From Megalonaias nervosa (lineage: Eukaryota; Mollusca; Bivalvia; Unionida; Unionidae): a stretch of DNA of 64,000 nucleotides. The DNA lies in the NCBI GenBank assembly GCA_016617855.1, contig JAECUM010004936.1, forward strand, positions 1 through 64,000, written 5' to 3'. Under the pieces are notes generated by a model. It was not told the origin of the DNA, did not search any database, and saw only the letters and a list, made by a program, of their open reading frames with translations. Each line of letters opens with the position of its first letter. Positions within the stretch are counted from its first letter, which is position 1. Made by a program: the position numbers and the translations under genes. Positions 1-64,000 of the stretch are shown in pieces.

Positions 1-1056
1 TAGTATTGATTCCATGCACATTCTACAGTCAGACTAGTGCCATGATCATTCTACAGTCAAACTAGTATTGATTCCATGCACATTCTACAGTCAAACTAGT
101 ATTGATTCCATGCACATTCTACAGTCAAACTAGTATTGATTCCATGCACATTCTACTTCCATGATCATTCTACAGTCAAACTAATATTGATTCCATGCAC
201 ATTCTACTTCCATGCACATTCTACAGTCAGACTAGTGCCATGATCATTCTTCAGTCAAACTAGTATTGATTCCATGCACATTCTACTTCCATGCACATTC
301 TACAGTCAGACTAGTGCCATGATCATTCTACAGTCAAACTAGTATTGATTCCATGCACATTCTACAATCAAACTGGTATTGATTCCATGCACATTCTACA
401 GTCAAACTAGTATTGACTCCATGCACATTCTACAGTCAAACTAGTATTGATTCCATGCACATTCTACTTCCATGCACATTCTACAGTCAAACTAGTGCCA
501 TGATCATTCTACAGTCAAACTAGTATTGATTCCATGCACATTCTACAGTCAAACTAGTGACATGATCATTCTACAGTCAAATTAGTATTGATTCCATGCA
601 CATTCTACAGTCAGACTAGTGCCATGATCATTCTACAGTCAAATTAGTATTGATTCCATGCACATTCTACAGTCAAACTAGTATTGATTCCATGCACATT
701 CTACAGTCAAACTAGTATTGATTCCATGCACATTCTACAGTCAAACTAGTATTGATTCCATCCACATTCTACAGTCAAACTAGTATTGATTCCATCCACA
801 TTCTACAGTCAAACTAGTATTGATTCCATGCACATTCTACTTCCATGCACATTCTACAGTCAAACTAGTGCCATGATCATTCTACAGTCAAACTAGTATT
901 GATTTCATGCACATTCTTCAAACTAGTACTGATTCCATGTACATTCTGCTTCCATGCACAATCTACAGTCAAGCTAGTATGGATTCCACACACATTCTAC
1001 AGTCAAACTAGTATTGATTCCACAGACATTCTACAGTCAAAACTAGTATTGAAACC
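1..1056. repeat. 34-bp minisatellite array
   Basis: About 30 tandem copies of a roughly 34-bp unit containing gattccatgcacattctac and cagtcaaactagt. Shorter variant units carry gtgccatgatcattc in place of the usual middle. The array starts at the window edge, so its true length is unknown. Copies degrade towards 900-1056. No coding potential is seen. Confidence 0.95.
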
Positions 1057-1411
1057 CTTTGGCATGAAGTGGTTATGAATGATTGAAAAAGTATGCCAGA
1101 TCAGGATATAATCTGTTACACATTCCAGGGAAGGGTTTCACATGTCACTTGTTCCATAATGCTAGGATATGGAAAGATGCAATGAGCCAGTCATTCTATA
1201 ATGTTCCAGCAGGGTGTCATTCATCTCATATTGCTCAGGAAATATGCCTTTTATCTCATAATGCTTCGGCAGGTCAAGAGGTAATGTACCATTCATCCTA
1301 AAATGGTCCAGCAATTCAGTTTGTGACAAGTCATTCATCCCATAATGCTCACGAAGATCAGGATGTAATGTTCAGGGCTCAGGAAAACCACTTGTCCGCT
1401 CACCCTGACCA

Positions 1412-1663
1412 GGTAAAATTTGGCTGTGCTAAGTAAAACGTTTCTATGTACTCGTCTTTGGGCCGAGTAGGTGCAGATTTGCACCTTCAGAATGAATCAT
1501 GAGTGCATTTTCTATGCTTCAACATTGCTTGACATCTTGGGTAAAATTTGGCTGTGCTAAGTAAAACATTTCTATGTACTCGTCTTTGGGCCGAGTAGGT
1601 GCAGATTTGCACCTTCAGAATGAATCATGAGTGCATTTTCTATGCTTCAACATTGCTTGACAT
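1412..1663. repeat. Tandem duplication of a 128-bp segment
   Basis: The segment beginning ggtaaaatttggctgtgc at 1412 is repeated almost exactly from 1540. Both copies contain the short palindrome gtgcagatttgcac. The repetition is visible directly, and near-identity implies a recent duplication. The stretch from 1664 to 2459 shows nothing else recognisable. Confidence 0.9.
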
Positions 1664-2463
1664 TTGGCATGCATCAGTTATGAATATCTTATGGCTGATT
1701 GGCATGATTGTCATCAGTCTAGAACATGAATATCTTATGGCTGATTGGCATGCTTGTTTAAAACATGTTGCAGTGGAAACAAATTTTTCTTTTTTTTACT
1801 CTGGTACTGGATGTAAGCCTGATACAAACAAGGGTCCATATTATTGGACATATAATGTTGCTTTTTTACATTTAGCCCTTGATTATGTAATGGTCTTTGC
1901 GTTGACAGTGACACTTTGAAGCAAGTTAGGTTTCATTTTTAACTGGAGAAAGATTGCCTTTCAATGAGTAATCACACATCATTACATGTCAGACCTCTGA
2001 GAAAATTAGAGGTAGGGAATGTCAAAATTTGTGTGATTTTTCATCTGGTCAGGCAGTGTTACACTTGACCCAAGTCACCAGCAGTTTCATGACTGAAGCT
2101 TAATTTATGCATTGTCATACCAATGGGAAAATGCAAGCAGGTCAGGATGTTATGTTCTTCTTCTCACGAAGCTGATTCAGGCAGGCTATTTATCCTGCAG
2201 CGATTAGTGCCATCTTTCCCATAATGCTCGGGCAAGTAAATATGTAATGTGCCATTAGTCCCACAATGTTCAGGCATGTCCCAATATTGCATGCCATTCA
2301 TCCATTAATGCTCAGGCAGTTATGGATGTTAGTGCCATTGATTTAAAGTAAGCAGTGTACACTCATCTGGGAATACATTGTCCAGTAGTAGGTCCAAAGT
2401 TTTATTTAGCTTATACATAGGAAATATATGCTATGGGGAAATCAGTGGCAAATAAAGATCAGG

Positions 2464-3425
2464 GTGTAATATACTACAAGGTGTAATATGCTACGGTCCC
2501 AAAATACTCAGGTCAGGGTGTAATATGCTGCTATCCCAAAATACTCAGATAGGCCAGGGTGTAATATGCCACTGTCCCAAAATACTCAGGTCAGGGTGTA
2601 ATATGCTGCTATCCCAAAATACTCAGATAGGTCAAGGTGTAATATGCTACGGTCCCAAAATACTCAGGTCAGGGTGTAATATGCTGCTATCCCAAAATAC
2701 TCAGATAGGTCAGGGTATAATATGCTTCTGTCCCAATGTACTCAGATAAGTCAGGGTATAATATGCTTCTGTCCCAATGTACTCAGATAAGTCAGGGTAT
2801 AATATGCTTTTGTCCCAATGTACTCAGATAGGTCAGGGTATAATATGCTTTTGTCCCAATGTACTCAGATAGGTCAGGGTATAATATGCTTCTGTCCCAG
2901 TGCACTCAGATAGATCAGGGTATAATATGCTTCTGTCCCAGTGCACTCAGATAGGTCAGGGTATAATATGCTTCTGTCCCAATGTACTCAGATAGGTCAG
3001 GGTATAATATGCTTCTGTCCCAATGTACTCAGATAAGTCAGGGTATAATATGCTTCTGTCCCAATGTACTCAGATAGGTCAGGGTATAATATGCTTTTGT
3101 CCCAATGTACTCAGATAGGTCAGGGTATAATATGCTTCTGTCCCAGTGTACTCAGATAGGTCAGGGTATAATATGCTTCTGTCCCAATGTACTCAGATAA
3201 GTCAGGGTATAATATGCTTCTGTCCCAATGTACTCAGATAAGTCAGGGTATAATATGCTTCTGTCCCAATGTACTCAGATAAGTCAGGGTATAATATGCT
3301 TCTGTCCCAATGTACTGAGATAAGTCAGGGTATAATATGCTTCTGTCCCAATGTACTCAGATAGGTCAGGGTGTAACATGCCACTGTCCCAATGTACTCA
3401 GATAGGTTAGGGTGTAACATCTTCA
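2464..3425. repeat. 41-bp minisatellite array
   Basis: About 24 tandem copies of a roughly 41-bp unit containing ggtcagggtataatatgc and gtcccaatgtactcag. The first few copies are a diverged subtype (cccaaaatactcagg). The central copies are nearly identical, which is typical of recent unequal exchange. Confidence 0.95.
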
Positions 3426-4529
3426 AAGTTTAATGCAGGTTATACACAAAAAATATATGTTATGGAAGAAATCACAAATGAAATTTTTTTTGTATATTAA
3501 TATGAAAGTTAATTATGGCTGCAGGTACTATTTATTATTATTATTATTATTATCATTTCAGACTACAACTCCATGTATGGCATGCAGTATGACATTAATC
3601 CACAACTCCATGATAGGGACAGTGCACTCTATGAACCACATTGACTCTAAACAAGATTATATCATAATCCATTTATACTGTGTAAGTTTGTTTGTGTATG
3701 TTTTGCTGCATAAGTTATACTGTGCAATTTATAGTGTTCAGGTTTTGCTGCATCAGTTATGCTTGGTACGTTTTGCTGTGTAAATTGTTCTGTGCATGTT
3801 ATACTAAGTTTTGCTGAATTGGTTATGATTGGTAAGCTTATCTCTGGAAATTATTTTGTGCAAGTTACGCTGTGAAACAATGCAAGTTTCACTTTGTTAT
3901 AAAGCAGGGTGTTGTTTCTCATTTAAAAATATTTTAAAACAAACTGTATTTTGAGAAAAAAATTTTGGGTGTGCTTCACTTGCTCTAATGTGTAACATGC
4001 ACCCTAATTTTTAGCTCAGCGTAAGGTGTACAGCATTGTTCTGACATATAATACACTTGTGGTATCCAAAATTTCAAAATCTTCCATATTGTGCCAGAAA
4101 CAATATTCTGCAATTTTGGTTAGTACACTGATCATCCTTTGTTACATGGCATTGGACTGTTTTACAATAAACCAGTGCTAGACTGTTTCTTTATTCTTTT
4201 CAGTCAGGCCTTAATACTTGTACATTGCCATAACAGTTAGCTGACGTCTCTCAGTGCACAAGTTACTTACCTAATCTATGTTGACACTTTGTCAGACTAT
4301 GTATATATTCAGATTCAAAATCAAACACAAAGTGCTAAATGAATGTTCAGATCCAGTATTTACACTTATTTGGACCATCATGACATCTGAAACATATGCC
4401 GGTATCGAAGATATCCCAGTGTCCAACATATCCCAGTATCCAAACTAGAATTTACCCCAACACAGCATTGTAATTATATATCTGGCACATCCATGCTTTA
4501 GCCAGCACTGATTAACTTTCCAGCACAAA
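3426..4529. other. AT-rich stretch with no recognisable gene
   Basis: AT-rich DNA with a short ATT run near 3530 and weak internal similarity around ttttgctg at 3690-3830. I see no open frame with protein-family resemblance, no RNA gene and no mobile-element end. Confidence 0.5.
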
Positions 4530-4735
4530 TTATGTTGAAAACAATATACCAAATCAGTTAGGGACCCATTATGTTGAAAATGCCATGCCAGATTAAATAT
4601 GCACCAGTTATGTTGAAAACAACATGCTGGATCAATTAGGCACTGATTATGTTGAAAACATCATGCCAAACCAGTTAGGCACTGTTTATATTGAAAACAT
4701 CATGCCAAACCAGTTAAGCACTGATCACTTTATAG
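4530..4735. repeat. Degenerate minisatellite of about 38-40 bp
   Basis: Five to six imperfect copies of a unit built around atgttgaaaacatcatgcca followed by aaccagttaggcactg. Copies diverge more at the 5' side. Confidence 0.8.
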
Positions 4736-5737
4736 TCACAAAGAATTATCAAATACAATAATTTAAGATTAGAAATAAATCAAAGAACTAAGTTTATTTC
4801 CCAAAGAAAAGTAAATAAATTGCAATTTATGACACACTAACTTTTTCTTCAGTTTCACTAAATGTATAATTATTACCAAAACTTGAATGAATTCATCACA
4901 GTGTACTTGGACAAATTACCAGTCACTAGTGTGCATTTCCAGTTGTCGGAGAACAAAAATTATACAGCAATGCGAAATGAGGTGAGTTTACTAACAAAAC
5001 CAATCAAAGAACTGAACTATCAAGGTTTAAAAGCATTATTTATGTCTTCAATAATGCTAGTGAATAATGCAGTTACAATGCAGCGAATTTAATACATCAG
5101 AAAGAAAGACTCTGACACATACAGGACGCTTTAGGGTCATGATCTCACATCAGATTGATATAGAAAAATATCATAAAATGCACACATGATCCTGGAAATA
5201 AGAAACGTATATAAAAGGTGCATGTGGCCGTAACATATTTCATATTTGTCTGTATCATGTCTAGAGATATTATTTGATATATTTGAATCTAAATATTTTT
5301 TCTGATATTGTTTGAAAGATGCTAAACCTTCTGTTTTAAAATTCCCCATATATATAGCTAGGTCTGTTGTTTATCATATTTTCCTTTTGAAGACCATAAT
5401 TGAAAATTGGAGTCAGAAAGCCAGGTTGACTAAAATTTATCACAACATCAATGAAAATGAATTCATTAAAGAAGTCAACATACAAGGACTTAAATGAAAT
5501 GAGGAATACAGCTATTTTGACATTTTTACCTTAATAATGTCAAAATTACAATACAGTCTTAATAATCAGTGTCGTAAGTCCAGCTTCCTGAACTATTGTA
5601 TCATTGCAGTATAGATAAATCACAAGGTACTTGTACTTTAATTTAGATGGGAATGTAATATTTTAACTTCAGTGCATAAATGTTTTATCATGAACTCCTG
5701 ACATCAAGACTACTTTGTTTGTTTTTTTTGTTTCCAT

Positions 5738-5862
5738 TTAAGAACTCACTGAATAAAGTAACATGTCCAAAATTTAAGGAGAACTCACTGAATAAAGTAA
5801 CATGTCCAAAATTTAAGGAGAACTCACTGAATAAAGTAACATGTCCAAAATTTAAGGAGATA
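5738..5862. repeat. 39-bp triplication
   Basis: Three consecutive, essentially identical copies of a 39-bp unit starting aactcactgaataaag and ending aatttaaggag. The short open frame across it is only the translation of the repeat. Confidence 0.95.
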
Positions 5863-6037
5863 AAATAGGTTGTAGATTTGTTTCTTTCTCTACCTTGAAA
5901 TTGAAGTCAAGACCATAAATAAAGATTGCCTTCAGATTATAGGGACATTTTAAAAACTGATAAAGTAAAGAAATTACATGACTTTAATGAAAAAGTTACA
6001 GTGACTTTTAAGATTTTCAGTGGATAAATTGAAATAG

Positions 6038-6310
6038 AATCTATAATTTAAATATATACTTTAATCGAATCTATGATTTAAATATATACTCAAATAGAAT
6101 CTATAATTTAAATATGTCCACATTTCTAGCTTATTCATTGATATTTAGCTTATTCATTGATATTTAGCTTATTCATTGATATTCAGCTTATTCACTGATA
6201 TTCAGCTTATTCACTGATATTCAGCTTATTATCTGATATTTAGCTTATTTCATATTCAGCTTATTCATTGATATTCAGTTATTCATAGATATTAGCATAT
6301 TCATTGATAT
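6038..6310. repeat. Two short AT-rich tandem arrays
   Basis: At 6038-6115 there are three copies of a roughly 28-bp unit containing gaatctataatttaaat. From about 6125 there follow about nine copies of a 20-bp unit attcattgatatttagctt with point variants. No coding signal. Confidence 0.85.
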
Positions 6311-6711
6311 TCAACTGAATCTTGGCATGGCTGATTCAGAACTTGATATAATATTTTCATGTTTGGAATTTCAGTCTCATGGAAAGTAATGTCTGTAAAA
6401 AGTATAATCTTGTGTTTCTTTTTTCTAGGAATACAGATGTTAAATTTGGAGGGTGGGGGCCTTGAAAATTTGTGTTACAAGATTTTTTTTCTTCTATTGC
6501 AGATGATGCAACAGACTAAACAAGGAACATTTGATAAATCCAGCTGGAGATGGCATACATCATATTTTTTCATCCAGTAGTGACACCATCACTTATCTAC
6601 AGTGATTTCATCAGAAAATTGTGTATCTACTTTAGTAGATGTCATTTTAATACTGACCTGATATTCATTGCCTAGACATTATGTTTGCAGGCTCTTTAAT
6701 TACTTGTCTGC

Positions 6712-6712
<1 letters not shown>

Positions 6713-6794
<82 letters not shown>
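6713..6794. repeat. (AT)n microsatellite
   Basis: An uninterrupted run of about 40 AT dinucleotides. Runs of this length are commonly mis-sized in assemblies, so the exact length should not be trusted. Confidence 0.98.
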
Positions 6795-6798
<4 letters not shown>

Positions 6799-7267
6799 CA
6801 GTGAAACAAAGAATGAAATTCTACTTTCTGCACGTCAACGACCATTAGAGATTTTTATTGTCTTTTGAAGATTATCAAATATCGTTAATGTAATGCAGAG
6901 AAAAGCTAACAGAAAAATTAATAGATGGATGAATCAATACCCTTGTATTAATATGTGAAGTCTAGGTTTCAATATTAAAAGTTTCTAAACCAAGAGAAAA
7001 GGATGTTATGTTGCTTGGATGTTCATTACTTACAGCAGTAAGCTTAAATATATAATAGTAATTTCTCTTGCCACTTAAAATATATTTTGTGAAAGTAACT
7101 ATGTGAAATTATACATATTCTGAAATAGTTGAAGCAATTATATGTGCAAATTTATGTTCTTCAAGTTAAAAATCCACGTATATTAAGAATTATTAAATCT
7201 TAAATGCTGTGAAAAAACTCAACTGGTCCTTGAATTAAACTATTATACCCTATATACATATAAATCA

Positions 7268-7441
7268 AGTCAAACTGCAAACAACAGAGATCATGATTTG
7301 CCATCACATAATGCACCATCATATCAGGGTCTGTTTTGTTTGTTCTATTGATTGCTCTTAACAAACTGCATAGACCCAGAGCTGCCAGTGTGCTCTGTGA
7401 TGGCAGACCTGGATCTGTGTAGTTTGCAGTTGGACTTGACT
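7268..7441. mobile_element. Imperfect long palindrome, possible foldback/MITE
   Basis: The left arm starts aagtcaaactgcaaac and the right arm ends with its near reverse complement gtttgcagttggacttgac. Internal blocks also pair: gccatcacat with gtgatggc, and agggtctg with the reverse complement of agaccc. The whole 170 bp can therefore fold on itself with roughly 70 percent pairing. I infer a small non-autonomous inverted-repeat element. No clear target duplication was found. Confidence 0.55.
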
Positions 7442-8624
7442 TGTGAGTAGATATGGTAAGTCTTTAAGTCACTTGTCATCTTCATAAGCACAATAATGAT
7501 TTATATATTATCACATACAATTCATATTTTTATTATATTGTTCCAGAGAAAATATTTTCAGGTTGAATAACTGATTGCATCATAGTATAAAACATCTACC
7601 ATATTTGATCTAATACTGGCACATACCTAAATATGTACACACCCCTTTTTATGATAATGTAACCCATTCCCAAGAGCATGTTTCAATTTCAGAAGCCTCA
7701 TGCGAGGGAAGTGGCTTTTAAATCAGAGTAAAATGTTGTGATTTCCTTTAATTTAACTCCATGCACAGCTGGTGCATCATTTCCACCTAATTTTATACTT
7801 GAGTCAGCCTCAAAAAATTGCTTTTAACAGAAATTTTATTTATCGTAACCATATTGCATCCAGAAAAAATGAACTTCTGTTTCAGTTGTCCCAGCCATAT
7901 TGCACACAGAAAGAATGAAATTCAGTTTTAATGTCCCAGCCATATTGCGCCTGCAGAAAGTGGATATCTTTCGGTAGATACAAAGGGAGCAAAGTCACCA
8001 GTGTTCATTACTCAGTTTGTGCAAACAAAGATGAGCCTGATATTCATGAAATTTGCCTACTCTGATTTTAAATTTAGAAGTGCACTGTGCCTATTATATT
8101 GAATATGATGTGATAAATATAGTGATATGTCTTCAGAGTTTAAATTGTTTATAATGTTAATTCATTAATATGATGTAAATTTGGTGTGGATTTACATAAA
8201 ATTTTGTTGTATTTGAGACTGTTTAAGATAAGATTATTGTAATATTTCCATAATAAATGACGGACTTGCTGTAAAAGTAAACACAATTAAAGATTTTGTA
8301 AAGCCTTTACAATTCAACAGTATCTGATTTCCTGGTTTTAGCTTGTTTGTGGGACTCTAAACATTAGAAGACCATAATTTTAGCTTTATTTCTGCAACTC
8401 TGGTGATTGTTTTAATGCATATTAAATAATTCGTTAAAGTGAAATTTGCAGTAATTTTGACTCAAATATTGATGTACAAGATATGTATTGGGTTACTAAA
8501 TGCACGTATCTAATACATCATCTTGTACATTTTTCTGTGTTTTAAGTCTGGCCTGTACACTTTATATTAGCAGCTTAATTGTATTTTATAAATAAGCATG
8601 ACAAGAATGTGATAACAGTCATCT
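7442..8624. other. AT-rich stretch with no recognisable gene
   Basis: No family-like open frame or RNA gene is visible. A loose local duplication around cagccatattgc lies at 7850-7960. Otherwise nothing supportable. Confidence 0.5.
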
Positions 8625-8755
8625 TGTACATAGGGTATAGGAACTTGCCTTGTACACAGGGTATAGACTCATCTTGTACATATGGTATAGAAACTCGCCT
8701 TTTACACAGGGTACAGAAACTCGCCTTGTTCATAGCGTATAGAAACTTGTCCCCA
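8625..8755. repeat. Short degenerate tandem repeat
   Basis: About five imperfect copies of a 26-28 bp unit resembling cttgtacatagggtatagaa. The short open frame here is translated repeat, not a gene. Confidence 0.75.
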
Positions 8756-9479
8756 CAAATTGAACTTTTATATATTATACTTGTATGTAGTTCATTTGTA
8801 CACTGATATGCAAATAAATCGTTATTTTACAGTGACTATACTTCTACAAGAAATAAAATTGTATATTTTAAAAGCCTTTTGTTTGTTTTAATAGAAAGTT
8901 AAAGTTACACATCCATCTGAAAATCTAATTGTGATAAATGTTTAAGATGAGGGAGTTTGCATAAATTAAAATTGTTTAATTAGTTTTATTAATATTTTTG
9001 TTTCATAAATTATAACTTTAAATAAGCTGAGATCTATGGTGAACATGTATGCCCAATCCATGATGATTCTCTTCTTACTTGAAGTTAGGTAGCACAAGAC
9101 AACTGAAAACTGACCAGAATTAACACAAATTTAACTTTGTAGATTTTATCAACTTGCATGCCACAACTGTACATGTCTAATTTGCCACCTATCTCAGACA
9201 GAATGGGAAATATCAAAAATGAATTTCAAATAAAAAAATGCAGTGTATCTTTTTTGTTAATGTTTGAGAAGCGAGGTTATTTAGGACATTGTAAATTGAA
9301 ATGTAGTAATCAGATTTTATTTGTACACCCAGCAAATGGTGGAGCATGTTATGTTTGGCATTTCATCTGTAACAGTTTTAATTTCCATACAGTAACTTTA
9401 GTTTTACACCATCAACTTTGTGTTGGTGGCCTTCACTTGAGACATCCATTGATTTTGGGTTTTATATGCAATGGTCATG

Positions 9480-9747
9480 TTGTTGTTGTTGTTGTTGTTG
9501 TAGGGCTTAACGCCATTTTTCAGCACACGATAGGCTATACATGGCGGCCAGCATTAATGGTGGAGGAAGAAACCGGGAAATCCCCGGAAAGAACCACCGA
9601 CCCACGAGAAGCTACTAGCAAGCTTTCTCACATATCCACATTCGCCGAATCCGAGACTCGCACCCACGCAGACAGAGGTGAGATGGCAGTGATCCATAAC
9701 AGAGAGCGCTTTAGACCACTCGGCCACTCGGGGCCCCCGCAATGGTC
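9480..9747 (-). mobile_element. tRNA-derived SINE, family 1
   Basis: Read on the minus strand it begins with a tRNA-like head containing an A-box-like gtggccgagtggtctaaagc and a B-box-like stretch. The head is longer than a simple tRNA, like a class II (Leu/Ser) tRNA with a long variable arm. A conserved body follows (tagcttctcgtgggtcggtgg, aagctttctcac on the other strand), then a tail of GTT/AAC triplets at 9480-9500. Six more copies lie at 48455, 50712, 51658, 52019, 56835 and 57975. The 197-codon plus-strand open frame across this copy is accidental. Confidence 0.85.
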
Positions 9748-9804
9748 ATGAGCACAGTAATAAAAAATAGATACTTTTTTACATTAGCATTAGTTCTAGA
9801 TTTC

Positions 9805-9958
9805 ATATGTCAGGCAGACTTCATATATTAGACACACTTCATATATTAGATACACTTCATATATTAGACACACTTCATATATTAGATACACTTCATATAT
9901 TAGGCACACTTAATATATTAAGCACACTTCATATATTATACACACTTCATATATTTCA
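9805..9958. repeat. 17-bp minisatellite
   Basis: About nine copies of a 17-bp unit, acacttcatatattaga with variants. Confidence 0.9.
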
Positions 9959-10264
9959 TGCACTTGAGGCAAGGATCATATCTGTACATTTTTCAGTCTA
10001 TAGTTCCAAGTTTAAGATCACAGCATCCTTGATCAAACTTGATATACTGCATGAGACAAGAAAAATACACCTGTTGATTTTGGACCCAATAGAGCAAAGT
10101 AAAGGTCACAAAAACCTAAGAAAGAAAAATTGATTCCTTATAGTTAGATTTCTACAATAGTAACTTTGACAAAACATTGTGGAAGGCTTGTATTGGAGAT
10201 GTGAAATACATCTGTTGCTTTTTATATGCCAGCCATAAGGTGGAATGTTTTATTTTTTATGTGC

Positions 10265-10560
10265 TCACTCTGGTGGCCTAAGTGGTTAGAGCATCTGCCT
10301 TTGATGTGGGAGGTTGTGGGTTTGAACCCCGGCTGAGTCATACCAAAGACTTGTAAAAAGGGTACTAGCAGCTGCCTCACTTGGCACTCATTATTAAAGG
10401 TTAGTGTTAGGACTGGTCTGCCTGGTGTCAGGATAATGTGACTGGGTGGGACATCATGCTACATGTCTGCAGCATGATACCCCAGTGCAAGGCACACTGC
10501 AGGCATCGTAGCAATATGAATGAAAAACTGTTAAAGCTACATTAAAAATCTAAATCATAC
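10265..10560 (+). mobile_element. tRNA-derived SINE, family 2 (full length)
   Basis: The head carries a tRNA-like A box (tggcctaagtggttagagc) and B box (gggtttgaaccccggc). A unique body follows with gcctggtgtcaggataatg and gactgggtgggacatcatg, and the element ends near aaagctacattaaaaatc. A 5'-truncated relative lies at 45404-45660. The two copies share the body and the 3' end, which defines the family. Confidence 0.8.
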
Positions 10561-12011
10561 ACACATTATTTTGGGATATTGTCCATCCACCTGTCTGTCT
10601 GCACTCTCCACTCTCTACAATTACCAAACTTGAGGAAAGGAAGAACCCTATCAATTTAAAGGTCAGGGTCAGTGTGATGGAGGTGGTAATCTACAGATAT
10701 TACAAACTTATGAGAGCACGACAGGTGTAAGGTGAAATTGTTTGCATTTGCCACATGCACAGTGGAGAGAATGTTGGCAAACCTCTATGTTACTTCCATG
10801 TACTGTGGCTGAAACTTTATATATTTTACATGTGGAAATTGTACATTATATAAGCATGCAACTGACCAAAATGGCTGATACCATATGCTCAAAAAATCAG
10901 CCTGAACTAGTCCAAAGAAGTACACTAACTTTAGCAGTTATTAGGCCCCCTCCCCAATGTGTTTCCAGTTTGCTGCCATTTCTCATTGCCAACCCTAGTA
11001 CTTTTTTCCCACATGGTAAAAAAATTTTAAATCACACAAAAAAATCACATTAAATATAAATAACATTCAAAAAATATTAAACAATCTGCCTACCTTAATT
11101 TTAAATCCAGTACAATAGGAAATACACATATTTTTTCTTGGCCTTAAAAAAGGGAAAACAAATTTTGCCAGTTTAGGATATACTAGCTTCTGAAAGTGCA
11201 ATGAATGAATTACATAATATATGAAAAGTAAAAAAAATAGTTATGGGTTTGTTTTTATTACAATTTTTCTTTGAGGTCCAGGAAGTGAAAATGACCAAGC
11301 AGAGCTAGCAGTTTCTTGAGAGATGCACATCTGAAGAAAGGCCAAGCTGTATACTCTATAACCCAAATTGCATCCATTTATATTTACAACATTAACGAGA
11401 ATTCAAAGTTCTTTTAACAGTAACTAAAATATGAAAGGTCTTTTGTAACTATACAGGACAAGCAGTAGAGAAAATATGGGAAATTCATTTATTGTGAAAA
11501 GCTAACCCTAAATCTAACTACAAAATAAGAATGCCACCAGAAAGAAGGAAATCTCAAGTTCTCCATCTACAGTTAGGAAACTTTGTGAATGGTTGCATGT
11601 AGGGTAAGGAGGATCTCAGTTGATTAAAAAGTGAAAAATGTCAGAGGTCAAGGTCCCTTTGAGTGAAAGGGGAAAAGGTTTCCAACATAAAGCTTGAATT
11701 TTCCACCATCTACATTTACCAAACTCTGTAGATGGTTTACACACTGGGTAAGGAAGAAGAAGACTGATTTCAGGGTCAATGGTGAAAGTGACCATGGTTG
11801 AAAGAATAAATATGGTTTCAGAAAAGTTACATTATTTCTACATACATTCCTGGAGAAAACTGTGGAGAGCTTGAGATAAAGAACAAACCTTCTGCTTTTG
11901 GGGTCAAAAAGTAAAAGGTCCAGATCGGTGAAAGATAAAGAAAGATTTCTATGCAATAACATTAATTCTACAGCACAAACTTGGACCAAATTATTGGTAA
12001 TAGCTTTTACT
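10561..12011. other. Stretch with no recognisable gene
   Basis: The region has a repetitive lexicon (ggtcaaggtcc, gaaagtg) resembling diverged tandem or duplicated sequence. Open frames are short and have no family resemblance. Confidence 0.45.
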
Positions 12012-12295
12012 TGGGGTAAAGACATGCACCTGTGGATTCTGGGGCAAAGACATGCGCCTGTGGATTTTGGGGTAAAGATATGCACCTGTGGATTTTGGGG
12101 TAAAGACATGTGCCTGTGGATTTTGGGGTAAAGACACGCACGTGTGGATTTTGGGGTAAAGACATGCACCTGTGGATTTTGGGGTAAAGACATGCACCTG
12201 TGGATTTTGGGGTAAAGACATGCGCCTGTGGATTTTGGGGTAAGGAATGAGCCTGTGGATTTTGGGGTAAGGAATGAGCCTGTGAATTTTGGGAT
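12012..12295. repeat. 28-bp minisatellite
   Basis: About ten copies of a 28-bp unit, ggtaaagacatgcacctgtg followed by gattttgg. The last copies diverge to ggtaaggaatgagcctg. Open frames on both strands across it (up to 181 codons on the minus strand) are repeat translations. Confidence 0.95.
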
Positions 12296-12459
12296 AAAGA
12301 GGCATAAGGTTAATGTGACTGCAGACCTTGACTGTCAGATTAGGTGACTGAAACCTGTGAGTCAATATCTCGAGAGTCAAGATCCCATTAGTATGTAGAT
12401 ATGGGACTATCAAATATGAGGTGTGCTTACAATGTGTTATTCATGGTGGTACTCTTGTT

Positions 12460-12600
12460 GAAGCAAAATTATAATTTCTACAAGATCAATGTTTTGCACA
12501 TAAAAATAGTATTGCATGACATACATGAAGCAAAAGGATAATTTCTACAAGATTAATGTTTTGCATATAAAAATAATATTCCATGACTTACCTGAAGCAA
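12460..12600. repeat. Tandem duplication of about 68 bp
   Basis: Two adjacent similar copies of a segment containing ataatttctacaagatcaat and catgac. The second copy has several substitutions. Confidence 0.8.
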
Positions 12601-15401
12601 ACTTTGTTGGCTTTTAGAGAAAACAAAGGAACCAATGTAATATTACTCTTGCTAGAAAGGAAGGTAATGTCTGAATTGCACAAACCTAAATATATAACAT
12701 CAAACAATTAGCAGCCATATGACGTACAAGTTATGGTGCTCCTGTTTTCTACTTGCTTATCTGACTATCCTCACATTTTGATCTCTCTCATAACTTTGGC
12801 AGTCTAATACTTTGATAACATTTTATCCCCTCCCCCTGCACATAATTGCAAGATTTTATGTAGTATTTTGAGTTAAAACACCTGATATTGTTTTGCATAT
12901 GACCCATTCAAGACATCTTAATGCCATTTGGTATGTAAATTATTTTATAATATAGTTATGCCTAATGAGTGTTTACATAGAACCGCAGTTACCCAAGGAA
13001 TTCTGTCCCTTTTATCAAATCAGTCAATATCTTTGTATATGCAGTGGCATGTAAAATGTACAACTAACAAGAACTGCTATATTTCAATACCATCTGGTAT
13101 ATATATACTGCCTGATACAGGTATGTGTGCCATTTGAGGGTTATGTCAGTTATGAGTTTCATAACTGGAATCCATTGTATAAAATTTTTTTTAAAATTTA
13201 TATATGATGTTGAGTAAATGTAATTATCTAAATGTTTAACCCATCATAGTTGTTGTCTTTGATGGGGTTCTTTTTTGTGTTTTTATTTTTAATAGAATCT
13301 TAAAATTGTTCATTTTGAGCTATTTTTCATAAATGCAAAGTAATATTTTTCAACAATCTTTAACATATATTTACATTTGCAGGGCTTTTCAGTTTTCTTA
13401 TATATATTCTCCATTCCTTGTGTATTTTTTAAAACAATTGTTTATATCTACTTTTTTAATGCATACCTTGATGAGCAGTCTTTCATTTCCATCACCCTTT
13501 TTGTACAAATGTCACTGACTGCTTTTTGTTCAAGTAAATGGTATCCCATGCAAGTATGTGATGTGTAGGAGATGCCAATCTAGTCAGTATATTTATTTGT
13601 TTCAGTATATAAATATAATATTTGTATATCAATGCACATAGATTTCACAACAAAATTTTTAGTTAAAATATCTGCCAATAAAATCTGTCTTTTGTTGGTA
13701 AACAAAACACCTACCAGTTTTAAAGATTAATGAGAAAAGTCAGTTGTCAGTGGGGTTCGGGAACTGCTGCAAATCACTGACTCATTGATGATTTGTACAA
13801 CACATTAGTGACCTAAGTTCGATTGTTCTAGGGATTCAATTGTCGACTCACCTACAGTCTGTAATTTTCTCAGGGTTCTCTTGTTATGTCCATACCACCA
13901 CTCTGCCTACTTGATAAAATGACCATATGAATCATCAAGAAGTTTCATTAAAGTCACTGGAGCTTAACTAATGATGGAAAACAGGATTGTTTTGAAATTA
14001 AGAATACAACAAAAAAAGAACATACGCTATTAGTCAGTGATAGGCTCTTAGCAAATGGACCATATTCACTTAAATCTGCCCAATTTATTGCTCAGTAAAT
14101 ACCAATGCAATGTGCTTGAGACACAGCACAACAATGATATTTGAACTCAAACCTGCAAAATTACCTTAGCTTTCAATCTGGAATCCTAAAACTTTTGTCT
14201 ACATGTGAATCCACTTTGATGTATAGGCTAGTAATCCTTGAAGATTTTTTGTTTGCTACAGACCACAAACAATTTGAATACCAAATGTAAAATGATTGAC
14301 ATGTGAAAATGTACATCTTTAAAGCATATTGCGATATGAGAGGTTTTATTTATTTATTTATTAATTTATTGTTGCAGAACCACATGTTACTTACTGATAC
14401 AGTCTTAAACTATGTAACAGAAAGGAAGTGGAACCAGCAATTTAAGTAAAGTTCAACAAACAATTTATTTTCTGTAGAATACAAAGTGAAATTTGAAAGA
14501 CTCTGTCACAAGTCCAAGAACATAGAACGTTCTGAATGAATTCCAATAATTTTGAATGTCCTGATGTACCACAATGACGTAATCCAGAATGTTTTTGAGT
14601 AAGTTCTCAATAATACCAAAGCAGTGTTTTATTTCAAAAACGTCAATGAGCACTTTGTAATTCCAATGAATAATTTAATAATTTTTCTAGAATTATATCT
14701 TAACACAACTATAAATGATTCCAAAGGCTGGTCATAAAACAGGAATGAATAGTTGTTAAGTGCCTCTATGTATGCAGATTTCACACGACCTGTGATGCAG
14801 TAGTGTTTTCTACGGAAAAACACTCACTCGTAAACAAGGTCAGGCCTGGAACTCAGATTCAGGTAAATATGTTGTTTACTTTTATTTTCATGAAAAAACA
14901 GGTGGGCATTAATTCCACAAACCTCAATCATGGACAAAAATTAAGCACACAATTTAAATATGCATAAGAGTATGAAGATTTTAAAAACCTCAAAGTATGC
15001 TGTTTATGAAAGAGCTAGGCAACTTCTGTAGATCTTAACACCCCTCACCACTGAACTGTGCTGCATATGTTTTGGCATTCTGTTATACACCCGGCCAACT
15101 ATGCTGCATTTTTATTTTTATTTTGTTATTTTTTTTTATTTTTTATTTTTTTGCATTCTGTTGTATACCCGACCAGGTCTGCTGCCACTGTGTCCTTAGG
15201 AAATACACTTTGCTGACATTTTGTCAGCATGATATTACCAAATAAGTTATCAATAAAATACAACCAGTTTCTTTATTGCTGCTTTTCAGGTTTTCCTACT
15301 TTTGAATTGTGATGATGAAGTAGGGCAGATAATGTAGTTGGCCTATTGGAAATGTGAAATAGCCTCAAAACTTACTTCGCGAATGTCAATTTTGAAGCTA
15401 T
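12601..15401. other. AT-rich stretch with no recognisable gene
   Basis: Contains a TATT run near 14345 and a T-rich tract at 15115-15150. No open frame resembles a known family and no RNA gene was recognised. Confidence 0.5.
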
Positions 15402-16130
15402 TGTAGCGGAACTCATTCAGATGCACTACTCTGAGTCTCTCTTTATCTGGTTCTTTAGGGTAGGTCTTTATACTGGAATGATACCCCACTGTATCTGAGA
15501 ACTGGCGCTACAGAGTGTGACAGATTTCAACCCCAGCGGAATACTGTCGAATTCTGGTTTTTTGTCGCCTCCTGGTCCCCAGCTAGATCATCGACTTCCG
15601 GATTGCTGACTGAGTCGTCGAATAGGTCGTCTTCAGGCTCACGGACTGAGTCTTCGAGTGGGTTGTCTTCTGGGTCGCCGATCGTGGTTGCGGGCCGTCA
15701 CTCACTCAAGATCGACATATAGACGAATAAGGTGAAATGATGAGAGGAGAGAATTTCATCTAGTATATGTATTATTGCAAGGTCGTGAAAACGATATTAC
15801 CGTGCTTCTTGAACGAACCTTGTACGTCTCTGTTGTGGTCGACAAAAGACCTAGTCCCTATCCTTTTGAAATGCCCGAACTGGCTCTTTCCTGTTCGGTG
15901 AACTACAGTCAGATGTGCTTGCCCCGGTTGGGTGATTATTCTGCTTGATATGAAGGGGTCTTCGCACCACATCGCATCATACCACACCACCATTGTAACC
16001 ACAGTTGGCCGTTATATATACCCAACAGCCGGCATCAATTGATCCAAAACTAAGAAACCTGCTAACACTTAAAATCAAAAACATAAACTTCGATGAAACA
16101 AAAATTACTGTTCTTTTGTTTTCTCTTACA
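15402..16130 (-). mobile_element. Gypsy LTR (3' LTR side), minus strand
   Basis: About 730 bp that aligns end to end, at roughly 80 percent identity, with 45962-46709. On the plus strand it runs from tgtagcggaact to tctcttaca, so it has TGTA...TACA-type ends. On the minus strand a TATATATA promoter box lies near 16013. It borders the integrase end of the pol remnant, so it is the downstream LTR of a minus-strand element. The divergence from its partner shows great age, or two separate insertions. Confidence 0.8.
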
Positions 16131-16559
16131 CAATCCACGCTTCCAAAACTATGTGCTTCAACGCACATACTAATATACACAAAAAAGTCACGTAAAGCAC
16201 GGTTATATTGCAGCAAAACATAATATTAAATAATCATAAAATATAAATGTTCCGTTTGAGTGACAATCATTATTTCTTAATACTTCATATTCTGGATTAG
16301 GAAAATTCAACATAGAATTCATCCAGCTTCTTGGGTAGTGTTTCCTGTCTCGTGTGTTGCTTATCAGCTGTTATTGACCCACCCAGGCACCCTCTTATCG
16401 CTGCCGTCACTGGGAGAATTTCTGTTCTGGTGTCCATGTGGTAAGGAACCACAAGAATATCTCAGAGTCCAATCCCCTAGCTCTGCCAGCAACTTCATTA
16501 CGTCCCTGGTACCTTTTCAAGCGATTCACATCTTCCCGTGTCTGCCACATTTAACTCTA

Positions 16560-19020
16560 TAATTTAGTTCACTCAGCTTGTCAAAGACTTCGTAGGGCCA
16601 ATACCACCATGTCCATCATTTCGGCGAAATCCCCCGTTTTCTCTTTGGCAAAAACAACCAGACATGGTCGCCTGCCTGAAATCTCTCCAATCTGGCCCTG
16701 CTATCATAATAGCGCTTACGTTGGCGCATGTTGCATTGCAAGTTATCTCTGGCGAAATTATAGGAAATTTCTAATTTTCGTTCTAATGTTTGAACTCATT
16801 CATACAAACTGCTATAATGTTCACCGGGTGGTCTTCCAAATGCAACGTTTAAGACAAATCAGCCTCCCTTCCATTCACCGTGAATTTGGGAGTCAAACCT
16901 GAGGGTTCATGCACTGCTGAGTGTTATATCATCGCTAGGTACGGGAAGTGCTCGTCCTAGTCTCTATGTCGTTCTTCGACAAAGCAGATAGATTGATCTC
17001 GAGCACCATCCTTTCCACCATGCCGTCGCCCTGTGCATTGTACGGACTGGTTCTAGTTTTCTCGATTCCAAGGAGTCGACACATCTCACGAAAGAATTCA
17101 GTCTCGAACTTTCGGCCTTTAACCATTTGAATCTGTCGTGACACACCAAAACGTGTGACGACTTCCTCTACTATCAGTTTTGCGACGACTGTAGATTCTT
17201 GGTAAGGCATTGGGAATATCTTAGTCCATTTCATAAAGTAGTCGGCAATCACGCGAATGTGAACATTTCCATTTTTGGTATTCGGCAGTGGCCCAAAAAT
17301 GTCATCAGTTATACGTTGCATTGGAACCCCTGACGCAGCCACTGCACTGGAGCTCGCCTTTTCGGTCCTGTTGACTTTCACTTCGCATTAGGCTCACATC
17401 TCCAGCACCACTGTCGCACATTTTTTTCTGAAGTCTGACACAATAATACCCTTTCTCGATTTTCTCTAGAGTTTTCCTGATACCAAGGTGTCCTCCATTA
17501 TGTGAATCGTGAGCCATATGTAGAACATCATTTCTGTTTTCTCGTGGAACAATAGCTTGACTGAATTTCTCCACCATAGTGCGACTCCCATCTGCGACAG
17601 AGTATAGCGTTTTTTTTTTTAAATCTCTAGCTGTCCCACTGGCTCTAGAGACTTTTGGCCAGCACGCCATATCTTGCTACTTCTTTCCATAGCTGTAGTT
17701 GCTTGCTTTCAATCGAGCTTTTCTGATCCTCGGCGAACTCGTTGCTACCAGAGGACGTCTGTATCGCAGCCACTGGTATATCAGTCGCTGTACTCCTTTC
17801 TTCGTTTCTCGCCGGATCATCGGTGCTTACGTTTGTTTCTTCTTTTTCGGTTAATGTTTGTACTTGAAAATCGCACTTTCTACATGTTCCCCTGGAAAGA
17901 GCGGGAGCATTACGATGAAATGTTCTGGAACGACGCTGAATCTCAAATTGATACTGTGACAGGACTTCGATCTATCTTGCGAGTTGCTCTTCTGGATTCC
18001 TGAAACGTAGTAACCACCTCAGGGAGCTGTGGTGTGTCCTGATCAATAAACGCCTTCCATACTGGTAATGATTGAAATGTTTAACGAAGAATATGTCCGC
18101 CAAAGCCCCTTTCTTGGGATGAAGCGTCGTTCGGCTTTCGTTAGCGATCGGCCAGCATAGGCTACAACCATCTTGCATATGATGTGACAAGACGGCTCCA
18201 AGTCCACTGTAACTTGCATCTGTGTCAAGAATGAATGCTTGCGTCTGTGTCAAGAATAAAGGCTTTGCAGGGACTGGGAACGCTAATACCAGGTCGGACA
18301 TCAATCGTCGAAAGAAGGCTGACAATTCTCACTCCAGACAAAATACCTCCCTTTTTCTGTCAGTTGGTGTAAGCTACTTGCAATATCGACAAATTGATTT
18401 ATACATCGGTGTTAGTATGAGCATAGTCCTAGGAAGCTACGACGGCAACGTATGAATTATCCAGTCAACTACGGCTGACACTTTCTCTGGATCTGCACGT
18501 ACTCCCTCCTTCGGCACAATATGTCCCAAGTACATGACCTCCTTTGCAAACAAACGACATTTCTTGACCAGCTTTCAGCAACCTGCCAGAGACCTGTCGA
18601 AGACGGTCAACCTCCTCTTCGAACGTGCCTCCAACCAGGCCAGAATTGTCTCCATCAGTCTTTCGAAGGTCCCTAGTGCATTACAGAACCCGAACGGTAC
18701 AACAATGAACTCGTATAAACCTTGCCTAGTTGCGAATGCCGTCTTAGACCGATCTTCTAGCTCCATTTCTACATGCTAATTTTCAATAATGAGGTCTCAG
18801 GTTGAGAATCAAGTTACTTCTGAAAGTGAATCAAGCGACTCGTCTATCCGCAGTAGAGGGTAGCCGTCTTTCGCAGTCATTTTGTTTGAGTCGACTCAAA
18901 ACCTCGTTGTTCCATCCGTTTTCTTTACTAAATCCACCGGCAACTACTATGGACCTGTAGAGGGAGAATTATTCTTTCTTCAACATGTCATTTACATGCT
19001 TCTAAATTTATTTGCCAGTG
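16560..19020 (-). pseudogene. Ty3/Gypsy pol remnant: RT, RNase H and integrase
   Basis: Minus-strand pieces in several frames follow Gypsy order. RT block (about 18950-18575): LVKKTDGTTRF, then KDGYPLLRIDESL, then DRSKTAFATRQGLYEF and PFGFCNA. RNase H (about 18330-17975): ILDTDASYSGLGAVLSH with the catalytic TDAS Asp, and a Lys-Lys-Gly-Ala-Leu block. Integrase zinc region (about 17560-17400): HDSHNGGHLGIRKTL. Integrase core (17381-16935): DIFGPLPNTKNG through SPYNAQGDGMVERM. C-terminal GPY-like segment (about 16750-16570): QAGDHVW and WYWPYEV. Stops and frameshifts occur throughout, so it is dead. The RT amino-terminus is absent here and lies at 43450-43760. Confidence 0.9.
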
Positions 19021-19027
19021 TGGGGGA

Positions 19028-20382
19028 TTGTTATGATTGGGGTTGGGTGCTCCCAATATTTTATTTAAACTATTACAGGAGAACCACCCAGGCTCGATTT
19101 TGCTGGAAGTTAAATTTAGTGAAAGATAGATGATAAACTCCGAGCCCCCAGTCAGCAATGCCGACGGTTAGATGTGAATAACAATTTAATAACAATTCAA
19201 TAATCAAACGACTCAAATTTCCAATTACACTCCTTCCGCTCGACCCTTTAATAAGCCTATTACATCACTTGATTATCAGTGTGAGATTGATTTCCACCTG
19301 TCCTTGTATTTCTACTCATCTGGTGTATCCTTTCTCTTTCTTATTTCTCCCACTTCCTTCTCCCCTTCCTCCTCGACTTTTCTCCAAATTCCTTCTCCTC
19401 CTCCTCCTCGACTTTCTCTAGACTCTTTCTCCTCCCCCACTTTCTCTACCACGACTATTCTTCTGTCGACTTCGACTGTCTCAGCTACAGCCGCAATTCC
19501 GTCTCCAATTCTTGAAGACTCAGGACTCAATCGAACCCGAAGTTCTGTGTCCGCTTAAAAGCTTCCTGTGAAAACACAAGGACAGTACAATCTTTTCCTT
19601 AGCCCTCTCATCTCACACCACACACAGCCTATCATCAGATAACGGCTATTAAATTTCTTCGGTCACGCATTCGTTCACATCGAGATACCCATACGTTCTT
19701 GCATTGTAAACAAACGTCATAATAAAAAGCACGGTATCAATCGCTTCTCATAAATACATCAATAAATTACGTCACATCAATACATATTCCTAATCCCGTT
19801 ATACTAAACAATATCACAATAATCAGACGCATTCCTTTACCTTACAACTCATACAAAGTAAGCAAATATTCAAATATCCATGCTCGGATATATTGTTATG
19901 CATATTTAATTTAATTGTTTTGGATTTTTTTTTTTTTTTTTTGTTAGTTTTACATTTTTTAATTCCATTACATGTCATTGTAATGTAACTGTAACGTTTT
20001 CTTGCTCCAAATAAGGGCAACGTTTTCATACAAAAATAAAAGGTTTGTCCCAGCCTAGCACTTGACCAAAAGAAAATTAAGTCAGGATAAGTAAAATATA
20101 GTAGATTTATTTTGTACAAACATTCGAATCACACAGTACAGACAATCATATTATATACGTATATATATATATGGTTTACCCATCTATGGGTATTGACATA
20201 TACCCAATACTGGAGAAATGTACAAGTTTACAATGACTTTAAATTACTCCACCATTTCTACAATACAAAACATTTCATAATTGTGGCTTAGTAATTCCCT
20301 TTACTTCTTTGCACATACATACATTAATACATATAGTATATTTTCTTCGGGACTGTTACCCATGATTGGAGAGAATATTAAT
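19028..20382. other. Left part of DNA inserted into the Gypsy RT; no gene recognised
   Basis: The Gypsy RT coding similarity ends abruptly at 19020-19027, where sequence beginning tgttatgattggggttgg starts (an LTR-like TGTTA start). Nothing in this 1.35 kb encodes a recognisable protein. There is a T-run at 19927-19945, a pyrimidine-rich TCC stretch at 19340-19440 and an AT run at 20160. I infer it belongs to a second mobile element or host segment that later received the Polinton. Confidence 0.5.
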
Positions 20383-20663
20383 AGTATAGTGGGGTAGTTT
20401 ACGGACAATGGGAAAATACATTACAGACCCCCCTCCGGGGTAGTTTACGGACACGATTTATACGGACAAAATATCACCCTGGGTACGTTTACGGACAATG
20501 GGAATTTTGTATAGCGACTAGCACACCATGGGTCAATATGACGTCACGGTACTGGACACTTGCAACAATGTAGCAAGTACCGTGACGTCATGCCACCTGT
20601 TTCATTTCTATACATAGTGTGATGCATTCGCGTTCGTGTCAGTGGATAGTATAATATGTTTTA
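20383..20663 (+). repeat. Polinton left terminal inverted repeat
   Basis: 281 bp, matching the reverse complement of 40775-41055 except at five positions, all in the inner 110 bp. The outer 170 bp are identical. It contains a gtttacggac motif three times and an internal palindrome at 20538-20591. Confidence 0.97.
20538..20591. promoter_or_regulatory. Palindrome with two CRE/ATF sites inside the TIR
   Basis: Two 16-base arms (atgacgtcacggtact and its reverse complement) are separated by 22 bases. Each arm contains the perfect CREB/ATF site TGACGTCA. The same structure sits in the right TIR (about 40847-40900). The arms survive without mismatch in both TIRs. It could bind host bZIP factors or act as an origin or terminal hairpin. 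The function is inferred. Confidence 0.75.
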
Positions 20664-20667
20664 AAAT

Positions 20668-20717
20668 TTTTTAGGCAAGAAAGAATAAATCTTTTTGAGG
20701 CACTGGTGTGGCCCTGG
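20668..20717 (-). terminator. Remnant histone-type 3' end of left terminal gene
   Basis: On the minus strand, the 3' arm of a stem-loop (CAGGGCC) and a downstream stretch ending in aaaaagatttattctttc match 40589-40636 on the opposite end of the element. The 5' arm (GGCCC) is missing: the gene's TAG at about 20727 lies only some 10 nt upstream, so a small deletion probably removed the arm. Confidence 0.6.
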
Positions 20718-20726
20718 TTTTTGCTT

Positions 20727-21313
20727 CTATTGTCTCCAGTTCTTCCACCAGCTTCTTAATTTTCCAATGATTCCTTTCTTCGTTATTTTCTTTTCTTCGT
20801 CTGAAATCCAGTCTGGATGTCCCATGTCTCTAAATTTTTTCTGTATTTTCATCCAGTTTATGTTCAGTGTTTCAAAGTTCTCTTTCTTTTTTGGTTTTCC
20901 TTCTCCTTTCTCTCTTTTGTCCAGGTGTCTTTGATTTTCTTTACCTCTTCTTTCATTACTTTCTTCATCTTGTCTTCTCCTTTTATTAATTGTTGTAAAC
21001 CCTACTGGACAAAAGACCACTCTGACCAATTAAATGTATCTTGCAAGAATCTCCTCACTTGGATGACAAGATTAAGGGCTTCCTTCAATGTCCCCACTCT
21101 TACATACTTAGGCTTGATGAATTCTCTTATTTTTTTCACCTCCTCTTCTATCATTCCTGCCACCTGATCCCTGGCTACTATCAGGCTAGTGACTTGACTG
21201 GTCACAAAGTCTTGCCTGCCTGGATAGCTCCATTCTTTTTCAATCCTTTCCACCACGTAGGCTGCATCCATCATCCAAAAATAACTGTGTCTTAATTCAT
21301 TGAACAAATTCAT
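20727..21313 (-). pseudogene. Polinton accessory gene A, basic coiled-coil protein, broken
   Basis: The start chosen is ATG at 21313 (MNLFNELRHSYF). The product is not recognised. The first part is mixed helical; the second half is extremely Lys/Glu-rich (KKVMKEEVKKIKDTW) and probably coiled-coil, ending WWKNWRQ. An in-frame TAG at 21002-21004 and a later frame change in the purine-rich part (about 20880-20960) break it. Upstream lies the conserved promoter module shared with genes B and C (TATATAA near 21377). Downstream is a damaged histone-type 3' element. It is the outermost gene on the left of the Polinton. Confidence 0.6.
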
Positions 21314-21334
21314 TTTTTCATGAAGGTGTTGACT

Positions 21335-21415
21335 AGTCAACGCGGGTAGTCAGACTGACCAGCGTTCCGCGTTATATACGTCAAGCACGGACGTGAACGA
21401 AAACATCCCCTACAC
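21335..21415 (-). promoter_or_regulatory. Promoter module of gene A
   Basis: On the minus strand, in order: GGGGATGTTT, TCACGTCCGTGCTT, TATATAACGCG and GTCAGTCTGACTACCC. The same ordered blocks precede genes B and C at matching spacing. The TATA box is followed about 20 nt later by CAGTCTG, a plausible initiator. Confidence 0.8.
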
Positions 21416-21429
21416 TCACTTCACATATT

Positions 21430-21998
21430 ATATACTATCCTCACCAACGAGCAAGAATGCATAAAACATACCATATTTACTATCCTCACCAACGAATGAG
21501 AAAGCATAAAACACACCATATATACTATCCACACCAACGTACGAGAATGCATAAACATACGATATTTACTATCCTCACAAACGAATGAGAAAGCATAAAA
21601 CACACATCTATTTACTATCCACACCCACGAACGAGAATGCATAAAACACACACATATATACTATCCACACCAACGAATGCGAAAGCATAAAACATACACA
21701 CTATACTATCCACACAAACGGACGCGAATGCATAAAACACACACATTATACTATCCACACTAACGGACAAGAATGCATAAAACACACCATACCTACTATC
21801 CACACCAAGGAACGCGAATGCATAAAACATACCCACTATACTATCCACACCAACGGAAGCGAATGCATAAAACACACCATACCTACTATCCACACCAACG
21901 AACGCGAAAGCATAAAACACACACATATACTATCCACACCAACGAACACAAATGCATAAACAAAAACACATATACTATCCACACCAACCAACGCGAAT

Positions 21999-22000
<2 letters not shown>
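21430..22000. repeat. 44-bp tandem array derived from the TIR inner edge
   Basis: Thirteen imperfect units of about 44 bp containing ctatccacaccaacg and gcgaatgcataaaac. The same words, in the same order and orientation, occur at the inner edge of the right TIR (ctatccactgacacgaacg, gcgaatgcat). Open frames on both strands across this array are repeat translations. Confidence 0.9.

Positions 22001-22038
<38 letters not shown>
22001..22038. repeat. (CA)n microsatellite
   Basis: About 19 CA dinucleotides directly following the 44-bp array. A second (CA)n tract lies at 22966-22996 in the equivalent position next to gene C's 3' element. Confidence 0.97.
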
Positions 22039-22040
<2 letters not shown>

Positions 22041-22104
22041 CAGTAAAGGAGTGAGTGTTTATAGTCACACTACTCTACATTCACACAAATTGGCAACTTG
22101 AATA

Positions 22105-22145
22105 GTCTCTCTTTTCTAGAGATTTGGTTAGCCCTGAGAAGGGCT
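22105..22145 (-). terminator. Histone-type 3' stem-loop and HDE of gene B
   Basis: On the minus strand, AGCCCTTCTCAGGGCT (22145-22130) forms a six-pair stem with a four-base loop. It is followed by AACCA and, about a dozen bases on, GAAAAGAGAG. The known histone consensus is GGYYYUUYUHARRRCC then ACCA, with a purine-rich element pairing to U7 snRNA (AAAAGAG). The match is complete except that the outermost pair is A-U rather than G-C. It begins 32 nt after gene B's stop. Confidence 0.8.
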
Positions 22146-22177
22146 GTTTTTTTTTTTTTAACTTCAAATACACCTGA

Positions 22178-22726
22178 CTAATGGTGACATCTCCCTGGGC
22201 GACCACCACACACGCAACGTCGGCTCCAGTCCTGCTCCCAATTGATGTTTGTTCTTGGGATCGCAGAGGGAAGTTGACTGGCTTCAGATCTCCAATCTTC
22301 AGTTTCTGGGATTCTGAAGACTGCCCTCTGTCTTCTTCTGTTTTGTAGCCGGGGATGATGTTGCTGCGGCTCCCATTCTTGCCGCTGTCTCTCTAATTCC
22401 TCCAAAGCCTCCACCTCCCAGTTTTTCATCTGAGAGGTAGCGATTTTTGGTACTGGTTGTTGTTGTTGTGGCTGTGGCTCTCGTTGTGGTAGTAGTGCTT
22501 GTGGAGGTGTCCTCACCTCAGGTTTCACCTCACACAGAGGTCTCATGATGAGGTGAGGCAGGATCCCTCTTTTCGTTATCTTCTACTCTGCTTTCTTCTT
22601 GTTTTCCTTTTCTTCCTCAAGTCTGGCACTTTCTGGAACGGCATCCATGGCTAGCTCATCCAAAATGCGCCTGGCATACTCCAGGTGCATTTGAAGTTCA
22701 AGCAATTTAGCAATTCTATTGCTCAT
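22178..22726 (-). pseudogene. Polinton accessory gene B, Gln/Arg-rich protein, one nonsense codon
   Basis: ATG at 22726 (MSNRIAKLLELQ) opens a frame that runs to TAG at 22178. An in-frame TAG at 22583-22585 interrupts it after 47 codons. The first part is a Leu-rich helix (LLELQMHLEYARRIL) followed by a Lys/Glu stretch. The second half is Pro/Gln/Arg-rich (REPQPQQQQPVP) and contains a Trp-rich tail. No family is recognised. It has the shared promoter module upstream (TATATAA near 22782) and a histone-type 3' stem-loop 32 nt downstream. Confidence 0.6.
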
Positions 22727-22751
22727 TTTGTTAATTTTGTATCGTTGACGA

Positions 22752-22835
22752 TGGGTAGCCAGACTGACGATCGCGTCGCATTATATACTTGAAGCACGGA
22801 CGTGAAGGTAAACATCCCCTAACACCAAAACTTAC
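22752..22835 (-). promoter_or_regulatory. Promoter module of gene B
   Basis: On the minus strand: TAGGGGATGTTT, TTCACGTCCGTGCTT, TATATAATGCG, then GTCAGTCTGGCTACCC. It is nearly identical to the module before gene A over about 80 bases. Confidence 0.85.
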
Positions 22836-22961
22836 CATCACATCAAACGCGCGGACCTAAAAGAAGCACTCACGTTGACTTTTCTTTACTTACAAACACA
22901 GACATGAACGATTTGACAAGACAGAGAAAGTAAGTGATTATAGACACACTTCTTTTTTTAA

Positions 22962-23000
<39 letters not shown>

Positions 23001-23019
23001 TTTGTTTTGGCAATTTGAA

Positions 23020-23064
23020 TTAGTATGTCTTTTCTAGAGTATTGGGGTAGAACTGAAAAGGGCT
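23020..23064 (-). terminator. Histone-type 3' stem-loop of gene C (damaged) and HDE
   Basis: On the minus strand, AGCCCTTTTCAGTTCT (23064-23049) is followed by ACCCCA and CTCTAGAAAAGAC. Loop, flanks, cleavage context and purine element match genes B and D, but two G's of the 3' arm read TT, which would open two pairs. It lies 35 nt after gene C's stop. Confidence 0.65.
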
Positions 23065-23098
23065 GTTTTTTGTTGACGGGAGTGATGTCAATCTTTTT

Positions 23099-23470
23099 TT
23101 ACTGTCTAAGATTGCGTCCCCTTCTGGCAGCAAGCTTTCCTATACGATACGGTCTGCTTCTGCGGAAGGAGAAGGAGAACTCTTTGGTGTCCACTCGACA
23201 GTCCACAAAACCTCTGTCTGGTTCTTGCTGCTGTTGTTGTTGTTGTTGTTGTTGTTGCTGTTCTCTCTGCTTCTGAAGTCTGTACTTCTCTGTCCATTCT
23301 TCTTGTTCTTTCTTGATTTCCTCTCTGAAGACCTCTTCTATCAGGTCTTGGGGTATGACTAACATCCTGACATTCTCTATCTCTTCAGACTTAGGTATCA
23401 GGTTTAGCCTGACACGATGTAAATTGACATAACCTTTGTTCAGCTTGGCTAGTCTGGAAGGCATCTTCAT
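23099..23470 (-). CDS. Polinton accessory gene C, polyglutamine protein
   Basis: Intact frame from ATG 23470 (MKMPSRLAKLNKG) to 23099, about 123 residues. A non-ATG extension upstream reaches the TATA box and is unlikely to be translated. The centre is a charged helix (IPQDLIEEVFREEIKKEQ) running into twelve glutamines, encoded by mixed CAA/CAG. The tail is basic (RSRPYRIGKLAARRGRN). The function is not recognised. The promoter module and the damaged histone-type 3' stem-loop place it in the same family of transcription units as A and B. Confidence 0.6.
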   Translation of the reverse strand: MKMPSRLAKLNKGYVNLHRVRLNLIPKSEEIENVRMLVIPQDLIEEVFREEIKKEQEEWTEKYRLQKQREQQQQQQQQQQQQEPDRGFVDCRVDTKEFSFSFRRSRPYRIGKLAARRGRNLRQ

Positions 23471-23489
23471 AGGATGACGAGTCAACAGT

Positions 23490-23565
23490 GGATGACCAGA
23501 CTGGAGACCAACCCGCTTTATATGGTTCAAACGCGGACACGATAGAAAACATCCCTACTCGGTTT
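23490..23565 (-). promoter_or_regulatory. Promoter module of gene C
   Basis: On the minus strand: GTAGGGATGTTT, GTGTCCGCGTTT, CATATAAAGCG, then CCAGTCTGGTCATCC. This is a more diverged copy of the module before genes A and B, with block order and spacing kept. Confidence 0.75.
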
Positions 23566-23742
23566 TAGTGTCGGAACGTTATGATAGCGAATGTCATGGT
23601 GAGGGATAGAGAGAAAGTCAAAGAGCATATATTCACAGTGCTTTTTGAAAACAAACAACAGGAATATTTTTTTCTTCAAAACACAACATTTTTTATTCAA
23701 CCAACAACTAACCACTAACAAGTAACAATAACATCAAACAAA

Positions 23743-24300
23743 TTATTTTTGACAAGGTTGACAACGTTGTGAAATCATGTGAGATTTCCACTGATGGAAG
23801 TCATGAGGCCATTGATGTACACTACGTTTCCTAGCTAAAGACAAAAGATAGCCATAATGGTCACAAAACCATCGATCTACTTTCTCATCGTTTCTAGAAG
23901 AGTTACGATCAAAATAAGTCACTAAATGTTCTAAAGGATATCCAAGACTGCGATTATGAAGAAAATACACACAATATTGTCCACACACCATGAAATCTGT
24001 GCCTTGTAATTTCACATTATTGTATCGTGTCGTCTGGGCATTTCTTCTCATAAAGTCAATGATGTCGTCTTCCAAAGGGGGTAATCCATACGAATCAAAA
24101 TATTCCACACAATCCTCTTGAGGGAAGTAGACGGCAACCCAGTGAGTTCCTGGGAGATGACTGTCGTCCGTGTTGATGACATAAGCTTGATGGTCTTGAG
24201 GTTTGCGATGAGGTAGTTCATCTTTAGCGCACACGACAGGATTCCAAGAAGCAGTATACGAACTATTGTTCAAAAGGTAATAAAGTTCCCAGGTATCCAT
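23743..24300 (-). CDS. PRO: Adenain-like cysteine protease
   Basis: 185 residues from ATG 24300, full length for the Polinton PRO family (relatives of adenovirus maturation protease and Ulp1-type peptidases). The start MDTWELYYLL is the family's usual opening. The expected catalytic His is in GTHWVAVYFP, the acidic residue in EYFDSYGLPP, and the nucleophile Cys in VCGQYCVYFL, preceded by the conserved Gln. The role would be cleavage of capsid and core proteins during virion maturation. No breaks. A minus-strand AATAAA lies about 45 nt past the stop (near 23694), so it appears to use ordinary polyadenylation, unlike genes A-E. Confidence 0.93.
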   Translation of the reverse strand: MDTWELYYLLNNSSYTASWNPVVCAKDELPHRKPQDHQAYVINTDDSHLPGTHWVAVYFPQEDCVEYFDSYGLPPLEDDIIDFMRRNAQTTRYNNVKLQGTDFMVCGQYCVYFLHNRSLGYPLEHLVTYFDRNSSRNDEKVDRWFCDHYGYLLSLARKRSVHQWPHDFHQWKSHMISQRCQPCQK

Positions 24301-24328
24301 TATTTTGTTTTGTTGTTTGTTTGTTTTT

Positions 24329-24835
24329 TCACAGGAAATGATAAGTCATCAATTCAATTCTGACATTTTGTTTGAAACGCTCTGTCAAGTAACCGTTTCT
24401 TCGCCTTGTCTCCGCACTCTGGGCTAAGAGAGATTCGATGCGATAGATCTCTAGAGTAGACAATGGTGGGCAGGAATGATCACGCAAGCCTTTATACCAC
24501 TCATGCAACACTGCTTCTTCCGAGGTGAGACTCCAAGCGTCGTCCAGATACTCGTTCAATTTTTCTTCTTGACTCATCATCATACATTTGTCGTGTTGAA
24601 TTTTACTGGGATGATCGTTTTGACATCCATAACAATCTTTCTTACTCAATTCCGTAATTTAATTCGCCAGGTGTTTGGCAAAACACGACACTAAATGTTG
24701 TTCTTGTTCTGGCCATATGGACTTGACTACTACCTCGTCCTCTTTCTCTTGGTCTTCGGGTTCTCTTTTCACGCTATCCTCCCATTCCATTTCCAAAGAT
24801 TCTCTACCGTTCAATGAGGGATAAGTGTCTTCCAT
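24329..24835 (-). pseudogene. Polinton conserved protein between PRO and MCP, one nonsense codon
   Basis: ATG at 24835 (MEDTYPSLNGRESLEM) lies 6 nt after the MCP stop. The frame is open to 24329 except for TAA at 24659-24661, after 58 codons. The N-terminal part is acidic. The C-terminal part has a Cys/His pattern (CYGCQNDHPSKIQHDKC) that could bind a metal, then a helical region ending ELMTYHFL. Similar Cys-x2-Cys...DHPS proteins occur beside capsid genes in other Polintons as I recall. The function is unknown. Confidence 0.65.
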
Positions 24836-24840
24836 TGTTT

Positions 24841-26160
24841 CTAATAGTCTAGAATGACTTCTCTCAAACTGTTGATTTCTATGGTATTATCGAATTCGGC
24901 ATACAAGATGACGTTGACCGTCTCGGTGAGAGCTTCTGGAAACTGAAGTTCCACACGCAGTTGACCGGATTTTATAGGGTGGAAATGTCCCTCATCGCTG
25001 CCTTGGTCTGGAGTGAAATCAAAGGCCCACAAAGTGTAACCTCCTACATAATCTTCGTACGAAATACCGTGACTGGTGTTGGTTCCTAGTTGCCCCGTAG
25101 CTTCGTACAGGGACAAGTACGATCTCAAGTAATTTTTCTGGGCAAAGTTAGGTTCGAAGGGTCTGGTACACAAAGTCTTGCCATCGCGACTGACTTCGAT
25201 CTTGGACACTTTGTAGTGCTTAAACTGGAAAGGATTTTGATCGTGGGCTCCGTTGAGGGCTGCGTTGCTGACGATACCAACAATTAAACGTTTGTGTAAC
25301 TGTCCTTGGAACAGATGATCTTCGATCTTGGATCGGAGTCCAGCAGCAATGGTGAATGTTTTCACTTCTACACGTCGTATCGGATACTTGGTGGTCGATC
25401 TGCTCAATGTTTGACTGATGTCGTTTCCAGCTTTAGGTAACACTTCTACGCGACGCACGTAAAGTCGGGCTTCTTGGATAATGGTTTTGTACTCGTTGGC
25501 ATGAGCCATCAAATGGAAAGCGACACTGCTGCGATAGAGTCTCAGGCGAATACCCACTTCGTTCAGCAAATACTTTTCTTGCAGCCACATGTCCAAATGC
25601 AAACGATCCATCAGTTCTAAATTACGACCTTGCAGGGTTTTCTTTCGACGGTCGTTAAAGCCCACATTGTGAGGATCGTTATCGGCTGTCAGGGCTGTGT
25701 CGTTAAACTTGTTATCACCTGCGGTGTCAGGTTTCCAAACTACGCAAGCATCCACATGAGTGTTCTTGGCCTCTTTTCCGTACGTCAAGAGATTTTCCAG
25801 GTACGCTCGGTAAGGGTAAGTATCCATGCTACTGCTGACCAGTTTGTTATTCAAGTACAAATCCACTTCGCTGAACAAGGAATGCATGGAATTGTTGACT
25901 GGAGCTACTCTAACATCGTCTCCCGGATTGGTGTTGTCTGTTTTGATCACTTTGTGTTTCAGATACAAGTAACTGCTATTCAGATCGATGTAATCTTCGG
26001 GTTGTCCTTTGATTTCAAACTCGATGGGAGCTGAATCCGTCAAAGAGGAGACGGGATGAAATTCGACCCATTGGGATACTTGCATTGTCATCACGTTGGG
26101 CGGCATGGCAAACAGATCCAGTTCCGACTTGGAACAAGAGCAAGACTCTTGGTGCATCAT
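24841..26160 (-). CDS. MCP: Polinton major capsid protein (double jelly-roll)
   Basis: 439 residues from ATG 26160; the frame extends seven codons further without an ATG. The family signature is clear: CSCSKSELDLF near the start, QWVEFHPVSSL, DYIDLNSSYLYLKHKV, NSMHSLFSEVDLYLN and TYPYRAYLENLL in the first jelly roll. The second includes KIEVSRDGKTL, YLSLYEATGQLG, DYVGGYTLWAFDFTPDQ and the ending VNVILYAEFDNTIEI. It forms the hexon-like shell of the predicted virion. The length is normal and there are no breaks in 440 codons, in contrast to most neighbours. It is often annotated as F54H12.2-like in animal genomes. Confidence 0.96.
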   Translation of the reverse strand: MMHQESCSCSKSELDLFAMPPNVMTMQVSQWVEFHPVSSLTDSAPIEFEIKGQPEDYIDLNSSYLYLKHKVIKTDNTNPGDDVRVAPVNNSMHSLFSEVDLYLNNKLVSSSMDTYPYRAYLENLLTYGKEAKNTHVDACVVWKPDTAGDNKFNDTALTADNDPHNVGFNDRRKKTLQGRNLELMDRLHLDMWLQEKYLLNEVGIRLRLYRSSVAFHLMAHANEYKTIIQEARLYVRRVEVLPKAGNDISQTLSRSTTKYPIRRVEVKTFTIAAGLRSKIEDHLFQGQLHKRLIVGIVSNAALNGAHDQNPFQFKHYKVSKIEVSRDGKTLCTRPFEPNFAQKNYLRSYLSLYEATGQLGTNTSHGISYEDYVGGYTLWAFDFTPDQGSDEGHFHPIKSGQLRVELQFPEALTETVNVILYAEFDNTIEINSLREVILDY

Positions 26161-26187
26161 TTTCTCTGATTTAATAATCAAAAACGT

Positions 26188-26610
26188 CTAACTCTCGGAC
26201 AGTTTTTCTTTTCTTAGTCTTTCTAGCTCTAGGGATGTGAAGTCCTCTGAAGGGGTGTTTTCGTCATCTTTTTCTGCCTTGTCCTTGTTGTGGCGTCCGG
26301 GAAGCAGGAATGTCTGACTCGGCATCGCCCAGGGCATTATAGGAGTTTCTCGCCGACCCAAAATGTCTTTACCCGTTTGAAGCAAGACATTTTTGCCTGC
26401 TCTCAAGAGAGCTTCTTTGGGGTTTTGTTTGTCAATGATGACATTTTGGAGAAATTCTTTGCCGTGCGTCAACGCGGCATCTTTCAAGTAGTGCAATCCT
26501 CGTGTCACCATCGGTTTCAAAACGGGAGCCACCGAATGAAAGGCTGATTTGAGCATATCTCCTACACCATGTCCTCGTTGTCGAGCGACTCCTCGGTACA
26601 CAGGATACAT
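26188..26610 (-). CDS. Small basic Polinton capsid-associated protein
   Basis: 140 residues from ATG 26610 (MYPVYRGVARQRGHGVGDML), in the fixed slot between MCP and penton. The glycine-rich RGHGVG resembles the adenain-type cleavage motif, so PRO may process it. The middle is an amphipathic, basic helical stretch (VTRGLHYLKDAAL, EALLRAGKNVLLQTGKDIL), and the tail is charged. Comparable Polinton proteins are thought to be internal or membrane-active capsid components. That role is inference here. No breaks. Confidence 0.7.
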   Translation of the reverse strand: MYPVYRGVARQRGHGVGDMLKSAFHSVAPVLKPMVTRGLHYLKDAALTHGKEFLQNVIIDKQNPKEALLRAGKNVLLQTGKDILGRRETPIMPWAMPSQTFLLPGRHNKDKAEKDDENTPSEDFTSLELERLRKEKLSES

Positions 26611-26623
26611 GACTGACAAAAGG

Positions 26624-27493
26624 TTAGAGTAATCGTTTTCGAAAATGGAGTTTCACTGTGACTTTCCCTTTGGTGAATGGAATATTTTGTCCCAGATCTC
26701 CTTTTATAGTAATGTTGACAGTGTCGAAATACGACTTACTGACGGGCAAATAGTGAGGATGTATAAATTCGCGGTGAACGTGATAGGTGTTTCCACCTTC
26801 CTCGTCAGCGTTCGTGGCAGAATCCACTTTGAAAGGAATGACACGCAGTAACGGTACGGAGGTGTGTCCCACCACGTTGTACTCCACCACATCGGAGTAC
26901 ACAAAAATAAAATTCACTCCTTGGTTCGTTTCTACAGGGAATCTAAACTTTTTCGCAAAATCCGAGTTACCGGTCACGGCTAGTATTTTGTTTGCAATAT
27001 TGATCAACTTAGTGTCTCCACCCAAAATGTCATACAATTCAGAGCAAAATGTCATGGCCAATGCTTTGTACTCTGGAAATTTGATGAGTAGGCGACCAGA
27101 TATTTTGTGGTAATCGATCGTGACACTTGTTCTGGTTTTCTCTAATACTTTACCAAACACGTTATTGAACCTGTCAGCAATAGTGTTCACCAAATGTTGA
27201 CCACTAAAATAATAGCCTGAGGGAATTTTCAACCGATCAGTGGTTCGTTTAGTTTTGGGGTCTTGCGATTACATAGAGTCAGCTACACTGCTGCGTTCAT
27301 CCAAGCCTTGTTGCACTTGCTCGTCAAGAACTTCCACCGCAAAAGTGTTTAGATTAGGAAGGATATTTAGGATTTGTGTAGGGTGAATCATTTCCACTAA
27401 AGCCACTTCCCAATGGGCTTCGTGATCCAATTGGATGGCCTGAGGTAATCTGGCCGTGTAACAGCACAAAGTGTTATTGGGAAACTCCTCCAT
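26624..27493 (-). pseudogene. mCP: Polinton penton/minor capsid protein, one nonsense codon
   Basis: One continuous frame from ATG 27493 (MEEFPNNTLCCYTARLP) to 26624, about 290 codons, interrupted by a single TAA at 27269-27271 after 74 codons. The N-terminal block with DHEAHWEVALVEMIHP and the later IPSGYYFSGQHLVN, VPLLRVIPF and a C-terminal VTVKLHFRKRLL are typical of the Polinton single jelly-roll penton. Both parts remain in the same frame, so a point change is the simplest cause. It occupies capsid vertices in the family model. Confidence 0.88.
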
Positions 27494-27513
27494 GGAATTA
27501 TCACTGGGTAACG

Positions 27514-27935
27514 TTAAGTAAAATTGGTTGTTCCTAATTCCACAGTTCTAGTGTCCAAGGAGTCACTGGAGGTCAGAGGAGTGTCTAAAAGAGGATGGTT
27601 AGAGTGACTGTTGGATGGGGGACTAACGTTGGACGCAAGATTCCCGTTGTTGTTTCCGTTAGAGGAATATTTCAGAGACCGATTGGGAAGAAAGTAACCA
27701 TGCAACTGCTAAGTAAAATGGTCCACAATTGTTTGTCTCCTTGTTGCAAACTCAAGTTGGCAATGGCAGCACCGATGATATCATACACCACAAAGATTTG
27801 GCAGAAAAAGACTATTTGCGTTTTAGGCACACGTTCTCCACACCACACCAACAAGGGTTGCTTTTGTAGATCTTGCAGAGAAGAACTGGGCGACGGAGTG
27901 ATTACTGCGGTAGCTGAGGCTGTGTTGAAGGGCAT
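27514..27935 (-). pseudogene. Polinton two-TM membrane protein, frameshifted
   Basis: ATG at 27935 (MPFNTASATAVITP) lies 5 nt past the integrase stop. Two hydrophobic segments are visible: IVFFCQIFVVYDIIGAAIA and LWTILLSSCMV. After the second, the frame is lost near 27704 and similarity continues in another frame (GYFLPNRSLKY followed by an Asn/Ser-rich tail) to TAA at 27514. A small membrane protein of this kind, with a short motif after the second TM, is common between integrase and penton in Polintons. The function is unknown. Confidence 0.75.
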
Positions 27936-27940
27936 GATGG

Positions 27941-29053
27941 TCACTTCTTTGTATAGTCAATGAGTTGCGAAGCGTAGATCCAAGAGTCAAAACTGGGAGG
28001 ATATCCTTTCCAACGTACTTTGACTTCTTTGACACGTCGTTTTCCCACTTTTCGGGTTCTTCGATCGAGAATGCTTTCGATCTCGTACACGTCGTCTTCT
28101 TTTTTGGTCACACGTTGTAACTCGGGCAAGTAAAACGTTCATTTTAACACTTCCCCGTTCATGTCTTCCAATTTATAGACGGGAGGAAGACGGCCACGCA
28201 CACGTTCGGTGACACGAAACAATTCGGTGGTCCAATTGGGTAAGTAACCTTTGTCGAAAGTGCGTTTGGTTTTGCCAATGCGCACCAAATCTCCTGCTGC
28301 CAACACTACACCTTTCTTGGGGATAGTCACTGTCGGGGACGTACCAAACAGGCGCTCGAAGACGGTCACTTCGTTGTCGGGAGTCACTTCTTGGGGGGTA
28401 CGTCCGATGCTCCGATGGTAAGATTGGTTGTACGATTGGACGAGGTGTGGCAAGACGTCGAAGTACTTGAGAGTGTGTTGATGCGTAAAATATTTCCACA
28501 TGCGTTCTTTCAAGGTGTGTTGAAAACGTTCCACGATGCTGGCTTTGGTTTCGGGATTCTCGGTGGTGAACAAATGTATGTCACGTATCTTCAATTCTTT
28601 TTGGAAAGCTTGGTTCAGAAATTCGGTGCATTTGTCAGTTTGCCATCGAAGAGGGTGACACCCACTTTGTTTCAACACCAGTTGAAGGGCTCGCACTAAC
28701 TCACTGCTCGATTTGGAAGTCAATGGCATGACACAAGCAAATTTGGAAAAGACGTCGATGACACAAAACAAAAATTTGAAACCACGATTGTAGGTTGTCA
28801 AATGAGAGACATCAGATAAATCGGTTTGCCATTGATGATCGATGCCTTCCACTCGGGTGCGACTTCTGCAAAATTTTCGTCGAATGGGTTTGTGTAAGGC
28901 GTACGTGGCTTGTTCTTGTAACCAGCGTTGCACTTGAGGTAAATGGATACTTTTCAGTCGAATTTTGGCAGCACGATACAATTTCTGAACTCCTCCGTAA
29001 CCTGCGGGATGGGATGGATCGTAGTAAATGCTGGCTCACACCACCTTCTCCAT
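27941..29053 (-). pseudogene. INT: Polinton retroviral-type integrase with chromodomain, two nonsense codons
   Basis: ATG 29053 to TGA 27941, one frame throughout, cut by TGA at 29036-29038 (codon 6) and TGA at 28139-28141 (between core and chromodomain). The DDE core is recognisable: first Asp in HQWQTDLSDVSH, second in LRWQTDKCTEFLN (Cys where Gly is usual), Glu in KASIVERFQHTL. A post-core SH3-like part (AAGDLVRIGKTKRTFDKGYL) precedes a chromodomain (VYEIESILDRR, VKVRWKGYPPSFDSW). The enzyme would insert the element with a 6-bp target duplication. The catalytic triad survives, but neither break leaves a full-length product. Confidence 0.93.
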
Positions 29054-29056
29054 TTT

Positions 29057-29694
29057 TTAATAAGTGATCCACTCTTCACCGATGCTCCTCTTTTCTTCTT
29101 GTGGTATTTTCTTGTATTGTAATGCTTTACGTGTCCGACGAGCGATAGGTGTCGAGGAGGAAGATGTCTGAACTGGGATAATCAGTTCTTGTTTCACTTC
29201 TGGTTTCCCTTCTTTTTTTTCTCTTCTGAGGAAGAAGGGGTAGCCATCATCTTTTTAATCCAACCAATTCTGGATGTAAGTGGTGTTGTTAACTTGCATA
29301 CTTTTTCTGGTGGAGTTTGAAGCTCTTCTTTTTCTGTCTTGATCACTGGGACTAGTGGTCGTGGACTTTCTGTCTTGATTACTGGGGCTAGTGGTGGTGG
29401 TAGTGGTGATGGACTTTTCATCAAGGCCTTAAAATCTTTCATAGTGGGTAGAGCTGTTTCGTCTAAAGCTTTCTGGTGAAAGAGTTGCAGTCATTGCAAC
29501 AATTGACCGTGCCGTTGAGATTTTTCCGTTTCTGACATATCGCTGATATCCATCAATTATTACAATTCCTGTTGTAACTGGGACATCTCGGTCAAATGAG
29601 GATTGTGAGGTAAATGCGGGGTTCGTTGTTCTTGCCAACGATGGTATTCCATCCATCGTTTGTAAGGCACTAAAGCCAGTTTTCGTCCTTCCAT
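29057..29694 (-). pseudogene. Polinton conserved protein upstream of integrase, multiply broken
   Basis: ATG 29694 (MEGRKLALVPYKRWMEYHRW) opens a frame with tandem stops TAA TAA at 29562-29557 and TGA at 29493-29491. It then continues with KDFKALMKSPSPLP and repeated VIKTE motifs. A frame change in an A-rich run near 29210-29222 leads to the true C-terminus (IARRTRKALQYKK) at TAA 29057, 4 nt before the integrase ATG. Basic, low-complexity, possibly nuclear. VIKTE resembles a sumoylation-type motif (hydrophobic-Lys-x-Glu), which is only suggestive. Confidence 0.65.
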
Positions 29695-29766
29695 CGGATT
29701 TCAATGATCACGTCTGAGATCTTTTGACTCCAAAGGCCCCTTTTATCTTCTTGGACCTTTTTGTCT

Positions 29767-30220
29767 TCATCCTCCCAGGATGTTTCCCAATAGTCCTTTC
29801 AGCAAGGGTCCTCCTATTGTTCCCATTACTCCATTCAGTAAAGGTCCTCCTATTGTGCCCATTACTCCTTTTAGTAACATGGGTAAAAAGGGCAAAATTC
29901 CTCCGCGTTGCACCAACATCTTTTTCTTTTCACCAATGGATATTTTCTTTTGGACCATTTGGCGAAGAACGTGTAGATGTTTGGCTAAGCATTTTTTCTG
30001 GTGTTTAGACAAAGGTATTGTGCCTTTCAAGACATTCAGACAACATTCGCACACGGTATCGATGACGTCTTTGGAGACAGTTTCAATGAGTTTTTTTCGC
30101 ATGGGTGGAGGAGCTTTGGACAGGACGGACAACATGTCCCAATGTTTGACTAAACGAGGTGGCAGTATTTTCCTTTTATCCTTCGGGGGTAGAAGAGGAA
30201 TGTCTTTTTTGGGGTGACAT
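29767..30220 (-). pseudogene. Polinton conserved protein with Cys-rich middle and Gly-rich hydrophobic tail
   Basis: The long frame (ending 29767) carries RKKLIETVSKDVIDTVCECC, LKGTIPLSKHQKKCLAKH, a basic KKISIGEKKKMLVQRGGILP and a repeated hydrophobic GVMGTIGGPLL tail. This architecture is common in Polintons. The best ATG is at 30220 in a neighbouring frame (MSPQKRH), requiring a one-base change in the following A-run. Alternatively the gene starts internally at the ATG before LSVLSKAPP. The Gly-rich hydrophobic tail suggests membrane contact. A TATA-like box lies near 30295. Confidence 0.65.
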
Positions 30221-30314
30221 CTTTCTCAGTTGGTTCGTTGGTTCCGTGGCACACAGCAAAAAATACACTAACGTCGATGACTTGTCACACGGTCTTTTAT
30301 CATTTTTTGGGGGA

Positions 30315-30512
30315 CTACCGCTTCGTCATAAAGGTGACGATGTGTTTTCCAAAATCGCCAAAGAATCCTCCTCTCTGGTGGCTCCCCTTTTTCTTTGGAC
30401 GAGTGTGTCTTTTCTGGGGGTGACGTCTATGTTTGACTAAGCGTTTTTTCGGATGACGAAACTGTCTTTTTCTTTTTCCTTTCTGGACAGAAAAACGACA
30501 ATGAGGATACAT
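30315..30512 (-). CDS. pX-like highly basic core protein 1
   Basis: 65 residues from ATG 30512 (MYPHCRFSVQKGKRKRQF). The frame stays open 15 codons upstream, but a TATA box (gataaaag, 30559-30566) is too close to that upstream ATG, favouring 30512. The composition is dominated by Lys/Arg/His (RHPKKRLVKHRRHPQKRH) and then QRGGFFGDFGK, like adenovirus pX/mu-type DNA-condensing core peptides. It is a paralogue of the gene at 30567-30821. Its predicted role is packing DNA in the virion. Intact. Confidence 0.65.
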   Translation of the reverse strand: MYPHCRFSVQKGKRKRQFRHPKKRLVKHRRHPQKRHTRPKKKGSHQRGGFFGDFGKHIVTFMTKR

Positions 30513-30566
30513 CTTTTGGTGCACAACATACACTGATGCCCATGACTCGACAAGCATCCTTTTATC

Positions 30567-30821
30567 TTATTGTTTCTTTAGGAAGTTGTTCTCTAACTTT
30601 GTGGCGAAATTATCTACTAACTTATCCATATTAATGTAAAATCCTCCCCTTTGTTGGCTTCTCCTTTTTTTATTTGGACGAGTGTGTCTTTTCAAAGGGT
30701 GACGTCGATGTTTGGCTAAGCGCTTTTTAGGATGACGTGACTATCTTTTTCGTTTTCCTTTTTCTTTTTGGACCGAAGAAGGAACACGATGGTAACGGTG
30801 TGTACGTCTTGGAGGGGACAT
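30567..30821 (-). pseudogene. pX-like basic core protein 2, one nonsense codon
   Basis: ATG 30821 (MSPPRRTHRYHRVPSS) to TAA 30567, with an in-frame TAG at 30741-30743. The blocks HPKKRLAKHRRHP, KRHTRP and QQRGGF match the neighbouring gene at 30315-30512 in order, so the two are tandem duplicates. The C-terminal part is acidic/helical and longer. A TATA box (TATAAAAG) lies at 30871-30880, about 50 nt upstream of the ATG. Confidence 0.65.
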
Positions 30822-30876
30822 CTTTGGGCGTTTAGCAGCACAAAAACACTGATCCGTATTGTTTGACTCAGGTCTT

Positions 30877-31605
30877 TTATACTGGAATGCGTCGCCACTG
30901 ATTGTCTTTACGTCGTATCAACTTGATGACAGGCAACATACGTCGTGGAGGAGTTCGAAACGGACTAAATCGGGACAGTTCTTGCTTGGACAAATCCAGT
31001 AAACTCTGTAACACACCCGTTCTCTCTTGGACTTTGATTTTGGGGGCAGGTACTTTGTGAGCAGCGGCCACTGCCGCTAAAGAGGAAGAGGGTGTCACCG
31101 CTGGAAGAGAAGTTTTTGCAGACACTCTCTTGCGGGTAGAAGCTGTTTTCTGTGGACTTTTCTTTTTCTTTTTCTTAGGCTGTGACCTGGTCTTGACACC
31201 GTTGCTCTTTTTCTTTTTCTTCTGGGTACGTTTTGGCCTGGCTTTTTTCTTGCGGACGACTTTGGGAACATTAGGATCCCATTTTAAGAGGGAACGAATG
31301 ATGACATCTCCTAGAGATCCGCTTCCTCCAGGTTTCAAAATGATTTGCTTTTTGGTTTGAGTGTCAATGCGAGGATCAGCTAGCTGCGTCAAGGCGACTT
31401 TGTTTCTCTCAAAAAAACGTTTGGTTTGATGTGGAATCTGATTGATGCCTTGCAGTAATTGACGTGCTGTCACCGTAAACCATCGCAAGACTTCTTTGAG
31501 ACTAGCTTCTAAGACACGATCACGTATGTGTGGATTTTTTTCGCGACTGATACCGTACAAGGTACGAATCAATTTAATGGGAAGATGAGACTGAAGGAAC
31601 GTCAT
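30877..31605 (-). CDS. Lysine-rich Polinton protein
   Basis: 242 residues from ATG 31605 (MTFLQSHLPIKLIRTLYG). The open frame extends 59 codons further into the ATPase C-terminus, but a TATA box (TATAAAAACC, 31641-31650) just upstream supports this start. The N-terminal third is helical (LEASLKEVLRWFTVTARQLL), followed by KPGGSGSLGDVIIRSLLKW. A long Lys-rich stretch comes next (RKKKARPKRTQKKKKKS and similar), then a Ser/Ala-rich linker and a C-terminal basic tail. It is a likely DNA-binding or internal virion protein; the function is unproven. Intact. Confidence 0.65.
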   Translation of the reverse strand: MTFLQSHLPIKLIRTLYGISREKNPHIRDRVLEASLKEVLRWFTVTARQLLQGINQIPHQTKRFFERNKVALTQLADPRIDTQTKKQIILKPGGSGSLGDVIIRSLLKWDPNVPKVVRKKKARPKRTQKKKKKSNGVKTRSQPKKKKKKSPQKTASTRKRVSAKTSLPAVTPSSSLAAVAAAHKVPAPKIKVQERTGVLQSLLDLSKQELSRFSPFRTPPRRMLPVIKLIRRKDNQWRRIPV

Positions 31606-31670
31606 GTTGACGATGTGTGAGACAGAGCCAAAGTGACCGAGGTTTTTATAGACTTTTTTTGTGATTGTGA

Positions 31671-32357
31671 TTAAATCGACGAAAGGGACGTGTACACGAC
31701 AGGCCCTCCGTCTTGGCACCAGTGGTGAAACAGATGGGTACGAAATTGCAAATAATCGGGAGTGGTGGGGTTTTAAATCCACGAGTAAATAAGCGTGTGG
31801 AGTTTGAGTGGCATCGTCGTACGCATGACTTCTACTTGCAATTTATCTCTAGGGCTTTTAAACAACACCACGTAATGAGCATTGAGACTGATGGTACGAT
31901 GGGCTTTACTTTGTTGAAACAAATTTTGGGTGATGTAAATGACACTGGCATTACGATGATGCCCTATGCACGTAAACCAGAGTTTAATTTCTTCTTCGTT
32001 TTCTCCTAACATGTCGTCAAAAATAACCAAATGAGTTTGACTAGGGTTAGACACGATCCCGCCGTCCTCGCCAGGAATGCCTTCCACAAAGACGATGGAA
32101 TCGCCTTGACTTTCTCGCAGAAGTCTGTTCGCCGGTTGCCACTCTTTGAAACACAACACGATTCGTTGAGGTGGACGATCGATCAAATGATGTTTATGTT
32201 CGATCAAACGTTTTACAAATTCGGTTTTGCCGGAATCGCTAGGTCCAGCAATGACCATGTTAAAGGGATGGCGAAGTTACAAGGCCTCCCAACTAGTCCG
32301 ATCGTCAATTACTTTGACAGTGGAGGAAGAGGGAGTAGAGACAGTAGAGGTTGCCAT
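31671..32357 (-). pseudogene. ATP: FtsK/HerA-type packaging ATPase, broken
   Basis: ATG 32357 (MATSTVSTPSSS), TAA in frame at 32277-32279, then the P-loop GPSDSGKTEFV (Walker A) and HLVIFDDML (Walker B), YITQNLFQQ and SLNAHYVVLFKSPRD. The C-terminus is scrambled. Similarity moves to a second frame (DDATQTPHAYLLVDLKP) after what looks like a short deletion near 31800, then back to the first frame (TTPDYLQFRTHLF) within about 40 nt, ending near 31671. The enzyme would pump DNA into capsids. A TATA box lies at 32407-32413, about 50 nt before the ATG. Confidence 0.9.
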
Positions 32358-32444
32358 AGTAGTGTAAGAAATGTCACTTTTGACACGAAGACAGACAAGA
32401 CAAGAGTTTTTATACTTTTTTTCAGGACACGTTTAGTGTCATCT

Positions 32445-33229
32445 TTAATGGTGAACAACACGAAAGACAAAAATACATAAAAACCAAATGGTTAAGTATT
32501 TGAATAAAAGACATATCAAAACGATCATAATGGAATATAAACAAGTCTCTGTACAACATTTGTGGTGATCAAGAGGTGAAATCGTAGGGATAGTGTGTAA
32601 TGTTTTGAGAGTCTCTACACTCCTTGGCACAGTCACACAAGAGTCCTCCCGGAATGGCCTCTCGGGGATGTCGATAATGGTCCTGTCCTGACGAGAGTGG
32701 CTTTCCTCGGTCACAACTTCTTCTGGCACTGTCACTAACACTGGTTTAAAAGTTACTTTTTTCACTGAACGTTTTAATTTTTTAGGATTACAAATCTTTT
32801 GCATAGTGTGCCATTTCTTTTGTCCTAGCCTCAAACCCCCAACTTTTCCAGTCACGTACATCATTCCAGTGAGGGTGTAAGTCACAAGCTACACACACGT
32901 TGTCGTACACATCTTCAGTGCCTAAAAGTTGACGAATCTTGTTTTCCCGTAGAGGCTGAGAAGTATCAAGATGAAAGCGCAAAGCTTTCAGCAGAATGAG
33001 TCTCTCGTGTACATTTAAAGGGGCCCTCTTTCATGCTTTTTGGAGTGGTATGTACTGTTCGTAAGGAGCCCACAAGGAATCGGCTGGTAAACGAAATCCC
33101 AGAAAGCAAGTCACTAAGACACACTACACGTCGACCCCAATTCAATGGACACAGTTCTCGTAATAGATGATCGTAATCCTCTACCGTTTGAATAGTGTCA
33201 TTGATTTCCTTCCACGGAATCTGTTGCAT
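32445..33229 (-). pseudogene. Polinton accessory gene with C-terminal TM, two frameshifts
   Basis: The likely start is ATG 33229 (MQQIPWKEINDTIQTVEDYD); an upstream ATG at 33253 is only about 10 nt from a TATA box (33261-33270). The first frame carries LNWGRRVVCLSDLL. It shifts near 33025 to a frame with QPLRENKIRQLLG, DNVCVACDLHPHWND and RDWKSWG, then near 32840 to a frame with LGQKKWHTMQKI, a Val/Glu-rich stretch and a final hydrophobic segment (SIMIVLICLLFKYL). The family is unknown. CVACDLHPHW could be a metal site. Confidence 0.5.
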
Positions 33230-33265
33230 CACGAATGATAAAGGTCGTGGCATGGTAGTCCGTTT

Positions 33266-33724
33266 TTATACCCTCTTTGGTGTAAGGTAATAAGTGTACT
33301 TTTTGAACAGCCTCGATTTTATTTTAGTACCGTACCAAAAAAGTTTAGTCACTAATTCACACACCACACGTCGCACAGAAGTTTCCTCTTGAACTAGAAA
33401 GAATTGTTCTTGTAAAGATTTGTTGTAATCCTCTAACTTGTCCGTTGGAATTCGGTGTATTAGGATCACCTTGTAAGTTGAATGAGTGGCATCCAAAAAT
33501 TTATGAATTTCACGCGATTCATCAATGTCTGATCACTGCAACACTTTCATTAGAATCAGTCCTCTTATAGCATTTAGGTACCAGTGGTTCAAACATCGGT
33601 GACGTAACGGATGCAATGGTTCTTTGCGTTTCACTTGTATTTTGAGGAACTCGCGATAAATGCGTTCTCTCAATTCCACAGGCAAACCACGAATGTTCTC
33701 TTGTAAAGTATCCATAACCATGTC
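33266..33724 (-). pseudogene. F-box-like accessory gene 1, one nonsense codon
   Basis: ATG 33724 (MVMDTLQENIRGLPVELRER) opens a frame to 33266 with one TGA at 33533-33535. The N-terminal LPVELRERIYREFL resembles the first helix of an F-box (LPxEhhxxI). The remainder (LHPLRHRCLNHWY, YKVILIHRIPTDKLEDYN) is not recognised. If truly F-box, it could recruit Skp1/Cullin ubiquitin ligases, a strategy known in large DNA viruses. This rests on a short motif and is tentative. Confidence 0.45.
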
Positions 33725-33726
33725 GC

Positions 33727-34053
33727 TCAAAAACTTCTCTTAGAGCGAAAGTAATGGACGTAGTGAGTAATTTCTGACCACTGCCATTCCAGGAAACGGT
33801 CAAGAATGTCAATAAAATCTTCAGATGTAAATGGTCTAAAGCGAAATAGTAGGAAGAACGCACCCTTGATCCAGAGAAATCGGACTTGTTTGTTGACTTT
33901 TGTCAATTTCCTCTTGTGAATTTCTCGACATAAAAGTTCTACAGTCACAAATTGAGATTTGGCTCTGGCAAGTCCGTGCCAAATGTCCTTGTAGATCTTC
34001 TCTTGCAATTCGTTTGGTAATCTTTGGAGATAATTTCTCCAATGGGGTTTAAA
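33727..34053 (-). pseudogene. F-box-like accessory gene 2, no start codon
   Basis: An open frame to 33727 containing NYLQRLPNELQEKIYKDIW, matching the motif of the adjacent gene (LPVELRERIY). It continues with KLTKVNKQVRFLWIKGAFF and FIDILDRFLEW. No ATG is available. A TATA-like box (tatttaaa, 34049-34056) sits just before the motif, and the frame is also open upstream to the stop of the BIR gene. It is a likely diverged tandem duplicate of gene 1. Confidence 0.4.
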
Positions 34054-34128
34054 TACTTGTCTAGGGGTTGTCCAATGTTTGACTCCTAGCCAAGCAGCTG
34101 GTTTCTTAAACGACCTGGTATGCCCACT

Positions 34129-34754
34129 TCAATGACGAGGTCCCACTAAAGGTAGGTAGTGACAATGTAGAGACCATCGAGCATGTTCCAGGTAAGCGCA
34201 ATCTTTCCTCTCCCACTCGTGAAGTGACACACTGCAACTGAAGCACTTGACTTTATCCCCTTCGCCCATGTAGATAAATCCAGCTCTAGCTAATTCTTCG
34301 GGGGTAGGTCCTCCCAGATATTTTGGCCATTTTCCTCAGAAGGTTTGGATCCAACTTTCAAAATCGCAGTATTCAGGCAAACGCACAGGGTACGAACATT
34401 CGTCTTTCACAGGTTCATTTCGATGAGGATATGGTGAAATATGTAGGAATGTGCTCATATTTGCATGACATCCGTAGGGTGGTAGCCGAATGGTTTCATA
34501 ATGATGATATCCACCATGAAAACCAGTAAAGTGAAAAGGTGTACGATAACGAGTGGCATCACTTTAGCATCCGTCAGGTTTGACACACACAGCATCACAT
34601 TCCATGGTAGGTATGGTAGTAGTTATAGCCAAGTTCCATGATGATGTGGTACTGAATCGCTAAGGTCATAGCGTACGGCATCACTGCCATCGCAAGGCAC
34701 AGCATCGCACTCGAGTTTGTTCTTGCTTGATACTTGATGTTTGAAAGGATTCAT
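34129..34754 (-). pseudogene. BIR-domain (IAP-like) accessory gene, broken
   Basis: The frame ending TGA 34129-34131 encodes a BIR zinc domain. TPEELARAGFIYMGEGDKV leads into C-x2-C (CFSC), then 16 residues to His in EHARW, then 6 to Cys, the exact C-x2-C-x16-H-x6-C spacing of inhibitor-of-apoptosis repeats. An ATG at 34458 (MSTFLHISPYPHR) serves this frame; TGA at 34336-34338 interrupts it just before the domain. Upstream to ATG 34754 (MNPFKHQVSSKNK) there is further degenerate coding with a repeated ECDAV...DG...SDA..RY motif, a frame change and TAA at 34564-34566. A TATA box lies at 34811-34817. BIR proteins in viruses block caspases or bind ubiquitin machinery. Confidence 0.8.
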
Positions 34755-34786
34755 CTTTCTCGCTTGTCAATGGTAGTGACAATAAA

Positions 34787-37700
34787 CTATCGGTCTTGGG
34801 CGTTGTCCCTTTTTATATGCTGACCAATATCGGCGTGACCGTACGGCAAAGTGAAGTGATTGGGAAGCCGAACTCGCTTCTGGTGCACCATTTGATAGAC
34901 TTTTTCCAAGGGTCGGCTAACGATTTGGTGTGTGGGTAAACGTACAATCTTGTGCGGTTCGTGGGTGGTCACTTTAAAATTTCCATCCTGTCCAGACTGC
35001 AAGGCTTCTTTCAAGACGCCAAAGTTCACCAGTCGACTGGTGCGATAATTGAGAGTCAATCCTTTCACTTTGCACTCCGTGTGTACTTCTTGTGGGTCTC
35101 GGTATTCGTAGCCGTAATTTTTGGGACCGCCACTTGCAAAACTTAGAATCTTGTCGTCGGGATGCTCGTCCGTCCAGGCTCCTAAACGGTCTCCTCCGAT
35201 GACAGGGTGACGTTGACCCTAACGATCGATGTAAATGCAACTGTCCGTGTCAAAATACAGCACACGATCTCCTAACAGTTCTAAAGCTTCGTACAGTTTT
35301 AAACGAGCATGGGCTGTCACGTAAGCCGCAATGAAGACATTTCCAAATTCGTCGGCTTCTACAAAGTCCAGTTCTTCTTCGTAATTGACTAAGATCAAGT
35401 CCTCACGAGCGACGTCCACGTGTTTCATGTATTTGGTTTTGTCGTGAATCATCTGGAAGTAACGAGAAGGTTCTGTCAGATACTCCGTCTTGGGTAAACA
35501 CGGTCGTTGTGCCATTTTACCCCACAAGCAATTTAACATCACTTTGGCAAACGATCGCCTTCCTTCGTTTATCTCGATGTGGTCTAAAGTGATGCCTTCC
35601 TGCTCTCAATATTTCTCTTTGAATTTCTTTTGGTCTTCGGGAGTGTGGCACCAGGAAGGATAGCCACTGGCTTCTTGTTTCAGTTTCAAAAAAGCATTCA
35701 CATAGTCTGCGAAAATGCCTTTTTGAGTGTCGTCGCCCTTGTGGTATTTTTCTGTCTTGGGAAAGTAATAAATTTCGTACACTTCTAACAGTTGGTATCC
35801 CAAGTCCAGAGCTTTGAACGATTCCACGCTGACCCACGTTCCCGTCAAGGCGCGTTCTTCCTGAGTGTGCTGACAAGGTTGGTCTTGGTTGCACGTTTCG
35901 GCACAAGTACGGCACAAGGGAAACATCAGTTTTCCTTCGCAATGGTGAGGTAAAACTGGATGGTACAAGTACGTGGGAGGCAAGACTTTACATTTGATCA
36001 ATCCTTCGTATTGGCGAATGTTGTCCAGGTCAATGTGTTCCGTCAGCAAGTGCGGGTGCCTTGCGGGAAAATGACAGAATTTGCACACGTACAGATACAG
36101 CGAACACACGTCCAAGTATTTGATTTCTTCTCCTTTCTCCTCGTCGGATTAGTACAACAAACAGGTGTCATTCGTCCGTCTTCTGTACAAACTGTCCCGT
36201 GGGTTCAGTGGGTCCACCAGCTTGTAACTTTTCACGATACGCTTAAACTCGGGATCGGTTTTCAAACGGTGATCGTACTCGTGTTCCCACATTTCTACTA
36301 CTTGGTATCCTTGCTCTTCTAACTTCAATCGCCGCTGACAAGTGGCCTGGTACAAGTCTTCCATGGTCCGTTGTAAAAACTGATTTTTAGTGTCACGATG
36401 AGGGTAGCAGATAGGATATCCGAGAAATAAGCACCCGTTAAACTCGTACACGATCTTGGGGTTTTCTAAGTCCCAACCATCCACTGAATACCTTCCGATG
36501 GCTTTTTCGCCTTCTCCGTTGCGAGCGTGTTGGATCCATTTGTCTTCCTTGTCGCACAAATAATGTAACCAGAGTAAGGCTTTGACCGAATATTGACGTT
36601 TGACAAAGTTCGCCGTTTGAGAACTGATGACAGCTAGGGTGTTTCGGGCATGAATCATTGGCGGTACACTAAGGAATAAGCTTTGGCAATGGTGCAGGCT
36701 TCTTTCAAAGGATCGATTCCTCAGTGTTCCATGAACAGTTCTCGGAATGTTCCACAGCAATGCCGTAAAATGTCCACGTCGGAACGACAATATTTTAACA
36801 TTTCTTCCTGAAAGTCGAAAGGGTCCGAGGCGTGAGTCTGGTACCATGCGTAGAAAGCTTCTCGTTGTTCGGTAGGCATGTTGTCGGGGTCGTAGTAGTG
36901 AGCCTCGGGCAAATGAGGTAGAACGGTGTGTTGATTGGTTTCGGTATTGAAAAAGTGCGGAAAATAGCCTTTGACCATCTCTGTCATTCCAAACGTTTTA
37001 GGCATGCGACTCAAAGGCATGGCCAAGTAACTCATCGAATCTTTAAACTGCACTTGTCCCACTTGCATGGAAATGATTTTGGCTCTGTTCAAAGTCACTT
37101 TCGGACGTTCGGTACTTTGTTCCGTATAGTATCTGAAAAGAAACTGCCCATCATATCCCGAGAAATTGTGAGCCATCACCGTGGCATAGCGATGACAATC
37201 ACCGTAACGTTCGATGTCTTCTTGGCTCCACGTCTCGTCGATAGGGTCCAAGATCCATTGGGCGAAATCGGCCAGCGTGTTCGGTCCACGAAAGATTTTT
37301 TCACGTCCTCCAGGAATCTTGCTACAGTGATGGCAATGAGTAAAGATAGGCTCTTTGATGTACTTCTCACAAGCTCGATGAGTCACACAGAAATTAGGAA
37401 TGTGAATGCCAGTCTCTTGCATGCATTCGAAATCGAAAAAGATGAAATGGCCTTTCTTCTGGTCATTATCTTCTTCTTCATGTTGGGATTGGTATTTTTT
37501 AATGTAGCATTGGTGTTCCAAGTCCACGATTTGGCGACAAATGTGACATCGCTTCTTTCCTGAACAGACGTGCGCCTTGGCATTATTGGTACGTATGCCT
37601 TGTCCACAAGTAGGGCACAATCTCAGGAGCTGACAAGCACTTTTCTGCTGTGAACCTTGCGTCTTTAGATGTTGTTGGTAACAGGTAGGGCTGACAAACG

Positions 37701-38734
37701 TGTGCTGACAAGCTGGGCAATGCACTCGTTCTTGTCCTTGATCCACACAGGGTTTAGAGGCTAAACATCGCTCACATTTCGATCCACAATGCTTGTGTTG
37801 CTCTCGATTGTTATAGCTTTAGTCACATTTCTCACCGTAATAACAGGAATGCAGTGATACTGGTAATGGCATCGAAATGTTCATCGTGATGATAGACGTG
37901 AATGTATTTTCCGTCTTTAAAATTTTTGCCTCGAAACATCAGAGGTCCGCGCACTTCCTGAGAGTACACTTTCAATGTGTAGCGTGGAACCAAGACGTCT
38001 TGCAACTTTTGCATTTCAGGAATGCCACAGGGTGTGTCTTTGGAAAGACCAACTTGCTCTAACAGGAGTTTTGCTTCTCTTTGTTGTTTGGCTCGGCTAG
38101 ATTTTTTAATAGTTTGCCAGGTTCTTTTCCATTCTGCCCTTTTGTTCTTGTCGGCATACGTTCGTCCCACCACGATGGCACGGGCTAAACACAGCTTGTC
38201 TTGAGGGTTGTTAATTCGGACGAGGCTCTTTTTGGTGATGCGAAGGTTGTCCACGAATAACACTTTTTTGCCATGTCCTGTCCCTTGGGGAAGAGAAACG
38301 TGGGTCATGAACAGTGTCGCTTTTCCGTCGGTGATGTGAAACTTGTCGTTGGATTCCTGCACGTGTTGAATCTTGTCGATGATTTTGGAAGGTGTCAATT
38401 CTGCTGCGCTGCTAAACTCGATCCAAACGGTGGACTTCAAACTGTCGTGATGAATGGAAAGTCTCAAGCGATCGTCTTCTTTGGCTTCACATTGCCGTTT
38501 CAGTGTGGTTAACAAAGAATCCCACACATCAGTGATAAACCCTTCTGCTTTCTTCAACGGTACGTCGGACTTGAAATCTTTAAATTTCACCGCGTACGTG
38601 TAGGCCGTAGTTTTAAATTTTCTGGAGGAGCGTTTGTCCGTCTCTCGAATGTGGTAGTACTTTTCAGGGTTTACTGGTGGTGATGGACTTTGACTGGGTG
38701 TAGACTCTCTGGGCCTAGATTCTGGCTCACTCAT
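34787..38734 (-). pseudogene. pPolB: Protein-primed family B DNA polymerase, multiply broken
   Basis: ATG 38734 (MSEPESRPRESTPSQ). The intact N-terminal part has THVSLPQGTGHGKK, IVVGRTYADK and the Cys-rich stretch HCPACQHTF...CPTCG...CHIC. Exonuclease motifs: FIFFDFE (about 37430), HNFSGYDGQFLF (about 37170) and YCRSDVDIL (about 36780). Polymerase motifs: A near YLDVCSLY (36115), B near NCLWGKMAQR (35530) and C in YFDTDSCIY (about 35240). Then GGPKNYGY and CKVKGLTLNY. Breaks: frameshift 37834-37846; TAA 37819; TGA 36721 and 36655; frameshift near 36640; TAA 36149; TGA 35606; TAG 35219. Catalytic acidic residues remain, but no functional enzyme can be made from this copy. Confidence 0.93.
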
Positions 38735-38839
38735 CTCATCTTCAAAATCGCTGGCATGAATTTGAGCCAAGACTTCAGCTACTGTGCGAGGCGATAAATC
38801 ACGTTTCTGCCTCTAACTTTCTTCTCCTTTCTTTACGAA

Positions 38840-39169
38840 ATGATGCGATCGTTTCATCTTGACTGCAAAAGGTCAAATGACAAAAGAGACAAAAGTCAGG
38901 ATACCTGTTATCATTGTCAAGAGAAAGGACATTGGTCTCCAGACTGCCCTATGAAACAACAGGAGCAGGAGGAGGAGGAGGAAGAAGAATAGGTGCACTC
39001 GGCAAAGGAAGAACCCCGACACGTTCAGAAAGAGAAGATAGAAAAGGAAAGAAGACGAGAGAAAAGTGAGGAAGAAGAGGAGGAAAAAACTGTGAAAGTG
39101 AAGAAAATCAGAAAACAGAGAGAGTGAAAGAAGAAAAAAGATACAGAAGAAGTCTATGAACTTTTTTAA
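38840..39169 (+). pseudogene. Plus-strand CCHC zinc-knuckle gene, two nonsense codons
   Basis: ATG 38840 on the plus strand, divergent from the polymerase, encodes about 50 residues with a perfect CCHC knuckle (CYHCQEKGHWSPDC). An acidic run then leads to TAG at 38990-38992. The same frame stays open in Lys/Glu-rich sequence (KEEPRHVQKEKIEKERRR) to TGA 39125-39127 and finally TAA 39167-39169. The knuckle is of the retroviral Gag/CNBP type and would bind single-stranded nucleic acid. The acidic-basic tail could be a coiled coil. It is one of only two plus-strand genes in the element. Confidence 0.6.
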
Positions 39170-39385
39170 AAAAGTGTTGTGTTGTGTTGTGTTGTGTTGT
39201 GTTGTGTTGTGACATTGAATTGTAAATATATGTACCAGAATAGACCAGACTGAAAAAAAAACCTTAAGTGTCTCCTGGTTTTGATTGTTTAGAATAATAA
39301 GGACCTACACTCACGCACTCACAACACGTATATCACAGGGTTAAATAAGGGAGTTTGAGTTTTAATTGATTTTGGCAAAATGAAT
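39170..39385. other. Intergenic stretch with (GTTGT)n
   Basis: A GTTGT pentamer run at 39175-39210, then AT-rich sequence. From about 39365 the tggcaaaatgaatagtatct segment matches the region downstream of the HDE of genes B and C. No other feature. Confidence 0.7.
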
Positions 39386-39427
39386 AGTATCTCTTTTAGA
39401 AAGAAGTGAGTGACCCTGAAAAGGACC
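39386..39427 (-). terminator. Histone-type 3' stem-loop and HDE of gene D
   Basis: On the minus strand, GGTCCTTTTCAGGGTC (39427-39412) folds into a six-pair stem (two G-U wobbles) with a UUUC loop. ACTCA follows, then CTAAAAGAGAT (39397-39391 region), matching the U7-complementary AAAAGAG. It starts 31 nt after the stop at 39458 that ends gene D once its frameshift is taken into account. Confidence 0.75.
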
Positions 39428-39457
39428 GTTGGGTGTTTGTTTTTTCTTAGAACAAAC

Positions 39458-40089
39458 TTAGGAACGAGAAGCAATCAACTTTAACTCCCTTAAGTCTTTG
39501 CCACGGCCAAGGCCTACTTCTGGACTTGCTCCTGTCAATTTGAATTGGTAGAAATCACTAGGGGTGGTATCTCCGGTGTAGTAACAGGGTTAGACTGTTT
39601 GGCTCGGGAAGGTCTTTTTCTCTTGGGTCATAATAAAGAAGTCTGATACATTTGTTTCAGACTTCTTAACTCTGCCAAAATGTCCAAGAGTACCATTACC
39701 GTTTGACTTTCATTGTTCTCCTTCTCTCCTAGACTTTGTTTCTTCTCTACTGCTTCTTCCTGTCGTTTTCTTCGTGTCTCTTCTTCTCGCTGTTGCTGTT
39801 CGAGGAGAAATGCTTGTTCTGCTTCTTTCTGCTGTTGTAAAAATTTCTCCAATTCTTCTTTCTGTCTCTGTTTAAAATCGTCGACGTGTGGTAAAGAAGG
39901 AGAAGGTGACGAAGGTGCTGGTACCGGAACAAATTCTTGTGAAGAAGAGAGAAAATCTGCTAAATCCCAATTGAAATCAACCTCTTCTGGTATTAGTCCT
40001 GTGTTGACTTTGGTAACCACTGCTATTCCATCGCTTCTCGTCTCCAAAGCCGGTTCACCCCAATTCATTGTCTTCTTAGTTTCAGTCAT
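39458..40089 (-). pseudogene. Polinton accessory gene D, coiled-coil Gln/Glu-rich protein, broken
   Basis: ATG 40089 (MTETKKTMNWGEPALET) opens 153 codons. There is an acidic Trp-containing segment (EEVDFNWDLADFL), a Pro/Ser linker, a strong Gln/Glu/Lys coiled coil (LEKFLQQQKEAEQAFLLEQ) and a Leu-rich end (VLLDILAELRSLKQMY). TGA at 39628-39630 then interrupts. The frame continues with PKRKRPSRAK, a classical nuclear-localisation pattern, and after a frame change near 39545 reaches TAA 39458. A histone-type 3' end follows. It is divergent from gene E across a 232-bp spacer. Confidence 0.6.
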
Positions 40090-40321
40090 GTTTCACAAAA
40101 CAATGTCGCATCGATTCACTGCACACAGACGCTAGCGCACCTATACAGGGAATGTGACGTCACAGGTAGCTCTCTTCGGATTGGAAGACAGACTCCGCGA
40201 AGTGACTGAATTTTGTAACGCGTGTTGGGATTGGTGAACAATTTCAATCCGTTTCGATCCGGTCTTCCACTATAAATAAACGCGGTTCACTTCATTCCCT
40301 TCACCTGTTCTCGTCACAAAC
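40090..40321. promoter_or_regulatory. Divergent promoter between genes D and E
   Basis: The 232-bp spacer has a CRE (TGACGTCA, 40155-40162) and two ATTGG (inverted CCAAT) boxes (40180, 40230). There is a perfect TATA box for gene E (TATAAATAAA, 40271-40280, about 42 nt before the ATG) and a TATA-like tatagg on the minus strand near 40143 for gene D. CCAAT, TATA and a divergent layout flanked by histone-type 3' ends resemble a paired histone gene promoter. That parallel is inference. Confidence 0.65.
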
Positions 40322-40552
40322 ATGTGGACCAACGTTGAATCGTCTACTTTCGTATCGTCGTTGTTTTTCCGTACGGACTTACCCATGTATGTGAGATCAT
40401 CATGGAGAATCGTTAGGATCACCAAGACAAGCGTTTGGAAAAGAAGGACCTATGTGGAAAGACAAGGCTGTCTGAAGCGAGTTCTGATTGGACCAGAGGT
40501 TAGACAAAGTTTGAGGAAGAGAAGAAGACCTATGCAATGCCCTCTGTGTTAA
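40322..40552 (+). CDS. Polinton accessory gene E, small basic protein
   Basis: 76 residues from ATG 40322 (MWTNVESSTFVSSLFF) to TAA 40550-40552. The N-terminal half is hydrophobic/Ser-rich; the C-terminal half is strongly basic (SSWRIVRITKTSVWKRR, RQSLRKRRRPMQCPLC) with a terminal Cys pair. There is no histone fold and no recognised family. The TATA box at 40271 and a perfect histone-type stem-loop 27 nt downstream support a real transcription unit. Confidence 0.55.
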   Translation: MWTNVESSTFVSSLFFRTDLPMYVRSSWRIVRITKTSVWKRRTYVERQGCLKRVLIGPEVRQSLRKRRRPMQCPLC

Positions 40553-40579
40553 CGGAATGGTGTTAACATAACAAACAAC

Positions 40580-40620
40580 GGCCCTTTTCAGGGCCACTCC
40601 ACTGCCTCGAAAAGATTTAT
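40580..40620 (+). terminator. Perfect histone-type 3' stem-loop and HDE of gene E
   Basis: GGCCCTTTTCAGGGCC (40580-40595) is an exact match to the histone mRNA consensus GGYYYUUYUHARRRCC. It is followed by ACTCCA and then CGAAAAGATTTA, a purine-rich block at the expected distance for U7 snRNA pairing. The stem has six G-C/U-A pairs and a UUUC loop. It lies 27 nt after gene E's stop codon. Confidence 0.88.
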
Positions 40621-40774
40621 TCTTTCTTGCCTAAAAAAAATGTTTATTCGATTGTATAACTTCTGTTTAACTCACAAAAACATTATTCTCTTAACCTAAA
40701 AATTTTTAGTCGGTTGTATAACTTGGGTAGAATAGATTGATGTTCATCAATCTATGGAAACGAACGTAAAGGCA

Positions 40775-41055
40775 TAAAACAGACTATACTATCCACTGAC
40801 ACGAACGCGAATGCATCACACTTTGTATAGAAACGAAACAGGTGGCATGACGTCACGGTACTTGCTACATTGTTGCAAGTATCCAGTACCGTGACGTCAT
40901 ATTGACCCATGGTGTGCTAGTCGCTATACAAAATTCCCATTGTCCGTAAACGTACCCAGGGTGATATTTTGTCCGTATAAATCGTGTCCGTAAACTACCC
41001 CGGAGGGGGGTCTGTAATGTATTTTCCCATTGTCCGTAAACTACCCCACTATACT
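40775..41055 (-). repeat. Polinton right terminal inverted repeat
   Basis: Partner of 20383-20663 with 276 of 281 matching bases. Its inner edge (actatccactgacacgaacg then gcgaatgcat) is the likely source of the 44-bp repeat array at 21430-22000. Confidence 0.97.
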
Positions 41056-43440
41056 ACTAATATTTTAGAAGTAAGTTATGTCTCCATACATGGAGAAATA
41101 TGATAATTTGGAATGTATTTCCAAACAGGATAAATTTATAGTTCATCTAATATTGCTGTGGGTGGTTTTAATCCAACTTCATTGATACCTGAAGCATTGC
41201 CATAGCCATGGTTTAGGCTTTTGTTTCTTTGATTACAACCGCTCAAGTCGGTGTTTCAATGTGTGAAAAGCCCCTTCATCTGTCGATGCAGACGTATTTA
41301 TACACAAATACGGTAACTAATGGAAACTCAGTCAACCAATGAAAACGCGTAACGCATCCCGCCTCGTGACGTAATTTCAATACCTCCACACGGGAGAGTG
41401 TGGTACTGAAATGACATCGCGAGTCGGAATGCAGCTGAGTTAAAAGAATTAAGCATGTTAATCAAAGAATCATGAAGGAGATACATTGATATTTAAGAAA
41501 GTATGCATCAAGGTAACTAAATATAGTAATATCGAGACATGGCATGTTTAATGTGTTTCAAAACGTACCTCAGGCGTGGCAAGCTTCCATAGCGTGACAG
41601 CCTTTGGTTTGCGTGAGGGACTCTTCCTTCTTCTCTCCATTACGACACCTCGCGAGGGAAGGATGTATTTGCGTGACTTTATTAAGAAATGAGGACATAC
41701 GACTAAAACTTTGTTACATAACTTTGTTTACTGGATTTGATATTGTCCAGAAATTCAGTTTAGTTCTGTTTGACCTGGCTGGGTTTTTTTTTATTTCACT
41801 GATAAAAACCTAATAATTGAAACACTGTATCTAGTTTATGACCTTGTTTAAGAGTCAGTGACAGTTTTGGTAAACAACATTTTTTATTTTATTTTTTTTT
41901 CTTTCTCAGAGTAAGAATCATTAAGTTAAGTCAAGGCCATACCTAGAGTACGTGATATGAAACATGTGTTTATTGTTACAAACTTCTACTTTTTAGAAGA
42001 TTGACCCTCATCCGGGAATTTGTTTTGCGTCTTAAATTATTCTATAACTGTTGTCTTGATAGAGATAAGGCAGTCGGGCTCCAAACATTTGACACGTTAA
42101 GTTATGTTGTGACCAGTTTGAGTTGAATTTTATTTTTTTAATTGAGTGATTCTTTTCCATCGAAATGCATAAGTGCTCCTACAAAATTCTCGGACACAGA
42201 CATTCACTGGAATTTATACGGAATTCAAAACTGGAATAATATTTTCTGTGATTCAACAAGAAACTGTTGACACAACAGTACTTCGCAGACTACAACAGAC
42301 GTCTTCGCCTTCCATTTTGGATTTCATCGGGATTCAAACTCGTCTTCATTCAGGACTTTTTATTACTAGGATTTCTATTTTTAATTCTTGGATTATATTT
42401 GGATTTGATTCGTAAAACCGTAAGTTTCTTTTTTCTCATTTTTCACTTGGTATTCTAGAGAAATAAATTATTTGTTTAATTTTACAAAGTTTGTTGTCTT
42501 CACTCTTTTCTATTACTTTTTGTATGAGCCTAGACTCGTAACAATATTCATACGTCCATAGTAACTAATCTTACATACTTCAACCATTCCAAATTCACAA
42601 TTCAAGCATGTGTAAATTCTAAAATAACGCATTAATAAAGGCACTAGGTTACTATGAAGTATCCTAATAGGAAATCACAAAATTAATTCTGACCACAAGC
42701 TAACAATCTACATAATTCCGCCTCGCATCTAATAATTCCCTACGTAAGCTCAAGCCCGTTTCTCAAATACGCATGTAAATGAAACACTACAAAGGTAATT
42801 CTACATACTAAACGATCCTAGTAATTAAGTATACATACTACAAATAATTACAATTATGATGTCGTAGTATTCTGCAAAAATCGTGCAAATGACTTACTGA
42901 CCTTTTCAAAGCTTTGTTTTTCCTTAGAATCTACCTCTACGTTTTGCCACCAAATTAAGAGTGCCTTCGTTCTCGGAGTACCCCTGTTGATGTGCAGTCC
43001 CTCTAGGCGAATACTAAATTTTTCCTTACGTGTTCTGAAAGTTATTGTTTGACCTGTATTGTAATCACACCCTCTATCTCAATTCCGACTGGATATCGCT
43101 GTGAACCGATCCAATCAAACTTAACGGACAATGTCCCTCTCGCTGTCTGTCAATGTGGGGACGGATGAGAACACGCCCCGCTCACCCCGCGGCTCCCCTT
43201 TGATCTTTGGTCTAAGCTTTAACACATAGGTGTGATAACTACAAGCCTTTGTCAAATGCAGCGATCTATCGCCTGTGCCGATCCAAGATTCCGGTCTCCG
43301 GCCGGTCATGTAACATTGCGCTAGAGATTAACACTAGTCCGCGGAAATCTTTAGACATCAAACACATGGCCGCGGTAATATTTCCAAAACAGTCAGATTA
43401 TAGCTTATACATGACTTTATAGCTGGGGTTTAGCAAACGT
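41056..43440. other. Right part of DNA inserted into the Gypsy RT; no gene recognised
   Basis: This lies between the Polinton end and the resumption of Gypsy coding sequence. The part at about 41330-42545 shares ordered blocks with 53020-53450 (caatgRaaacgc; gtgattcaacaa; gccgtaagttt...gRgaaataa) and ends ctcgtaaca, like a retrotransposon LTR end. 42546-43440 is unique-looking, with G+C-rich patches near 43160-43330. No protein family is recognised. Confidence 0.5.
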
Positions 43441-43449
43441 GACAGCCAG

Positions 43450-43760
43450 GTGTGAATCAGAATCCTTTCTGGGGGAAGTTTTATTGGTTTCGAGCTACCC
43501 ATTTAAATTCTGTGTCACGACTTAGTTTGTTCTTCCAAGATCAGCATCAAATACAGCAAAGAGCGATTGATATTCGCAATGAAACTTATCCGCTTTTCGT
43601 GTCTGTTCTTTATGGAGTGATTCTTTTGATGCCTGAGTTAGTTCTTCTAAATGAGTGGGAACTAGAAGCGGCGACTCCCTATTTGAAGACAATGAACGGT
43701 CGCTGTCCCATCCAAGTCGACGACTTCTCCGACTACTCCTAAGACAGCAATATTTGTTTC
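43450..43760 (-). pseudogene. Gypsy RT amino-terminal piece
   Basis: On the minus strand, THLEELTQASKESLHKEQ, then FAVFDADLGRTN, a stop, and SKPIKLPPERI. This is the segment that precedes the RT palm in Ty3/Gypsy Pol (hallmark DLG-T and a Pro-Pro-x-Arg region). The next part of RT (NDMLKK, LVKKTDGTTRF) is at 19020 and below, so the inserted DNA splits the gene here. Confidence 0.75.
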
Positions 43761-43841
43761 CGCATATAATGTCTGCTTATCTGCAGCTGCATTGAGTACT
43801 CGTATTGGCAGATTTCCTTCCCAGGCTCTGACCAACGTCCT

Positions 43842-44330
43842 CTAGACTAGGATGTCTTGGCGCTCTCCAAACTTCTGACACTGTTCTACCATTCTAATTT
43901 CAGGTACTATTGAAGACGACAGCTTGTCAAACTTTCCTGGAACGATCATTTCTAGTATCGCTAGAACGTTCACTGTTTCGGCGACAATTTTTCGGGCGCA
44001 TCCTACTTTTCGTTTCAACGTATAAGGTAACTTGTCCTTGCCGAAGGAAAGGCGAACCCTTGTAACATCGAGTTCATACGAGTTAATCTTGAGAAAATCC
44101 AATCCAAGAATTCCTTTTGATGGGATAACAGCAACCAGCATTTTATGTCGTCGTACGTTTATTTCAAAATGTCCATTCCCATCGGCCGACATAGGCCTAC
44201 CGTGTGCTCGACTGACCTTTTCCGCTCACAGGAATCAGGTTTGGCCTTTCCTCCGATTTGTGATTCTGATATACGTCTCTGGATAGGATACTTACTGTAG
44301 CACCCGTATCAACCTGGAGATCGAATGGCG
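43842..44330 (-). pseudogene. Gypsy aspartic protease piece
   Basis: Minus-strand frame with FEINVRRHKMLVAVIPSKG, then ILGLDFLKINSYELDV. ILG-x-DFL is the second hallmark of retropepsins (after the D-T/S-G site, which falls near 44310 in damaged sequence). It lies between the Gag zinc knuckle and RT in the expected order. Confidence 0.7.
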
Positions 44331-44439
44331 CCTGCTACGTACAACCCGACGTCCGCATTCAACGATTGGTTTCCAGGTCAATAAGTTGCTTTATTCCTCA
44401 TGCATATTTGCCTTTCGTCTCTGTCAAATCTCATGCGAC

Positions 44440-45651
44440 CCGTCGACTGTGGGGTGAGTTGCGAATTATTGTTACATGACTTCTCAGCAGGGCAATCTTA
44501 CTTGAAATGTCCCAGCTGGCCGCATCCGTAACAGACAAGTTAGTCATGGTTTTTGTTTCTGCGTTGTCTTGGGATGGGCCTCGATTGCTTGGTACACCTA
44601 ACTTCAATTTTAAGTTCAGTGACCAATCTATTCAGCTCCAATATTTTGCCCTCTCCGTTCTCTGGCCCCTGTTCATCCTCCTATACTGATACACTCCGGA
44701 CGTGCTTTTTACCGCCTTGTCCTTTTACTCAGGTCTATCAAATAACTTTACCTCGACAGCAATGCGTACCGCATCGTTAATCCTAGCGGGTTTGGCCTGT
44801 TGCACCTCTAAGCGCATGTCAGAATCATCGGGGGCATCAATGAACTGTTCCTTTGCGAGCGTGTCGACCGAAATATGACTCTCCTCTGGGTAGGCTCAAG
44901 TCACAAGCCGCTGTATTGCTTGCTCAAGCTCTGGTAACGCTTCTCCATTTTGCTAACTAAACTCCTTAGATGCACTCGGTATAAATGGGTCTAGTTGTTT
45001 GGTGCAAATATCTGTTTCAGAGCCTCAACCGAGTCAGTGTAACACCTCGCACGTATTTTTGTACCTGACCTCTCAGTGCAACACCTAAATACAGTTTGTT
45101 TTCTTCTTTAGGTTTGAACACATCTCGAAGTGATCGATAAAATCCTTCAAGGGGGCAGTCCCATTGTACGACATCGGAGTAACGACCGGCCTCTTCAAGG
45201 TCCTCCGCGATAGGTTAGTCGTCGAACCTCTTCTTTCTGCAACTGTTCCCTTACTCTCAGACCTGAGAAGGCTGTCTGTACCGCATCCATTGTTGATATA
45301 GTATCAATTATCTTCTTGATCTTCGACGATTCCAAGGGCGTTGACATAGCATTTCAACTAAAGTTAATCTCTCTTCTAGAGGTCATTCCTTCTCTAGACC
45401 TGGCCGAGTCATACCAAAGACTGATAAAAATGCTGCTAACAGATCCCTAGCTCGGCGCTCAGCATTAAGAGGTTGGTGTTAAGACTAATCGGCCTGGTGT
45501 CAGGGTAATGTGACTGGGTGGGACATGATGATACATGTCTGCGGTATGATGCCCCAGTGCTAGACATGTTAGACATCACTATCAACTGCCACACTGCAGT
45601 CATCGCAGCGATATGACTGAAAAAATGTTAAAGCTACTTTAAAAATCCAAA

Positions 45652-45714
<63 letters not shown>

Positions 45715-45900
45715 CCTTCTCTCGACGACGACCCTGTGATCCTGGATCTTTCCGGGCTCCTATCTTTAGTCCCCATCTTCGCAGTTAGCCATTTCTCTCA
45801 TTCCTCGCATTCTTTTGTAAGTACCGAAACTCATCTTCGAAAGGAATTGTTGTCTTGACTTCGGTTTCCTGAGTCATCATTCAGTCACCAATGTTAACCC
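44440..45900 (-). pseudogene. Gypsy Gag remnant with zinc knuckle; contains SINE insertion
   Basis: On the minus strand a CCHC knuckle CYGCGQLGHFK, then a stop, then DC is visible at about 44530-44490. Upstream sequence to the LTR is coding-like but full of stops. A family 2 SINE plus (CA)n lies at 45404-45710 inside it. After the LTR end, tggtggcagcggtggga (minus, near 45955) is a plausible tRNA primer-binding site. Confidence 0.65.
45404..45710 (+). mobile_element. SINE family 2, 5'-truncated, with (CA)n tail
   Basis: Shares gagtcataccaaagactg, ggcctggtgtcagggtaatg and the 3' end aaagctactttaaaaatcc with the full copy at 10265. The tRNA head is missing. It ends in about 25 CA dinucleotides. 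Confidence 0.8.
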
Positions 45901-45961
45901 TCTGTAAATCACCTTGATTATGTCTGCTACTCCGCGAACTATCCCACCGCTGCCACCACTT

Positions 45962-46709
45962 TATAGCGGAACTAACTTGACCACACTACCCCGAGTCTCG
46001 CTTTCTCGGGTTCTTTAGGATAGGTCTTTATATTACAGTGATTCCCCTCTGCATCTGTCTGAGGACTGGTGATCCAGAGTTTGACAGATTTCTACCCCAG
46101 CGCGACACTGTCGTATTCCTGGCTTCTTATCGCCGACTGGTTGCCAAATAGATCGACGACTGGGCCATCTTCCGGAACTCAGACTGGATCGTCTTCCGGG
46201 TCGCTGACTGAGACTTATTCTGCGTCCTCGAATGAGTCGTGGTCGCTGGTCAGCACTCAATCAAGATCGGCAGGGAGACGAATAGGGTGAAATGATGGGA
46301 GAAGAGAGATTTTCATCTAGTATATGTATTCTTGCAAGGTCGTGAAAACAAGATTACCGTGCTTCTTGAACGAACCTTGTACGTCTCTGTTGTAGTCGAC
46401 GAAAGACCTAGTCCATATCCTTTTGAAATTCCCGAACAGGCCCTTTCCTGTTCGGTGAACTACAACCAAATTTGCTTGCTCCGGTTGGGTGGTTATTCGG
46501 CTTCACATGAAGGGGACGTCTTCACACCACATCGCATCATTCCACACTACCTGTGCAACCACAGTTGGCCGGTGTATATATACCCAACAGGCTGAATCAC
46601 GTAATCCAAAACTAAAATGGCAGATGGCGTAACAAAGCCAGATAACATTTAAAATCAAAACATAAACTTAAACGAACGAAAATTACTGTTCATGTGTTTT
46701 CTCTTTACA
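45962..46709 (-). mobile_element. Gypsy LTR (5' LTR side), minus strand
   Basis: About 750 bp aligning with 15402-16130. Shared blocks include aaggtcgtgaaaac, ttcctgttcggtgaactac and ccacagttggccg, followed by tatatatacccaac. Adjacent Gag and primer-binding-site-like sequence identify it as the upstream LTR. Flanking 5-mers of the pair do not match, so common insertion is not proved. Confidence 0.8.
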
Positions 46710-46744
46710 GTATTCTACACTTCCAACAGGCAGTGAAATAGATC

Positions 46745-47070
46745 AGTCAATCACACATTGATTCAAGACTTAGAAACACAGTAATAAATTCATTTCACCA
46801 CCGTAATAAATTCATTTTAACTTAGGATCACTGTAATAAATTCATTGCAAATTGGAAACACCGTAATGTATTTATTACAACTGACAAACACTTTAATAAA
46901 TTCATTTCAACTTAGAAACACCCTAATAAATTCAATACAAATTAGAAACACCCTTATATATTCATTACAATTGACAAACACTGTAAGAAATTCATTTCAG
47001 CTTTGAAACACTGTAGTAAATTCATTTCAATTTAGAAGCACCGTAATAAATTCATTTCAACTTTATTTTT
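46745..47070. repeat. 31-bp minisatellite
   Basis: About ten copies of a unit like aaacaccgtaataaattcat followed by ttcaactta, moderately diverged. Confidence 0.9.
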
Positions 47071-47094
47071 CATAAATGATATGACTATCTCACA

Positions 47095-47398
47095 ATATTT
47101 TATGGATGATTGTAGAATATTATCCCCTGATTGTTTCTTGGCTGATTGTAGAGTAGTATCCCCTGATTGTTTCTTGGATGATTGTAGAGTAGTATCCCCT
47201 GATTTGTAACGTAAACAGTAAGTAGGTGATATGATATTGATCTATATACAGCTTATTAAGGTAAACAAAGTAAATGAATAAATGGAAAAGGTTCAACTAT
47301 TATAGATTTGGATAAATGAAGAAAGATTTCAAATATTACACTATGTATAAATATTTATCATCATTATCTTCTTCTTCTTTGTCTTCATCATCATCTTC

Positions 47399-47445
<47 letters not shown>
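47095..47445. repeat. Short tandem repeats including (ATT)n
   Basis: Three copies of a roughly 40-bp unit (gattgtagagtagtatcccc then tgattgtttctt) at 47105-47205, and about 14 ATT triplets at 47400-47443. Confidence 0.85.
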
Positions 47446-48205
47446 TCAGCTGATAATAGCAGATACACGCATTACGAGAGGCAGAGTGGAGAGTGGGAGT
47501 GCTGGAAAATAAATGTATACAATCTCTCTTTCTGTTATCTGGAAAGGCCTGCTAGAACTAATGTCTTGGTGATGCAATTATATAAAAGAAAAATTGTTTT
47601 CATAACAATATCTGACATTGAATTACAGGTATAACAGTCTAGTGGTAATTAAGATGATACAAATATAATATGTCGTTTCCTTTTAATGAAAAATTTATAC
47701 ATCTCGTGGTATATCATACTATACATATATTCTATATATAATAGGGTGGTGGTTTGTTAATGACTATGAGAGCTAAATGGGGGGGGGGGGATATGAACAC
47801 AGTGAACATAACAATAGATTGTGTCAAATCATACATGTAGATGTAAAAGATAAAACCCAGTATGTCATGACCCTTCTCCTTAACACATTCATCAGCTTTT
47901 CTCAATCTTACACTGGAAAACTACTTATTTTTTATATCAAATTTAGGAAACGATGTTACAATGGAATTTGTGTCGATGACGTTAATTTTATGAATAATTG
48001 TTTATCACATTTAGTTCTATACAATTTTCTGTGAAGGGTAACAATGTATTATACTACTTGTTACAAATTATATAAATAGATTCAAGAATGATGAAAACAG
48101 AGTTTAATGGTAATGTGACCTTTCATTTGTGTTATGTATTATTTTCTATCAAAGTGTTAAAGCGGGAAAATGGGCTTTGTTATTGAATGAAATTTGTAAA
48201 TCAAT

Positions 48206-48250
48206 TTTATTATTATTGTTATTATTATTATTATTGGTAGCAGCAGCAGC

Positions 48251-48284
<34 letters not shown>

Positions 48285-48288
48285 ATAG

Positions 48289-48334
<46 letters not shown>

Positions 48335-48335
48335 T
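48206..48335. repeat. Compound microsatellite
   Basis: Successive ATT, AGC, AGT and GT runs. The open frames of poly-Val/Cys and poly-Leu here are artefacts of the repeat. Confidence 0.97.
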
Positions 48336-48454
48336 AGTCGATCTCTATATTATACACATTTTTTTTTCCTAGTTGCAGTAATCATCATAATTAAAATTCC
48401 CTACTGTTTGCTAGATGAATCCTTTTAGGGGGAAGGGGATGCTGGTTTGGTTTC

Positions 48455-48780
48455 GTTTTGTGGTGGTTAACGCAATTTTCCATCACATGATAGGCTGATT
48501 GTCTATATATTTGGTGAATGAGGAGCCCAGAGAGACTCCGGGAAGAACTATATTCCTACGGGAAGCTACTAACAAGCTTTTCACTTACCCACATTGGTCG
48601 AGCCAAGACTCGAATTTTCGTAGACAGAGGTGAGTGTGGTCTATAAAGAAGAGCTCCTTAGACTATTCGGCCACTGGGGGCCCCTTTTTTGAGATAATTA
48701 TTAGACATTTGGGCCACCGGGGGACCCTTTTTTTGAGATAATTATTAGACCCTTCGGCCACCGGGGGACCCTTTTAAGAT
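48455..48780 (-). mobile_element. SINE family 1, diverged copy
   Basis: Degenerate body (cgggaagctactaacaagct, gagccaagactcga). The tRNA-like head end (ccactgggggccc) is followed by two further copies of a ccaccgggggaccc-containing 45-bp unit, so the head end was tandemly duplicated. Confidence 0.7.
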
Positions 48781-50711
48781 AAATTAAGCACTTTTACGTG
48801 TCCATAAAATTATCTTCTCTGGCTTTCCTAAAATATAATATTCTGCCTTTCATTTTGGCTGGAAATGTATGAAAATTAATTACACCTTATTGATTGAAGT
48901 AGCTATTTTACTCATTAGCGAAGAAGCAAATACTGCAAGACATTTAATATTGCACTTTCGTTTATCTTATTTTTCGTTTTCTTGTCTCGATAAATTGTAA
49001 ATTCCATGAAAAATCTGCCATGCAACCTCTGTACTTAGATTGATCTGGCCTTCTCTGAAAATATCGCACTCAGTAAAATCTCGTGAAGTCTGAAGATATC
49101 ACATTTCGGAACTTTAACAATGGAGGGAAGCAATTTTTCTGTTTAATAACCGCTGTTAAAATGGTGTAGGAAATGAACAAGACGCAGGTTTTAAACCGTC
49201 TATGAATTTTATTTACCATTCACTACTATTACATTTTCCCCGTCCTGTTTAGGTAATGATACGAACGAAATAACAAGCAATATTTTCACGGTAGACGTAT
49301 TTCAAAGTCAAGGCACCGTACAGGTAGTTCTATTAATAAACTGGTTAGACAGGTTTTGCAAGGTATTCACTCCCGCTATTACCTTACAATAACGCTTAGG
49401 TACAGTTGAATGACGGATTCGTTCTATAGAGTCAGAAAGGAGACTACAAAATCCATTGGACTAATATTTTTGTCGACTTGCGCAGGGTTGGGCTACAACA
49501 GCAGGCTGAAGCGAGAATTGGTATTATTGTCTTTTGACACTCTTTTAAGGAGCAGGTGTACCTGGAGGATTTTGCCGGAGGGCAGGGGATCACCTTGTCT
49601 AACTTGGAAAGGTACCAAACCAAGGTAAGATGGAAATGTCCAAGCTTCTAATGAGAAAATTGTGTAACCATATACTCTGATCAATAGGTGCTAGCAGGTG
49701 TGATGTATACAATCACTAAGTGGATTACAGTACTAATTGTACACCATCAGAAATGTATTACATATGTTAGAATCATTGTGTTATATGACCTTACTATGTA
49801 TGACATTGTTGTGTTTTATTCTCCTGGCATACTAAATGTAGAAAGCGACAGAATCTAAACGAGAGGATAGTAGGTGTGGGTGGCGGTCGACTTACAGGCA
49901 TGGGAATGGTCAAAGTTCTGAAGCAGAAATAAACTATTTTTCTACATTTGTGTCGTTATCTCAATATTTCAAAAACTGCAAAATTATTTATAGATTTTAT
50001 TGGTGTTACTCCACGCGTCTATACTGAACTTGTCCTTACCTGCCAACACCCAGGTGAATACGTTATTAGATATGAACACCTACCCCCAATCCAGTTACTT
50101 CCCATGTTCTGCTGGTCGGGGTTTAGTTTACATCATATTTCATATGATTCAAAGCAATGAAATATCCGGGATTAAGTAGAAATCGGAAGCCGTATTAAAA
50201 GCTCTGTCTCCAGGCGTGTTTAGATAAAATTTTATATTTGTTTTCATTGATCCAAAAAGTCTCGTACTTTCTCAAGTGGAGAAATTAAAAAACGTAAATA
50301 TATTCAAAGTTTCTGTGGTTTTATGTTTCGAAATATTTTGACTGAAATATTGCATTTTGAAAAGCCAATCCTCACTCCATCGTTCCCACCCCTTCTTCTG
50401 GACCATAGACTTGACACGTGCACATTATTCATCACTCTGCATTTCAGATGTTTTAGAAATAAAATTACGCTGATAAATTTACGAGAAAAATTATTATGTG
50501 TATTTAGTTTGTTTATTTATGGCGTCGACTTGAGTTCGCAGTAAGTCCTATAGAAATCTATGGTTAAGAAGAGGGATGGTTCTAATTATATTTTCATGTC
50601 TCGTGCTAAATACATTGTATGTGTCTGGCCGATTCCACTTTTAAGTCTGGATTTATAACATTAATTCTGTTGCTGAAGTGAAGTCTGCCACCCATACACA
50701 GATTTGACTAA
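48781..50711. other. Stretch with no recognisable gene
   Basis: Mixed-composition DNA. Short frames (for example on the plus strand near 49410 and 49950) have no family resemblance or splice context that I can defend. Confidence 0.45.
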
Positions 50712-50955
50712 GATGTTGTTGTTGGGTTAAATACCATTTTCAGGGCATGATATGCTACACATGGATGCCAGTATAATTGGTGGATGAAGAACCCGGGAAA
50801 ACCCCTGTAAGAAACACCGACCGGGAAGCTACTGGCAAGCTTTCTCACATATCCACACTGGCCGAGCCAAGACTCGAACCCACGCCTGCAGAGGCGAGAT
50901 GGCAGAGATCGGTAAGGGGGAACACTACAAACCACTCGGCCACACACGGCCCGAT
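50712..50955 (-). mobile_element. SINE family 1
   Basis: Minus-strand copy with head gggccgtgtgtggccgagtgg, an intact-looking B box (gtgggttcgagtct), the conserved body and a GTT-rich tail at 50712-50730. Confidence 0.85.
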
Positions 50956-51317
50956 GCCCAAGATGTAGTGTCATAATCATTAATATCAAACAAATGTACC
51001 TGTACTTCTTCAGTGTAAATGTCACAAGAGTCGTTCATCTATATTGTATGAGCATATAAATTCTGTGTTGGCCACTATGACAGTACAATTTGCTTTAAAT
51101 GACCTATGCACCATGGATAATGATCTAACCAAATGTATATAAAACATGTTTTTTAGGAACTGGATGTTAGACAAAGTTTAAGTTAAACATTACCTGTGCA
51201 TAAATGAAATCTAAAACTTAAAGAACAGGAAAGGCAGAATATCTGTAATGAAAAATTACCCAGGCTATCTTTATCGAACCTGATGTCTATATTTAGTAAC
51301 AAGAATATCTGTCAAAC

Positions 51318-51548
51318 TTGCGACCTGTCGAGGATATCTATATCAAACTGAAGGCCTATTCAGGATATGTATATCAAACTCAAGGCCTATCCAGGGTATA
51401 TCTATATCAAACTTGCGGCCTGTCCAGGATATTAATATCATACTCAAGGCCTATCCAGGATATTTATATCAAACTCGAGGCCTATCCAGGGTATATCTAT
51501 ATCAAACTCGAGGCCTATCCAGGATATCTGTATCAAATTCAAGGCATA
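51318..51548. repeat. 31-bp minisatellite
   Basis: About eight copies of a unit containing aggcctatccaggatat then ctatatcaaactc. The open frame is repeat translation. Confidence 0.9.
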
Positions 51549-51582
51549 CATTAAGTTTAGTGCCAAGCCCATTGGGAATAAA

Positions 51583-51585
51583 ATG

Positions 51586-51658
<73 letters not shown>

Positions 51659-51820
51659 GCCGCGAGTGGCCCAGTGGTCTAAAGCGCTCGCCGTTACGGA
51701 TCACTGCCATCTCACCTCTGTCTGCGTGGGTTCGAGTCTCGGGCTCGGTCGATGTGGGTACCTGAGTAAGCTTGCCAGTAGCTTCTCGTGGGTCTGTGGG
51801 TCTTTCCGGGGTTTTCCCGG

Positions 51821-51876
<56 letters not shown>
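51583..51876 (+). mobile_element. SINE family 1 inserted within a (CT)n tract
   Basis: (CT)n at 51583-51657, then a plus-strand SINE. It has an A-box region gtggcccagtggtctaaagc, a B box gtgggttcgagtctcggg and a body through ggggttttcccgggtt. (CT)n continues at 51827-51876. The SINE is cut short of its usual 3' end (no AAC tail). Confidence 0.85.
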
Positions 51877-51879
<3 letters not shown>

Positions 51880-52018
51880 CAAAATACAAGAGAACTGTTC
51901 AGTGGATTTCACTGAAAGTTTGTAATATTGTTGAGGTTTATACAAAATAAACTGCTAACTGGAATCCAATAAAAGTTGGTAATTTTGTTATAGGCTGTTA
52001 CATTGGGTAATGATTATG

Positions 52019-52333
52019 TTTGTTGTTGTCGTTATAAGGTTTAACGCCATTTTTCAGCACAAAATATGCTATACATGTGAATGTATAGCCTATTGTTATT
52101 GTTATAGGGTGTAACACCATTTTCATCACAAGATAGGCTATACATGGCGGCCAGTATAAATGGTGAAGGAAGAACCCGAGAAAACCCCGGAAAGAACCAC
52201 CGACCCACGAGAAGCTACTGGCAAGCTTTCTCACATACCCACATTGGCCGAGCCCATGACTCGAACCCACGCAGACAGAGGTGAGATGGCAGTGATCCGT
52301 AACGGTGAGCGCTTTAGACCACTCGAGGCCCCT
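52019..52333 (-). mobile_element. SINE family 1 with duplicated tail
   Basis: Minus-strand copy with head cctcgagtggtctaaagcgct and a well-kept B box. At the tail end the gttataaggtttaacgcca and gttatagggtgtaacacca segments are consecutive copies of the SINE 3' end, so either the tail is duplicated or two SINEs abut. Confidence 0.85.
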
Positions 52334-52399
52334 GATTTTGTTTGTAAACAACTTCTGAAGTATCAACATAAGGAGCAAATATATAAACTAGTATATTAA

Positions 52400-54949
52400 T
52401 GATGTGAAGCGTCTGTGGCTACGATGTCGGCTAACAATTTTCTCCTCTTTGAGAAGCGAGCACATGTCGTCTGTAACTTTTAGATTTAGGACATGTAACT
52501 CGGGAAGTCCAACTGTACAGACCCCGTGTGCTTCCAGGTCGCCTTAAGGGAGTTTGCGGTATTTTGGGGGGAGTGGTGGGGTTGGGGCATAATACATATT
52601 GTTATTTATATTTAATTTTCATTGTTAATTATTTTTTAATTTTTTATGTCATTATATGCTATTGATAATGTAACATTGTATGTTGGAATTGACCTTGTCC
52701 AAAATCAAGTTCATTTTCTAATTGACCTGAATCATTGATCCTGGTTTTGTAAATATTTTATCTCAGTCTGAGTCTAGAACTTTGGAAATTCCCCATGAAA
52801 TGCCAGGTCTACCTGTTGTTTACTACATTTTATATTATAATTTAGTAATAGACTTCAATTATAACTAATAATTTTTCTTGTAAACATTGGAACCTTCCAG
52901 CATGAAATTTTCCATTAGGTAATATTGTTATTGAAAATGAAATCTGGTTAAAATCAGATCTCCATAGTCCTACGTGAAAATCTGACAGAGACCGCTTAGG
53001 GATCATGTTCTGGTGACCTTTGAATTAGCCAATGGAAACGCAGCTTTAAACAACCTGGAAGTAATAGCTATCGTTCGGCACATATTAATGCACTTCAGAC
53101 ACACTGATCAGTCTCCCAAACGCGAAGATATGACTTCAAATGAGGCATTATCTTTGGATTGTATTATTGTGATTCAACAAAAGACTGTTCAGATCACCAC
53201 TACAAGGGCCAACACATGCACGTCAACACTTTCAGCGCTGGATTTAATTTGGATTTCCACTAAGTTTATTCAGAACTTTAACTATTTTCACTTCTGTCTG
53301 TAATTCTATGATTATTTTGGATTTAATTTGCAATGCCGTAAGTTTGTGGGTATTTTTTAACATTTTCACTTTGCATTTTAGGGAAATAAGTTATTTGTTG
53401 AATTTTTTCAAGCTTGTTGATTCTCATTTTTTTTTTTCTACTTGTTGTAAGACCATTGCATCGTAATTATATGTAAATATACGATGTATAGTGTGATAAG
53501 TTAACCTCAACCGTGTTGTACATGCGAACTAGCATAGGTAACTGAGCAGACTACTGCACATCTTGCACGTGAAGCTTCAGCTTTAATGGCTAATCAAGGG
53601 AATTGACTAATGCATGGACTGGCTGTTACCATGGACGTCCGCAGGAATTTCTCGGGGGGAGGTGGGACTAGGAGAGGAGGAGCATCCATAATAGGAGGCG
53701 GAAGGCAGTCAAAGCCAATATCAGAGGATATATTTATATACTGCATAACGAATGTTTCAAGAATCGGGGGTGGGGGTGGGTGCATGTGCAGTAAAATGTG
53801 GCGGAATATGAAAATAGCGTCTGCGGATTATTTTAAGAAAAATGATTAACAAAGATAAACAATATGTATAGTTTGCTCTTAACTTGTTACTGCACATCAA
53901 CTTTGATCTCATAGAAAAGATTTTTTATTGGGTTTTTTTAATTGTTTTATGCGTTTTATTTCCTGTTACATAGGTTAATATTTCGTTGTCAAGATCAGTT
54001 TAATCTGAAATTATTTTTTGCGTGATTAATGTTTACAGCGACAGTTAGAGACTACTAAAAGCTATGCAGATGCGAGCTACGTAATCGTTAATAACACTGA
54101 TTTGCCCATGCTCTCTGCTGGGGTTTAAATTGTTTCATATAAGTATTATCAAGTAATGGTGAACACCATCGGTAGGATTTGCCCATGCCTTATGTTGGGA
54201 TATCACAATGCTAAGCATGTTATCTAGGTGAATGGTGAAGTAGTAGTAGTAGTAGTAAATAGTATTGTGGGAGTTTAAAGCCATCCTACATGATAGTTTG
54301 CTAAGTCAAGGAGCAGCAGCATTTTTGTTGTTTTTTTTTTTTTTGTTTTTTTTTTTTTTTTAGTTTTTTGTTAGAACGAGGGGTGGGTCTAGGCAGGCCT
54401 AAGTGGTCATGGTAACAGAGCAGCAGGTGGGTGACTGTTAGAAACATATCAATTAGAGACGCCATGTGTGTATGGGATACAGTCAGTAGCCATGGTTCGA
54501 CATGGAACACGTGTACATGGATGTCTTGGGTGTAAACAGAACCGTACGGATGAAATGCTTTATTCATATTGCGCGGTACATGCCCAACGATATAGAAACC
54601 GGTTCCGACTCTTCAGCTACTAGATATGCGAGGGAGGCACTATCGTCACTCACCGCATATTCAACCACTGTGGAAATGGCCTTTGGGAAGTTCCTTGGTG
54701 AGCTGCATAGTAAAGTTCATCCTAGCCACAGGTTACGCAAAGCAACAAACTTCTACTGAATCAGCGCCTAGCAAGTGACGATCATACTCGCACATTCAGA
54801 GAAAGGCTAGCATACAGAGCATCACACGAGTGTCGCCATAGCGAGATGACTCAGTCAGCAACATCAGCGATAATATTCCAATTAGAGAAAGTCTGTGTAT
54901 CATACACACGTGCAGGCAGAAAAATGCTGTGTATCATAAACACTTACAG
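52400..54949. other. Stretch with no recognisable gene; LTR-like segment inside
   Basis: 53020-53450 resembles the 41330-42545 segment (see the finding). T-rich runs lie at 53425 and 54325-54362. Elsewhere short frames without family resemblance. Confidence 0.45.
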
Positions 54950-55400
54950 GCAAGCAAGCGGTCAATATTCCTAGCACAGTTAATGAGCGCCCTACTCACT
55001 GAGGGGCAGATCACTAAGAGTGAATAATATAATATAATGGAGGCAGTACTGACCGCCAGAGAACGGCAGCCAACCCCAGCAGCCGTTGGATGACGCACCC
55101 CAGATCCTTGGCAACAAAAGCTCAAACTGGTTCCAAGGCAGAGATCAACATGCCTAGCATAGAGTGAATGAGCTCTGTGTTCAGGGAGGGGCAGATCACT
55201 AAGAGCGAACAATATAATATGCTGAAGGCAGTACTGACAGCCTGAGCACGGCAGCCAACCCTAACAGCTGTCGGGCGACGCAACCAGATCGTAGGCAACA
55301 TAGGCCCACACCGTCTCCAAAGCAGCGATCAGCATGCCTAGCACTGAGTGAATGAGCCCCATGATCGTGAAGGGATTGATAAGCAAGAGCGAATTGTTTA
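54950..55400. repeat. Tandem repeat of about 190 bp
   Basis: Two and a half imperfect copies of a unit with ggggcagatcactaagagYga, aggcagtactgac and cggcagccaaccc. G+C content is higher than in the neighbours, suggesting a distinct dispersed repeat. Confidence 0.8.
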
Positions 55401-55408
55401 ATGTGCTG

Positions 55409-56834
<1,426 letters not shown>

Positions 56835-57030
56835 CTTTTCTCTGCCTGGGTTCGAGCCTTGGGCTCGGTCAATGTGGGTACGTGAGAAAGTTTGCCAGTA
56901 GCTTCTCGTTGGTCAGTGGTTCATCCAGGGTTTTCCCGGGTTCTTCCTTCACCATTTATACTGGCCGCCATGTATAGCCTATCTTGTGCTAAAAAAATGG
57001 CGTTAAAACCCTATAACAATAACAATAACA
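56835..57030 (+). mobile_element. SINE family 1, 5'-truncated
   Basis: Plus strand, starting at the B-box side (ctgggttcgagccttggg), with the full body, ggccgccatgtatagcctat, and an aacaataacaataacaac tail that shows the true 3' end of the family. Confidence 0.88.
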
Positions 57031-57524
57031 ACATTCACTTTTCGTACTTATTTCCTCTGGTAACTGATGTCATAAGTTGGAAAGTATTCAGATTTTCATG
57101 AAAATAACTACAAATTAAAAACACAAAAGTACCTATAAAACTAACATTGGCCCACTGATCCGTCCTGGACGTTAGGGGCTTAGCCCAGAGGCTTAAATTA
57201 GGGGATCGAAAAACAACACGGGGATACGCGGTGACATATTTCTTTTTTTTTACCAGTACAGGCTTCTAAGTTTTGCATGGAAGTCTCCCTGGAATGTGAA
57301 GAATTTATTTTTCTGTCCCTCTGTCCCTCTTGGACAATCATTACATTATTGTACAGGAAAACCTGTTGAAAATAGTAAAGGACATTAACATTTGAAAATA
57401 TTAAAGGACATTAAAATTTGAAAATATCAACAATGACATCTTTTGCAATTTTGTCCATACCTATTTATTTAAACTTTAAATTTGAGCTTTCACGACGCAT
57501 AGATTCGTTGTTTGAAATAGTAAT

Positions 57525-57640
57525 TTTCTCATATTTCTTAATTATGCCAATTACATATTTCTTAATTTGCCAATTAAATATTTCTTAATTATGCCAATTA
57601 CATATTTCTTAATTAAGCCAATTACATGTTTCTTGAGAGT
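57525..57640. repeat. 24-bp tandem repeat
   Basis: About four copies of catatttcttaattatgcca then atta, with small variations. Confidence 0.85.
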
Positions 57641-57974
57641 TTGAAGTGATTGATGTTCGATACGATTCTTTTATATGCATCTTGTGTATTGCGGCGAACT
57701 CATCTGACGTTCCAAACTAGATCTGTCTAGAACACATAGACCGACCTTCTCGTTTTGACACCCACCCACAAAACTAAATTAAAAATATGATATTAAACTG
57801 TACGTTTTTGAAGCACCCAGATCAAGTGTATGTAATAATAACCAGTATTTATCAACAGCATACCAAGTAAATAATAGTATAATCTTGCACTTTCGTGTTG
57901 TCATTGACTTTTACGTGACGCATTATGTTATAGTAGGCCACACATCGTAACTTTTGTTTGTTTATTTTGGCTTT

Positions 57975-58215
57975 CGTTATTATTTGGACGGTTAACTCCA
58001 TTTCTCAGCGCAAGATATGTTATACACGGCGGCCAGTATAACTGGTGGAAGAAGAATCCGGGAAACCCCAGGCAGAACCACCGACCCACGGGAAGCTACT
58101 GGCAAGCTTTCTCACATACCCACATTAGTCGAGCCCAAGACTCGAACCCACGAAGACAGAGGTGAGATGGCAGTGACCAGTAACAGCGAGCGCTTTACTC
58201 GGCCACTAGGGGACC
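57975..58215 (-). mobile_element. SINE family 1
   Basis: Minus-strand copy about 110 bp upstream of the receptor exon. Head damaged (a short deletion in the A-box region), B box and body retained, tail near 57975. Confidence 0.85.
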
Positions 58216-58328
58216 CATATACCCAGCGTACATAATAAGTTTAGCTATTCAGAAATGTGTTAATTTCAAAATGTTGCATTAAATCATGTTATTAAAACAA
58301 CTAAATGCCGAAATGTTTATCTTTACAG

Positions 58329-59206
58329 ATGTGGACAAAGCATATAACAACGCACGTGCTCGTGGCAAGTCTTCTGACCTTTCTGTCTCGAGCTCAGGAA
58401 CAATGTCCAGCAGTATCCACGCCTTGCAGCTTCGATGGGGTGGCAATTAGGCAGGCCAGTGGTATCAGTGACATTCTCAAATACTATTATATTGTAGGAT
58501 TATTTGGAGTACACCAGAATGGTAGCACTGCGTATGGATGTGGGCCAACAACAGTTAGGGGAATCCTGAACCTGGAGGCGTTCATGTGGGCTATAAACGA
58601 ATACAGCCCGGACAGAAGTCAAGTTTCCATTGGAGGAGTAGGTTTTGATTCCTGCTCTAGAGTCGAAAATACTCTGGAAAATGTGCTGAGTTTTGAGAAA
58701 TGCAAAGTCAGTCTGCCAGGTGGAGTCGACCGTAGGAACGTATTAGCCTACGTTGGTCCCTATACCAGTCCGGAAGCCATGACCATTCTTAATCTGTTTA
58801 ACGACATGAATAGAACCACGGTGAGCCCCGCAGCGTCTTCTGCAACCTTGAGGGGCAACAATTCCTACCCCTACTTCCTCCGTACCATTCCTTCCGAACT
58901 AATCGAATCAACGATCATTGCAAAGCTTCTGATCAAGGAAAGCGTTAAATTCATTCAGGTCATCTATCAAAATGACATGTACTGGAAAGCTCTCTTTGAT
59001 GCCTTCACGACCAGTCTTAATGGCAGCGACATGTGTGTCGTCACCGCCTTAGCGATATCACCGAATGCTGCCCCAGCTGATCTGAGAACCATGATTGAAA
59101 ACATGGCCACCAACACATTATCCACGAAGGTTGTAGTGGTTTTTGCAGACAAGATTCGTGCAAGACTGATTCTAGAAGCTGTTAGAGACAGGAACAGAAA
59201 TGGAGT
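58329..59206 (+). CDS. Class C GPCR (mGluR-like), first coding exon
   Basis: ATG at 58329 follows directly a tttacag acceptor, so a 5' non-coding exon probably lies upstream. MWTKHITTHVLVASLLTFLS is a signal peptide. The exon then encodes the start of a Venus-flytrap ligand-binding domain (ANF-receptor type): IVGLFGVHQNGSTAYGCG, ILNLEAFMWAINEYSP, YVGPYTSPEAMTILNLF and VSPAASSATL, in the position of the glutamate-contacting segment, then PYFLRTIPSELIES. It ends at a consensus donor gtaagt (59207-59212) in phase 2. Likely a plasma-membrane metabotropic-glutamate-like receptor; the ligand is unknown. Confidence 0.9.
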
Positions 59207-59400
59207 GTAAGTAGCCGATAATAGGACTGTCATTGGTCAGTTGCACAAGTAAAGATACAGACTTTGTACCAAGACGTTAAATAATCCCCTAGAATTTTGA
59301 ATGACAGCGTTCTTTTCAGGTTTCTTTCTTTCTTCTGTTTCGGAGGTTATGGCTTGCAACTCTGTATTCGAATCTATTGAAGCATTTACTTAAGTTTCTC

Positions 59401-59402
<2 letters not shown>

Positions 59403-59494
<92 letters not shown>
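59403..59494. repeat. (AT)n(GT)n microsatellite in receptor intron
   Basis: About 34 AT units followed by GT units within intron 1. Confidence 0.98.
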
Positions 59495-59495
<1 letters not shown>

Positions 59496-60161
59496 TCTCC
59501 ATTGTACCTGACCGAATATAAATGGAATATTAGCAATATTGGTGTATACAACATATCTTTCTATGCGTTATCGTGTACGCTTGTTTAACATTTTTATTAC
59601 TGGTATAGCCAATGCATGTGTATAAAAAGTCGTATTTTCTACTTTTTTTATTTGCTTACCTGATATCAAGAGGAAAAATATCCTGTCGCCTTCTCTTTTA
59701 AGTTGATCTTTATTAAGGAAATAATTATATTATTTAAATTTAGTCGCATGACATTAGTCTGAAACCGAATAATGTTATTTAGGAAATCGTGTTCAATAAT
59801 CTCGCTCCCCCACTCCTGCCGCCTCTAGTTTTGACAATGTTGGTTCCTGTACTGCATCTCCAACGAGCGCACACACATACATGCACAAATTGTTCGTCAG
59901 ATTTATGCATCATATATCAAGACTCCTTACATTCCACTTTTCCTTAATTTGTGGCAGAACATTGAGTCTGATAACTCGTTTTCATCAGCAGGTGGCAATT
60001 AAATCAACAGAATGCCGCTATAGCATCTCTCACGATTCGATGTCTGAACAAGATGGATTTTGAAAGGCTGTTACTATTGTACGTGTCAAGTTTTAACAAG
60101 TCTAACAACGTAATTGTATAAACTGATTGCAAATTTTGAAGTGTGTTATTGTCTGTTATAG

Positions 60162-60714
60162 ATTGCAGTTTATCGGGACGTCAGCTTGGGGAAATTCAGT
60201 TGACGTTATACAAGGTCTCACGGGGGCTAACACTGCCATTACTGTCGTCCCTTCAGACAATGTCGTTGAATACACAGCTGATGTGAGCCGTTTCTACAGC
60301 TATCTCAACAGCCTGAAGCCAGCCTCCAATACCTATAACAAGAAGTGGTTCACGGAATTCTGGGAAAACACTTTCGAATGCAACATCGAACACAACAAGT
60401 ACCTCAGAGACTGCAACACCTCGAATGAGGATTTGGGAACGAAAGGACTGACTGACATGTATGTGCCGTACACGTTGATGGCAGTGGATGCTGTCATGAA
60501 GGGAGTGAAAGCGGCGACGGCGCAGTTCTGCCAGCAACAATATAGTCTTTGCTCTGATCTAATGAACTCTTACAGCAGGGGCCAAAAGTTTCGGGACTCT
60601 ATTCTAGCGGCCACAAAAACTGCCGGACAGAATTTTTTCTCTGCTAATGGTGATCCAGGTACCACCTTTACCATGTACAAGATCCTTCAGGTGGATAACA
60701 ATACCTATCAGGAG
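60162..60714 (+). CDS. Class C GPCR (mGluR-like), second coding exon
   Basis: An acceptor (ttatag, ending 60161) joins in phase to the exon ending 59206, and a gtgagt donor follows at 60715. It encodes the second lobe of the flytrap domain: FIGTSAWGNSVDVIQGL, EYTADVSRFYSYLNSL, KKWFTEFWENTFECN (the conserved Trp-Phe-x-Glu-x-Trp region of class C receptors), DMYVPYTLMAVDAVMKGVK and MYKILQVDNNTYQE. The cysteine-rich and seven-helix exons are not seen in the remaining 3.3 kb, so the gene runs out of the window or is a truncated copy. Confidence 0.9.
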
Positions 60715-60965
60715 GTGAGTGAACCTTACTGTCCCATTATTGAGTCCTCGAAAGTGTAACAGGGACAAATTGCGGAAACCTTACCGTCCTATTATATTAA
60801 TCTATTCCACGATAGTGTAACGGACACATTGCGGTCCCCTTGCGTCTAATTTTATTAAACAAGTGCACGATAGCGTAACAGGGACACATTGCGATCACCT
60901 TACTGTCTTATTATAGTAATTGAGTCCACGATAGTGTAACAGCCACACATTGCAGTTACCTTTCG
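60715..60965. repeat. 56-bp tandem repeat at the start of the receptor intron
   Basis: Four imperfect copies of a unit with gtgtaacagggacacattgcg and ccttactgtc, beginning a few bases after the exon 2 donor. Confidence 0.8.
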
Positions 60966-63900
60966 TATGGTGGCTGCTGCCTCGTCAACAATAATGCTAG
61001 GTGTTTGCTCGAAGGTTTTCACTTAATCATTCTGTGACATTATTTCACACTCTTTAACCTCGCGGTCAAGGTCAAATGTTTTGAACACTGGATTAATGTG
61101 CATGTTTGTTTGTTTGTTTGTTTGTTTGTTTTTTTAGTTCTCCCCCCCCCCTCGCCTTTCTATGACATGGTAGGCAAGAGTGTCTGAGAGAACAAATGAG
61201 GATTCATGTAAGAATCTAAAATTCGAAAAACTATATCTTTATCCTAGCATCGTCATTAGCTTTATCAAGATATAGTTATTACATAACGTAACATACCCAG
61301 GCTTGTAGCACGGGAAAATTAACAGGAGGTAGTATGAGGGTAGAGGCTTGCCGAGTATCTGATACAAAATCGTGTTCTCCAGTGTTTACATTTTTCAGTC
61401 CTATTATAGATAAAGAAGGTTCCTTTTTCTTGCCATCTATTGTTTTTAATAAATTATGTTGTAAAAAAAATATAGGCCAGTGCAGTGAAAGCGTTCACAA
61501 ATGTGTATCAGTGATGTAAAGGTAATTACACCATTATGTTAGGGTCTGAACTTTAGAATGATTCATCTCACCGAGGGTAAAATTCGTTACAACTCTGTCC
61601 AGTTGGCAAGAACAGATAATCCTGAACAGTTTGTAATCTAAGCATGATTCTGTGTTATACAACTATAAATTGATTTTTTTTTATTTTAGCATAAATTTTT
61701 ATTGCGCATAATCGCTTAGACAATGTCCTCTCTACGGACTTAAAATTACTGGGGGTTTTTAAGTTTTTTGTCAGACGCCGCCAGACCTACTGTCCTAGAT
61801 TACCAGGCATAAAGTTCCTATGTTAAAGAGTTCCTTATACCATGTACATAATGACATTTTGAAAGGACTGTGAAAATATTAACATTTTGGGCAGTTCAAT
61901 GAACAGTATATACTGTTTGTCAGCATTTCTAATTATACATTGGTAAATAAACGTTGGAGGAGAAACAAAGACTTGTAACACCTCAAATAAATTCCATATT
62001 TATTCCGGCACTAAAGCTTGCTATAAAGTCTACTAAACTGCTTGGAGAATTTATTAAAACTGTGTTGGCGAGATATTTTATTGGTGCACATGAGCATTAA
62101 GGGTTTACTTTTGTCATCTCACTGACATTTTGGCAATTGTTTTAAAATAAAGGAGACCAAAGCGGGTATTTTGAGAAGTTGAGTTTTCGGCAGAAACCTT
62201 GTCTTCACCAATTTTCCTATATATCTCAAATGTTTATTGAAACGTTTTGGGTCAAATCAAATGTTTGATATAGATGCGCAGTAGGGTATCACTTTTTCTT
62301 ATGCCTAATTTTTGGGTAATTTTTTTCATTGAAAAATTTGCGAAAACGTTTAGAACATGCCTGAAATGCAGGGGTATACGTGTCTATGGCTTCATGTACA
62401 TCTAATTATCCCCGTGCGTCAGTTATTCCGTATGTCCGTCCATGACAAAGCTTGTCATCGTGCATAGTGAATGTTAATGAAACTTTGTGGGCTTTACAAG
62501 TGATTGGCATAGATGCCTACACCCCCACCCCCTTCTTCCCTTCTCTGTGTCGTGGTCCACACGTATAAAAGCATATACTTCTGTCAACCAGTCGTCTTTC
62601 GTACACCGTGGCAACTGTTTTGATTCGATACTCATCTCAGTTTTTCTTTCGCAGACCTTGGCAACTGTTTGGATTCGATACTCATCTCATCCAGTTTTTC
62701 TTTCGCAAACCTTGTTTGACTGCACTTACCAGCTGGAGAAGGGGTTCATGGGGCTAACTTTGTATATGCATGTATATCGTTTGTACATTGTTGGTGCAGT
62801 TTTAGCGTTTAGATAAGGTTTTTTGCCAGTTATATAATCGGTGATTATATTCTGGTTTTATATTGACCATCGATATGGTCAATTCTTCAAATTTTGTTGA
62901 AATGTGGATAATTTGGGAATACTGCTTGTCATCAATTCGTCTCCCACACAACTTGGAAGATTTTATTCAAAGTTTGTCAGCTAGAAATGTGGTTGGTGCA
63001 GATGCGCAGTAAACTTTAACATCGTTTCTTTCTGACCCATGTTTTTGAACTTTTCTTGAACAACTGTCGGTTTAAAGATATTTCGATATAAATTCAGTTT
63101 GTCATCGCTTCTTCTCACACACAGCTGGTTGAACATGCGCAGCAAGGTTTCACTAATTTTCGTCTGGCTCACCTTTGTATTAACATATTGCAAAAACCTG
63201 TCAAAGAGAATATTCTCAGAATCCAAGTTATCATCGCTTCTCCTCCAAAACTCCTTGGCGGCTTTTAATGAATCTTTGTCAGCTATATTATAGTTGGTGC
63301 AGATACGCAGCACGGTTTCAGTTATTTCCTCTAGTTCATTTGTATTTGAGGTTCATTAAACCTTATTCAAGAGAGCTAATCAGTGATGATATTCTAAATT
63401 CTCGTTCTGACTGTATTGATTATGTCCCTTTTTCCAGATTGCCTTGGCTAAAGCTCCACATAACGCGCACTTTGGCGTTCATGTGCGTACCAGTTTGTAC
63501 GAACGTCCACACCCTAGATTAACTTCGTGGGCTCATGGGGAAGGATGAGGGCGTATTTATGTATGTTGTTATAGTCTGATAAACGTTCTAACTGGGCGTA
63601 CGTTTTATACGCTAAATCTAAGACTGTGTCACTAATAAGTGGGTAATTTTCAATTTTGGATGCCGTCAATTCAAAGTAACCAGTCCAGATCATATATTCG
63701 AAATGATTATCGCACACGCATGCATATTGCACCTTGTATTGTTATACCGTAAACCTCATCAATCCTTAAAAGTCGTACAGGAACCAACCCCAATAAATAT
63801 CTGATAAAACACTCCCACGAGATGGCATATGTCTGTGTGCATTCTGCCTTGGAGTCACACTTGTTTTCGTTGTCTGCGTTTTTATTATTTGTTGTTTTGT

Positions 63901-64000
63901 TCTGTTTTATAATTTTGTTGTAATTAACACTTCTTTGTTTGGTAAAAGTCTTTTTATTATCGAAACTGTCGAATCATACTAAAATACTATCATTATTTAT
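60966..64000. other. Intronic or intergenic stretch
   Basis: A (TTTG)n run at 61105-61130, C-rich and T-rich runs at 61130-61150, and a 53-bp duplication at 62595-62715 (ggcaactgttttgattcgat). A similar gttggtgcagatgcgcag word recurs near 62270, 62990 and 63295. No receptor exon or other gene is recognised. Confidence 0.5.

Follow-up and report, generated by a model that had tools for sequence, protein, structure and literature searches.

Histone-type 3′-end modules at the terminal genes of a Polinton in the mussel Megalonaias nervosa

The DNA stretch analyzed here, a 64,000-nucleotide (nt) window covering positions 1 to 64,000 of contig JAECUM010004936.1 of Megalonaias nervosa, contains a Polinton in which four genes (E, D, g22, and g23) are followed by the layout of an animal histone mRNA 3′ end, while a fifth gene (g20) is followed by a half-deleted version of it. 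SLBP and the U7 snRNP recognize a stem-loop and a downstream element in animal histone pre-mRNAs, which are cleaved without being polyadenylated (PMC5636114, PMC9756948, PMC5706932). Judged from its sequence, the terminal, non-core genes of the Polinton quite probably use this replication-dependent 3′-end pathway of the host. Somewhat less firmly, we favor the wider view that this Polinton lineage makes its own gene block as histone-type, SLBP-dependent, nonpolyadenylated mRNAs, gating viral protein synthesis to the host S phase.

Downstream of gene E, the initial annotation had described a stem-loop that fits the metazoan histone consensus at all 16 positions, begins 27 nt after the stop codon, and is followed by ACTCCA and a purine block, GAAAAGA. 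These particulars were borne out. The stem-loop, GGCCCTTTTCAGGGCC, has six stem pairs and the loop TTTC and matches 16 of the 16 positions of the consensus used for scoring (GGYYYTTHTHARRRCC); 27 nt were counted between the TAA stop codon and the stem, ACTCCA follows the stem directly, and GAAAAGA comes after it. The covariance search with the Rfam model RF00032, which had been proposed as a check, yielded 37.0 bits against a gathering threshold of 34 at positions 40575 to 40621 of the positive strand, with an E value of 3.5 × 10−7 for 64 kb searched with 4,227 Rfam families, and this was the sole match at gathering threshold that any of these families produced in the window. The corresponding RNA folds into the stem-loop hairpin with −11.4 kcal/mol and a z score of −3.74, a value equaled by none of 200 shuffles. 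The annotation had also stated that the product of gene E is not a histone. In agreement with this, the open reading frame (ORF) has no Pfam match at an E value of ≤1 and therefore lacks a histone domain; the encoded protein contains 17 K and R residues versus 4 D and E residues, and its predicted structure is uninformative (pLDDT of 53). No histone was found among the weak Pfam matches of D and g20 to g23, and none of the module genes encodes an LxCxE motif.

The idea that the stem-loop is confined to gene E was rejected, since it recurs at further genes as part of a module, defined here as the stem-loop, a spacer of 14 to 15 nt, and AAAAGA, located 27 to 34 nt 3′ of a stop codon (Table 1). 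When permissive filters were used, RF00032 matched the g22 module (positions 22150 to 22106, negative strand; 23.0 bits; E value of 0.021) and the D module (positions 39432 to 39388, negative strand; 22.3 bits; E value of 0.036), both below the gathering threshold of 34 bits and each directly 3′ of a gene on its own strand. Division of these E values, which refer to 4,227 families, gives approximately 5 × 10−6 (g22) and 9 × 10−6 (D) for RF00032 alone. The damaged g23 module and the half-deleted g20 module were revealed by alignment and are not listed by RF00032 at an E value of ≤10. The distances within the modules are nearly constant: the stem begins 27 nt (E), 30 nt (D, counted from the stop that closes the conserved C terminus), 32 nt (g22), and 34 nt (g23) after the stop codon, and AAAAGA lies 14 nt past the stem in E, D, g22, and the g20 remnant and 15 nt past it in g23. 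Only the E and g22 hairpins, the latter with −9.0 kcal/mol, fold well in this decayed copy; the D stem, which includes two G-U pairs, is not by itself the preferred fold (z score of 0.19; equaled by 107 of 200 shuffles), and the folding test found no stable fold for the damaged g23 stem-loop.

Table 1. Coordinates of the Polinton, its genes, and its histone-type 3′-end modules within the window
Feature	Position	Strand	Remarks
Polinton element	about 20383–41055		inverted repeat 20374–20663/40775–41064, 98%
Gene E	40322–40552	+	76 aa, ATG to TAA, basic; TATA-like TATAAAT at 40271
Gene D	39458–40089	−	open frame 39628–40089; stop 39460–39458; frame broken in this copy
Gene g22	22178–22546	−	ORF of 122 aa; start may be further upstream
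Gene g23	23099–23470	−	ORF of 123 aa
g20, frame adjoining half-deleted module	20727–21029	−	stop-to-stop frame
Double jelly-roll major capsid protein	24841–26160	−	core, no module; 456 homologues; predicted structure vs PDB
Integrase	28139–29035	−	core, no module; rve, 37.2 bits
A32-type ATPase	31773–32276	−	core, no module; Pox_A32, 32.7 bits
Family B polymerase, separate frames	35606–37818	−	DNA_pol_B_2 in 35606–36148 and 36721–37818
E stem-loop	40580–40595	+	6 pairs, loop TTTC; RF00032 37.0 bits; fold
E purine block AAAAGA (putative U7 site)	40610–40615	+	14 nt past stem
D stem-loop	39412–39427	−	6 pairs, 2 G-U; RF00032 22.3 bits; 30 nt after stop
D purine block AAAAGA	39392–39397	−	14 nt past stem
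g22 stem-loop	22130–22145	−	6 pairs, pair 1 A-U not G-C; RF00032 23.0 bits
g22 purine block AAAAGA	22110–22115	−	14 nt past stem
g23 damaged stem-loop	23049–23064	−	4 of 6 pairs; alignment
g23 purine block AAAAGA	23028–23033	−	15 nt past stem
g20 half-deleted module	20690–20716	−	CAGGGCC, 14 nt, AAAAGA; 5′ arm missing; inverted repeat of E module

The four modules served to build a covariance model (R1), which was searched against 105 kb comprising the window and three related Polintons. It recovered its four source modules, as it must by construction, together with the g20 remnant (30.7 bits; E value of 2.6 × 10−4), and the next-best match had an E value of 0.38. Under a strict counting rule of six pairs, at least 14 of the 16 consensus positions, and AAAAGA at exactly 14 nt, three instances were present in the element, and three in the whole window, and 150 dinucleotide-shuffled versions of the element contained none; when AAAAGA was not required, the shuffles averaged 0.1 instances, with a maximum of 2. 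Near-consensus hairpins that lack the purine block do occur elsewhere in the window, and a “Histone3” call of 14.7 bits within the coding sequence of SARS-CoV-2, reported in PMC7786107, looks like a product of chance. Like the present match, that call falls within this Rfam family and concerns a virus; however, it was made in an RNA virus and within a coding sequence, whereas the Polinton is a DNA element whose signal reaches 37.0 bits, follows a stop codon, is accompanied by the purine block, and recurs at several genes. Given the RF00032 E values, the absence of strict matches from all 150 shuffles, the recurrence at four gene ends, and the other copies described below, chance resemblance is extremely improbable, and we rejected it.

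The element itself is a Polinton. Its terminal inverted repeats are 290 nt long and 98% alike, and a probable 6-bp target duplication (ATTAAT at 20377 to 20382 and ACTAAT at 41056 to 41061; five of six positions alike) accompanies the simplest placement of its ends, at 20383 and 41055, by reading of the sequence. Pfam assigns the polymerase to family B of the viral/organellar type and also identifies the core of a retroviral-type integrase and an A32-type packaging ATPase. The predicted structure of the capsid protein (pLDDT of 79.3, pTM of 0.82) matches the double jelly-roll capsids of PBCV-1, an iridovirus, Sputnik, and mavirus, and the Pfam family DJR-like_dom is matched by 1 of 26 aligned capsid homologues and not by the window protein. 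Among the 120 listed of the 456 capsid homologues, those named to species come from oysters (44 to 46% identity), and one with 51% identity is filed under a bacterial metagenome-assembled genome (MAG). The frame at 23743 to 24345 (negative strand) is a candidate adenain-type protease without a Pfam match, with relatives next to the capsid gene in two related Polintons (L001 and L003); the names PRO, penton, and pVI were given to element genes provisionally, by their position and their likeness to genes of the relatives. This copy has decayed, the polymerase and gene D each being split into several frames, and the conserved C terminus of D lies in another frame beyond the open one. The modules sit toward both ends of the element, and in the R1 search the core genes, namely, those of the polymerase, ATPase, integrase, and capsid, had none.

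Several further repeats were observed in the element. Upstream of g21/g20, g22, and g23 lie three copies of a 69-nt sequence that has a TATA-like core (21344 to 21412, 22753 to 22821, and 23490 to 23558), and these genes may therefore share a promoter type besides the 3′ end. Directly after the g22 module, 13 tandem copies of a 45-nt unit (TACTATCC...GCATAAAAC) occupy positions 21433 to 22018, with related sequence in the terminal repeats. Each terminal repeat also contains a 54-nt palindrome-like sequence (20538 to 20591 and 40847 to 40900) with TGACGTCA, which we take to be a CRE/ATF-type site, at both its ends, and a further stretch containing TGACGTCA (gtgacgtcac) is located between the divergent genes D and E. 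The flank of the element carries an ANF-receptor ORF.

Other copies of the element could be read through their proteins. Protein searches returned 2 homologues of gene E (73 to 74% identity) and 20 homologues of gene D (62 to 83% identity), most of the latter containing a PKRKRP stretch that resembles a nuclear localization signal. The E homologue P0121 and the D homologue P0136 both derive from a 1,455-nt contig with the same sources, and D and E are therefore probably neighbors in another copy. Two of the 22 homologues, P0122 (E) and P0137 (D), extend beyond the normal stop, and their extensions, ...KPFSGPLTLLENIYYVNCQ... and ...WPISGPPTSLEKRYYVNCQ..., correspond to the module translated in register; the remaining 20 end before the module and hence are uninformative on it. 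In a codon-compatibility test that specified 22 positions, 5 of them twofold, of the stem-loop and of AAAAGA at a spacing of 14 nt, P0122 and P0137 each showed one position incompatible with the module. No further place with at most one incompatible position was found in 142 proteins (57,249 residues), and 20 shuffles of every one of these proteins produced two such places in total. The departure lies in the purine block in P0122, where the first stem pair must be lost as well, and at the loop-closing base in P0137; both may reflect decay in copies that lack the stop. Read via P0122 and P0137, the module is present in two other copies.

The modules have flanking sequence in common beyond the hairpin and the purine block, and they are therefore related by duplication and do not represent independent gains. 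Such likeness would also be expected if a host histone 3′ end had been acquired a single time by an ancestor and then spread, together with adjacent sequence, by internal duplication, the modules now being functionless passengers and the transcripts ending elsewhere. The g20 remnant forms part of a 50-nt stretch that is repeated in inverted orientation at the E module, the g22 and g23 modules together with their upstream regions look like duplicates, and this copy has damaged or weak versions of three of the five modules, all of which is compatible with passive carriage. However, the coding frames of this copy have decayed as well, every module lies at its short distance from a stop and on the coding strand although no common coding sequence was seen among the genes, and the first stem pair differs, being G-C in two modules but A-U in two others. 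Moreover, the stem arms, the spacing, and most of the purine block are kept in the two other copies. We consequently consider purely passive carriage to be unlikely. Less likely still is a hairpin with another role, for example, an element-specific terminator, an RNA stability element, or a packaging signal, that came to resemble the histone type by convergence. The conserved stretch ATTCA..TTGCCAA, located 3′ of the purine block and outside the RF00032 core, would fit such a role, but the loop, the A-rich 5′ flank, the ACTCCA-like cleavage region, and the distance of the purine block all fit one calibrated model.

Two further lines of evidence were considered and not relied upon. Over the four module rows, a single pair had both of its sides altered, and 46 of 500 shuffles attained the covariation score; covariation was set aside as proof, the score not being significant and the rows too few and related. 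AATAAA is absent within 200 nt of all five module genes and also of 10 of the 11 other genes, and ATTAAA is present near gene D. Since the other genes, core genes included, mostly lack AATAAA too, its absence does not discriminate and was rejected as proof of tail-less mRNA.

If the element uses the histone pathway, host SLBP would bind the stem-loop in the Pol II transcripts of E, D, g22, and g23, and the purine block 14 to 15 nt past the stem would pair with the 5′ end of U7 snRNA. The 5′ end of vertebrate U7 holds CUCUUUUAG, which is complementary to CTAAAAGAG in the D module. Cleavage would occur a few nucleotides past the stem, after ACTCCA in the case of E, and would release short mRNAs without poly(A). 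S phase is the main period in which histone-type mRNAs accumulate and undergo translation; the E, D, g22, and g23 proteins would therefore appear during DNA replication. Such timing would be fitting for an element whose linear DNA replicates in the nucleus and, we infer, for regulators or DNA-binding proteins of such an element; that the timing benefits the element is a guess on our part. The initial annotation had proposed that the element borrowed the histone pathway, and this proposal stands in part: the architecture, its recurrence, and the two other copies speak for it, while recognition by SLBP and U7, cleavage, the tail-less mRNA, and the linkage to S phase are expected by analogy with histone biology. 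The sequence is best explained by borrowing of the pathway, which is partly supported.

Compared with the 3′ end of metazoan histone mRNAs, the Polinton modules share the 6-bp stem, the 4-nt loop, the A-rich 5′ flank, the purine block approximately 14 nt past the stem, the short 3′ UTR, and the lack of a nearby AATAAA. In contrast to histone genes, they follow genes whose products have no histone domain, they are present in several copies per mobile element, and further conserved sequence follows the purine block. With Polintons/Mavericks (Polintoviricetes; adintoviruses), the element shares the family B polymerase, integrase, A32-type ATPase, double jelly-roll capsid, and terminal inverted repeats, but it differs in having histone-type 3′ modules at terminal accessory genes, which were not found in three partly covered relatives. 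None of the open-access papers listed by the searches, a set that does not take in the adintovirus and nematode Polinton papers, gives an account of histone-type 3′ ends in a Polinton. The pathway itself is known; the papers listed do not describe a virus-like element that employs it for a group of genes other than histone genes. One paper describes histone mRNAs as the sole class of animal mRNAs without a poly(A) tail (PMC12775136). If our reading is correct, a mobile DNA virus with the whole set of signals at several genes would exemplify natural use of the pathway outside the histones and would make it possible to test whether the stem-loop, the purine block, and their spacing are enough to link expression to replication. 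It would also hint at the way in which an integrated element coordinates its expression with the cell cycle, and such viral mRNAs would escape poly(A)-selected RNA sequencing.

In the IMG/VR collection, the strict module had no match. A looser version of it matched seven contigs, none of which had six pairs, and an 18-base hairpin pattern matched three contigs, none with AAAAGA at 14 nt; in two of these three, a shared six-pair stem-loop forms part of a longer inverted repeat, and AAAAGA is far more distant than 14 nt. Integrase, capsid, and D queries found no relatives in IMG/VR, and the collection is therefore uninformative on Polintons of this kind.

The three related Polintons, whose capsids are 40 to 46% identical, lie in contigs filed under bacterial MAGs, namely, a tubeworm symbiont (L001), a mussel symbiont (L002), and Breoghania (L003), and these contigs probably represent contamination by animal host DNA. 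The core genes that they have in common with the window, not all in each, are those of the ATPase, g29, integrase, penton, pVI, capsid, and protease; L002 shows no protease gene after the capsid gene. The three contigs contained no RF00032 match at an E value of ≤1, no consensus hairpin with AAAAGA at 14 nt among the hairpins listed, no R1 match better than an E value of 0.4, and no tblastn match at an E value of ≤10−3 to D, E, g20 to g23, or the polymerase. The sequence before the capsid gene spans 9.2 kb (L001), 10.0 kb (L002), and 1.5 kb (L003), genes D and E of the window being approximately 13 kb away, and the sequence after it spans 1.3, 10.0, and 5.6 kb, respectively. The D/E end is thus covered in none of the three relatives and the g20-to-g23 end in two of them, so that the missing module is a weak negative; the view that the module is lineage specific and absent from other Polintons was set aside because the relatives cover the module-bearing ends only partly. 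As these contigs illustrate, GTDB representative genomes of marine bacteria include contigs encoding Polinton genes. In the mussel-associated Polinton L002, a candidate type-P1 twister ribozyme (positions 11734 to 11798, positive strand; 28.9 bits against a gathering threshold of 67.2; E value of 0.028) is located approximately 480 nt past the capsid gene.
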